Shown one piece after another: positions 1 to 64,000 of a stretch of DNA of 64,000 bases. Where the stretch lies: contig NC_092696.1 of the NCBI RefSeq assembly GCF_964275005.1, positions 26,682,572 to 26,746,571 on the forward strand. The letters are read 5' to 3'. The notes under the pieces were generated by a model. The model saw only the letters and a list, made by a program, of their open reading frames with translations. It was not told the origin of the DNA and did no database searches. The translations under genes were made by a program, and so were the position numbers. Every line of letters begins with the position of its first letter. Positions within the stretch are counted from its first letter, which is position 1. This DNA comes from Diadema setosum (taxonomy: Eukaryota; Echinodermata; Echinoidea; Diadematoida; Diadematidae).

Positions 1-292
1 AATCTCTATCAAATTTCCCAGTGAACTTTTCTTGCAAACACACGATGAGTAGCATGTGATCATCACCAAGAGGCCCATGACTCAAGTCGCTAAGATTGCA
101 TCAAGGAACTGTTCTATTTTGGGTATAGTAGAAATTTATGTGAAGTAAAAAGGCCCACTAAATTGGAGCAGAACTTTAGTACACAGTGCATGATGCATTG
201 ATATATCAACAGCATATAACTACAGAATCACACAGGCTGCTACTATATGCAAAGTGTATAGGCACACAATAGCATTCATGTACAAACACATA

Positions 293-613
293 GGCCCGAA
301 TTCATGAAGGTGGTACAAATGAAATCATGGTTTAAACAATGGACAAAAACCATGGAGCGCCAAGTGTTGCATGGAATATTTTGTTATGAAATCAGTCATT
401 TCATGGATGAAATGATTATTTTGTAAAGAAATGACAACATTTTGTAACAAACATTTCGTCCACAAAGTGATCATTTCGTTACGGAAACGGTAATTTTGTC
501 GACGAAATGACCAATTTCGTAACAAAATATTCCGTGCAACACTTGGCGCTTCATGGTTTTTGTCCATGGTTTAAACCATGGTTTCATTTGTACCACCTTC
601 GTGAATTTGGGCC
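293..613. mobile_element. Foldback MITE, family A copy 1
   Basis: Long terminal inverted repeats start GGCCCGAATTC and include GAAGGTGGTACAAATGAAA and a CCATGGTTTAAACCATGG-like block. The middle is built of alternating TTTCGT and ACGAAATGA words, so the whole unit can fold into one long hairpin. Short reading frames through it are a by-product of the repeat. Other copies are at 942, 22429 and 24676. Confidence 0.85.
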
Positions 614-659
614 ATAGTGTGTGGAAATGCTATGGATGTGCTTATGCATACATGTTTGA

Positions 660-690
<31 letters not shown>
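660..690. repeat. (TG)n microsatellite
   Basis: Uninterrupted TG run with one TGCG change, between foldback copies A1 and A2. Nothing else was recognised in 614-941. Confidence 0.9.
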
Positions 691-691
<1 letters not shown>

Positions 692-941
692 GCTTGTTTG
701 TTGAAATGTCTTATGTTACAATGTTACTCTCAGTCCATAAAGATGAAGGGTTCTTTGATCCAATAATGACAGAATTTGTAATTTTCTATATGAAACTTAT
801 TTCAATTTAGTACTAATGAGCCTTCACACTATTCAAATCATCCTTTATTTATTTTTGGATTAACAAACCTTATTCATAGTAACAAACATTACTTCATTTT
901 TTGGACTATCAAACTTTTGGAATAATGAACCTTAACTCTTT

Positions 942-1265
942 GGCCCGAATTCACGAAGGTGGTACAAATGAAACCATGGTTTAAACCATGGACAAAAACC
1001 ATGGAGTGCTAAGTGTCGCACGGAATATTTCGTTACGATATTGGTCATTTCGTCGACAAAATGACCGTTTTGTTAACGAAATTATCATTTCGTGGACGAA
1101 ATGTTCATTTTTACAAAATGTTGTCATTTCGTTACAAAATAATCATTTCATCGACGAAATGACTGATTTCATAACGAACTATTCCATGCGACACTTGGCG
1201 CTCTATGGTTTTTGTCCATGGTTTAAACCATGGTTTCATTTGTACCACCTTCGTGAATTCGGGCC
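942..1265. mobile_element. Foldback MITE, family A copy 2
   Basis: Same terminal arms and TTTCGT/ACGAAATGA interior as the copy at 293. The right end is GTGAATTCGGGCC. It lies in the tetraspanin intron or 3' flank. Confidence 0.85.
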
Positions 1266-1267
1266 TT

Positions 1268-1515
1268 TATGTGCCACGTTCGCACGTCTGACTCAGTCGA
1301 CGCCGTGCCAACATCGCATATTCTGCTCAAACCCACAAAACCGCCCAAACCTATCGATAAATCGCCAAATGCCACAGTACAATGAAAGCTTTTCTTGCGC
1401 TTCCGTTCACCTCACATATGGCTCGCATTTTATGTGGTGAATGAATATCAAGCGGTGTTCCCTAAGAGATTTGTTGTAAATTCAAAGTTTCCGTCACTGT
1501 TTTGTGTGCAAAAGT
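1268..1515 (+). repeat. Dispersed repeat family V, copy 1
   Basis: Shares many blocks in the same order and orientation with 63740-64000: GCATATTCTGCTCAA, CCGCCCAAACC, AAATCGCCAAATG-like, CAATGAAAGC, GCATTTTATGT and GTCACTGTTTT. Unknown class; no coding signal. Confidence 0.6.
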
Positions 1516-1619
1516 CATGAATTTACAGTAATGTTGCTACTGGTCATTTCAAAGAAAAATGGTCATCGATTTGTCATACAATTTTCATCAGAGCAAAGCT
1601 TGGCATTTTTTCTACAACT

Positions 1620-2030
1620 TTGCTCACTTCATGTCCAACTTAACAGAAATCTATATAGAAGTTATATAGATTAGAAAACAGATCGTTTTCCCAAAGCATG
1701 ACTACAGTCGTGGTGCCTTAGAATAATGTGGCACACAGGGGGTTGCAACCATGGCACAAAAAGAGTTAATGCATTTTCAGATCAATGGATCTTCAGAATA
1801 ATGCAACAAATGGTTGGGTAATACATACCATATTTTCCATCTTAGCAGGGCTTACATTTTTTCTCAAAAACATGACTGTACTGCATTTCTACCAAAATGC
1901 TTACATACAAAAGTCACTGATACAAAGCTTTGAAAAATACAATGTTTTCCAAAAGCAGTCATGCGTTGCAGTCTCAGAATAATGTGGCTCACAGGGGGTT
2001 TACATCATGGCATACAAATAGTTAAAGTGT
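1620..2030. repeat. Diverged tandem repeat, period about 254 bp
   Basis: AGAATAATGTGGC(A/T)CACAGGGGGTT occurs at about 1720 and 1974. Matching flanks (a CCAAAGCATGAC / CCAAAAGCAGTCATG block before it, CATGGCA-ACAAA after it) show two diverged copies. No gene seen. Confidence 0.5.
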
Positions 2031-2049
2031 GTGAGGGCACTGTACTTAC

Positions 2050-3713
2050 AATCAGGACAACACAACTGTTTTCTAGACGGACCCCGATACATCCAACCAC
2101 AGCTACGATGATGATCAGGACCCCGCCCCCGGTGATGACCTTTCCCGCCATCTTAAAGAGGTCATTGCCAAGGAGGAGTGAAATCTGTTCGTTGACGTGA
2201 TCGTATTGAACCCAGACACCGATGGCAATCAGAGCTACACCTGTAAACTGAAAGATATTATGGAAAAAAAGTATTTTAAAAAGTCCATAAAATGAAATAC
2301 GGTTCATCAATCCAAATATAAAACAGGGAGGGTTAGTCATAAGGTTTGAAAGTCCAGGTTACAATAAAGAAGTCACTTATTTTAGAGGAAAGAAAACTGC
2401 TTTCCTACGTTATCTTTGTATTGCAATAGACCAGTTTACTAATACATCTAGTTTCTATACATGCCATTAAAATTGCTACTTGTATGGAAAGTATATTTTG
2501 AATATGCCATTAATTTACATACATGAAATGACGTCTCCTTGAATCCTTCAAATTTGGTGCATTAATTAACCAGACAAGGGTCCACCATGGGTCCATTTAG
2601 AAAGAGCGTTTAGCACATAGGATAATTTTACAAAGTCCGATGTAAACATGCATCAATATTTTCTCTATTTTCTTTTTTCCAGTGTATGATTGTATGGACA
2701 CAACAGTTTTCTCACAAAGTACATTCCTGTAAATTATATTCTGCTCAAACACTTCAAAGGGAAACACAGATTAAAGATATTACTTCAAATATATTACTTC
2801 ACAGATATTTCTCTATCAAGATTCATTCTGCAGAAACTATATAACATCTCCTACAGCTGAGTTCAGGTTGATATGGATTTTGCATTAAAGGCACAAAGTC
2901 CCAGTAGTGTAGAGGGTGCTATTGATGATACTGCCGAACACCGTTAGCATTGATACGAAGATTACCGAAGTTGAGCTGTCATCAAGAGTAAAGTGCGTAG
3001 GTGTTTCTAAGTAACGTTGCCTTTGTCGTCTTTTCTGCGCAGCACGCAGTCTGTAGTAATGCCAGGGTGCGTGCACATGTGCTTCTTATTATGACATCAC
3101 AAAAGAAGTTTGCTAAAGCTGTCATCCCCCTCAGCCGATTCATGAGCCGAACTGTGTTCAGACCACTGACTACAGTAGATCGGACTTCTTCAGACTCGGG
3201 GAAGTGGGTCACAGCGTAAGCGCTAGAGAGGAGTCGATAGCGTAGGTCTCTATAGGAAACGTGCGCCCGCGTACGCATTCGACTAAACCACCGGGACCAT
3301 GTGCCTTTAATGTATAGATAAAATCACAGACCACAATTGTATGAATCTCATTCTCTCATTAATATAATGATTAGCTGTCCTAATATCACTGAATATCAAT
3401 AAAAACATACAATGTCATTTTCAATTCCAAATTTGTTATATTCACTTAGAGTAATGTGGTGTTTGGCAAAACAGAAATCCTGAACAAATTCTGAGACAAT
3501 CTGCTAAGAGTTAGCAAAAGGACCACTGATAAGTTAAAAAAAAAAGAAAGAAAGAAAGAAAACAGCAACAAAGATACCATATCAACTCACCACAAAGAAG
3601 ACATTGAAGCAGTAGATGATCCCGCGGAAGCAGAGCGCTTGGTCCGATAGCTCCTTCCGCTCAGGAACTTCCTCAATGAGTTCTTCCATGACAAGTCTCT
3701 CCTTCGGAGCCAT
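2050..3713 (-). CDS. Tetraspanin, 5' part (first two coding exons; continues off the left edge)
   Basis: Two exons join in phase 0: 3591-3713 (residues 1-41, starting MAPKERLVMEE) and 2050-2247 (residues 42-107). The donor at 3590 reads GTGAGT, the acceptor before 2247 is TTTCAG and the donor at 2049 reads GTAAGT. The acidic N-terminal tail (about 28 residues) is long for the family. TM1 is about 31-54, with the conserved N37, G44 and G51 spacing (motif FNVFFVFTGVALIAIGVW). A short first extracellular loop follows. TM2 is about 78-98, ending GCIGVRLENSC, the usual Gly-Cys plus Glu-Asn-x-Cys end. The large loop with the CCG motif, TM3 and TM4 must lie left of position 1; I saw no further exon in 1-2049. 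Tetraspanins organise membrane microdomains and bind integrins and other receptors. A polypyrimidine-AG acceptor just 5' of the ATG (exon edge about 3734) suggests an upstream untranslated exon. The subfamily cannot be told from this half. Confidence 0.9.
2889..3306. mobile_element. TTAA-flanked MITE (family R) in tetraspanin intron 1
   Basis: The ends read AGGCACAAAGTCCC on the left and GGGACCATGTGCCT on the right, an imperfect inverted repeat. Each end abuts TTAA (2885-2888 and 3307-3310), so a TTAA target duplication is likely. No coding capacity. Confidence 0.7.
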
Positions 3714-3734
3714 GGGGGCACTATTTCTCTAACC

Positions 3735-4648
3735 CTCACAGAAAACAAAAATATTCAAGTGGCACAAATGCTTGGGCACAAGGGATGTCTTTGATGATTT
3801 ATATAAATGCCTTCTTTGGCTGAGTAAGTAACCCTTCAAAGGATGAAACAATTCCTTCTCAGCTAACTTCCAAACCAAAAAGAATTACACAGAACACAGT
3901 CTATTATCCTGGTTATTCCACAAGGAGGATTGCGATAAAAAGATGTGGTCCTGCATCAATAGGCAAGCCTTCCAAACTGATGTTTTTTGACACTCTCCTT
4001 CATTAACTTGCACAATTCTACGATCCAGTTTGCACGATGGAAAACTCCGCATCAGAAACAAGTGCCCTCGATGATGTAGATAGCCTTGTTCCCTGTCTGA
4101 AGGATGGTTCCTCGTTGAAGGGGAATTAGTAAAGCCAGAGTTTCGTCGACGATGTCACAAGTTGTCTATCTGATCCCTGGCCTGTTGTGGCAACACAGGT
4201 TGCTGATCACTAGCCTGTTGTGAAAACACAATTTGTCACTGTCTCCCTGTCATACAACACACAGCATGAATCTGAGGTAAACCTTGACTTTTACAGACCT
4301 CAATCTGATACCACATTCTATCTTGTCAGTAGCACTGTACTTCTGCAGCTATTCTGTAAAGATTTCTGGAAATCAAAAAATATTTTTGTTTCACTTATTT
4401 GCAGACAATGTATCATAGATATTAAATGAACTATGCAATGTTAATGCATGCTGACTCGTATTGATTCATACTACCCTGGTCATCACTCATAGGGGGCCAA
4501 AAGATTGTCTAAATACACATTACATGTCATATATTTTACAATGATTTTCAGATTATTGGGATCCTCCCACAAAAAAGGAAAAATTCCTCCCCAAAATTCT
4601 GTTGATGACATAATCTGGCCATCACTGGTAGAGTACTAATAAGACATT
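3735..4648. other. Upstream flank of the tetraspanin gene, no gene seen
   Basis: Possibly intron or promoter of the tetraspanin gene. I found no open frame with splice sites and no repeat I could define. Confidence 0.4.
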
Positions 4649-4650
4649 AT

Positions 4651-5363
4651 GTGACCCTACACCACAAAACAAAAACAAAAAAGGTCACATATATGAATTT
4701 TTAGTTAAGGGCAGATTCTAAAAAGCAGACTCTAAGCTTTAAAATGATGTATAACTCAATTCAAATGGAATTGGACCTACTGTATCTAAATGTTAGAAAG
4801 AAAGCACACACTCTTGAAAAGACTAAGTTAGTGTGAACTGAGAAAAGAGGCTCTGAAGTAAAGAGTCTATTCAAGAGCTAATAATAATCTTTTCCAAGCC
4901 ATGCTAGCTGTGCAATGAATGAGACAAAAAAAAGGTGTTAATCACCGGAGTGATAACAATGAAGGGATTATCAGATTAAGCTTAAATTAGGCATGCTTTA
5001 TTAACACATCTTGTCCATGATTAATGACAACTTTCAGAGCAGTAGCATTATCCTTTCAAAAGTTATTAGAGTTGAAAGTGAAGAGTGTGTATAGATTTTT
5101 TAAGAAATGAAAAGTGGACTCTATTTTAATAGAAACATCTAATCACACTGTTCTACTATAAAGTGTTTGAGAAAAGCTGCTAAAAACACAGTTTCCTGTT
5201 TGTTTTATGATCCCAAACTTTAACATAATGTAGAAGACTTGCTCTTTCAGAAAATATGAAAAAAACTCAAGATTGGCTAGGTTGACCCATTTCACCTATT
5301 TTCAGTCCTCACACAAATTCACAGCATGCGACTTTTTGTTCCTTTTGTGGTGCACAGTCACAT
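4651..5363. mobile_element. TA-flanked MITE, family G copy 1
   Basis: Inverted ends TGTGACCCTACACCACAAAAC and the complement of TTTTGTGGTGCACAGTCACA. Flanking TA on both sides suits a Tc1/mariner-type non-autonomous element. The interior is collinear with the copies at 16441 and 45463. Confidence 0.75.
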
Positions 5364-5365
5364 AA

Positions 5366-6285
5366 TTATGCTTTCCCCTAGACTGAGCATAACTTTCATG
5401 TTTCCCTCGGGTTGTGTCTCATGTTTTGAAATCATACTTTAATAATATGGAAGCCTTCGAGTTAAGCTCAATTTTGTGGCAAATGTGATCACTGTTCTAG
5501 GTGTAACTCTGCTGTTAGAAAGACAGTGTTCTTCATGTACGTCACTGGCTGTACTTTAACAATATGGTGCACACGACATACGTTGTGAGAACTTCGCAGA
5601 AACTGCGTAATAATGGTTTTCGGCTTCATTATTGGAACACATTTCGTAGAAAAACTTTTCCAAATGTTGGATTTTGCCATTAGTGTCCTTCACAAATTGT
5701 TCGCACACTCCATGACATCAGCCCTTTACACCCTTTGAACCTATACCTAGCCATATCGGAATCCTTTTTCTTCATTGGTTGAACTTGAAATTTGGAGGTT
5801 CTGGTGTCTAGTAACATGGAATGGGTGTTAATTGTATTTGGCATGCAAAAATTAAAGTTTAATGTGCTCATGCCAGGGAAAGATGTCATCATATTAGTAC
5901 TTTATTATCTAGCAATGATTAACATTTGAAGATATGAAAAAGCTTTAGTGCTTAAAGACGGTTCTAAAATGTGAGTTAGGGATAAAAAAAGAAATAACCT
6001 ACATAAAAATGCTTATCAGTATAATCAATGTTAAACAGGCCTATTGAACTGAATATACAAAATGTGAACAATAGTTTTACTAAAAACTGTTTACAGAATT
6101 AACCATCATCACGATGGTTTATTGAGAAAATTAATAATATCTCCTTACATCTGCAGCTTCATTGCGAAATTTTTTGTATTGTAGGGTGTTTTGTGGTACA
6201 AGTGAAATATAGGCCTACATATATCATATAAATGTGATAATTTTAAAATTTTCTTTATCATTGCTCCTAAAGTCAAATAGTGGCT
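5366..6285. other. Gene-free AT-rich stretch
   Basis: No supported exon, RNA gene or clear repeat. Short minus-strand frames near 5489-5892 lack splice or motif support. Confidence 0.4.
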
Positions 6286-6289
6286 TTAA

Positions 6290-6847
6290 AGGGGACGCAA
6301 ACCCAAAGAGCAATGTGGATTGAGTAAAAGCATTAACATTAATAGAACACATCAGTGAAAGTTTGAGGAAAATCGGACAATCGATACAGAAGTTATGAAT
6401 TTTTTAAGTTTTGGTGTTGGAACCACTGGATGAGGAGACTACTAGAGGTTATGACGTATGAGCGAACAACAATATAAAGAAAATATAAAAGTAATTCCAC
6501 AAAAAATCACTTTTATAGCAAAATGAAAGAGTACTTGACTAACCGCTTTCAGAAAACAGTGGGAATAAGTGATACCCCTAACATATGTCAGTATTAAGTT
6601 CATGGAATGTGTAATTTTCATGAAAAATGAATTTCTATTGAATTCCCTTTATATTTTCTTCATGTTGTAGTCCTCTCATACGTCATAACCTCTAGTAGTC
6701 TCCTTACCCAGCAGTTCCAACACCAAAACTTTAAAAATTCATAACTTTTGCATCGATTGCCCGATTCTCCTCAAACTTTCACTGATGTGTTCTACTAATG
6801 TTACTGCTTTCACCCAATCCACATTGCTCTTTGGGTTTACGTTCCCT
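6290..6847. mobile_element. TTAA-flanked foldback MITE, family C copy 1
   Basis: Ends AGGGGACGCAAACCCAAAG and the matching right arm CTTTGGGTTTACGTTCCCT, each abutting TTAA. The arms are long: the CATCAGTGAAAGTTTGAGGA block on the left returns inverted near 6770. Confidence 0.85.
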
Positions 6848-6968
6848 TTAACATTCTATGATTTTCTGTTGTCCATTATAGAGTCCAAAGTTTTGATTTA
6901 GCAGTAAAGATGCTTTTGAAAATTCTGCAGCTGAAACAATAGTTAAAAACAAACAACAAAAGGTTTAA

Positions 6969-7751
6969 CCCTAACTAGGCCGGGCTATTTAGGTAGATCA
7001 TACAGCCGGGGGGGGGGGCCTCCCAGGCCCCCCCCCCCCCCCTCCAGATCTCGGCCGTCGACCACACGATCGCGACGAAAATTGGCACACACATTGCCTA
7101 TGATGTAATCTAAAGTATCACAAAGTTAAATCTTTAAAAAAATTATCATTTATGCTGAATTATGCTAATTTATGCATAATCATGCATGAAATCAGACAAT
7201 TTGGTATAAATCACTAAATAGAGCTCAAAATGGGCACATTTTTTATGTAAATGTTCTTTTTAGTGTCCTGAGCAAATATAAGAGAAAAAAATTGTGCCAT
7301 CAGAAAAAATTTCTAAAGTATTTTATTGTTTTTTGAATTTCTTATGTATTTCTTTGTTTTTTCGACTTTATGTTTTTCATTGTTTTTTCGATGAAACTTG
7401 TCCGCGACATTGTTCCGATCAAGAAAATATGTTATTGATTGATATTAATCAATAAAACCCAAAAATAATCATACTTTTATGAAATTTGCCTGTAAGCACA
7501 GTTTGCATTGAAATTGTACACGAACTCATGTTTTTGAGCAATTTTTGGTCTGACATGCACATACATATTTATGGGCAACTTCGGAACCACGCACCCGGGC
7601 ATTGCAAATTTGGTGTCAAAAGATGCGGGAGACTCAAAAGAAAAAAGTCATGAAACGTCGCGGCGATAGCTTTTCGCGTTAGCGATACATCGCGCGGAAC
7701 ATCGAGGGGGGGGGGGCCTCGGAGGCCCCCCCCCCCCCGGCCTAGTTAGGG
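6969..7751. mobile_element. piggyBac-like TTAA MITE, family B copy 1
   Basis: TTAA flanks at 6965-6968 and 7752-7755. The ends CCCTAACTAGGCCGGGC and GCCCGGCCTAGTTAGGG are exact reverse complements. Just inside each end is a G-run / short core / C-run hairpin (core CCTCCCAGG left, CCTCGGAGG right), then AGATCTCGGCC on the left and a GCGCGGAACATCGAG block on the right. The interior is AT-rich and non-coding. The TTAA target plus CCCTAA end suggests a piggyBac-type transposase; that class call is inference. Confidence 0.85.
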
Positions 7752-7928
7752 TTAATGAATCATTCACTATGATAAGTAAAAGTCATAAAAGTTATTTTTT
7801 TTAACACTTTACCTAACAATGAAAAGTTTAAAAAAATTGTAAAGGAAAAGGGAATGTCATAAAGGAAAAAAATCACAGACAAGCCACAAGAACGTGGTCT
7901 CTATGATTCGGCGAGTTAGCATTTTTAA

Positions 7929-8608
7929 AGGGATGGTTTATTTATTGGTTGAGATCAGGATTCACATTTCAAAGGAGAACTCTTGGTGATTTTTCAGACT
8001 TTTAGATTTGAAAAACTTGAATTAATTATACTGAGTACAGAGTTTCCAAATTCATAGTGATTGGGATGAGGAATAAGAATATTTTCAAAATTTATAATAA
8101 ATTGTAATGAACAAGGATGGTTTATTTATTGGTTGAGATCAGGATTCACATTTCATAGGAGAACTCTTGGTGATTTTTCAGACTTTTAGATTTGAAAAAC
8201 AATGAATTAATTATACTGAGTACAGAGTTTCCAAATTCATAGTGATTGGGATGAGGAATAAGAATATTTTCAAAATTTATAATAAATTGTTATGAACAAG
8301 GATGATGACACGGCAGCCTCACCATAAGAATGCATGAGTTGGGGCTCATATATGTACAAGGAAGCAGTGCAAAAGAAGCATAGATTCTACACAGGTGAAC
8401 TTGTTAAGCACACTGTATTGTAATGCTACATTTCCTGAAATATGTGAGGCTCCTATGCCCTCAACATTGTTCAGTGTAATTTGTTGAACATTTTTTTCAG
8501 AGTATTGGTTTCTCTGCTGAAGGACCACAATAAATTCCACAAATCCATGAGCCATCAATGTATGTTACTACATTATGTGAAATTATGAAAAGCATCTGGA
8601 ATGCTCCT
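7929..8608. mobile_element. TTAA-flanked element, family E copy 1, with an internal tandem duplication
   Basis: Ends AGGGATGGTTTATTTATTGG and GGAATGCTCCT next to TTAA. The first 184 bp are duplicated in tandem (units start at 7931 and 8115, almost identical). The rest matches the reverse complement of 16200 to about 17370. The right edge adjoins a family D fragment. Confidence 0.7.
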
Positions 8609-8629
8609 TTAATTTTTGTGAAATATTAA

Positions 8630-8755
8630 AACCACTTAAATGAAATATTACAGAGCATACTATTCTAAGAGGAATTAAATGTTTATTTGATGAAATGTGG
8701 TTTTATATCCAAAAACAAAGTTAAACAAAGTAGTCCTATAAAAGGTGGGTCAAAA
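8630..8755. repeat. Fragment of family D MITE
   Basis: Shares the 'AGAGCATACTATTCTAAGAGG' and 'TTTGATGAAA' blocks with complete family D copies such as 48450-48852. No ends preserved. Confidence 0.55.
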
Positions 8756-8769
8756 AGATGTTCCACAAA

Positions 8770-8826
8770 AAATAATAAATCTAAATAAATAAGTAAATAG
8801 ATAAATAAATAAATAAATAAATAAAG
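8770..8826. repeat. (AATA)n low-complexity repeat
   Basis: Run of AAATAAAT/AAATAG words. Confidence 0.85.
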
Positions 8827-9948
8827 CCTAGAATCCCCATCATATGCAAAACTGTAAGGCCTACCATTACTTTACAGATTCCCCCAGAGAATGGTAAAAC
8901 ACTTTCTTCTATTCCTTAAAATGACTTTAAGATGTACCATCTATACTGTAGCTGCACTAAAAGGAAAAACACTTGTGGGATGTACATTCACTCAGGTATT
9001 ACTGGCATGATTCATATGGCATGTTGACAGGCTTGATTAATTTGTGACAAAAATAGCATTTAAACTCCTTCCGAGTCTTTGCCATTTCAGCTTTGTTCAG
9101 TGTATTTTGTTGAATTTCATCTGAATGACAAAGAAAAGAGAACATGTCAATGAGCTTTAATTCAATAACTACATTATTTATTCTTTTCATACTTTTGTTG
9201 AGTAAATTCACGAATGTAGTTCTGCTTTGATCTCATCGCCAAATTAACATTGGAGTATTCAAATAACTTACTTTTCCAAAGTTTTGCAAACACATCAATT
9301 TTTTTTATCATTCTGTCTAAAGCTGGCGTAACAATATCTTAAAAGGTGCTAGTGACAAAAATACATATAACTTGACAGATGATTTTATATCCAAACTTTC
9401 AATTTTCCCTAGTCCTTATCATATAGATGAAGAGATCTGCTAATCCTCACAAGAGCAAAGTTAAGATGTCAACATATGTTCATGGTTTAGAAATAACAAA
9501 CTTAAAAAACAAACCAACATTTTACCTTGAAGCTAGAAACGTTGTGTAAACTTCCGCCTCTGATCACATTCATGCAGTTCATAAAGAGGAGGGCATGCCA
9601 TTTTTACAAAGCAGAGGAAATTGAGTATTTCTGAAATCAAACTAGTTGAAGACTAACAAAAATCTGCAAGTAGGCAAGTGTGGACAAATGCAGTGAATTC
9701 ACTGAACTTGTGGATGTTACATTCACAATCTACGACTTCAACTTTTTTTATCAGGGCTTACAGAGATCAGAGATGGGACAACCACAAACACTGCATGGAC
9801 AACTGGCAACTTCCTGCCACAGTTTCACTTAAAAGTATTAATAGAACAGTGCTACTTCATCAATTTCTGAACAGATACAAGCAAGAAAGTGACAAGGGAG
9901 ACATTATGAAAACTATTTATACCAGAATAACAAACTGAAAGTGCTTAC
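8827..9948. other. Gene-free stretch
   Basis: No supported exon. Two block matches to family E (TTTGTTCAGTGTATTTTGTTGAA near 9090) hint at an old fragment. Confidence 0.35.
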
Positions 9949-10310
9949 CTTTCTTTAGTAGTTCATGTATTCCGATACAAATATGCATCCAAGTGTAATT
10001 GTCCTTTTTTCAGTCATTCCCGAGAGTTCTTTTGTGCGACTGTAGAGCGTATGCGCACTTCCTTGTTTTCGCTGTACAACACATACATACGCCACTGCCC
10101 TCTCATGGTTTAAGCAGTTCTTCTTGATTGTCGAGTTCCCCCTTCTACTCACCCCCCCCCCCCCCCCCCCCCCCGACTCTTTGCCCTTTTCCCCCCTACT
10201 TAGCACAGGCAGAGCACTGTGAGCAGTCGCTCTCTGATCAGCCATTTCCTCTCTTGTAGGAAGGTCCCGATCAGGGCATGCAGTCTTTGCCATGGACTCC
10301 TAGCTGTGTC
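9949..10310 (-). other. Candidate 5' (untranslated) exon, minus strand
   Basis: On the minus strand a comparatively CpG-rich stretch ends at a good donor (AAAG then GTAAGCAC at 9948-9941). It lies upstream of the tetraspanin first coding exon, whose 5' acceptor implies an upstream exon. A poly-G tract near 10150 interrupts it. The link to the tetraspanin gene is inference; only RNA evidence would settle it. Confidence 0.25.
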
Positions 10311-10419
10311 TGACGTGCTGCTTTTTACCCAGAGGAAATCTCGTTGTCAAACGTCACTATCCAACCACTGCTTATGTTGGAGTCTCTATTCGCCAACCTG
10401 GGCCCGCTAATGATGGCAC

Positions 10420-11160
10420 AACAACATGTGCAGCTAAGACATTGTCACTCTTTTTTCTCCACAAATTCATACTAGAATTATTCCAAACTATCAAATGGTA
10501 ATGCTTGTGACACCTGTCCTCAAGAAGTGAATTTTTGTATCATGAACCTTGAAGTTCTGTAGAGAAATGGAAGGACTGCAACCACAGTAATCCTTACAAC
10601 ACCTGCTGTGCATTTGACTGCATGTATGTACATTTATCAAAAATACACTTTCCACTTTGCATTAAAATTCCGGTATAAATGGGAGCTAAATTTGCCTCTG
10701 CCTTTTAGATGAAGGAGAACCACAAAATGAAACATATCCTAACACTTAATTTCACTACAAAGAGTGTGGTAGAAGAATAATCCAAAAATCATTTTGGAAA
10801 AAAAAAATCGCACTGATACAACAATCATCACAAGTTATGGTGTACACCAAAACTTTGCAGTAAGCCAAATTTTACAGCATACTTTTTGACCTCCATGTAA
10901 GAATAGACACCGACATTATAATTCTCTTGATTTTACGATATTGCTCTAGAGGTCAACTTTTTTCATCGAAACTCTTCATCAATTCTGGAATGTTGCATTT
11001 CTTGCCTGTTTATGGGATTATTTTCTTATTGGGCTTCATATTCTTTTGGCAGATAATCTTATGAACTTGTTATAATCTAAGCTTTGAATAGATATATAAT
11101 TTGCCCCATTTTGCAATAAGGAAAATAGTTTCAAAAGAATTAAAAGTTAGAAAACTGAAA
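10420..11160. other. Gene-free AT-rich stretch
   Basis: Nothing recognised beyond homopolymer runs. Confidence 0.4.
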
Positions 11161-11161
11161 A

Positions 11162-11936
11162 GGGCAATTCCGCGGTTAGTAACGTTACATTTGAACAAAT
11201 TTAGATATTTGTTTTTACCACTAAATTACCATTCATTCATTTCAAGTCAAAATTATGTCAAAAACATGTTCATCCTTCCCAGGTTTATGATACAGAAAAG
11301 AATGAACACAATCCAAGAAATATTAGAATTGCTATAGCAACTTAAAGGGCTGGTTAGTAACGTTACGAAAAAAGGACATGACAAAAAAATCAATGTCTTG
11401 TAACAAAAAGTGTGCAAAAATTCAAGTTACTTCAAACAAAGTGTTGCATTAATTTCAATTATTGCATCATGACAAATGTTCATGCAAATTTTTTTAGCAG
11501 TTCGACCGATAATTTTTTAGCTAGACCCCCAAAAGCATGGTTAGTAACGTTACGGTTAGTAACGTTACATTTGTCCGGAGTAATTCCGCAGGTCATTTCA
11601 CCCTTTTGTAATTGACAAAATGTCACATGACTTCTGGAGTATTTAAATGTATTCATCTTTTACCCTTTAGCAAAACTTTGAGGAAAAAATTTCAAAGGAA
11701 CCCACTGTAATTTGCATTTAAGTGAATTTCAGCGTCCCCAGTCCCACATGTACATTTTAAATGATGGTTTTAGATCTCGCAAAATCAATAAATACAAAAA
11801 ATAAAATCTACTGAATTTGAAAGACTCTAATGATTGGTGAACATCCATGGCATTAGTTGATACCTAGATCAAAGGGTAAGATAAAGAGGCACATTTCTTT
11901 TATCCATGTCATGTCCACCTAACTGCGGAATTGCCC
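11162..11936. mobile_element. MITE with GGTTAGTAACGTTAC repeats (family K)
   Basis: Inverted ends GGGCAATTCCGCGGTTAG (left) and the complement of CTAACTGCGGAATTGCCC (right). Inside, GGTTAGTAACGTTAC occurs four times: 11174, 11352, 11539 and 11554, the last two abutting. No coding signal. Confidence 0.65.
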
Positions 11937-12537
11937 AAAAGGTTATTTTGCCTAAGTTGGCTTTACACGCATTTTTTTTCCTTGTATGATCTCTGACTTT
12001 ATAATTATGGTTAAAAGTGAAGACACACCACAATATGTATATACAAGTACCTCTCACTAAAAGGGACAGCATGATTACACACAACATTGCTCAGGCAGAT
12101 TCAATGAAACAACCTTATAGGGTTTTATCAATGTGCACTGCAAATGTCATACAACATTAAAACAACAACAACAACAACACACTTCAGCATGCACTAACTC
12201 AGAAATGAGTCAAATTGACTAAATGGATAATGATTTTCATTTCACATCTTCATCTGCGCGATGACCCTTTCTATGACAACAACGCAATTTGTCCCACTGA
12301 GTCATTTGCCACACACAGTCATGAGTTAACCTGTCAGTGCCTTTGTTCTAATAAATCCACATCTGAATGCATGAGTCACTATGAGGGCGCTGACACTTCA
12401 TTACTGTTCTGACCACTGCATTGGCCTCACTGCAAAGCGTGAAAGAGGATATGACGTCAACATATAGATACAGTATGAGGCAGTGAACACCTTTCTATGA
12501 GACCTAACAGGTACATAGGCCTTTATCTCCAGATGGG

Positions 12538-12745
12538 GAGGGCAATTACCCCCTGGGCAATTACCCCAGACCCTTCCCCTAACCCTAACCTTAATCCTTA
12601 TACTGAACCTAATCCTAACCCTAACCCAAACTCTAACCCTAAACCTAGTCCTAGTCCTAATTAACCCTAATCTTTACTATAACCTCAGCTCTAACCAGTA
12701 TTTAGCTGGGGGGGGGGGGGGTTGTCCTCGGGGGGTAATTGCCCT
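12538..12745. mobile_element. MITE with telomere-like CCCTAA core (family J)
   Basis: GGGCAATTACCCC at the left (then repeated once) faces GGGGTAATTGCCC at the right. The interior from about 12580 to 12685 is degenerate CCCTAA/CCTAATCCTAA repeat followed by a G run. Confidence 0.65.
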
Positions 12746-13390
12746 GTTATGCTCCGACCCGATGATCATCTAAAATGGCATTTATACAAAATTTTGTTTC
12801 CCACTAAAGGTAAAGGACCAACACTTAGGAGCTACATGTAATATGTACTTGTACAAACTTTAATTCTTTTGATAACTTCAGTTTTGTACATTACGAACCA
12901 TATATTCAAACTTGACCATAAAAGGAATTCATACTGTAAAATACTTGTAATAGAAACAACATTGAACAATTACGCTTCAATATGTTGCACACTTCACTGT
13001 TCAATTTAGCTTTTGCTCACTATACCTATGATTCTTTATGTATATTTGATTATTTGAAGTATTATACAGTAGGGTGTAGAAAGGAGCATAAACTTACTCA
13101 AAGAATTTATGACGCAGGTACGATCTAGATTTTGGGTGCTATGTATTTCCATCTCCAATCCCCAATCCCCCACTCAAGGGTCATCTGTAGGGGTATAGTT
13201 TTCAAATCTTTCCCAAAACAGTCTTGATATAAGGTCCCAAATAGGGTCACAGGTAAGGGACCCGAATAGAATCCTGAGTAATTGGGGGCACTCTTCACCA
13301 CAGTAGCCTTCCATCATGTAGGGAGGGGTAATTTTGCTGACTTCCCTTCCAAAAACCTGTGATAGGGGTCAAAATCCTAACCAACTTCCA
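12746..13390. other. Gene-free stretch
   Basis: No exon or defined repeat. A few GGGTCCC-like words near 13150-13300 are unexplained. Confidence 0.35.
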
Positions 13391-13397
13391 TCCTTAA

Positions 13398-13462
13398 CCC
13401 GCTACAACACACATTTCCCACAGACACCTGCCCGAGTATACTCGGGACACGTCCTCAATGGG
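13398..13462. mobile_element. Tiny TTAA-flanked element (family H) with a 16-bp palindrome
   Basis: TTAA on both sides. Contains AGACACCTG followed by the perfect palindrome CCCGAGTATACTCGGG (13431-13446) and CGTCCTCAA. Related copies at 16111-16195 and, partial, 36184-36225. Confidence 0.6.
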
Positions 13463-13892
13463 TTAAAAGGAGTATCTCTAAGAATCTGGAATACATGTAA
13501 GCATAATATGTGTATGGCTGACCATCTGAGTGTGTGTGTGTGGGGGGAGGAGGGGGTGTACCATATCATCATTGATGTTGTTGTCAACTCTTTACATTAA
13601 ATCATCAAGAACATATTATGTTATTGCTATCAACAAATGAAATATCAAATACAACTTTACACAATTCTATCAGACAGCACTAATGATGAATTTGCTTCCC
13701 TCAAATATATTTGGCATGGTATTTTATTCTTAAAAAACTTGCTTTACTATTCACCTGCTTCAAACAGACACCACAAATTTCTCAAGTAGGAAATATTGCA
13801 TTAATAAAGACACTGCATTCAACCTGCACTTGTCTACAATGGGCAATGGACATCAGTCTAATAATCACCCATCACCTGTCAAAGTTCACTGA

Positions 13893-14102
13893 CTGCAAAA
13901 ATGGAAATTTTGGGCGCTACTTATTTTTTGCACCCCACCGGGTTTTGTGGGATCTTTCTTAAATTCTGCGGAATCAAGACATCAACAACGGGAACATATG
14001 GCAAGCAAAAACATCTGCATGCTTTTTTTTTTTTCGTGCTAGTTTCTTCGTTGTGTGAAATGCGTGAAAATTTCAGTATTACTAGAATTTCCACTTTTAC
14101 AG
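13893..14102. mobile_element. TA-flanked CTGTAAAA-end MITE, family M copy
   Basis: Left CTGCAAAAATGGAAATTTT; right end AATTTCCACTTTTACAG followed by TA. The length (210 bp) matches the copies at 17770, 26330 and 47855. Confidence 0.6.
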
Positions 14103-14279
14103 TATTTTGTTTGCAACCAAGAAGTCTCATCCACCAGCAGTCATCTAGTATCCACAGTAAATCTTTCCCATGCTACATGTCACCACAGAACTTCATTTTA
14201 GCCCTTTTCGTCTGGCAATATCAACTTCAATTTTTTTCTCTTCTGTGGGTGTTTTTGAATATCACAGTGCATCAAATTT

Positions 14280-14465
14280 TGATTTGTTTTGTGTTTGTTT
14301 TTGTTTGTTTTTGCTTTGTTTTTGTTTTGTTTTGCTTTGTGTTTGTTTGTTTGTTTTTGTTTTGTTTTGCTTGTTATTGTTTGTTTGTTTGTTTTGTTTT
14401 GCTTGCTTTTTGTCTTTGTGTTTGTTTTTTTGTTTGTTTGTTTTTGTTGGTTTTTTTTGGTGTGG
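14280..14465. repeat. TTTG-rich low-complexity tract
   Basis: About 185 bp of GTTTGTTT/TTTTGTTTTG words with almost no A or C. Long frames across it are composition artefacts. A poly-T/poly-G tract follows at 14583. Confidence 0.9.
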
Positions 14466-15360
14466 GTGGGGGTTGAACGACAGAGAGGTATTCAAATAAA
14501 ACCTATAATGGAGAAAAAATACCTACATTACCAGGACATATCCATTATATGCGCTGTGATTTAAACATGCAAATTCTGAGTTCTTTTTTTTTTTTTTTTG
14601 GGGGGGGGAGGGCAATGACCCTTCACCCAGTGAACCACAAACCACTAGTAATGCCCCCTTCCCAAGCTGGAGCCGTCCCCCCCCCCCCCCCCCATACCTC
14701 TCCAAACCCCATCTTGGCAAATAGTCCACAGCTCTTGACAAACACCACTACTTGGTTCGAAACACAAAGTCATAAATTTCAGAACTTCCCTATTTCATGT
14801 TGGAGTATAATGGAACCTTTCCCACTCTGTTTGCCCCATTGCTGCAGTTCATGAACAGAATTCTTAACATGAGCATGGTGTGGATTTGCTCTTCAACAAA
14901 ACTTTCAGCGAACCGGTACTCCTTTTCACTCATCCATCGTCTTTCAATGAAATTTATAAGAGAACCCAACATCAATTTCATTCCATTTTTGATGCCACAT
15001 TAGGACAATCATGGAAATGTACCTTTGAATTCTTTCCTAAACTGCTCACAACAAATTGCTGAGTATTTCATTCAAAATTCTACAGTGAAGCAGCTTGTAA
15101 TTTGATGAAATGTGAAATAGTTTCTTTTACTTATTTTCTCTCTGAATTTCATCTTGAAGACAGATGACATAAAAGCGTAGAGGAATTATCAACAACTCAT
15201 TTAAATTCTTTAGAACTCAAACATGTATCCTCCATGGCTTATGAAGAGTTTCCACTCCTTCTGTAACACCTCTTTGTTTAACCCCCAACACTTTCAACAC
15301 TCATCCATACAAGTGCAGTAACACACATATGTATTACTAAACCAGAATAAAAATATCTAA
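14466..15360. other. Gene-free stretch
   Basis: Homopolymer tracts (T/G near 14585, C near 14680); no exon supported. Confidence 0.35.
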
Positions 15361-15525
15361 GGTATGTTAGCTGTGAAGCCGTAGCCATCCCATGAACTGC
15401 ACTCCGTTGTCATGGTGATGGCACAGCTGCAGAAGAGGAGGACTTGCTGTTCAGCACCGCCTCCATAACCACAAATCACCGAAGAATGCGCACAGCCGTT
15501 GTCATGGTCTCCTATTCACACTCAC

Positions 15526-15555
15526 ATGCGTTTCCCCCTGGTCTCTTGCCGCCAT
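15526..15555 (-). CDS. Candidate short first coding exon (MAARDQGETH), minus strand
   Basis: AAGATGGCGG gives a strong start context. The frame runs ten codons in phase 0 to a consensus donor, CAT then GTGAGTGTG. The surroundings (15380-15660) are less AT-rich than the flanks, as at a promoter. No partner exon was found downstream on the minus strand, and no family is recognised. It could be chance. Confidence 0.2.
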
Positions 15556-15660
15556 CTTTACATCCAAGTGAAAACATACGTGCAGCCAATGACTGTATTA
15601 ACGCTCATGTCACAGTCATCGAGCTGCAGTTAGTCTCCCGACACTTTGGGTAGCCATAGG

Positions 15661-16005
15661 GATGACAGCAGAATGAGAGGAAAAAAATGTAACCTTCTTC
15701 TAATTCTCCTCCTTCTTTTCTCCCTCCTTTTCTACCTTCTTCATACTTTCATCTTCGACTTCTTCATTTATTCCTTCATTGTATTTTTTTTCCTCCTTCC
15801 TTTCCTTTATTTTTCCTTCTGAGTTTCTTCATGTTCTTTCTCTTTCCTTTCTTCCACTGAAATTTATTTCTTATAACATTCACCACGTCCTTCTTCCTCC
15901 CAACCGTCAACTTCTCTTCGTTTGTCATCTTCTACTTTTGTTTTGTGTGTGAAATCTTTGATTCTTATCTGAGATTGATGAGTCAAGCCTCAAGAAAGTA
16001 CTTTT

Positions 16006-16052
<47 letters not shown>

Positions 16053-16105
16053 TGTCTCAAAGATCAACTGCGTCTGACTCGGGACAATCTAACATACTAC
16101 AGAAG
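15661..16105. repeat. CT-rich tract and (CA)n microsatellite
   Basis: 15690-15900 is strongly pyrimidine-rich (CCTTC/TTCTT words). 16009-16050 is an uninterrupted CA run. Confidence 0.8.
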
Positions 16106-16110
16106 CCTAA

Positions 16111-16195
16111 CCCTTTGAGGACGAACTGATTTTGCTACAACATGCCTTTCCCATAGACACCTGCCCGAGTACACTCGGGACTCGTCCTCAACAGG
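16111..16195. mobile_element. Family H element, longer copy
   Basis: Left CCCTTTGAGGACGA faces right TCGTCCTCAACAGG, next to TTAA (CTAA on the left). The core CCGAGTACACTCGG has one change from the palindrome at 13431. Confidence 0.6.
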
Positions 16196-16199
16196 TTAA

Positions 16200-17370
16200 A
16201 GGGACATTCCAGACAATATTCATAATTTCACATCATGTTGTACATAAATTGACAGTTCCATGTATACATTTGAGGAATTTATTGTGGTCCTTGAGCAGAG
16301 AAACAAATGCTCTGAAAAACCTTTCAAATTACTGTGAACAGTGTTGATGACATAGGAGACTCACATATTTCAGAAATGTAGCAGTGTAATTCCATTACAC
16401 TACTGCTTGATTGGCAAGTTCACCTGTGAAGAATAATTTATGTGACTCTGCACCTCAAAACAAACAAAAAGTCACCAGACATGAATTTTTAGTTAAGACC
16501 ATATTCTGAAAGAGCAGACTTTAAGCTTTAAAATGATGTATGACTCAAATCAAATGGACTCTCCTAACCCATTTAAATATTGGAAAGAAAGCAAAAACTC
16601 AGGAAAGTGTGAACTGAGAAAAGAGGCTCTGAAGTACAGTGTCTATTCAAGCGCTTAATCTTTACCAAACCGTGCTGGCTGTGCGATGAATGGGACAAAA
16701 ATCAGGAAGTAATCCACCAGAGTAACAACAACGAAGGGATTATCAGATTAACCTGAAATTAAACATGCTCCATTAACCTATTCTGTCCATAATTAATGCC
16801 AACTTTCAAAGCAGAAGCACTATCCTTTCAAAAGTTATTAGAGTTGAAAGTGAAGAGTGTGAACAAGGTTTTTCAGAAATGAAAAAGGGATTCTTAAGTC
16901 ACACCTAATCACACTATTCTACCAAAAATGTTCGAGATAAACTGCTAAAAAACACACTTTCCTGCCCGTTTCATGATACCAAATTTTAGCATAATGTAAA
17001 AGAAGACCCGCTCTTTCAGAAAATATGAAAAAGTTAAGTTCGGCTAGGTTGACCCATTTCACTTATTTTCAGTCCTCACGCAAAATCAGTGTGTGCGACT
17101 TTATGTTCGTTTTGAGGTGCACGGTCACATATATGCATGCCTTCTTCTTTTGTTCTGTTTCCTTGAGCCCCAACTCATGCATTCTTATGGTGAGGTTGCC
17201 ATGTCATCATCCTTGTTCATTGCAATTTGTCATAAATTTTGAATACATTCTTTTTCATCATCCCAATCACTATAAATTCTGAAAGTCTGTGCATGTACCC
17301 AATTTAAGCAATTTATCATGCTTAATTGTAAAAATCTGAAAATCATCTGGAGGTCTCCTTTGTGGGGAAT
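16200..17370. mobile_element. Family E copy 2, split by a family G insertion and truncated
   Basis: AGGGACATTCCAGA abuts TTAA (16196-16199). The sequence matches the reverse complement of 8608-7929 up to 16438 and again from 17130, with a G element between. The far end runs into a family C half-element near 17370. Confidence 0.65.
16441..17129. mobile_element. TA-flanked MITE, family G copy 2 (nested in E)
   Basis: Ends TGTGACTCTGCACCTCAAAAC and the complement of GTTTTGAGGTGCACGGTCACA; TA on both sides. About 690 bp, collinear with 4651-5363. Confidence 0.8.
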
Positions 17371-17713
17371 TCCATAAAAATTGATTTTTCATGAAAATTA
17401 CACATTCCATCAACTTGATACCGACATATGTTAAGGGTAGCAATTATTCCCCCTGTTTTCTGAAAGCAGTTAGTCAATTGTTCTTTCATGCTAGAAAAGT
17501 GAACTTTTTTCTTCTTTTTTTTCTTTATTTTGTTGTCCACTCATAATGTCATAACCTCTAGTAGTCTTCTCATCCAGCAGTTCCAATACCAAAACTTTAA
17601 AAATTCATAACTCTTCCATCGATTGTCCGACTTTCCTCAAACTTTCACTGATATGTTCTACTAATATTGCTGCTTTCACTCAATCCACATTGCTCTTTGG
17701 GTTTGGGTTCCCT
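17370..17713. mobile_element. Family C half-element (right arm)
   Basis: Matches 6590-6847, ending CTTTGGGTTTGGGTTCCCT before TTAA. The left arm is missing, replaced by family E sequence. Confidence 0.65.
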
Positions 17714-17769
17714 TTAAAGACCCAGTAGCATGGGGACAGCATGGAGTGGGAAGGCTGGCTTGGCTTGTA

Positions 17770-17989
17770 CTGTATACGGCGAATATTTCGCGAGGTTTTT
17801 ATTTTCGCGAATTTCGCGAGCCGAGTCCTATTCGCGAAATTAAAGACACGCGAAAATATTGACTCTGATCGCATGTACATTTCTCCGTACAGTACAGGAC
17901 TCCACGATTGCGAATTTAACCACTCGCGAAACTGTCCGGAATTCCCGATTCGCGAAAATTTAGACTCGCGAAATATATGGCATATACAG
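17770..17989. mobile_element. TA-flanked CGCGAAA-rich MITE, family M copy
   Basis: CTGTATACGGCGAATATTT faces its inverted copy (AAATATATGGCATATACAG), TA on both sides. At least eight TTCGCGA/TCGCGAA words inside. Confidence 0.75.
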
Positions 17990-18510
17990 TATATAGGCCT
18001 CACACCTGTAAATAAAATGGAATGTCTTAGACCCCTTCACAGAATCGTACCAAAGATACCAAAATAAATGAAGAAGAAAAAATAATGAAAAATCAATAAT
18101 GCAATTTGGCAAAAAACTGAACAGCTGCAGATATTGAGCATGAATTCCTCTACAAACAGCATTTTGGTTGGAAGATGAAAGCTTTTTTCATGGAATTTGA
18201 AGGGACTATATTTCATTGGGTGCATGTTCAGAAAATAGGTGATTTCTTTAGTGAAAAGAACTTGTAGTCTGGTTTGTGGACCCTTGGACAGAGTTCGAGC
18301 TGAAGAACCCACCTTGAAAATTTGATGGATGAAAGGGTATATCTCACTTATCCAGGTTAGTGAAGATGAAACAACTCATTTCTCCCAGCTATTTTACAGA
18401 ATTTTTTAAATTATGAATTTTAACACATCTCTGTGGTGAATTATTTACCTGTGTTAGCCCTATATTCCTATTGAAGAGGTGAGGGTTCAAATATCTGAGA
18501 TTAGGCACGG

Positions 18511-18942
18511 TTAGACTGGCAAAAGATTAAGAAGTTTAACATAACAAAGTCTTCGCGATCTTTTGTTGTGTGGTCACACTGGCAACCAAACTTGGATCAA
18601 GGAGTTTAGGTCATTGGTACGCGCGCGCAAGAAAGAAGAAAGAGTGCGCCGTCCGATGGCTAGTGATTGTGACGTAACGATGCACATCTGTACATGACAA
18701 TGGCCTCACGCTTTGGAGACACTGCCCGCAAACAGATCGAGAAGTTTGGCGGGGCTGAGGGAAATATCCATAGTTGAAGTGGGAAGTTTCGTGAGAAGTT
18801 TTATGAAAAGTATTGCGGGAAGTTTGTGGTCACACTGGCAAAACTTCGAGATCTTAAAGATCGCGATCAAAGATCGCGATCTAAGATCGCGATCTTAAAC
18901 TTCGCGATCTTAAACTTCTTGATCTTTTTGCCAGTCTGACTA
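18511..18942. mobile_element. MITE with GATCGCGATC-rich right arm (family N)
   Basis: Left TTAGACTGGCAAAAGATTAA; right arm TTGATCTTTTTGCCAGTCTGA. A second inner inverted pair, GTGGTCACACTGGCAA, sits on the left and again in the same sense on the right (about 18827). The right arm carries repeated AAGATCGCGATC words. Confidence 0.7.
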
Positions 18943-20863
18943 CGCCTATTGTACAGCCATCCCGTTACAAAAGTGATGGTCTAAAGTTTGAGGACACACA
19001 ACAAAGATATACATGAACAACTATACTTCGGTTGTCATTACTGCAAAGATTTATTTATAAATACCATTTGCATCAGATATGTCTTTAGAATCATATCTTA
19101 CTGTCACTTTCATGGCAATTCTTGTCCTTTATTTTTGTTTTACTGTCTTTACGCAGCAGGATTTAATGATGTGTTTCTTTACCTTTGCACATAACTCCTT
19201 CTGACCTCAGAATACAACACTGACTAGAAACTTGATATAAAAGAAAAACCTTTAGACAAGTATCTTTTATCATTATAGTAGATGTAATGCACTTTCTTGT
19301 GTCAGTAGTGAAATGTGATAACCACAGAATTTTGTATCATTGGGATCTATGTAAAGTTTGTTACATCAAGAATTTTGTATCATTGGGATCTATGTAAAGA
19401 GTTTGTTACAGCGAGCATTTGATTAACATCTGTTCCTTTTTCTTGCTCTCCCCCCCCCCCCTATCTCTCTCGCTGTCTCTCATTCTGTTTCTTTGTGTTT
19501 CTCTTTTTCTCTCTTTTCTTGAGGGAAGAGGTTCTGAAGATTAATGCATCACTCAGATGCTGTTGATCTTGAAATTATTTTAAAAAATAATAATGATTCA
19601 ATTCATCTTCTAGGTATTGTCAAAAAACCTGTCATACCATCACAATGAAATGCAATCACATCTCAGCGTGTAAGCAGCTCAAAAAAAGGGGGATTGAATC
19701 CCGTGAGAAGTTGCCTAAATGGTACATATATGACAAAATTTAATAAATCCTAATCCTATAGTTCTTAATAAACTCCAAGCCCTTGAAGTCCTTGGACACT
19801 GCTTCTCATTGACAATAGTAAATAAAAAAAATAAAAAAAAACACTAAAGTTGAAAAGAAATGACAGAAAGCTACATTCTTCATTATAGATTATAATTATC
19901 AAGACTACATGTGACTACAAGTCCAAAGCACAACTACCAATTAAGTCTGTTAATTCAATTCATCAACTTAACATTTCCCAATATAACTACAACCCTACAC
20001 TGATTTGCATACACATATGATTTTACATATTAAAATCTGAAACCAACCCTCTTATGTACCCTTACCACAATGTCCCGATTTCTGTATAACTCAAGACAAA
20101 ACAAGACAGCACAAATAGCAGCTAGACCCCATTGCGATTTACTCCTAGGCAAAAAAAAAAAAAAAAAAAAAAAAGTCCCCAAAGTATTGCATTAGGTGTG
20201 ACTACAACGAGCATTACCTTCCTACATTGAGGAATGCATTATCCCCATGGATAATGATGTTTTTTGTTTGTTTGTTTGTTTGGGTTTTTTTTGGCACAAA
20301 TATTCCATTTCGTTCAAATATACACATTCGTGTCATATGCTGATATCATGAGAAGTGACTCATGTCACGGCAATAAAACAAAGGAAAAATAGAGATGGAA
20401 AAAAGGTGTTAGAAGAGCGGACATAGGTCTCCAGCTTACATGTTTGAATAGTGGAAACTCACTCCAAAGAGGATGGATAAAAGGAAAAACCTCCTTATAT
20501 AACAAGGTAAAATGCAAGTCTATATATTTGTTTTTCTACCCTGATATAGTGATTAACCTGATATAACACTTATTGTCCTGGTTTTTAGGTTCTTGATATA
20601 ATGAGGTTCCCTGGGACTACTCATATAATGAATTCAAATTAATGGTGATGTTTGCAGGGATTTCATTTTAGGAAATGGACCCAGAGTTCAAGCGCGCGCT
20701 GCAGCATTGACCAACGCATACGCATAGCTGTCTTCCGAACCTCTGAAAAAAAAAAAATTGTTTGTTAAGGTATGCAAAAGATTGTTGTAGTAATGTTTAT
20801 CTCAGTTTGTCTCTTGATTCCACCATTACTCCTGGCTGTATCCAACTACATTAGGATCCTTAA
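18943..20863. other. Gene-free stretch with small repeats
   Basis: A 45-bp unit (AATTTTGTATCATTGGGATC...) is duplicated in tandem at about 19328-19417. C-run and CT-rich tract near 19450-19510, poly-A at 20152. No exon supported. Confidence 0.45.
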
Positions 20864-21244
20864 AGGGATCATATAATTTTGGTTGAGACCTAATTTCAGG
20901 TTTTTAACATTTTTTGGTGAGATAATGAGAAACCTATTATGAAATATGAAAGAACATGTAATTTCATGAGGAATTCCAGGTTTATATGATGAAAATTGGT
21001 TTTGAAATCGCCGAGATATCCAAAACAGAGTGATTGTAATGAAATGTGGGACCCACCCTTTTATTATGATTGCTTTGCTTTATTTTGTTTTTTGATGTTT
21101 CAGTAATTCCAAACCTGATTTTCATTAAATAAACTTTGAATTCCTCTTAGAATGGTATGCTCTGTACTATTTCATGTGTTTTCTTGGTATCTCGCAAAAA
21201 GTTAAAAGCCCAATTTTCATCTCCACCAATACTGTACCATCCCT
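20864..21244. mobile_element. TTAA-flanked foldback MITE, family D copy 1
   Basis: Left AGGGATCATATAATTTTGGTT; right end ACCAATACTGTACCATCCCT; TTAA on both sides. Shares the internal 'GAAAGAACATG' and 'CAAAGCAAT' blocks with copies at 39759, 48450 and 50026. Confidence 0.8.
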
Positions 21245-21248
21245 TTAA

Positions 21249-22428
21249 AGGCAATGTGTGTTTGCCAGCTGGCAAGTAAATACATGTGGCAGGTATACAC
21301 ATGTACTGTATACAGCAGTCAACAGATTGCTGTGCAATATGTTGCGCAATGCACAGTGAATAGTGAAGACTCTTGAACCTGTAGAAAAGACAGCGCACAC
21401 AATATGCATCCATGATCTGCTTTGATTGACAGCTAACTTGCTTTTTGATACATCATTGATCTTTGTAATAAAGATAGCAGCAAATCACCATGGCAACCAA
21501 CAGTGCCCTCTAGATTCCCAGGTCAGTGTCCCTTTAAATTACAAGTAATGTTAGCATTCCATTCACTGAAATGTTTTAATGTAATCATCAAAGGCGGATC
21601 ACTTCTTTTCTCAACAGCATACACCAATTTTCCATAATAGACAGAAAAATGGTTAAAAATACTGATAAGTGTGGAGGTAGGACAGACTTTCGCCTGTCCC
21701 CTAAAATACTTGACTATCCTCTGATCCTTGTCTGTCCTGTGATGGATGCATTGCATCTATCATCCAGCAAATGGACAGAACTATGCCATGGCCTGAGTAC
21801 AAGATGCACTCTTCAAAGTATCTCAAGTTGAATTCAGGCTTGTGGCACATCCAGTATGCACTACACATTATTTCCAGCACTACTATTATAATACTGAATA
21901 TCTCATCCACACATTTACAGCTCACTGTGAAAAAAACAAACAAAAAAAACAAAAAAAAAATGGGAATTCAACTTCCTAACAAAGTGGGATTTCTTTATAA
22001 CAAAAGCAAGAAATAAGAAATACATGAAAATGTACGGAGACATCTTCAGTCAATTCTTCCTTCTTTTCTTTAAACGTCTTTTGCACCTGCCTGTGTTGGG
22101 CAACATAAAGTTGTGTTGACTTTCTCAAAAACGGCACATGAAGATAAGACTACAATGTATAAGTCTTATGGAGTGGTACGTATACAAACATTCAATTTTT
22201 CCTTAATATATTTGAGCCACAATTACTAAATAACATTTTTTACCTTCCATCTTCTGTCCCATTCCCCCCCCCAAAAAAAAAAAAATCAAATAAACACACA
22301 GATAAACATAAACAAATAAGACGACATGAAACAACACCCAACAAAAACACTGAATGATATCTCAGAAAGGCCTTGCACCTACAAAGTGCCTTGAAATGTA
22401 GTGACAGGTCTCACATGCACACCACAAA
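21249..22428. other. Gene-free stretch
   Basis: No exon supported. A 'GGTCAGTGTCCCTTTAA' end at about 21521-21537 marks another TTAA-type element fragment. Confidence 0.35.
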
Positions 22429-23513
22429 GGCCCGAATTCACGAAGGTGGTACAAACGAAACCATGGTCTAAACCATGGACAAAAACCATGGAGCGCCAAG
22501 TGTCAAACGGAATATTTCGTTACGAAATTGGTCATTTCGTCGACAAAATGACTGTTTCGTTAACGAAATGTTAACTAAATGTTCATTTAGTTACAAAATG
22601 ATGTCATTTCTTTACAAATAATCATTTCATCGACGAAATGACTGATTTCGTAGCGAAATATCCCATGCGACACTTGGCATTCAATGGTTTTTGTCCATGG
22701 TTTAACCCTAAAGGGGCCGGGCTTTTTTGGCTATGCTCAGACCGGGGGGGGGGGGGGGGGCGGATTCCGCCCCCCCCCTGAGATCTCGGCCATCGGTGGT
22801 GCGATCGCGATGAAATTTTGCATGCGTGAGACCCGCGTCATAATCTACAAGATTGTGTTATAAGATTTTTTGAAACAATCAATTTCTAATTTTAATTAAT
22901 TAATTATGCAAATTAAGCTCAAGGTGATATTTTAGCTTAATTAAAAGCATTGAGAGTCTAATTTTTGATCTGTAAATCTGTTTTAGCATATTCAACAATT
23001 GTACATCACAAAAACTTCCAAAACTCATTTCAATTCTTATGTATTTTATTGTTTTCAGAATTTCTTATGTATTTCTTTGTTTTTCAACTTTTGTTTTTTC
23101 TTTGTTTTTTCATTGGAAATTGTCACTGACCACTTTTCTACCATAATTAGCACAAAATTAATCAATGAAAGTGATTAAATGTAAAAATAATCAGGTTTTT
23201 ATGCCTTTCATGACAGAGCACTGTTTTCCATAGGAAATGTACACAAAATCACAAAATTGTGCCCGTTTTGGAGCGACATTCCGTTACAAAAATGGGCGTG
23301 GCTTCGCAAAAGTATGCGCGGACGTTGCAAATTTGGTCTCAAAAGTTGCGCGAGACTTGAAACGAAGAAAGTCAAGAAGCCTCGCGATGAGGCCTTCTCG
23401 CGTTACAGAATTATAGCGCGAAACGTCGAGGGGGGGGGCGGATTCCGCCCCCCCCCCGGCCCTTTTAGGGTTAAACCATGGTTTCATTTGTACCACCTTC
23501 GTGAATTCGGGCC
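22429..23513. mobile_element. Foldback MITE, family A copy 3, split by a family B insertion
   Basis: Left arm 22429-22701 and right arm 23475-23513 carry the same ends as the copy at 293. The gap is a complete B element. It ends 99 bp past the EMC10 stop codon, so it is in or next to that gene's 3' UTR. Confidence 0.85.
22706..23470. mobile_element. piggyBac-like TTAA MITE, family B copy 2 (nested)
   Basis: TTAA at 22702-22705 and 23471-23474. Ends CCCTAAAGGGGCCGGGC and GGCCCTTTTAGGG (one mismatch). Both inner hairpins share the core CGGATTCCG between a G run and a C run. Interior collinear with 6969-7751. Confidence 0.85.
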
Positions 23514-23612
23514 AAAGAGGCTCATTGCATCCAAAGTAGTTTGGTTTCGTTTAACCCTTTCACTCTCCCTCCAGGAATATTGCTCACTGGTTCGGCATCC
23601 GATGACCTTGCC

Positions 23613-26600
23613 TCAGCCTCGCGGCTGCTCTCCTCCGCTGGACAGGAGGACGAAGAGAACCACGGGCACGATGTACATCCACTGTGGGAGAAGTGAAAAG
23701 CGAGGGCGCTCTTGAATAGTGAAGAATCCTGTCCATCAAGGACAGTACCCAAACGGGACACATACTCACAATCTCAGAATTATGAAAGGGGACTGCTACA
23801 CTGTAGGTTCAGAGAGACATGTTTATCTGATTTGGTTTTAAAAACACATCCTAATGAAATATCCAAGCATGGCTATGATCCCTGTCAAGGGAAGCCATGA
23901 AACCATTTACAGCATTTACAGAATCCATACAGTACTTTTGTCTGTTTGTTCATTTTCATGATATGCGAACATTCAATGATCATCGTTTCTACACTATACA
24001 GTTATTAAAGGACAAGTCCACCTTCATTTACGTACGGATTGAGTGAATGCAGCAATATTTGTAGAACACATCAGTGAAAGTTTGGGGAAAATCTGACAAT
24101 CCGTTCAAAAGTTATGAATTTTTAAAGTATCTGCACAGTCACTGCTAGATGAGAAGACTACTAGTGTGTATGATGTCATATGCATACAACGATATAAGGA
24201 CAATATAAAGAGAATTTCATAATGTTCTTCTCTTTTTTTTTTGGAAAAAGGTGCACATTTCCTTGACTCGTCGCTGACGTATGTTAAGGGTAATATTATT
24301 CCCCTTGCCTTCTGAAAGAGGGAAGTCAAGTGTTCTTTTATTATGCAAGAAAAATGAAAATATTTTGAATTTTCCTCATACTTTCTTCATATTGGTGTAC
24401 ACGTGTGACATCACAAGCCGTAGTAGTCTCCTCGTCCAGCAGTGACTAAGCAGAAACTTCAAAAATTATAAACTTTTAAATGGATTGTCCGATTTTCCTC
24501 AAACTTTCACTGATGTGTTTTACTAATATTGCAGCATTCACTCGATCCACATGTTTATGAAGGTGAACTTGTCTCTTTAAAGTCCACTGTATCACTGACA
24601 GAACAACATCATCCACACATGATTACGTACAGCAGGTACAGACTAGCAGTACTGTCATACATGCATGCACAGTATGGCCTGAATTCACGAAGGTGGTACA
24701 AATGAAACCATGGTCTAAACTATGGACAAAAACCATGGAGCGCCAAGTGTCGCATGGAAAATTTCGTTACAAAATCAGTCATTTCGTCGGTGAAATGATT
24801 ATTTTGTAACGAAATGACAACATTTTGTAACTAAATGAACATTTCGTCCACGAAATGATAATTTCATTGTCGAAACGGTCATTTTGTCGACAAAAATGAC
24901 CAATCTTGTAACGAAATATTCCGTGCAACACTTGGCGCTCCATGGTTTTTGTCCATGGTTTAAACCATGGTTTAATTTGTACCACCTTCGTGAATTCGGG
25001 CCAATATGTGTCTGGTTGCATGCAGGGGTCAGCAGTACCATGGTATGTCATTCTATGTACAGTAAATGTGCTATGTGTACCTTCCACGTACAAACACCCT
25101 GAAATGGGCGGTAAAACACAAATGGTGTGTTTAATGGCACATCAAATTTGCACCCCAAAGTGGCATTACATCTGTAAAACATAAATGGTGTCACCAGGGG
25201 TGTCACATACCCAAAACAGTATAGGGTATCAAGCATAAAACTTGAACACAGTTTTTAATAAACTGTTTTTTACACTATAAGGGGAAAATGGCATCAAAAT
25301 AACACTTTCTTGAAATACAAAAAGGAATTTTATTAAACTGATGTCAGATTTACTTGCATTTAATCCACCACACTTTAAAGCCTTATAATCGTGGCGAGTG
25401 GTTTGTGCGGCACGGAGACGAACGCAACACGCTGCCTCCCCCCATTCTGTATGAAATGTTGTGACACCGAATGAGAATAGCGCTGGCTCAATGGGTCAGC
25501 GAACACACGCTGGACTCTAAATCACCTGACCAAAAATGGTTGTCCGAGCCACGAGAGCTTCCGATCAGTGCCAAATGGACGCACACTCACAGTGCGCATA
25601 CACATGAAGAGAGGCCAAAGAGCCATGCGTCTTCTGACCTCTCTCCTCCAATCACCGCAGATCGCGGTCACAATGTTTGTGTATGATGCGTACACACACA
25701 CACACACACACACACGTGTCTCAGTAGCAGCATTGTCACACACGTTTATGGATATATAGCACCAAGTCTGGCATTGCGCAATTGCATGCACAAACTTTGG
25801 TCGTTCGGGAGTTTACAAAATAACGTACCATTAGGGGTGACGATTGTCCAACTTTAACTGCATGTGTAGAAGACTAGTAGTGAATGTCCAAAACATATTT
25901 TGTGTAATACTGTAATAGGACTCCTATGATAAACTGGCAAAAGCAAGAGAGAGAGTGAAAAAAAAAACCACCCCCTTTTTGAGGAGAAAACATCTACCAC
26001 GTCATGCATTCCAAAACAGAGCTTTTAATGTTTCAAGATTTTTTCAATGTTTTTTTCCCTGGGGAGGGGGAGGAATGTAGGTACGCATCAAGTTCTATGG
26101 AGGGTGACCACTGAACATAGTATGGTTTGGCGATTTGAGGCATAATAATTTCAGGGAATACTTACGTATTTTCCAAAAAAGGAGCGGTTATCTTGACCTT
26201 TGCCCTTCTCCTTCTGAAGTCGTTCCTCCTCCATCTTCTGAATGTACACCTGTGTCTCTGGCCTGCAATCAAACACAGCAAGAGATACCATGGAACGTTC
26301 TGCCAAGCTCTGAGATATCCAATCCAATAGTGTAAAAGTGGAAATTTTTGCGGTGTGGAAATTTTCGAGCATTTCGCGCACCCAGACGCTAACGCGAAAA
26401 TAAAAACACACAAATATTTTTGCATGCCATATGCTCCAGTAGTTTATGTCATGATTCCGTGGAATTAAAAATACACGAATTCCATCTTGCCCAGCCTAGC
26501 GCAAAAAATTACCAGTACTCACGCAAAAATATCCACTTTTACAGTATACTGGATACATGAAAGTGACAGATTGTCCACTGGGCAAAACTCAACTCTTTAC

Positions 26601-27731
26601 ACAGTATTTTACTTCACACATGATTTATAATATTCAGTTTGTTGTTTTGCATTATAGTTTTTAGAAAGCAAAGCCAGCTTACAAAAATGTTAAAAACCTG
26701 AATGACTTTCCAAAGCAGAAATACTATAAATGCGGACAATTTCAAGCAATTGTTCATTTTTTCTTTAATTTGTAACACTCTATTTCCTTTACTCTGTCTC
26801 AAGCTCTCTCACATCTACACACCCAAATACCAAATTACTCACATACCTGTACACCAAAATCACACGTACATACACACACTCACACACACACACACACACA
26901 CTCGCATACCCTGAACAAAAACACAAACACTCATCATTACAAACACCAAATAGCACACACAAACACTACACTAGGTCAATTTGCACTCAGCCTTTAATAA
27001 AAAAAACTCACGCAGGGCCCGCCACAGTGACTGACAATGAGACGGTGGTGTTGAAGTAGTCCAACGACGCCGACTCTATCGCCGACTCATGGTCACATGA
27101 TCCCTTCAGGGGGACAATGGACACGCCGAGAACATTCCCTGATTGGTCAACGTTGACGGTGATTTCTTCTGAGAGGCGGGACTCTAGTATTGCACACTGT
27201 TCAGAAATGTAGAGGATACAATAGCAGAATAAACAATTTTTCATGATCTACTAAAATAAAAAAGACATATATATATTATACACGTATGTATATTTTTTTC
27301 TCTTTTTTATTGTCGGGGAGGTACATATGTATAAGACCCAGAATCAGTGGCAATATAACAGTCTACTAGTGTACCTGCAACAGGGAGTTACTGTAGACTT
27401 TGCATATTTTGCATTGTAATGATTGACAAGCAAAAAAAAAAAAATTGCTACATGCCAACAATCAATGATGAAAGTATGTTGACTCATGCACAGTGCAAGT
27501 TACATTTCAGTTCATGCCTGTTTTGATAGTCAAAGACTAGACTATAATCATGAATTGTAAACCTTAAACTGCCTTTGTGAATCACAGCCAAAAAAAAAAG
27601 GAAACCTACAATGCCATATCATTTTCAAACTATTGAAACTGTAATTTGAAACTAATTCTGCAAAACTCATAAAGGGAAATTCTGTATATACTGCATATCT
27701 TTTTTTTTTTTTTGGGGGGGGGGTATTATTA

Positions 27732-27766
<35 letters not shown>

Positions 27767-27988
27767 TTTCTCAGTCCGACATATTTTTTGTAAATTTAAC
27801 AACATGCAAAAGTACAATGTCGTGTATTAACTACAATCCAAGAGTGAGCTATAGCTGTTTACATATGAGTGCAAGTATAGTACTGTACAAGCATTGTGCA
27901 TGAACATGCTGGCTCATGTGTCTACACCCTGTACATCAAGTTTGTGTATGTAGTAGTAGTAGTACAAATACCATGAATATCTGAGTTT

Positions 27989-28046
<58 letters not shown>

Positions 28047-28667
28047 CAATGAAGGATGGCAACAATTAGTTTCCTTCCCAAATAAATAATACCTGGTTTG
28101 TCTCTGTCCACTGCTGTACTCCAGAAGTAGGCAATCACAAAATTGTCAGGAAGTCCCGATTCATAAAAAAAAAAAATTAGACAGTTTGTTATGACACTAC
28201 ATACCCTGCACAGTATGACATGGACTCTACACTCACTGCTTTGGTGAAAGTTGAGACAAATTCTTTCGAACTACTTTCTGCATTCTCCTCCAGGAGGATA
28301 GGTACTCGAACCCTGTAGATACCGTCTCGTTGAGCCAAATCCTGAAAATAGTGAGAGAAAAAGTTTGAGAGCATCGACGGCAAATTTTTAGAAGATTATT
28401 GAAAGGTTGATGTTTATGTGTCAATTGAGGATTTTCATACATTCTACCTAATGTAGTCAGGGATTCCAACATGGAAAACAGCACTCTGAAGGCTGAAACA
28501 CATATTTTTGAGGTAAAACAGTATTTTGACATTTCCTGCAATAGGCATTATAATGAAGGGACTTTAAAATAACAGTATTTACCATGAAGCCTTATTTTTT
28601 TTAAGCAAAAATATGCAAACATACATGAATAAACAAATGCATACATTGTAAGTAAGTAAATAAATGA

Positions 28668-28714
<47 letters not shown>

Positions 28715-31700
28715 TAGAAATAAATAAATAATGATAATGGCATCTCTCTGCGTGAAGGTTCAATGAATATCCTCATTACAGATAAGCAGGAAAACTGTAA
28801 AGAGTTGCCAATATAATGGGTTGAAAAGATATCACAAGTGTCCATGCACTGTTTGAACTGAGTTAAGTTGTAATTTCAGCTTGCTATTTATTATGATGGC
28901 GTTTCCTACTCCACCAACATAGTGTAACCTGCTATTGAAATAAGACTCAAAAATCTTTCGAAGTGCAAGACATGTTACGACCCTCACCTTAAGTTTTCTC
29001 TTCTCGCCGGCTGTCAGTGGTGCATGCTGGGTAAATGTGCCGAAGCCTTGTTTATTAGACCGGAAGCTGAGAACTCCTCGACTGCTGAACTCTGGTGTTG
29101 CCCCTGTTGAAATGAAAAAAAAAAAAAAAAAAAAATGACCATCACAGAGTTCAAGTTCAAGTCATGTATTGTCATGCACTCAGGCATAAAAATCATTGTA
29201 ACAGTCTCCAAATATCATTGATAACATAGAAATAAGGGAATAGAACAATATACAACTGAATGACAAATACACATTTAAAAAAATCACGATTTTGACACCG
29301 ACACTATCATAAGTGCACTAATGCCTGTCAGTTCAAGATATTTTTGCATGTTAATATACTTGCGGTCCAATAGTGATTTACAAAATTTGAAAAAATTAAA
29401 CCCTCATATAGCTTTCATAAACAGTATTCACTAGCATTTCAATGGCTCACTGAATCTGATTGGCCTTCACAAAAAATTTCTCTGATTTGATGGATAAAAT
29501 TGAAATATTTTGTGTAACAATCCCAAAATATCTCAAACAACATTATCATAATATGTGAGCGTGTGGCTCAAAACCCACAAAAAGTAGGCCAAAATGAATT
29601 TTTAAGTTCTTACATATATATACAAAGTGTAATTTAAAAGGTGCCTGTTAAAAAAATAATAATAAATAAAAAAAAAAAATACAGTCCACAAAACCTGCTA
29701 ACAATACATCTCAATTTCGGTTTTGTTTCCAGCTGTCAAATCTTTACTGTAGGTAGCTGAGATTACTCTCCCAGGTATTAAAAAGATGTAAACTTTAAAA
29801 GGTTAGTCAGTCTTTCAGACTACGGTTTGCGTATTACAGAGAATCATACTCTGCGACTTTTTGTGGGCTTTGAGCTGGGTGGTCACATTTTTAGTCCCGA
29901 GTGTGTCTTACCTTGATCAAAGGAATGCTCAATGGCAAGAAAATGTGTCGACATGGCATCTTGCTCCTGATGTAAGGGAAGTTTACTCTCCCCAACCTTC
30001 AGGAAAATGAAACAAGAACAAGTGGAAATAAGTTTAAGCAATGTGAGAGTCATATTGGATTGTATTACGCGTCTTCAATTTATGAGAGTTTCTCATTGCT
30101 GTACAAAAGGTGCAAAACTTTGCACTCTTTACTTTTTCTTCATCTGTTTTTTTTTTTTCTTTCCTTAAAACAAATTTCAGTGAAATAACGTATCTCTAAT
30201 GTTAAGAACATACACATATTTTGTATGATTCTGTAGCACCTGAAATACTTTTGCACAGAATTTGGCACTGAAAAAAAAAAAAAAGAGAAAATATCTAAGT
30301 TGTCTGGATGACTGCATTATATTGCATGTTTTTACTCAAATCTTTATTTTTTGTATAGCTAAATTTTCCATTATATATACACATTTTATCAATAGGCCTA
30401 GGGTCAGGATCAATTTAGCCTCGACTTTCAGCGAAAAAAAAATCAGTGAAATAACAAATCTCTAATGTTAAGACATTCTGTAGCACCTGATATACTTTTG
30501 AACAGAATTTGGCACATTAAAAAAAGAGAAAATATCTAATTTGTCTGGATGACTGCATTATAATGAATGTTTTACTCAAATCTTTATTTTGTAAAGTTAA
30601 ATCTAAATGTAAATTCCAGATATACACATGTAATTAATATGTCTAGGGTCAGGATCAGTTGGGCCTTGACTCTTTAATTTTTAGAGGAAGCATCTATGCC
30701 ATTCAGGGTTGCATAAAGGCCAATATTGATTTGAACCTCAAAATAATGCTTCGGGACTCTTGACCGATTTCTTTGCCTGGCAACAGCAGGATGCGATATG
30801 CAGAAGGCTCTACACTATCAAACCACCTAGCTACAGTACTATGTAGATTTACCTTGTAGCTAAACTGAAGACAAACTTCAAGTTGTATGTAGGCATAAAT
30901 ACAGAAAGGCTGGGAAAGTTATGTTCTAGTCTTCAGACAAGAACATTTCTGATCACTTCACCCGGGTCGTGAGCCAGTAGGATTATCACTTGTAATCATA
31001 CACACCCAAGTGGGTAATATTTTGACCAGCAACTCTTATCTGCCTCTCATCATACCAAGGGCAACATCACTTGCACAACCACGTACAGTCTGTAAGTCAT
31101 GCATCTCATCACTTGCAGAGTTTGTAGGATCCAGTACCGTATGTTGGGGAAAGCAACACCACACTCAAAAAGATGCTATGGGGACAGATCAACTGTCAAC
31201 ACAGCCAAGCTTGATACTCCACTTTGCCACCATTTCAACTTCCCTAACCACTCTATCGCAGACATGATTGTACAAGACATTGAATCTTGGGCACTCGTCC
31301 AGACACAATCCGAACCAGCAGAGGTTGAGAAGCTCTGAATGAAATGACTTCACACAATCCAACCCCATTCTGTATCCTTTTGTTGTTCCTGTTTAATATC
31401 TTGTTTGATGCTGCCACTCTATTCATCAAATTATCCTTCAAAAGTTGCCCCCTATGATCCTTGGGATCATCAACGGCCCACCTCTGCCTTTTGTCTGTTC
31501 ACTGCTTATTGTTGTTAGACCCCCCCCCCCCCCCATCTGTTTTGGCTCCCTGCCTGTGACTGCCAACCAATCCCTTTTGTTTTCATTTTCTGCGTCCCAA
31601 TTTTATAGCCCTCCTCAAACTGTGCTGTCGTGTGTAGTCTATAGTATGTGACGTGACCGACTGCTTTCCCTACGTACATGTATGTTTGTCATTTTGCCTC

Positions 31701-33195
31701 TGCCAAAATTCTGCAAGGATTGAAATCTCAGGCCCCTTTTGACTCTATCCTCTTGCAGTTTGGCACCTCTTACAGCTTGGTATGCCCGATGGGGCCGTGT
31801 ATGGTTACCTTCACTGGTTTCAGCAACCTCTTTTTAGTCATACGATTATCAGTGATTATTGTAAAAACTCTAGTATAATCATCATCATAAAGCAGTCAGT
31901 CATATTCATAAAGAAATAGGGCCTACAGTCCTATATAACCTATACAGACATTTTTCATGGTTTAATACTTTTGTTTCACACTCTCACTGAGTGAGTATAG
32001 TAAGGGTATTCAGATCTCGCGCAGGGACTTACAAACTTGTAATGGTCGCGCATAGCAAAACTGCGTTTAGCAAGCAATATTACGTGTAGGACTAAGCGCA
32101 AAATTTGCCGATACGCCCATGGAATAAAAATACCCGACAACCGCTAAACATGAGAAGAAAGCATGCAGGTAAGAAATTTTGATTTCGAACAAATTTTCCA
32201 CTAAAATTCCAATTTTTTTGAACAAATTTTTCACTAAATTTCCAATTCTTTACCTTGTAATTTACCTACCATAGCTTAAAATCTGTTTTAAGGATGTTGT
32301 AGCCTAGACGTGTCATCTCACTTGTCTCGTTCGTAGCCGATAGAATTCATAATTTGTTCGATCGATCGTTTATAATATTCTACGAAAGCCGAAGCACGTT
32401 ACAGCTGCAGAGGGGCAGACACTTTCACACATGAAACTACATAGGGCAGCTGCGCGACCTTTACATACCCCGAGAAATTGAACGCAAAAAATTAAGTCCG
32501 ACATACAAACGGCGACAGCGCACTACGGTACTCCGTCATCGTATCATCATCAGCTATCAGGAGATTCTGGGAGGTGATTTTTCTGCATTTTCGTGATATT
32601 TATTTAAAAATTCAGGTACGATTGTGGAATAATTTCTATAATAAGAGCATCACATATTTTCGTGCGCGATATCTAGACCCCTCAAACCATAGAATCACCA
32701 GATAGGAACGTTTTAACTGTTTGAGTGTTACAGTCAGTGTACAGTAGGCCTGGGCTACTCTAACGTTACTACTGTCCGGGTAGATATGACTTACTTACAT
32801 GACAAATCTAACTCGTCAAGGATTGACAGACACATGCAACAGGACAGCATACTGGGTAGTTAATATACTGACTGACTGCATGACTGCATAATAACCGGTA
32901 ATATCATCATGGGATCGTGTAAAAAGGGCACCGGGCGCCGGGCGATCATCACTACCGGCCAGGCAAGCACAGGCGACGGGAGCCGTCAGGCGTTGGAGCC
33001 GCGCTCCTACAGCTACAGGCCGGCTCTTGATGGAATCACTCGACAGAAATCTAAGCGAATTAGAACGATTTTGCCCACACTGATTTCACCCAAAGGTTTG
33101 CTTACCTTTCGAGAGCAGCTAGCCATTGAGATGAATGTGAGACCGACAAGGCAGAGTCGGTAGATTATCACCGCCATGCCTTTAATTGATGCCAT
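23613..33195 (-). CDS. EMC10: ER membrane protein complex subunit 10 (complete, 7 coding exons)
   Basis: Exons: 33106-33195, 29912-29996, 28988-29103, 28237-28341, 27012-27196, 26166-26262, 23613-23681. All have GT-AG borders and compatible phases, giving 747 nt, 248 aa. A signal peptide covers about residues 1-27 (VIIYRLCLVGLTFISMASC). The luminal part has EHSFDQG, RGVLSFRSNKQGFGTF, DGIYRVRVPI and ESRLSEEITVNVDQSGNVLG, all matching the family. Cys133 and Cys166 could pair; N181-T-T is a glycosylation sequon. A charged linker (ETQVYIQKMEEERLQKEKGK) and RSFFGKY precede the last exon, which holds the membrane anchor WMYIVPVVLFVLLSS and a seven-residue tail. The human Gly-rich tail is absent. 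EMC is the ER insertase for tail-anchored and multipass proteins; EMC10 sits on its luminal face. Introns carry MITEs close to splice sites. The start is the only ATG that leads straight into the signal peptide. Confidence 0.95.
24009..24576. mobile_element. TTAA-flanked foldback MITE, family C variant (EMC10 intron 6)
   Basis: Left AGGACAAGTCCACCTTCA; right TGAAGGTGAACTTGTCTCT; TTAA both sides. The interior shares the CATCAGTGAAAGTTTG and GATGAGAAGACTACTAG blocks with 6290-6847, but the outermost ends differ. Confidence 0.8.
24676..25002. mobile_element. Foldback MITE, family A copy 4 (EMC10 intron 6)
   Basis: Ends GGCCTGAATTCACGAAGG and CCTTCGTGAATTCGGGCC; full TTTCGT/ACGAAATGA interior. 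Confidence 0.85.
25690..25716. repeat. (CA)n microsatellite
   Basis: Uninterrupted CA run in EMC10 intron 6. A similar short run is at 26880-26902. Confidence 0.85.
26330..26544. mobile_element. TA-flanked family M MITE (EMC10 intron 5)
   Basis: GTGTAAAAGTGGAAATTTT faces AAAATATCCACTTTTACAG, with TA outside. It starts 67 bp upstream (in gene sense) of the exon 6 acceptor. Confidence 0.7.
27706..28044. repeat. Microsatellite cluster: (TG)n, then (AT)n
   Basis: T/G run and (TG)n at 27700-27763; poly-A then (AT)n at 27988-28043. In EMC10 intron 4. Confidence 0.9.
28672..28716. repeat. (GATA)n microsatellite
   Basis: About eleven GATA units in EMC10 intron 3. Confidence 0.9.
29554..29887. mobile_element. 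Family G-like short MITE (EMC10 intron 2)
   Basis: TGTGAGCGTGTGGCTCAAAA faces CTTTGAGCTGGGTGGTCACA. About 334 bp. Its right end is 24 bp from the exon 2 edge at 29912. Confidence 0.65.
30172..30672. repeat. Tandem duplication, unit about 260 bp (EMC10 intron 1)
   Basis: CAGTGAAATAACG/AATCTCTAATGTTAAG at 30177 and 30443; GTCTGGATGACTGCATTATA and CTAGGGTCAGGATCA recur in the same order. Diverged copies. Confidence 0.75.
31060..31340 (+). mobile_element. Penelope-like retroelement fragment, GIY-YIG-type C-terminal region
   Basis: One frame reads HLITCRVCRIQYRMLGKA, then RSTVNTAKLDTPLCHHFN and PNHSIADMIVQDIES. This order (LITC-xxC-xxQY, then DTP-x-x-HFN-xPNHS) is typical of the endonuclease end of Penelope-type elements and related RT elements. 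Short and decayed, in EMC10 intron 1. The family is assigned from memory of motifs, not a search. Confidence 0.55.
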
Positions 33196-33199
33196 TTCT

Positions 33200-33330
33200 A
33201 TCTGACTAACGTTAGTAGAATCAAGACACCGGTCCAATAGCGCTGCACAGCATAATTGCACGTGTAACGAAAGCGCGACAGAAAAATATACGTTTGCTAG
33301 CACAATGCCGAATGCGTGTACTTATATGCA
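33200..33330 (-). promoter_or_regulatory. Likely EMC10 promoter / 5' UTR
   Basis: Sequence immediately upstream of the EMC10 ATG is richer in CpG than the introns. No TATA box or defined factor site was identified; placement rests only on the gene start. Confidence 0.3.
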
Positions 33331-33699
33331 CGAAATATTTCCGTGATATATATTTGAATGAGCATGGTAAACTCCGATGTCACTGCACTGTACTGCGTCA
33401 TTTCAATTTAACGCCCTCAACGCCCCAGTACCGGTAATGGAAAGTTTCAGAAAGTAAATACATGTAGGTCTAGTTTCAATAAAAAGTACTTATTCGCACT
33501 AAATTCCTAAAAGATGTTATAGCAAATGTTCTCTACGTTTTCTGAAGAAGCTAGGTAATGCCATAGATTGTGCTCTCTCCTGTCTGAGAAAAGTTTGAAG
33601 TTTTGTGAAGTTAAAGTTTCCAAGCATACTATCATAGTAGGCCTAAATATGTGATACAAATTGTTGCAAAATTGCAATAACAAAAGAGAGAGAGGGGGA

Positions 33700-33965
33700 G
33701 GCAGTAAGGTGTTACAAAATTGTAATTATTTGATTTTGTAATGGTTCGTCTCACATTCCCACAATGGTATGGTGGTATGGTATGGTATGGTTGGTATGGT
33801 GCATACGTTATGATATGTTAATGATATGAGTTAGTTTCATTCGTATTCTGTGATATGTCTGTGGTGTACTTGTGATGTATTCAATGTTTATTTTGTTGTG
33901 ATATCCAATATACAAAGAATTTCCAGAGTGGACAATAAAGTAATCAATCAATCAATCAATCAATC
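33700..33965 (+). repeat. LINE-like 3' tail ending in (AATC)n
   Basis: A GGTATG-rich block, then GGACAATAAAGT followed by five AATC units at the 3' end. A non-coding 3' region ending in a short tandem tail is typical of CR1/L2-type LINEs. No RT sequence was found attached. Confidence 0.45.
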
Positions 33966-34971
33966 TTTCCTGAGTGTTTGATTAATCTTTTATGCATTCT
34001 CTAAATCCATAAAAGTTTCAAAAATATAATTATGCACCATATCTTTTGCTCTGGGTTATGATGTAACGATTTGACTGTTTATTATTAATTTAATACATCA
34101 TCACTTGCCTGATTACCCGTGGCAAGTGAAAATCAAAGTTGGGCATTTGTTTGGAAAAATTAGAAGAAAAAAAAATGCTTGCCTGAATTAATAGGGCAAG
34201 TAAAAAGCTATGAAGCTACCTTTTTTTCACCTTTCTCCCTTAAAACTCACAAAGTCAACCATCACAGAAGCCCAAAGATGATTGCTAGTGATTGATGCTA
34301 TGCATGACACTTCGATTGCATTAATTCAGCAACTCACATGACAACAAACACTCACATGAAGAAGCCCAAATGTAATGCAACACCAGGTGAAATTATTTAA
34401 AACAAAAATTTAGAAAAAAAAAGTTGTGTAATACTTCAACATTTTCACATAAAATCATTCACATTGTAATAATGGACTCCATAACCACACACCCCAAAAC
34501 ACACATACCCCCATACACACAAACACACAGACACAGACACACATATAAAAAGGCCCTTCATAGGGTGTATATATGTGTATATATATATATATAGAGAGAG
34601 AGAGAGATGAAAAAGACATGGTTGCTAAAAGAACTTTGCACTGTAATTATTATGACATATTCTGAAATGATCAGCAACAATGCATGCACACACATGAATC
34701 TCTTCAAGTATTACACATTGACTCAACATTATTGAATACATTATGCACTTTTACTCAACATACATTTTTTTTTTTATTTGCTTGCTCTTTTTTTTTACAT
34801 CAATAAATATACAAAGATGATTGTACACTCATCTCATTGAACACAATGATGTATTACAAAGACAGTCTGGAAAAATGAAAGGGAGACACACATTTGTAGT
34901 GTGCCAAAGCGCTTTTGGTTAGCTTGCAAAGCTTTCCTATTAGCTTTCAGTAATCCAACCAGATTTGATAT
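33966..34971. other. Gene-free AT-rich stretch
   Basis: Simple repeats (CACACA near 34500, (AT)n/(AG)n at 34577-34607); no exon supported. Confidence 0.4.
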
Positions 34972-35291
34972 TGACCGATTCTGTGACGCGCTATGTGTAT
35001 TTTTGGCATGGGCGCAGCCATAGTGGGTGTATCAGCCGACCCCCCCTCCGCACTCCCCCACCCCTCTCCCTACATTAGCACGCGCGCAGAATGAAAAACT
35101 GCTTTAGCCAATGGGCGTCTCGTACTGAGTGCGCGAATGCTTGCTTAGTGCGCGAACCTTTGTTACAAGTGCGTGTAAACATGTTGCCCCGGGGTGGGGG
35201 AGAGCAGGGGGGGTCGGCTGATACACCCACTATGGCTGCGCCCTGTGCCGTAAAATGTCTGCTGCCCTCAACGAACCCGAATCGGTCAATA
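34972..35291. mobile_element. Foldback MITE (family Q)
   Basis: ATTGACCGATTC faces GAATCGGTCAAT at the outside. Inside, GGGCGCAGCCATAGTGGGTG and ATCAGCCGACCCCCC (left) return inverted at 35207-35243. The centre is GTGCGCGAA-rich. Confidence 0.75.
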
Positions 35292-36183
35292 CATACAAGT
35301 AGCTGTAAAATTAGCAAGTAATCTCTGGCATGGTAATGCACTGTAAATGTTAATATACTGAGGGTGATTGTTTTTTTTGTGCGTGTGTGCTGAGCTGCTC
35401 AAAAACGTCAGCATAAAAACATGTTTGAGCGGGTTCTTGAATTTGCACTGCAGAGTTGTCATCCTGTTCAAAATCTGCAGAAAAAAATTGTGAAGATATT
35501 TTCCTAGGTTTTAGAAGTTGTGCCAGCAAAAAGTAGCGCAAAAATACACCAAAGTTTAATGTACCACAAAATTTTCCATATTTACTGTACCTCATTCCTA
35601 CAAAAAGGCCATGGTGACTGACCTTATAGGGATTATGGGGATTATATAATCTCCATTCATTTACAATTGCAGATAGCTGTCAGATGCCTCCACCAATCGG
35701 CGAAGAAAGCACATTAACATTGTGTGCCAATTGACAAACATTGAATCAATGACTTGATCAACACACTATGATTCCATGTACATTAAAACAGTAACTATAC
35801 ATTTAAATATACAGATATGTACAGTGTAGCTCAATTTGTTCTGATTCTTCATGCCAGTCTTTCATTGTGCTTACTATGATTTCCAAAGCTTTGACTCACA
35901 CTTATAAGATGGAATATTTTGACAAAGCGAAAGGACTGTGGACACTCGTTTTTTTTTCTTGACGAGTTAAAAAAATAGCACTGTACCACAATATGTTAAT
36001 CGCCATTGAAATTCTCACTTAGCTTTAATACAAGACAGAAAGTAAATCAGTTTAATGGACTACCTTCCTTTACAGTTTAAAATGAATCAAATTCTCAAGC
36101 CTTTTTTCCTACATGGCAAGGTTTTCTGGCTATAGTATCACCAAGTCTTGCATAAAATCCTTTCATTTTTTTTTTCTCAGATA
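35292..36183. other. Gene-free stretch
   Basis: A CAAAAAGTAGCGCAAAAATA...TTTACTGTACC block near 35528-35592 looks like a family M half. Otherwise nothing seen. Confidence 0.35.
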
Positions 36184-37816
36184 TAGACACCTGCCTGAGT
36201 ATACTCGGGACTGGTCTTCAATGGGTTAAAATTAAGCTACAGACCCTGTACAAGTGAAGCATTCTGAAATTGTGACTGAAAAGTGTCATGACTCACTTGA
36301 ACTAACAGTCTGCCAGAAGATTCCTTCTCATCTAGGGAAATGTATTAACTTGGTGAAGGCACAAATGAATGGATTCATACAGGTATCTAGTCAAAACTTA
36401 TGGGCAATACATATACATCTCAACAGATCGCTGTACACTGTATCATATTTTGCCATGGACAATTTCACACGTCAACTGACATGCACAAAATTAGCAACAT
36501 GCCACAATGTTCCCTCTTGTAGCATGAGTGTCATGTGTAATATTTACAGCACATAGAATGAAATCCCTGTAAATACTGAAAAATGATTTGATCAATGTCT
36601 TTATCAATTGATGTGGTTCCAAATTCTGAAATTAACCATATTTGTAAAATTGCAGAGTTTGATGGCAAAAGGAGTTTACTCCTTTCTCATGAAGTTGAGA
36701 TATGTTTGTGCTTAATAATGCTACTTAAAAAGACAAAGAATGATAATTGTTTTCCAAAACAGCCCAATTATTGAGCTGCAGAGTGAAAGAGCAAATATAC
36801 AATGAACCATCACACTATACACTGTGGTAGTCGCACCTACTGCACCAATACAATATACCAAATTTCATGTGATCTGAATAGAGTCATATTCACACCTTGT
36901 CATTTAAGTTGCGCAAAAACAGCTTTTCTTGTAAAATCCAGAGGCTAGCAACACTGAAACTCAAACCGACATCACATAAAAACAAAAACAACGCACACAT
37001 AAAACATCAATATACATGTACATGTACAGTATACTGCACAATCATCTTGATAGAGTATATGTACAAAAATAGGTATCAAGCCACCAGTTAGAAAATAAGG
37101 CACTTGATACGATAGTTTTATCTTATTTACACACACAAAAAAAAGTCTTTTCAATTCATCTTGCAATATTCCACAGCACTACATCATAAAAAAATAAAAT
37201 ACAGTGTTGTGATTTTTAAATATTTGTAATTTAAATAACACTATTTCACAATTTAGTGTCCCTTAATCTTACAATCCTAAGGATTGGGAAGTGCAAAACA
37301 TACACTACACTGGTACTCTCATCACCTACCAGCTTTGCATTATGTGCAATTCTCACACATACAACCTGTACATGGTACATTGTTTTCACTTTTGACTTTA
37401 AAAAAAAAAAAAAAAGAAGATGAAAACAAAAATTGTAATACAGTTGAACCTGCCATTAGTGGCTACCTGCCTATAACGGTCACTTGCTGTATACAAACAT
37501 TTCCCCGACAGAAAAGCCATAAAGATCCTGAGCAAAGCAGCCATCTGTCTTACACAGTCAGCAGCCATCTATTTTAGCTACTTTTCCGGTCTTTTACTTT
37601 TTACTTTTTTTTTTTTTACTTTTTACGCTCGGTCCAGTACGATTAATTTCATGTCTTTGTAAGTTCACAGACTACAGTGACTTCTTACTACTATTGTTAT
37701 AAATCAATGTGGACAAAGTAGTCCAGTTGAACAAAATATTGGCAATTTCTATTTTGCACTGTTGTCAACCTGGACAGAGCTGGAACCGGAAAAAACATTT
37801 ACATTTTAGCAAAAAT
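36184..37816. other. Gene-free stretch with family H remnant
   Basis: 36184-36225 has AGACACCTGCCTGAGTATAC and TCGGGACTGGTC, a partial family H copy before TTAA. 37439-37500 has ACAGTTGAACCTGCC, like a Tc1/pogo MITE end. No exon supported. Confidence 0.4.
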
Positions 37817-37862
37817 TTTAATCTTACAGTGCTCAAAGATCTTTGAGCACTGTAAGATTAAA
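37817..37862. repeat. 46-bp perfect palindrome
   Basis: The left half TTTAATCTTACAGTGCTCAA plus AGA is followed directly by its exact reverse complement, with no spacer (centre between 37839 and 37840). CTTTTTACTTTTTACTTTTT at about 37597 and its inverted copy near 38185 may be outer arms of one element. Confidence 0.85.
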
Positions 37863-38606
37863 CCTTGAATAAAGGTTAATCTGGTTAATGATAGCATAAA
37901 CCCAGTCGGCTGTGAAAGTATGCAAGTATTAAATACAATCTACTTTCAGCACAATATTGAGCTGGTTCTTTGTTAAAGTGATTACGTAAGATTTCACAAG
38001 CGAAATACAATTACCGGTAATGCTTTACAACCATCTACATTTAAAAATGGAAAGTATATTCCATGTATTAGGCAATAACGGTGGCTTTCATCTAGCAGGA
38101 AAAACTATATAAATATCTAAATATATATGTCTCTATATATCAAGACTTACATGAAATCAGATAAAAAGTTGTTCCATTTTTTAACAAAAAGTAAAAAGTA
38201 AAAAAAAATATTGTTTCTGAAATGGTCCTCAGCCTGAACAGAAATCATAAGATAAAATGCAAGGCAAACATCTGGAATGTAAGCACACCCTCTCTGTTAT
38301 AAAAGAATGAAGTGGTAAGGAAAGGGGAATTATCACTTAAATTCGAAGGTCTAAATGGCCTCCTGAAATTGGAATCTTAGTCATAAAGTTAAAACTAACC
38401 GATTGCTTACCGTCTTTGTTATAAAAATTTCCTTTATCTTGCCAACACCTTTTAGAAGAACTCATAATATAACCTCTACAAATTTTCTGTGAGCTGTCCT
38501 AAGTGATCAATAAATACTATTTATACTATACCTATGGAATAAAGAATGGATGAGATTACAACTCTGTAACCCATAAAACTTTAATAGACACCTGTCTGAG
38601 CACAGC

Positions 38607-41185
<2,579 letters not shown>

Positions 41186-41224
41186 TTTGTAACAAACAAC
41201 TATATCGTGCGTATGATATTCCAA

Positions 41225-41404
41225 TGGGGGATAAAATACAATTACACAAAACGGCTAGCAGAAAGAATTTGCAATAGCAACAGAACGCTTTTCACCTCCT
41301 GTTTCTTTTTCCTTTTTTTTTTTCGGTTGGTTTTTTGGTGGGGGGGTCTCTCTTCTCTTCTCTTCCTCTTGGTTTATTTTTTTCCCAATAAAGCAAGTTC
41401 TTGC

Positions 41405-41436
<32 letters not shown>

Positions 41437-43149
41437 TATATGGCCCGATTTTAAGCAAAGCAAGTTGTCCTTGGCTAGCAGTTAGAAAGCTTCGGTTAGA
41501 AAATGTCTTCCATGTATGAAGTTGATTCCGTGACGTCAACTTGAGACAAGGAGGTTTTCACAACTACTGGTATAACCGGGTACTGAGTAAATATATTTAG
41601 AAGTTCCTCGATCGCGTTTTTCTAAGAGCTGACCTTTATATAGAATTTTGTTTCAAAGGTCCCTCACTGAGCTTTGTGCAACTTGGTTGACTGAATGAAA
41701 ATAAAGGTACCAGCCAATCTTACAAGTTCAAGTTCACAAAGGATTAACCTCTTCCACGCAAAAGGGAAGTTTGTTTTGTCCTTAAGGTGTCCTAGCAACT
41801 TGAATGCACCACGCGACACTCGCCACGGGTGGGACAAAGGCGAAAGGGCGTTGATCCGAGATTAGGGGATCCGTCTCCATAACAACAGCCAAACACTGTC
41901 TGCTAACTAGTAGACAATACAGTAATTCTGTTGAACTCACTCAACCACATCAGAGACGCAGGAAGTTTTTAGGTCTACTCCTTTTTGAAAACTCCCGGAG
42001 CACGGTCGCAGTCATGTACATTTTTTTTTTCTTCTTCAGCATCTCACCTCTTGTTCGCATCTGAAGTGAAACAAATGACACAGAGCAACAATCTCTATGC
42101 ACTGGTATGATAATTCCATTTTAATCCATCTTTTAAATCTAAGCAATACTCTTCAAACCAACGTGTCTGTATGAGCTAGGTATAAAAGTATGTCTTGAGA
42201 AAAACGGCAGCAAACGCACTCATGAAACACCAAGCCTACACATAGCTCGCGGAAATGAAATTGCTGAAAAAAAAAGGACAAAATTGTAAACAGAACTGGA
42301 TCCCAATCTATGGGGAAATTGTAAACAGAACTTGATCTCAATCTATGGGCTGGTCTATCTTTTTATTTTCTTTTGTATTCTCGAACATTACAATCCAAAA
42401 TTGCCGACTATAATATTATATCCATAGGCCTATTACTTTGCAGATTGATGACGACAGAATGATGTCAGAATGGTCAAATGGTCATTTTTTTTAATTATTA
42501 TTACTGAAACTGTACCGGTCTTACACTCGAGACACAGTGAACAGTTCCAACACGTTTATATATTCATACAGTATTTCACTTGACATCTATGCATTTACTA
42601 AGCCAAACTCATTAAAAAAATAACAAACAAGCAAGACACAAAATATAAAATAAAGTGTGTCATGAATACAAAGTGTGTCAGCATAGTATGTAAGACAATT
42701 ATCTTTAACAAGTTAAATGTGAAATATGAAGGAACCGCAAAAGCAAAGCTCGTAACCCGCGGGTTCAAGGGGAAAATACTGATGTGAATAACTGCAGTGG
42801 AGATACGACACAAATTAATAATGATAAAACATGAGAGCTAAAATATCAAGGTACAAAGGGCAGAAAAAGAAAAAGGAAAGAAAAAGAAAAAGAAAAAGAA
42901 GAAGAAAAAACAAAAGAAAAGGAATAAGAACTGAGTGAAAACAGCATAAAAATATATAAATACCAATACGAGCATATACAATCAAGTTCATAACGAGTTC
43001 AAAGTATGAGTACTAGTGTAATGATTATAATGAGGGAGCATGAACGCTAAACCAGAGGTAAAGCAAGTGTATACACTTCAAATTTATCCGCCACACATTG
43101 AATAGGATAATGTAAAATAACAGGTTAAAATCAGACAAGTTATACTCAT
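41225..43149. other. Gene-free stretch upstream of RFESD
   Basis: A pyrimidine-rich tract, poly-A and (AT)n at 41340-41442, a 34-bp tandem duplication (TTGTAAACAGAACT...CAATCTATGGG) at about 42286-42352, and an AAAAAG-rich tract at 42860-42920. No exon supported. The proximal part may be the RFESD promoter. Confidence 0.4.
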
Positions 43150-44040
43150 TAATTAATTTGAGTTTTTATTTGAAAATAAAGAACAGTGGATTAAATCTGC
43201 AGGAAGATCGTTCCAGAATTTGGGTTCGGTTAAAACAATTGTTTTTTAAGCAAAGAGTGTGTGAATATACGTGGACGGTGAAACGAATATCTTTGTCTTG
43301 TGGGGTGAGCATGAACCGCATGGTTGTTGTTTTTTCTGAAATATACGCGTAAATGTCAGGCAAGTCGTTAGCTGATAACTTAAATGTGCCTAAGTTGTAC
43401 AAAAATAAATCAGCAAGTTTGATTTCAAAGAAGAATTTGATAATTCGTGATACAATAAAAACAAATAAGCTTGACTGAATGAATAGCCCTTTTTTATATT
43501 TTGAAAATATTCTCAATGTGTGATTATGCACAATTATTCTCCCAGGCACGCGTTATCGTAATTCAGATATAGGGTATACATAAAATAAGCTTGGAATATA
43601 CCTTTTTCAAAATATACTTGGGAAAAAATGTTTGAGCTTATTCAACGAATTCTAGTATTTCTTGAAAGCATTTTAGATAAGTGATCTATGTGATATTTCC
43701 ATGATAGATATCACAGTCAAGACCTAAAAATTTAGACGATTTAACATGAATCAAACAGGCATTATTCATTTCTATATCGACTGGCAAAATAATAAGTGAC
43801 AGAATTGCTAAAAATGGTTTTGTTTGCATTGAGAGAAAACTTGTTTGCTTGAACCCATATTTGAATTATTCTATGTTCAATGTTCTAAATTCTATGTTCA
43901 CTACATCTAAAAGGGTTGTTGAGTTTCGATGTGAAAAGAAGATGTTTGAATCATCGGCAAAAAGGAGGAAAGACAAAACATTCGTTTAATGTTAGATGAA
44001 TTTTGAAATCGCTTATACAAAGAAGTGTCATAATATTATG
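43150..44040 (-). mobile_element. Decayed LINE reverse transcriptase fragment
   Basis: Read on the minus strand, in shifting frames: LYISDF-like, then FADDSNIFFSHRNS at about 43970-43930 (the catalytic FADD box), then NNACLIHVKSSKFLGL near 43760-43715 (the KFLG box of the thumb region). Next come KIADLF/LGTF-like residues at about 43400 and a FNRTQI block near 43210. The order matches the C-terminal half of a CR1/Jockey-type ORF2. Frameshifts and stops are present. Confidence 0.65.
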
Positions 44041-45462
44041 ACAAGTGTGTCGCATAATCAAACAATGTAAAGTGTGTCCAGCTATTCTGAATGTATTATT
44101 TTTTCATTTACACTACTGGGGGATGGGGAAATGTGTGCCTTTAATACGCTGGGCCGTCGTTATGATAACGCGCTCTCTTGCAGGTGATTTTTCTTTTTTT
44201 CTTTTTTTGTATAGGACTGAACCTATACGCTGATACAAATTTATAGGAAAGTATGTTTGGTATGCCTATAAGAGATGGTTTAAACCGATGCAAGACGCAG
44301 GCACTATTTTCGAATATCGTGTTTGTCGGCAGAGACCTATTCGCTATATTAAAACGCTGGGACTTATTGTTGGCTACAAGTGGGGTGTTCTAAAATACTA
44401 GTAAGCAGAAAAATGATTCGATGGGTTATGCAATGAGTTAGGTGTTTTTGCTATAATGTCAGTGCATAATAAGTGTTAACCAACTATTGTTAGGCATACC
44501 AGGGAGGTACAGATCCATCTCCCTTAGGAGCATACTGAAGACATTCAGATAGCCGAAATAGCACCCAAACCGGAAAGGTTTACATTTTTTTTTCTTTTGA
44601 ATGTAGCAGTCAACATTCTGCTTAAGTACAGTATCTTCAAGTTGTATACCAATTCGAATGATCCCCGGCTTATTAAGAATAGTTACTTAACAATTTGGCC
44701 GTATTTGACTTAGTAAATTTGAAAATTTGACGCAAAAGAAAAAGCAATTCGCATGTCAATTTCAAAAGTTCAACACGGTGAAGAAAAAAAAAAGAATGAC
44801 GAGCATTTCAAATTGATCCTGGCCAGAATGGACATCATAATTATCAGGATTTTAACGACACATTTTCAACGACACCAACAGATGGGAAGAATGAATTTTA
44901 TCTGCAACACGTGAAACAGCATCTTGAAGGGAGCCTTGTAGCTCGAGTCCACCCTGGCAGAATTTTCGTCACAGGCACAACGACAAACTTGTAGGGAAAG
45001 CAATCACAAAAGTGGACTACCACATTCTGAAGAGTCCGACAGAGACATAGAACATTGAAATCGAAAAGGTGATGGGTTAAAAGTCAAAGGCGCAGAGACC
45101 CAAAGGGGTAAAGGAAGAGGGATTAAAAGCAGGGGGTGAACATACAAAAGGCAGAGGTGGCAGTGATGAGCCCAAGGATCATATGGGGCAGTCTGTGAAG
45201 GATAAAGGCGAATAGGGAGGCAACATCAAACAAGATAAGGAACAACAGAAGGATTAAGAATGGACAAAGAGTAAGAGAGCAACAGTGTGAGTGAAGGGGG
45301 GGGGGGTGAACAAGCAACGACCGTAAACCTTTAATACAAAGATGTGGCAAAAAAAAAAAGAAAGAAGAAAAGAGAGGAAATGAAAGCGTGAGAGCCAACC
45401 AATGAAAGCAAAGTACAAAACATATCAACGTATATATATATAAAAAAGTCATATTAAAGTTA
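44041..45462. other. Gene-free stretch
   Basis: No exon supported. A long minus-strand frame at 45123-45566 is low-complexity (PPPLHSHCC, SFFFFL) and has no recognisable domain. Confidence 0.4.
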
Positions 45463-47331
45463 TGTGACCGTTCAACACAAAACAAACAAAAAGTCGCACA
45501 CCTTGATTTTACGTGTGGGCTCAAAAAAGGTGAAATGGTAAACCGAGTCAATCTTGAGTTTTTCAAATTTTCTGAAAGAGCTATCCTTCTTCTACATTAT
45601 GCTTTAATTTGGGATCATAACATGAATGAGAAAGTGTGTTTTCAGCATTTGCTACAACTCTTTTTGGGGGGAGAGTTACAACAGGGGCCGCGGAACGTTT
45701 TTCAGTGTGTGTGTGTGGGGGGGGGGGGGCTGCGCAGCCGGAGGTGTAAGGTCACACCCCCCCCCCCCCCCCCTGCTTAGACGCACCGGCGTAGCCTGGA
45801 TAATAATCTTGGGAGGGTGGCGGTTACTATGCGAGGGAGCCAAGCGACCGAGCCGGAACATCCCCCTCCCACACCCTCCCCCCCCCCCCCCCAACGGGGA
45901 GAACTTTTTGCATTTTGATGTTGTAAATGGTGCAATTTGATGCATCATTTTGAGTCTTTTATCGACTTGAACCCCCGGCTTATAGACGCACGGGCGTAGT
46001 CTGGATAATGATCTTGTGATATTGGGAGGGCGGCGTTTCACGGGAGGGAGCGACGGGACCGAGCCCGAGCGAGCGGAGTGAATGGGGGGGGGGGGGGGGG
46101 GGAGGGGGAGGGGGGGGGGAGGGGAGGGTCTCCCACGGTGAGAACTTTTTGCATTTTCTAAATGGTGCAATGTGATGCATCTTTTGCGTCTTTTATGGAC
46201 TTGAAACGGCCCCACTTCTTTAAGGTAGCAGGATATTTTGATGTGGATTATTATTGAACAATTTGCCTATAAAGTGGTAGCATTTAAATAAACTTCTTGT
46301 ATTAATTGTTACAATTGATTTCATGAACGTTGTCTGTGAAGCAATCAAACAGAAAAGGCATGCACACGAGGGTGTACAAAAGGGATATTTCTCCTCCCAC
46401 ACGAAGGTGATTTTACATTTTCAGACCTGAAAGTCAGCGATCTGGTGCAAACTTTTGGTGCAATACTTGCAATTTTTTCGAGCTCCCCCACCCCGCCCCC
46501 CCCCCAAAAAAAATAATAGAAATAATTTGGATTTTTTTTTTTCAGGAAAGTGTTGATGGCAAAATCACGGCATTTAGCTCTTATTCCGCGTGTGCATCAT
46601 CTGTGTGTATGCACAAACTCTAATGATGTAGAGGGGGAGGGTGTGGGAGGGGGATGCCCCCTCCCGCTCGACGGAGCTCATTGCGTTTTTAAAATCAAGA
46701 TAAAGCGATCTGAAGCACACTTTTTGTGCGATTTTTTTTTTTTATTTTCCCCCGATTTTCCCCCTTTCTTTCTTTTTTTTTTCACGATCCAAAAGTGTGT
46801 GCGTGTGTGTGTGTGTGTGGGGGGGGGGGAGGGGGGCTACAGCCCCCCCCCCCTCCGTTCCGCGGCCCCTCTGTAGAATGATCAGGTATGTTTTAGAGGC
46901 CCCTTTTCATTTCTTGAAATCGCGAGCATACTCTTCAATTTCAAGTCTAATAACTTTTGAAAGGATGACGCTACTGCTTTGAAAGTTGGCAGTGATCATG
47001 GACAGAATGTGTTGATAGAACACGCTCAGATGTTCAGCTTAATCTGATAATCCCTTTATTGTTGTTGCTCCGGTGGTTAACATCCTGTGTTTTGTTCCTT
47101 TCATCGCACAGCTGGCATTGCTTGGTAAAGATTCAGCGGTTGAATACATTTTACTTCAGAGCCTCTTTTCTCGGTTCACACTTTTCCAGAGTGTGTACTT
47201 TCCTTCCAGTATTTAGATAGGTTAGGGGAGGCCATCTGAATTGAGTTATACAACACTTTAAAGCAGAATCTGCCCTTAACTAAAAATCCATGTCTGGCGA
47301 CTTTTTGTTGGTTTTGTGATGCAGGGTCACA
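45463..47331. mobile_element. TA-flanked family G copy 3, split by a 1.2-kb insertion
   Basis: Left end TGTGACCGTTCAACACAAAAC, right end the complement of GTTTTGTGATGCAGGGTCACA. The parts 45463-45675 and 46885-47331 match, inverted, the two ends of the copies at 4651 and 16441. Confidence 0.75.
45680..46874. mobile_element. G/C-run-rich inserted element (family I) with internal direct repeats
   Basis: Inverted ends CAGGGGCCGCGGAACG and CGTTCCGCGGCCCCTCTG, each followed inward by a (GT)n and a long G-run / C-run hairpin. Two direct repeats about 185 bp apart share AGACGCAC(C)GGCGTAG, GAGAACTTTTTGCATTTT and AATGGTGCAAT. Long proline- or glycine-rich frames here come from the G/C runs. Confidence 0.65.
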
Positions 47332-47854
47332 TATAGGGGTTAATCGATAATTAGGCAAAAATCTTACATTCAGGAGACTGTATACAATATAGAGCCTACA
47401 TAATGATTACAGTATTAATATAACCCAAACAAATAGCGTGCGTGTTGGGGTGGGTGTGCGTGTATGATTGTGTCTGGAAAAGGGCCCATAAAAAGGAAGA
47501 AACCTGGAATGAGAGGTGTGCATTTTTATGAAAATAGGCCCTACATGGTTTTTATGGTTTTTGTATACAATGTATGAGATAAACATTCGTGATAATATAA
47601 TCCATGTAATCCTTGTAAATGGTGCTTGCTAGCACATTCGATAGCATGCCTAGGGTAGAAAAAGGTTGTGACGACATTAAATTCATACAACACTCGAAGG
47701 ATGCCTGCTGAAGTGTCGACTCATATAAAGCTGTTTTATAATGTATTCAGATCTTTCGCGTGCTTTGTCCACAAAATTGGCAGAAACCATGACCAGGATG
47801 TCAGGTTAGTTTATACTTGGGGAAGCCAGCACTCATTATTCTGCAATTAATGTA
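47332..47854. other. Gene-free stretch
   Basis: Nothing recognised. Confidence 0.35.
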
Positions 47855-48060
47855 CTGTAAAACATGATATATTCGCGGCATGAAATTTTCGCGGATTGGA
47901 GCCGACAGGCTTTTTCGTGGCATGAAATTTTCGCGAATTGACACTGGCGTTTAATGCATGTAGTGTAGAAAAAACTTTCGCGTGCATTTTAATTTCGCGA
48001 ATTTTGGCGCTCGCGAAATTCGCGAAATTAAAATGCACGCGAAAATTCCTTGTTTTACAG
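47855..48060. mobile_element. TA-flanked CGCGAAA-rich MITE, family M copy
   Basis: CTGTAAAACATG faces CCTTGTTTTACAG, TA on both sides; 206 bp with repeated TTCGCGAA and TTTTCGCG words. Confidence 0.8.
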
Positions 48061-48373
48061 TATTAGCAATGATTATTGTAGAAGTACTGATTTCCCATTA
48101 CTATATTGCTTAGGCAAATTCTTGATAAAATCTTCTTGTTCCGAGGTGGGTAGCTGTCTGACAAGTACCTTCTAAGGGACCTACACATGGATACTTAATA
48201 ATACAGACGGTTAAATCAGTGTATACACTAAAAACAACAAGTTTTTTTTTTTGTTGTTGTTTTGTTTTGTTTCCTGCTAGTTTTCGCAAAGTAAACTTGG
48301 CTTATGCAGTTAACTATATAGGGTGTAGTACAGCCAGGATTAGCAGCGTGTAGGGCGCCCTCATGTGTTGACA

Positions 48374-49231
48374 ATAAGCCAGTTCGGGGGTTCCACTTTG
48401 AGCGTCAGAAACAGGTCATACTGTACCAACAGAGCATGTTCGTTGTTAAAGGGATAGTACAGTATTGGTGGAGATGAGAATCGGGCTTTTAAATTTTTGC
48501 GAGTAAATACCAAGAAAACACTTATGATATAGTACAGAGCATACCATTTCAAGAGGAATTCAAAGTTTATTTGATGAAAATCGGGTTTGGAATGACTGAA
48601 ATATCCAAAAGCAAAGTAAAACAAAACAATCGTAATAAAGTTGTGGGTTCCACACTTTATTAGAATCGCTCTTTTTTTGGATATCTCAGCCATGTCAAAA
48701 CCAATTTTCATTAAATAAACGTTGAATTCCTCATAGAATTACATGCTCTTTCATATTTATTTTCATAAGAGGTTTCTCATTATTTCACCAAAAAAAAAAA
48801 AAAAAAATGTTAGAAACCTGAAATTAGGTCTCAACCAAAACTATACGATCCATTAAATTCACTGAGATAAGCATCTGTGATGGTGATTATTCAAGTGATC
48901 CTTATAAGTGGTGCTTGCCAGCACATCCACGTACCTGACAACAAAAAACGGTATTTCACAATGTCAAAAGAAAAAAGAATTGTTAATACATTAAATGTAA
49001 AATAATGGAATGGATGCTTTCCATAGTGTCAATTATTGAGGGATCATTCTGGTCACCTGTTCTTCGCAACTTCATCCTTTGTTTGAACATGACTGACGAA
49101 TTTCATAAATTGTTACGTCGGTCAAACTTACGCCTTCTGTCGCTTGAAAACTAATGGAGTGCCTAATCAACTGAGAAAGAATAAAGGTCATATGCGCCCA
49201 TGTGCCCATGAGCTAACCCCGAACTGGCTTA
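48374..49231. mobile_element. Family U element, split by a family D insertion
   Basis: TAAGCCAGTTCGGGGGTT faces AACCCCGAACTGGCTTA. Collinear with 58707-59145, apart from the D element at 48450-48852. Confidence 0.75.
48450..48852. mobile_element. TTAA-flanked MITE, family D copy 3 (nested in U)
   Basis: AGGGATAGTACAGTATTGGT faces CAACCAAAACTATACGATCC; TTAA on the left and ATTAA on the right. Confidence 0.8.
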
Positions 49232-49773
49232 TGCCTTTTGCTATTTTTGCACTGATGGAGACATTCCTTGACAAGAAATAGCTCCAGTGCATTTAACACG
49301 TAATAATAATCTGCTGAAAGCATTGCCTTTGAAAAGGGAGAGCTCGAAATCGCAGCTGTCCTGTGGTTGAAGTCTCTGAGGATGGATTTTTTTTCGTCTT
49401 TAATAAAGGCTAAGTATAGGGTCTGTCGTCTTATGGTAGACCCTATTCTATTTTCTATCTGACCGGCAATTAGAAAAATGCATGCTTAGGTACATTAGGC
49501 GATTTAAATTCGTCACCTGCAGAGCTATCTGGAACAACTCATTGCTTATGAATAGGTATTGAGTATCAGAAACTGAAAAGAACAGGGGAAGTGAATGCGC
49601 AAAAAATACCTAAAATTCATGTTTTAGTATTTCGTTGTTTTGTTTGCTGTTCTGACTTTTTTTTTAGGGGGCGGGGGCAAAAGTATTTTGACATTGTTGA
49701 GCCGACTCCTAAAAAAAATCGTGTTAGGCCCCCAATCTAGGCCTAACCAATGCGTTTGATAGCTGCACAGATG

Positions 49774-49941
49774 CAGGGGCGGATCGATCCAGGAATGGGG
49801 GGGGGGGGGGGCGTGACTAATATTTCTGGTGCCACTTCCGGGTTTCATTGCAGTATTTTCTTTTTATTTTCTTTGTTTTTAACGAAAATTAAAGGGGGGG
49901 GGCGTGCGCCGGTTGCGCCCCCCTCTGGATCCGCCACTGCA
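49774..49941. mobile_element. Short MITE, GGGGCGGAT ends
   Basis: TGCAGGGGCGGATCGATCCAG faces CTGGATCCGCCACTGCA. About 168 bp with internal G runs; a diverged relative may be the GGATCC block near 56930-57000. Confidence 0.65.
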
Positions 49942-50025
49942 GATGGATTGTATCATTTACTCCATTTGGAACATATTTATTACGTGGGCTACTATTTATT
50001 ATAGCTGTCCCTTTATACATATTAA

Positions 50026-50402
50026 AGGGTGTGTACAGTTCTGGTCGAGGTGAAGATTTAGCTTTCAACGTTTTGTGAGATATTCAGAAACCACTCTACA
50101 CAAAGAGCATGCGGTTCTAAAGGGTGTCAAAAGTTTATTCGATGAAAATCGGCTTTGAAATGGCTTAGATATCCAAAATCATGGTGAAACAAAGAGATAG
50201 TAATAAAGTTGGGGCATGTCGCCTTTTATTATTAGGACTTTTTTGGATATCTCAGCCATTTGAAAACCAATTTTCATCAAATAAACGTTGAATCCTTCTT
50301 AGAATTACATGCTCTTTCATATTTCAAAAGAGGCTTTTCATTATCTCACTTAGGAATGTTCAAAACATGAATACCCACCTCAACCAGTACTGTACAGTCC
50401 CT
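50026..50402. mobile_element. TTAA-flanked MITE, family D copy 4
   Basis: AGGGTGTGTACAGTTCTGGT faces ACCAGTACTGTACAGTCCCT; TTAA at both ends. Confidence 0.8.
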
Positions 50403-50529
50403 TTAACATAACTTCATTTAGGCCTATACTTGTGCCTTTCTTCTCTTCCTTCATCTTATCCTTTGAGTGCGTCATAGTGTGTGCGGGGTGGATGGTCTTA
50501 CAGTTAGAAAACGTAAAATTACGCCTTGA

Positions 50530-50740
50530 TGAAAGCCTATGTACGCACCTGCGTGGTGCACGGTGCACGTTGGAATGTTTGCTTCACCTGCTGCGTAGCT
50601 GCATGCAATACAATCAGGCTCGCAGGGGCGCGCCGGACCGCCACGTGCCCGGGCGCACCCCATGCCGCCGCCATGCCTCCGCCGGTGCGTGCGGTGGACG
50701 TGGCGCGCGCTGCTGGCGCGGCCTTTTGAAAATATTAAAT
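50530..50740 (+). promoter_or_regulatory. GC- and CpG-rich stretch upstream of the EAR-repeat gene
   Basis: The most GC-rich 200 bp outside transposon G/C runs (GGGGCGCGCCGGACC, GTGGCGCGCGCTGC). It lies just before the first coding exon at 50874. A polypyrimidine-AG (CTTCTACCAG, ending about 50860) may be the acceptor of a 5' untranslated intron. A 118-codon frame across it shows no domain. Confidence 0.4.
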
Positions 50741-50873
50741 GAAACCATTCTAAGGGAAGAACGACGGTGGGTAGAGCTTGTCACTTAGTTCTCATTTTCT
50801 TTTCACCCCCTTCTATGAATTTTATTTCTTTATTTATGATTTTTATGTCCTTCTACCAGTTCTCCCACGGATT

Positions 50874-53800
50874 ATGTTTGTTTCAGATTCTTTTCGGGCA
50901 ATATGTTGGAGAAGACTGTTTATTTTGGCTTTCTTTGCCATAGTTTTCTTTCGCTCGACAGCCGGTATCTCCGAAAGACTCGCCGCGGCTGTGGAGCGGG
51001 AGTTGCAGGACCATGTCCGCCGCATCGAACTACGGGCAGACGAAATGTACGCGCAACACAGACGGTAATGTTGATGACTCTTCCTTATTATGGGCCTTAC
51101 TTTACTGAAGACATTAATTACAGACGAAACGGCTAAAAACAACATCAACATTATTTTATAAACAAGCCATGAACAACTGACTAAAAAATTAATATAAAAC
51201 GTAAACAGGCAATAAGAAATATTATGGTCTAAGTCAAGAAACCAGCTGGAAACTGTTCCATCATTGCGAGATTCTATATCGACAGAAGATTGAATACTCA
51301 TTATAGATCTAACGTTAGGGCCCTAATTATACTTCAAAAAAGTAGGCCTAAGTCGCTTAACATTAACAAAGAATTAAATGATACGATGATTATAAAATTG
51401 GATAAATTACCTATAGTTTCTGTGAATGAATCTGAACGCAGGTTTGATCCAGATTTGGATCAAGGGATAAAAATATGAAACCAAATAAAATGTAACATTA
51501 TACCTAGTGCTGGATCTGCAGAGCTACCAAGTCTCACACATTGTGAGTGAGACTCAAGCATTTAGGGTCTGTCTCACGATCTCACGCATGGCACCCATTT
51601 TTCTCACGCATCGGGAGCACAGCTTAAAGGATTACAGTGAGAGTAACTATACACAGCCCAGTCGCCGCTGTACATACGTAGCGCGACAGGGCTGTACCAA
51701 CGAAGCTCCAAACACGAAGAGGGTCCAACGATAGCATGCGATCGGATTGAATTTTGATACTTTAGATCATTTTTTTGTCACTTCAAACTCATCTGACGAA
51801 CAAAATGATAATGAGACTTCATATCTATGCTATGAATATTGAAATTTAGATTTGATAACTTACCTAAAATGATGGTTATATGCAGCATGTGTGAACGGTT
51901 CACGAACGGTACATCGTCTTTCACGCCAGGCCATTTCCAATATCCGGGAGGTCACATGATCTGAATGCCCTTTCAAAAGGTCGCGCTGTCGACCGTGCTG
52001 CTACACCAACACTCAAGCAGCGCATCGCACGCACGCAAAAGATTTCCGCAGAGATCAAGGCGCCATTTTGAATTCTGCAACGATGAACCCTGACGGTGTT
52101 AGGGAATCCGCCAGAAAGTATCATTTTTTGGTTCCACGGACTTATCACGAGGGCTCTCAATGGACTTACGAACCTTCTGTAATACAAGCATGCACTTAAG
52201 GTGAGTAACGTTTGGTAACGTGTACACTGTTTATAAAGAACGTATAAATTTTCATAAGTTTTGTAGTTGTGATGTGGTTCCCCACTTTGAAGGTGCCCGC
52301 TCGTTGGTCAGACGCTGTATTCGCGTAGCGTATTAACAGCGTCTGGTCGGGCTACAGTGAGAGTTGCAATTGAAGGCATATTTCCCTTTTGGGTCTGATC
52401 CAAAAATAGTGTTCACTTGGACTAAATTTTCATATTGACACTTGTATTTCATGTTATATATCATATAAAAGCTGAGAATCTGCAGTTTTCAGAAAAGTTC
52501 GTGTCTAATATATTTGACGTCAGACTTTTCCGTAAATTAGCCGTAAAACATGAAAAGCGCCCTCTTTGCGCGACGGGACGGACTTTACTTTTTCAAGTAA
52601 TTTGCACAAAAACTACAAAAGTAGGGGAAACATCAATTCTTATAATAGAGTACCCTTCCTAGGAGCAATTCATATCTGTTATTCATTTTTCTCATTATAG
52701 TTAAATTTTGGGTCAAAATCTTTATTTTTTCTTGAAAAAACATGTTTTTCAGTACTTTGACACAAAATTATTATTTTTTCTGTATGATAGACTTGAGTTT
52801 GGTCACTCATATTCCATAGTGATTCAATGAATTAGTGGGGCTCTATATCCATGACACTAAATTAAATAATTCTCTATTCATAAGAAAATTATAATTGTCC
52901 AACATAATGTCTGTCCCGTCGCGTGACGGGACGGACTTTACATAATGGTAGGCGCGACGGGACGGACTGCACATGTAAACAATGGTAGGTGCGACGGGAC
53001 GGAATTTTTATACCATAATGGGATAGAAAAAGAGTGTCCCTAACTTGGAACAGAATAAAAAGACTACAATGTAACTGGCAAACTTGTGAAAAGAGTAACC
53101 ATTGTATGTGGTCAAAGGAAGGTATCAGTGTAAAAGCTCAATCTTCATCTCAACCAATACTGTACTCTCCCTTAAAGTTTGATGTTCTGCTGATTTGTAG
53201 TTGCATTCATTTTACATGTACATGAATAGCCTTTTACTGTTTGGAGTAATGTACTAAGATCTATGCTTACTTTTTGTTTCATATTTGTCCATGATGTAAT
53301 TTACCAACTTATTTTTAGTAAGGCAATTCCCATTTAGACATAGAAAAAAAAATGATTGTAAATTACAAATGCACAGTCTACTCTGGTAGTCAATACTGCA
53401 TTAGATAAACCTGAGTCTCTTGTTCATGTGTTCTAACTGTATTTTTTTTTAAATTGAGATTAATATTTATCAACATGCACATTCTTACCATGTCTGAGAA
53501 ATGGGGAAGAAAAATTGCCACAAAAAGTTTATGAGAAAATGGGAAAAAGCATTCTTAGACAATTGTTTGCATTTCAATACTGAAACATTGATTTTGAGCA
53601 TCCCCATGTTAGAATGCACATGGGGCATTGACAATTCAAAATTCTTCATCTAAAAAATACATAGACCTGTTTCAATTCTTAGACACTTCTGACATACAAG
53701 TTTGAAAATACAATTTATGTAAAAAAGAAATGTCCACAATATTACTGCAACTCAAAAAAGAGGTGAAGTTTTAAAACTGAAAAACTACAGTACAGCATGG

Positions 53801-56800
53801 TTGTCGAAAATTGTGATCCTAATATATGATGCTCAACCCCTTGTGGATGGAAATTGAAAAAAAAAAAAAAAAACAGCATCTGGATACTAAGATTATCACA
53901 AAATTACTTCCCCAAAATAATTTGCCACTACTCCGAGTGGCATTGTTGCTGCTGAAAACTTGTATAGACTTGTATAGTCAGTCAAATCATGGAGGTAGAA
54001 TCAAAGCTTGTGCAAATGACGTGCAACGTATGAGTCTCATTTTCACTCATAATAAAAAAATATATATGTATGTTTCTGGGAAAAATATAATCAAGGATTA
54101 CTATACCATAAGTGTAAGGATTTTTGTGTGATGAAAATCTTTAACTATAATAGTGATAACTGTTACTGAAATTTTCCATCATTTCTCAGTAGTTTAAATC
54201 TTGGTACTCTACACTAAAATGTTATAAAACTGTGTTAACCACAGGTTTGAACACATTTTGATGAAAATTAGTCAGTGTTGAAAATTTCCCATTCGTTTTG
54301 TACATAGTACATATCGTTTCGTCCCGTTGCGCTATGGGATGGAATTCAACACCTTTCGAGGAAATTACTTAAAAACTATAATATATTAGATCTGTATGTT
54401 AGCTCTTTTGTTGAAGTAATGTAGGGAATAGTAGCAAACACTGCCACATACAATTTGTAGCATGGCAAGTCTGGCTCATCAACGTTGATACAATTCTCCT
54501 TTGAATTTTGTTTAAAAAAACAGTGATTTTTTTTTAATTCCGTCTCGTCACGCCAGTAAAATTTTTGGTTCCATGGAAACAAAACAAATGTCTGCCTTGT
54601 TTATAGTGCACTTGGATGCTTTCATGTAAGCTTGATACATATGGCTGCTATAATGCTAACATTTCTTTTTGTGAGCAAAAAAATTCTCCTAAATTCCGTC
54701 TCATCGCTGTCCCTTGATTTTTTGGATCAGACTCAGAGGCACATTTTTGTTTTTCTCGCTGGAAATTGGAAAAAAAAAAATGGAAGAGAAAATGAAGAGT
54801 ATCCACAGTTGCCAAGATTGTCATTAAAGACAGCCTTTGCATTGTTGATCAAATCTTGGTGGAAAGATTCAATCTTTGGGCAAATGAAATGCCATTGCAA
54901 CATTATCATTCATGAAAAGTAATTTTCCTCAAGAAAGAAAATCAAGGATTACCGTACCAAAAGTGTAAGAATTCTTGTAAAATGAGAATTTATGATGATA
55001 ATTGTTGATCAAATTTTTCAGCATTCATTAGTAGTTTGAATCTTGGTGTGCTTAATCTACACTTAGATGTTATAAAACTGTGTTTTCCGAAGTTTAAATA
55101 CATTTTGATGAAAATTAGCCGATTCTCTAGAATATCCCATTCGTTTTGTACATAGTTCATTTTTGTCCGTCCCGTCGCGCGACGGGACGGACTTCAACAG
55201 CTTTTGAGAAAATTACCTAAAAAATAAAATCTATTAGATCTAGATGTTTCTCTATTTGTGGAAGTAATGTTTGGAACATTGACAAACAAACACCACATGA
55301 CATGGTTTGTATTGCTCATTAGCTTTGAATTAATTCTCCTTTGAATTTTCTTCACAAAAACCAGTGATTTTTTCAGTCCGTCCCGTCGCGCTAATAAAAT
55401 TTGTTGTTGCCATGGAAACAAAACAGATGCCGATCTTGTCCATAGTGCAGTGTGATGTCTTGATGTAAGCTTAACACATTTGTAGTAATAAATGGCTGCT
55501 AACACTTAAACTTTTTTTGTTTTAAATAAAAAAACCCATTCAAATTCCGTCCCGTCGCGCTCCCTTGATTTTTGGATCAGACCCTTTTGTCTTTCAAAAT
55601 AAGTAAAAAATAGTCATTTAAGTATGCACCAGCTTGCAAAACTTGAAAAAGCTCCCTACCGTGGGAGGGCGGACACCCCCTCCCACACCCTTCCCTCTCT
55701 CAGTCGCTTCGCTCCCTCGCTCATGCTCATAAGCGCGCGCCGAGATGCCGAATCATGAAAATCTCACTCATCAAAAATGTTTGAACTTGACATCTATGGA
55801 TCTGGATGATCTGGATCTAATGTTAGTATGAATCTGGGAGGTGTTTCATCAACGCTTGTCAGCACCGACAACTGTCGGCGCTGACCAATTTTAGTAAAAT
55901 CCTTAGTTTTGATTGGCTGAGATGCTCTGGTCACCGACTGTTACTATGGTGATTCAAGTTGTCAGTGCCGACAAACGTTGATGAAACACCCCCCTGAATG
56001 CATGAATATGCTGGAAAACTCTGTGCAAATAGAGACCAGAGTGTTTAATACTCAGCGCAGCTAATCACGATGCGTAGCTAATCATGATGGAGGTGACTCT
56101 GGAGCGCTTCTTTAGTAAATGTATCATTACTATCAAATTTATGAATCTGTTTAACTCTTTCTATGCCAATTAATGACAAAATGCTAGAAATAGCACAAAT
56201 TTCACACATGAGCGAACCAATGGAAGGGAAATAAACGTGGCACACAAAGTGTTGATATTGCTCGGCAGGGCATTTTCAGTCCTTTGCTGTAGATATGAAA
56301 GAAGGAGTTGATGGGGAGAGCAGTTGAAAGCCATGTTAACTTATAGTTATCAGGATGATAGCTTTTGGTTGCCATGTTACGTCTGTGTGCTTGAGTTGGG
56401 CTGATATAGTCCTCTAGCTTTAAATCAATGTCGCTTCATTTACGTGGAATGCTGCTAACCTATATGGAGCTTACGTCGTTCGTGAAGTGGGTGGAGTTTA
56501 AGATCCTTTATCATTCCAGAGGCAGAAGACTGCCATTTGTAGTGCTTGAATCTTCTTGATGTTACATTGAGTGAAGGGTTCCCATATTGTACAGCAATAC
56601 TCGAAGTGGGGACATACTAAACTCTTTTGTATTATATGCTTGGAGTTTAACATTTCTTGGTGCATTATCAAATGTAAATAACGTAAACGATGGAGGACGC
56701 CAATCATTTATTATACTGCTTGCTTTAGCTGTGGTTGTATCAATATTATGTCTTATTCCATTTCAAATTAATACAACAAATTTAACTCCTAGGTATTTAT

Positions 56801-59800
56801 GACTGGAAACTGACTCTAATTGATTGCCGGAAAGGGTGTAAGTGTATAAGTGTGATGAATAAGGTGCATACCCTCCTTTGCTTTTTTGTTAAAACAAAAG
56901 AAATAAAGAGAAAAAAAATTGAGGGTTGCTCCTGGACCCCCTTTAATTTTGAAACACACCCCCTTACAAAATTCCTGGATCCTCTCCTGGTGTTTATACC
57001 CCTTTGCGATGATGTTGGGACCTGGATCCCGAGGCAGTGTTGACTTGATGACACCTAGGCGAGGATGAATTTGTTCTTCATTCATATACTAGGTGTGTGT
57101 AGTGCTACCTTTTGGCCGCAGACAAGAATGGTACTCCCGATTGATTGATCTTGTATTTCCAGGTAGTAGCATGGGTCATGTAGGTGATGTTGGGCATCGA
57201 CTGCAGCTCCTCAGCTAATGAGGCAATCGGGCCAACGTCGTCTGCTAAGACAATTACTCCTGCCTACAGGTTATGGCAGTTCCAACCCAGATCTTCATCT
57301 CTTAGCACCTTTATCAGCTCATCGATGAAGATGTCGTAGAGAAGAGGGGAGAGGATTCTTCCTTGTCTGAATCTATTCTGAAGAGGGAATGTGGAGCTGA
57401 TATCCCCTTCCCATGGAATTCGACTATAGCTGCTCCATAGTACGTTTCTGCAAGAGTGCATTGACCCTCAGAGGGAACTGGCCTGTAGAGAGCTTTTGGA
57501 ATTTATACGCCAGTATGCCATACACAGTCAAAAGGCTTGGCTGTATCTAAGAGTGCTATTAAAGTATGTTGACTTCTTCCAGGTTAAGTTACGTTCATTG
57601 ATCAACTGGAGGGTCATTAAAGTTAGCAATAGGTAGCAAGATTTAGTAGTTTGAGATTCCAGCTAGAAAACTCTTAAGGAGAGTATGTAAAATTAGTGTA
57701 ATACTTTTTGTGATGAATAGCAACAGATCCTTGTTCGTGTCAAGGTATTGGAGCTCAATTTTGTCTATATTTTGACCATTTCTTGGTTGTACTTTTTGAT
57801 TATTATTTAGTTGAATTGCCATCACCCTATGTTTCAAGAATGATCTCAATAGACGAATAAAGTATAATTTCAGGGGACCTACCAAGAATGCGATTTGTTT
57901 GAATTCTCTTCTGAATTTGCAAAAATTCTGAATACAGAATTTCATTTTTTTTTTTTGTTCATATTCAAAAGGTCAGTTGACAAGATCAGAGAAGAACATG
58001 CCCGCATGAGACACAGGCGTTCCAGTACCTACCACATCCAAGATCTTCGCCATGGCTTCGTGCCCGGGTCAGGAGTTGGTAATCGTGAGGGTAAGGTATT
58101 TCCATCTTTGCTTTGAAGATGCAATCGGTTATGAATCCATTTGTGCATCAACTACATTTCCATGTGTGCCTCAATTTCACTTTAAATAATTTTTTTTTTC
58201 ATTCTTACAAAGGAACTTATATTTGATAATGTTTCTGAACACGTTGAAAAGTTACTGTTCGTTTGCACACACACAAAAAAATCTTGTGAGAGATGCACAA
58301 AAGGATTGTACAGGTGCAGTTGTGCCTTTGGTAATCAAGTTCTGATGGCACCATTTTTCTGAGCAATCCCAATATTAATTTTAGTCTCTAAGATAGTTTC
58401 AGGTAGACCTACATTTAAATGGTAGCTTGTTTTTTCATTAATGAAATAAAATTTAACCTTATAGCAAAACATAACGTATATATATATCTAAAAGCAATCC
58501 TGTCCAGAAATAGTGCAAATACTGTATGTTGTGCAAGTGTTTGAAACTTTACCCTACCTGGAAAGCCAGTTTCATCACTTTAATTAAGCCAAAGCCCAAC
58601 CCTAAAACATAAACTCTACACTCCTAAGTTTAAGCCTAAGCCTATAAACCTTTAACTCAATTTCAGGAATAAGAACAGGCATGTTTATTGAGTCTGTACC
58701 ACCTGATAAGCCAGATTGGGGTTCCATTTTGTGCAGTCAGCAGAAAAAAGGTCATTTGTTCAAACAGTCACGTTACATTTTACATTCACTGAGATGAGCA
58801 GCTGTGATATGACAACATTGTATTCATGTAATCCTCAGCAAAGGCTCTTGCCAGTACATCCACCTGATAACAAGCCCGGTATTTCGGAATCTATCAATAG
58901 AAAAAGCTTTTTAGTGCATGTGATACAAACTAATGAAATGTATACTTTCCCTGGTAGTGATTCACAGAACATTCTGGTCTTGTTGTCTATGCAAGTTCAT
59001 TCTTTGTCTGAACATGAATTCCATGAATTGTTACTTCAGGCATGCTTGAAGAATGCATAATGTTGCTTTAAAAATGAACAAAGTGCCTATCCAATGGGAG
59101 AAACAAGAATGTTATTGTGCAAATGAGCTAACTCCAAACTGGCCTGTACTGGTCCCCAGGTCGTGCTCTCAAGTTTGATATTATATTTTTTTTTTAGCCT
59201 TTTCAATCAGCGGATTCGAGATTGTTGGAGAATTCCTATCTGTAGCTGGGGACATGACCTCTTTTGCCATCGGCCAGAAGACTTTTCTCGTCTACAACGT
59301 CAAGGCACAGGACACGGATTACGTGGCCATCGTTCAGTTTGTAACTACACCTAACATCTCGATGATACCGGTTCACGTTCAGCAGAGTAAGAACTGTAAT
59401 AACATTTAAAATGATCTTAATGTTAAGATCAATTTACAATTGTTGTTTGCTATTGATTTCCTTGTTGAGATTTATCCAGTATTTATCCATGTTAAATTAT
59501 TATCAAGATTTGTAAAAAAAAAAAAACCCAACCCTTTGTCATATTTAAGTTTGTATGAAAAAGTCTCCAAGATCTAAATTTTCATTCGGAAGTTTGAACA
59601 TTATCGAAGGCACAGTATTTTATTTTTTTTAATATAACATCTAATAAAAATTGCATGCTTATGTACGGACAACATGAGTTTTAGTCATTGACTTAGGGGA
59701 GTGCATAACTGCTGTGCTGTCATGAATTTTCTCAGTTGTGCAATCAATTTGGTTGATATTGACAAAATTTCCTCTCTAAGGATGATCATTGTTATTTAAA

Positions 59801-62800
59801 GTATCATGGTAGACAAATCATTTTCCCAACCATCATTTTGCAGTCCATGCACAAAGCATGGCCGCGTTCACCCAGGGGTATTCTTTGGCGGCTGCGGAGA
59901 AGAAGGTTATCCTTGTGTCTGAGGAGGAGACTGTCATTCTTGTGGCAAACACCGATGGAACAGCATTTGAGGTAGATTTGAACAATTTGATTCTCACAAC
60001 TCTTCTTTAAAGGATTCTTAATTGTCCCCGCCGAACGAGTTCGAGCAGGGGACTATGAAACGGGCTCCGTACGTGTGTGTGTCCGTGTGTCCGTCCGTCC
60101 GTCCGTCCGTCCGTCCGTCTGTCCGTGTGTCCGTCCGTGTGTCCGTGTGTGCGTCCGTGTGTGATCAAAATGTTCAAAATGCTACTCCTTCGCCATTTCT
60201 AACCCGATTTTGATTCTGTTTGCTTTATATGATAGCACTACATGGGAGCTGTGAAACTTCTATACAAAATTTCAGTTGTGACCTTTGACCTTGACCTTTG
60301 ACCTATATTGTACATTTTGCTTCAAAATGCTACTCCTTCGCCATTTCTAACCCGATTTTGATTCCGTTTGCTTTATATGATGGCACTAGGTGAGGGCTTC
60401 AAAACTTCTACACAGAATTTTGACCTTTGACTTCTTTGACCTTTGACCTTGATTTTTGACCTATATTATACATTGCCTACAAAATGCTACTCCTTCGCCA
60501 TTTGTAACCCGATTACAATTCCGTTTGCTTTAAGTGATGGCACTAGGTGAGGGCTTCAAAACTCCTACACAGAATTTTGACCTTTGACTTCTTTGACCTT
60601 TGACCTTGATTTTTGACCTGTATTGTACATTTTCCTACCAAATGCTACTCCTTCGCCATTTCTAACCCGATTTCGATTCCGTTTGCTTTATGTGATGGCA
60701 CTAGGTGAGGGCTTCAAAACTTCTACACAGAATTTTGACCTTTGACTTCTTTGACCTTTGACCTTGATTTTTTGTACCTATATTGTACATTGGCTACAAA
60801 ATGCTACTTCCGGCGGGGACATATATTACGCACCGCGTAATTTCTACTTTTCCTTGTTGACATCTCGATTGGGCAGTGTTCATGTTATACATGTTTGCCT
60901 TGGTGCTGCATTTATGCCTTTCAAGCAAGCAGCCTGCATTCAGTTATTGTGTGTATCCCTTCAGATCACTGCACATCAAATGACTCACATGGCTGACGAC
61001 CCCCCCCCCCCCCCCTCCCGTTCTTATGCAATATCCCAGAGTCCCCGTTTTACCTGTGTGGATGCTATTGCACCGTCAAGCTGTCTGACACAAATGACCA
61101 GTTAATATGCTGTTATGTCCTCACTGGTGTAGAGCTTTCTGATTGGCTAAAGGATATCATCAACCTATGGTATTAATCAGAAAAGTAAGAAATATGTAAA
61201 TTGGTTGGACTTTTAGATTAAGGTTACACAAAAAAGCATTGATCTGTAACTGAAAGATGTGAGCTGTGTTCACATCTATAGTAGATATCAGGATCATATT
61301 TTCTGTTTGAAGTGGAGCAATGTATGATTTTATCCTAAGAATACTGTTGATCACAGATTGTGACTTCTTAATTGTTTTCAGACCCTAGAGGAAAAATGCC
61401 CCTACTTCAGAGTAAAGGGATAACTGAATTCCCCGTCCTGAAGATTTTGCTTGAAGTAATGTTGGTATTAACAGACTGATCTTAGTCAAGGTGTATGCAC
61501 ACGATGCCCAATGCGAAAGCAGGAACAGCTCATTTTGGGCACACAGTTGAAATAAAATGAGTGGAGTGTGACCATCTCTTCCTAATTATATTTGCATTTA
61601 TTCATCTAATTTGACACGCATGGACCTGTTCACGATGTCATCTGCATTCATTTTGTTTTTTTGGTCTCATCTTTGGCTTGAACAGCAAACAATCATCACA
61701 GTTCATCCCACAGACGTCACCAATGTGGAGTATTTTTCGATCGGCCTGGACTCATACTTGGTGTTTTCTAGGGATGCCGGGGACCCAATCGGGGAAAAGT
61801 CTCCAATCTACCTCTGGAGTGCTACAGGTTGGTGTCAAAGGTCATATGAAAGCAAAGTGATTGTTGAGTTATCTGTTGTTTATCTGTTCTTTATTTGTTG
61901 TATGTGAATGAAATACAAGATGATGAAGCTTTAACGCGGCATATATGGGGAAAAAAAAAACGCTGACACACACCAATTACCAAAGCTTTTAAATCATCAT
62001 TCTTTAATTGTTCAAACACTAAGGTATTTATCTAAAGGAGAATAATTTCCAGGATTACATTATACCTGAACTGAGGGATTGCAGCTACATAAATATAACA
62101 CATCAGCAAAGTTTTGAGTAAAATCGGACAAGACTTTCAAAATATATGAATTTTCACAGTTTTAGTGCAGCCATTGCTGGATGAGAAGACTACCACAGCT
62201 CACGACAATACATATGGACAAGGATATAAAGAAAATCTGAAGAAAATTCAGAATGTTTTCTTTTTTTTTTTCTAACATACAGAACACTTGCCTTTTCAGA
62301 GGTGGGAGAATTATGATATTATCCTTAAAGGTCCTGTTTACCTTTGGGAGCATTGATTTAACCCTAAAAAGACTGGGCTATTTTGGTAGCTCGAAAGACT
62401 GGGGGGGGGGGGCCTAAAGGGCCCCCCCTTAAGATCTCGGCCGTGGATCGCGCGATCGCCGTTGAAATTTGCACAATGGTAGTGTGCGATATAATCTACA
62501 AGATCGTATATTTAAATTTTCCAAAATAGTCTTCTTTTATTTTATTTTGATTAATTATGCTAATTTATGCGAGAAATCAGACCTTTTTTTATCTAAATCA
62601 GTAAATAAAGCTCCAAAAGTGCTCATTTTTGGTCTAGATATTCTGTGTAGCATTCTTAGCAAATGTACTTGAAAAAAAATTCGGTATCAAAATTAATTTC
62701 TTATTTATTTTATTGTTTTATGAATTTCTTATGTATTTCTTTGTTTTTTCGACCTTTTGTTTTTGTTGTTTTTTTCAGCAAAATTTGTGGCAGACCCTTT

Positions 62801-63711
62801 TTGAAGCATAATACCACTAAAACAAATTGATTTTAGCCATTGAGAGTAAAAATAAGCATATTTATATGAACCATGTGATAAACTCAATTTGTATTGACTT
62901 TGTACACAAAATCGCATTTTTGAGCCATTTTCGGTCTCACATGCATGTACAAAAAAGTTATGTAACTTCAGAACCGTACCCCCGGGGGTCACAAATTTGG
63001 TGTCAAAATGTGCGGGAAACTCGAAAGAAAAAAGTCACAGAGCATCGCGGCGAGAGTATTGCGTGTTGCTGAGTAATCGCGCAAAATGTCGAGGGGGGGG
63101 GCCTTTTAGGCCCCCCCCCCCAGTCTTTTTAGGGTTAAAAATTGTTCAAGATATCACATTTGATGCATATGTGTAGGTCTGTTAAATCACAAAACATCCT
63201 ATCATATGAAAGTTTTACAATAAAGCATGAAATATAAGGAGATATCAATGTTTTCCTCAATAAACCATAACTGCAGACAGGTTTAGTCTGAGAACATTTT
63301 TACTGTAATTACATGTTGTATGGTTCATATTTTGCATATGTTACAATACTTACAACGATTATACGTATTCAAATTTTTACAGTTGTTGTTTTTATCCGTA
63401 ACTCACATGTTAGAACTATTTAAAGTACTAGTGCTGGGTTTTTGTTTCATCTGCACATGATAAATTATGCCTTTAAGATATGTCAGGAACAAGTTCAGGG
63501 AATGTTTACTTGCTGAAAAAAATGAATTTGTACTTCTTTGTTTGGCAGGTAAAAAGTTCAACCTACGGCAGAGGGTGCAGACATATGGTGCTCAGAAAGT
63601 CCAAACCTTTGAGATCACTGGACGCTACTATATCCTGATGGTCAACAAGAATAATGCCTCCACCATCTGGCAGTACAATACTAGACAGGCCCAGTTTGTG
63701 ACCTTTCAGAG
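50874..63711 (+). CDS. Secreted EAR/EPTP-repeat protein, 5' part (six exons; continues off the right edge)
   Basis: Exons 50874-51064, 57972-58090, 59198-59386, 59844-59971, 61686-61827 and 63549-63711 have GT-AG borders and continuous phase, giving 310 residues so far. Residues about 10-31 form a signal peptide (LFILAFFAIVFFRSTAG). A charged, helix-prone stretch follows (ISERLAAAVERELQDHVRR). R77-H-R-R80 fits a furin site. From about residue 105 there are EAR/EPTP repeats: FEIVGEFLSVAGDMTSFAIGQKTFLVYN, then TVILVANTD, then EYFSIGLDSYLVFSRDAG with SPIYLWSATGKKF, then ETGRYY-like FEITGRYYILMVNKN with STIWQYN. Seven such repeats build a beta-propeller in TSPEAR and LGI proteins, used in extracellular binding. 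No laminin-G/TSPN domain is encoded before the repeats, unlike TSPEAR, and no LRRs, unlike LGI. The link of exon 1 across 6.9 kb rests on phase (CG|G) and the signal peptide; exons 3-6 are secure. Confidence 0.82.
52391..55583. mobile_element. 3.2-kb non-coding element with GACGGGACGGA repeats (family S)
   Basis: GGGTCTGATCCAAAAAT at the left faces ATTTTTGGATCAGACCC at the right. GACGGGACGG or its complement appears at least eight times, with decayed versions. The right 1.7 kb is a tandem duplication of an approximately 846-bp unit: 'GTTATAAAACTGTGTT', 'CCCATTCGTTTTGTACATAG' and 'CCATGGAAACAAAACA' all recur at this spacing. An internal copy of the end sits at 54715. No long frame. Confidence 0.65.
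55836..55994. mobile_element. Short MITE (family O) in the EAR gene intron 1
   Basis: GGGAGGTGTTTCATCAACG faces CGTTGATGAAACACCCCCC, with inner GTCAGCACCGACAA / TTGTCAGTGCCGAC arms; about 159 bp. Confidence 0.8.
56490..57600 (-). mobile_element. Decayed LINE reverse transcriptase fragment
   Basis: On the minus strand: LLDTAKPFDCVWHTG (about 57570-57515, like the DxxKAFDxVWH box), FRQGRILSPLLYDIFIDELI (about 57380-57320, the RQG-LSPLLF box), then IVLADDVGPIASL near 57260-57220 (catalytic ADD). LVCPHFEYCCTIWEPF and NIKKIQALQ lie at about 56620-56540, the C-terminal PHLEY-xxxVW-P region. Stops and frame changes break it. A GGATCC-type MITE remnant lies inside at about 56880-57005. Confidence 0.8.
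58707..59145. mobile_element. Family U element, uninterrupted copy
   Basis: TAAGCCAGATTGGGGTTCC faces GCTAACTCCAAACTGGCC. In the EAR gene intron 2, 52 bp before the exon 3 acceptor. Collinear with 48374-49231 without the D insert. Confidence 0.7.
60024..60820. mobile_element. Element with (TCCG)n and tandem units carrying TGACCTTTGACC motifs (family P)
   Basis: GTCCCCGCCG at the left faces CGGCGGGGAC at the right. (TCCG)n/(TGTG) covers about 60078-60165. Then four tandem units of about 148-160 bp begin AAAATGCTACTCCTTCGCCA near 60175, 60323, 60480 and 60639, plus a fifth start at 60799. Each unit holds one or two TGACCTTTGACC-type blocks. In the EAR gene intron 4. Confidence 0.8.
62095..62340. 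repeat. Family C fragment
   Basis: Blocks ACATCAGCAAAGTTTTGAG, AAAATCGGACAAG and GCTGGATGAGAAGACTACCA match the left arm of 6290-6847. Right arm lost. Confidence 0.6.
62362..63134. mobile_element. piggyBac-like TTAA MITE, family B copy 3
   Basis: TTAA at 62358-62361 and 63135-63138. Ends CCCTAAAAAGACTGGGC and CCCAGTCTTTTTAGGG are complementary. Inner hairpin cores CCTAAAGG (left) and CCTTTTAGG (right) lie between G and C runs. In the EAR gene intron 5. Confidence 0.85.
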
Positions 63712-63739
63712 GTCAGTTATTCTTGTGCTAAATTGCATA

Positions 63740-64000
63740 CTTTACGCTCTGCGTGCCTCGTTTGCACGCTGGACTCGGTCAATGGCATGCCAATTAAGTT
63801 GCATATTCTGCTCAATTGCACAACCCCGCCCAAACCGATCAATAAATTGCCAAATGACACAGTGCAATGAAAGCATTTATCACAATTCTATTCCTGTCAC
63901 ACGTACATGTTGTAGCTTGCATTTTATGTAGTGATTAGCTATGAAGCAGTGTTCCCAACTGGGTTTGCGAGTAAAGTCTAAGTCTTTGTCACTGTTTTAG
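63740..64000 (+). repeat. Dispersed repeat family V, copy 2 (runs to the edge)
   Basis: Collinear with 1268-1515, same orientation. Begins about 30 bp after the last visible EAR exon. Confidence 0.6.

Follow-up and report, generated by a model that had tools for sequence, protein, structure and literature searches.

Matched, subfamily-specific ends in a family of TTAA elements of Diadema setosum

Three family B elements in the window

The window, a stretch of 64,000 nucleotides of the Diadema setosum genome (C12:26682572-26746571), holds three elements of one family, here called family B, all in one shared orientation. As an earlier note on this DNA had claimed, they lie at the positions given below, each between TTAA on both sides (3/3 copies), with a common interior and differing tips. 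From TTAA to TTAA they measure 773-791 bp. Kolobok/T2-type elements also use a TTAA target, with a different starting end motif. The parts of the three elements, in window coordinates, are as follows.

6965..7755, + strand: copy 1, TTAA to TTAA; subfamily S1, tip CTAGGCC
6969..6984, + strand: copy 1 left tip, CCCTAACTAGGCC followed by GGG, with GCCGGG at bp 11-16
7002..7007, + strand: copy 1 inner tip repeat (TIP'), directly before the left palindrome
7008..7042, + strand: copy 1 left palindrome, G11-CCTCCCAGG-C15
7706..7738, - strand: copy 1 right palindrome, on the top strand G11-CCTCGGAGG-C13
7739..7751, - strand: copy 1 right tip, CCCTAACTAGGCC reverse-complemented
22702..23474, + strand: copy 2, TTAA to TTAA; subfamily S2; from bp 5 onward AAAGGGGCC on the left and AAAAGGGCC on the right
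22706..22721, + strand: copy 2 left tip, CCCTAAAGGGGCC followed by GGG
22739..22743, + strand: copy 2 inner tip repeat, AGACC
22744..22778, + strand: copy 2 left palindrome, G17-CGGATTCCG-C9
23430..23457, - strand: copy 2 right palindrome, on the top strand G9-CGGATTCCG-C10
23458..23470, - strand: copy 2 right tip, CCCTAAAAGGGCC reverse-complemented
62358..63138, + strand: copy 3, TTAA to TTAA; subfamily S3; AAAAAGACT from bp 5 at both ends
62362..62377, + strand: copy 3 left tip, CCCTAAAAAGACT followed by GGG
62394..62400, + strand: copy 3 inner tip repeat, AAAGACT, exactly the last seven tip bases
62401..62428, + strand: copy 3 left palindrome, G12-CCTAAAGGG-C7
63093..63121, - strand: copy 3 right palindrome, on the top strand G9-CCTTTTAGG-C11
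63122..63134, - strand: copy 3 right tip, CCCTAAAAAGACT reverse-complemented
7046..7056, 22781-22791 and 62432-62442, + strand: conserved left subterminal AGATCTCGGCC, in all three copies

Each window element opens with TTAACCCTAA and closes with its reverse complement. Read inward, the right end runs TTAA-CCCTA-variable tip-G run-core-C run-TCGAC box, and the left end runs TTAA-CCCTA-variable tip-GGG-linker-second tip-motif copy-G run-core-C run-AGATCTCGGCC. In each element there are three copies of the tip motif and two palindromes, each palindrome with a core of 7-9 bp within G-run/C-run arms. The tip motif, at bp 11-16 from the element end, reads N-C-Y-G-G-G: among the ten subfamilies described below, C-Y stands at bp 12-13 in 18/20 end consensuses and is followed by G's (the exceptions are the right end of S3b and the left end of S8), and the inner left repeat ends in C-Y in 10/10. 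The linker belongs to the left end only and is GGGCTWTTT in 9/10 subfamilies, with TTTTTT in S9 instead. Since the variable tip and the inner repeat lie on either side of this left-only linker, the tips have changed in place. The outer CCCTA is retained, as are the subterminal AGATC and TCGAC boxes in most copies read.

After CCCTAA, the left tips of copies 1 to 3 read CTAGGCC, AGGGGCC and AAAGACT and the right tips, reverse-complemented, CTAGGCC, AAGGGCC and AAAGACT, which confirms the single mismatch claimed for copy 2. The eleventh base, the C in GGGC, had also been counted as matching; the right ends have G there in 3/3 copies, because the linker at that point belongs to the left end alone. 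The inner hairpin cores are as previously given, read on the top strand. Compared with shuffled sequences, five of the six window hairpins fold with z of -2.4 to -4.0; the weakest, the left hairpin of copy 3, has a z of -1.04 and 53/200 shuffles fold equally well.

Other features lie close to these elements. Copy 2 is placed between the arms of an inverted repeat (22429-22474 / 23468-23513) and is apparently nested in another element. A large inverted repeat with 229-nt arms, 88% complementary and spaced by 108 nt, occupies 6286-6851, immediately left of copy 1. At 63464-63931 there is a frame with a sub-cut-off match to Pfam EPTP (18.7 of 21 bits, E 0.0018), possibly a gene fragment. The window is rich in copies, with three where 2899 exact left ends over 912.7 Mb would lead one to expect ~0.2, although this may mean nothing, the left-end count being a lower bound and the finding having been chosen for its copies.

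Tip types and interior subfamilies across the genome

The exact left-end pattern TTAACCCT-N9-GGNYTNTTT matched the genome 2899 times versus 2 for a control, and the exact right-end pattern TTAACCCT-N9-G10 (at least 10 G) matched 2160 times versus 8 for its reversed control. Elements are typically 760-800 bp in size. Ten random 10-kb stretches of the genome contained no copy by BLAST or by end pattern, and copies were therefore drawn from pattern and similarity searches. Forty C1 copies were chosen among 100 listed matches so as to span tip types, one of which (L073) was dropped when its orientation failed; L002-L030 were retrieved with a query containing the tips of copy 1; and the S2 set includes 20 from the best 40 of 2045 candidates for the interior of copy 2. 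In the latter set 21/25 copies were usable, the other four lacking one readable end. TTAA at pattern-found copies is given by the search pattern itself; for 20 S2 copies recovered with an interior-only query, TTAACCC was present at 18 left and 16 right ends.

A few tip types account for most of the 100 listed left ends and of the 74 right ends set against them. The consensus tips (bp 5-13) of the ten subfamilies are given below.

S1: left AACTAGGCC, right identical
S2: left AAAGGGGCC, right AAAAGGGCC
S3: left AAAAAGACT, right identical
S3b: left AAAGAGACT, right AAAAAGACG (two poorly kept copies)
S4: left AACTTACCT, right identical
S5: left AATCAGGCT, right identical
S6: left ATTCTAACT, right identical
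S7: left AACCAGGCC, right AAAAAGGCC
S8: left ATTTCCATT, right ATGTCCACT (one copy)
S9: left AATCCCACC, right GTTCCCACC

In a maximum-likelihood tree of 62 of the 72 interiors (30 of them S1; 10 omitted), S1, S2, S3, S3b, S4, S5, S6, S7 and S9 form clades with 100/99-100/100 support. The tip types therefore define subfamilies of the interior tree, nine of them on well-supported clades, and tips are fixed per interior subfamily with few exceptions. The exceptions are L071, which has an S4-type right tip, a damaged left end and an interior outside S4; L046, whose interior is without kin; and L050, with the right tip ATTCGGGCC on a long branch within the S2 clade. S2 is very young: the interior of copy 2 shares 99-100% identity with each of the best 40 among 2045 candidates, and mean divergence among 22 copies is 0.48%.

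On C1, all 100 listed left-end matches were set against 74/100 right-end matches (to 29.51 Mb). Among the 45 left/right pairs obtained, 31 are identical over nine positions and 44 have two mismatches or fewer and the same type; the one exceptional pair, C1:20191152, has 4/9 mismatches and is untypable. A further 29 right and 55 left C1 ends were left unpaired because the patterns are exact.

The left and right consensus tips of the ten subfamilies differ on average at 0.9/9 positions; between subfamilies, left tips differ at 4.6 and right tips at 4.8. Left-right identity within a subfamily thus exceeds left-left identity between subfamilies, and the view of the earlier note that the matching of ends within an element goes beyond independent decay is supported. 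None of 100,000 random re-pairings was as close as the true left/right pairs, a figure that is only indicative because the subfamilies share ancestry. Moreover, the inner left repeat co-varies with the tip, its last 4 nt showing 8/40 mismatches versus 18.9 when re-paired (P 5e-5). Fixed left/right mismatches of the consensuses fall at bp 5-8 in seven cases out of nine and at bp 9-13 in two, a weak contrast (P 0.07 for ten subfamilies; 0.014 without S3b and S8), and a mismatch at bp 8 is tolerated in S2, S7 and S3b.

Position 8 of S6 is paired at both ends, exact pairs comprising 4 T/T, 16 C/C and 0 mixed. The T group consists of 17 left-T ends from C1-C3, 4 of which lie within 1 kb of an exact right-T end and 0 of a right-C end; the C group was scored on C1 up to 29.51 Mb, where 16 of 19 left-C ends pair with right-C and 0 with right-T. 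Genome-wide, an exact right-T end occurs within 1 kb of 11/82 left-T ends. Most of the older T group is unscorable, because 12/17 lack any exact right end, T or C, within 2.5 kb. One S6 copy, L079, is mixed, with T on the left and C plus a further change on the right. Taken together, the ends were coupled when subfamilies arose. Tip and palindrome do not always change together: S2 and S5 have a core in common and different tips, and likewise S6 and S8. The core centre on the top strand is T at both ends in 6/10 subfamilies (S2, S4, S5, S6, S7 and S8).

Several arrangements of neighbouring elements were seen among the loci retrieved. Complete copies abut in end-to-end arrays, apparently with one common TTAA, at C1:23083840-23085396 (G000), C18:35884192-35885753 and L022:712-2277. 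At L004:1156-2390 a CTAGGCC-type copy is nested within an element with AAAAAGACT tips. Another TTAA family, a 93-bp palindromic element of the TTAACCCGTTGAGGACG type, occurs at L036:7485-7577, L009:3262-3354, L030:788-880 and L030:1038-1130, the two in L030 being near each other.

Behaviour of the two ends within subfamilies

There is hardly any sign of ongoing end-to-end copying, and new mutations are mostly one-ended. In S1 the left core is CCTCCCAGG in 30/30 copies and the right core is CCTCCGAGG in 27/30, the other three carrying another sequence, and no core in these 30 copies has been swapped to the sequence of the other end. Tip changes, present in 3/30 S1 copies, are all one-sided, and homopolymer run length at one end shows no correlation with that at the other (rho 0.07, 28/30 S1 copies). 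The left/right difference of S2 at bp 8 is kept in 21/21 copies read at both ends, as is the mismatch of S7 at bp 7-8 in 3/3, and one S2 copy (L114) has lost a G of its left tip. Altered cores among the 21 S2 copies number 10 on the left and 4 on the right, with 2 copies altered at both ends where 1.9 are expected under independence (Fisher P 1.0); an identical core change at both ends was found in 1/21 (L061).

No copy-level homogenisation was detectable, and we reject conversion at the level of single copies on the basis of S1 (30 copies) and S2 (21 copies), in which mismatches are inherited and run lengths are uncorrelated. The earlier note had suggested end-to-end copying inside single copies. 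This is not supported, as the ends mutate independently within subfamilies and fixed left/right differences survive; moreover, that note had itself named tips fixed per interior subfamily as the outcome that would speak against its stronger reading, and this is the outcome observed.

The left core of L103 and the right core of L079 are the sequence of the other end in inverted frame, which either copying or a flip of the hairpin loop would give. Among 19 young S2 copies with both ends readable, 12 of the 38 hairpin cores have changed, 8 on the left and 4 on the right, a rate far above the ~0.5% divergence of the interior; slippage, template switching or assembly error in the G/C runs could account for this. 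Such G/C-run hairpins are hard to sequence, and assembly error may underlie part of the core variation.

Proposed recognition by a transposase and other readings

We consider it probable that family B elements are non-autonomous piggyBac-type TTAA elements whose ends co-diverge with the specificity of a transposase. MITEs of the piggyBac superfamily are described as having a CC[C/T]T terminal motif, TIRs of 12-19 bp and a size usually <500 bp (PMC2872659). Family B has CCCT at both ends and a TIR of ~13-16 bp in matched subfamilies, together with the TTAA on both sides; its typical size is above the usual MITE limit, and therefore the label MITE is weakened more than the piggyBac assignment. 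By layout, its ends are of the piggyBac type, with a tip motif and a palindrome at both ends and an asymmetric insertion carrying a duplicated motif. In piggyBac of Trichoplusia ni it is the right end that has an insertion and duplicated motif relative to the left (PMC7351741). The likeness extends to TTAA, to a tip motif accompanied at both ends by a palindromic internal repeat, and to one asymmetric duplicated-motif end; piggyBac differs in being autonomous and in its single 19-bp palindrome, and homopolymer hairpin arms are unmentioned in the part of that account drawn on here (PMC7351741). In piggyBat of Myotis, a motif at bp 11-16 is bound by the core domain and an imperfect palindrome 3 bp further on by two CRDs, an order of parts which resembles that of family B; the palindromes of piggyBat are described for the left end only, and it has three spaced repeats (PMC11707139).

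By position and layout, family B can be mapped onto these modules, and we infer by analogy that its sites bind a piggyBac transposase, shifts in whose specificity drive the change. One putative contact site would be the tip motif at bp 11-16, present in both tips and, past the short insert, in a third copy inside the left end; the other would be the neighbouring palindrome, with its core within G-run/C-run arms. If both ends are gripped by one transposase, a change in recognition would have to reach every site of the same protein domain, such that a change in core-domain specificity would be met at three motif sites and a change in the CRDs at four palindrome half-sites. Each successful change would then found a subfamily, which amplifies with its tip pair fixed. 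A division of modules as in piggyBat would explain why the palindrome arms change in fours with the centre not following, and why 7/9 fixed left/right mismatches fall at bp 5-8. Counting against recognition of this kind, the paired S6 change at bp 8 is not required by recognition at bp 11-16 alone, and within a subfamily the left and right cores agree even though single copies often have altered ones.

An alternative is rare end-to-end copying in founders, by gene conversion or hairpin template switching, after which a subfamily would inherit a matched pair. We regard this as unlikely. It would account for the S6 change with no mixed exact pairs and for the cores of S2, S4, S5, S6, S7 and S8, which read the same at both ends as direct repeats, and L061, with the same core change at both ends, is in its favour; so are the inverted-frame cores of L103 and L079, for which a loop flip is equivalent. 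However, fixed mismatches persist (S2 bp 8, S7 bp 7-8, and the S1 core in 30 copies), double core changes in S2 occur as expected by chance and S1 run lengths are uncorrelated. Moreover, a tract of tip plus hairpin would transfer or delete the left-only linker, and none of the subfamily consensuses obtained shows that. A more specific form, in which the G-run/core/C-run hairpins are template-switch points where founders copy the core directly from end to end, with the tip copied or selected afterwards, appears rather improbable. It fits the six cores that are identical in direct orientation, as well as the paired change in S6 and the frequent alteration of young cores, and given the inherited mismatches such copying must be rare. 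If true, new matched end pairs would arise in few steps, with a faster shift to a new transposase; founder-level copying in general would show the origin of matched ends.

Wholesale capture, in which an element nests into another TTAA element whose outer ends take over, is known as a mode of assembly for the coral CMITE-IN (PMC2872659), and nested and adjoining copies are present here (L004, L022). Nevertheless, the left linker survives in 9/10 subfamilies, the outer CCCTA has been kept, and so have the AGATC/TCGAC boxes in most copies read; therefore only short modules changed, and we hold capture to be very unlikely. A further reading is selection on base-pairing between the ends, as fold-back DNA or RNA, to maintain their complementarity: every hairpin is self-complementary and a G-run would pair with a C-run across the ends, but the T centres that both ends have on one strand in 6/10 subfamilies would make a T:T mismatch, and the stem would be interrupted by the left linker. 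The T centres therefore disfavour such pairing, which we judge highly improbable. Selection for pairing ends, as raised in the earlier note, stands in the sense of matched recognition sites and falls in the sense of base-pairing. It is extremely unlikely that there is no coupling at all and that tips match only by descent of each subfamily from one matched-end element. Tips are plainly inherited within subfamilies and changes are mostly one-sided, yet without coupling the left/right difference should at least equal the 4.6-4.8/9 seen between subfamilies, and it is 0.9/9.

Returning to recognition by a piggyBac-type transposase, such enzymes are present in the genome, with 38 PF13843 profile matches in the assembly, some of which are pieces of one locus and none of which lies within the window. 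Flanks of 11 PF13843 loci contained no TTAACCCTAA in the scanned orientation, and some pieces may stop before the true element ends. As no family B tip was found at these 11 loci, cross-mobilisation is only inferred. A recent piggyBac on C5 and C11 was rejected as a partner, since it has another end (TTAACCCATCCACG plus a palindrome). This piggyBac has 578-aa open frames, its flanking regions (L081-L084; C5:27339300-27344350 and C11:31494563-31499613) are 98.6% and 99.7% identical between C5 and C11, and one of its ends has TTAACCCATCCACGTCTC followed by a palindrome with 8-bp arms.

TTAA MITEs with a conserved interior and family-specific matched ends are already in print as the CMITEs of Acropora corals, in which the TIRs vary more between families than the interior does, and the TIRs match within families I-III and less so, at the outermost bases only, in IV-VI (PMC2872659). 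The earlier remark that no named mechanism was known for this in TTAA elements was therefore too strong. Family B likewise has an interior conserved above its TIRs between subfamilies, with TIRs matched within, and shares with CMITEs the TTAA target, CC[C/T]T-type ends, family-specific TIRs and tandem arrays; for CMITEs, the use of several piggyBac transposases has also been proposed (PMC2872659). CMITEs are ~100 bp long with TIRs of 13-14 bp, whereas family B is typically 760-800 bp, and family B differs, as compared by description, in its G/C-run palindromes, third left copy of the tip motif and at least nine subfamilies (PMC2872659). A literature search with TTAACCCTAA found no paper, and at title level searches on TIR conversion or coevolution, concerted evolution and poly-G hairpin MITEs found no title on matched-end subfamilies among those listed, which included titles on the foldback elements Tetris and Galileo.

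In summary, the matched ends of family B most likely reflect known biology, seen here with unusual clarity, and not a new mechanism of copying. Over the CMITEs, the case is larger and better resolved, adding the third motif copy, G/C-run palindromes often altered when young, and nine or more subfamilies. The piggyBac structure paper describes the asymmetric end with a duplicated motif as puzzling, and family B provides a further example. Moreover, family B, with an interior backbone shared by at least nine subfamilies and with three motif sites and four half-sites changing together, is a natural record of recognition-site change, in which the evolution of transposase specificity becomes readable from sequence and the tolerated left/right mismatches are visible.
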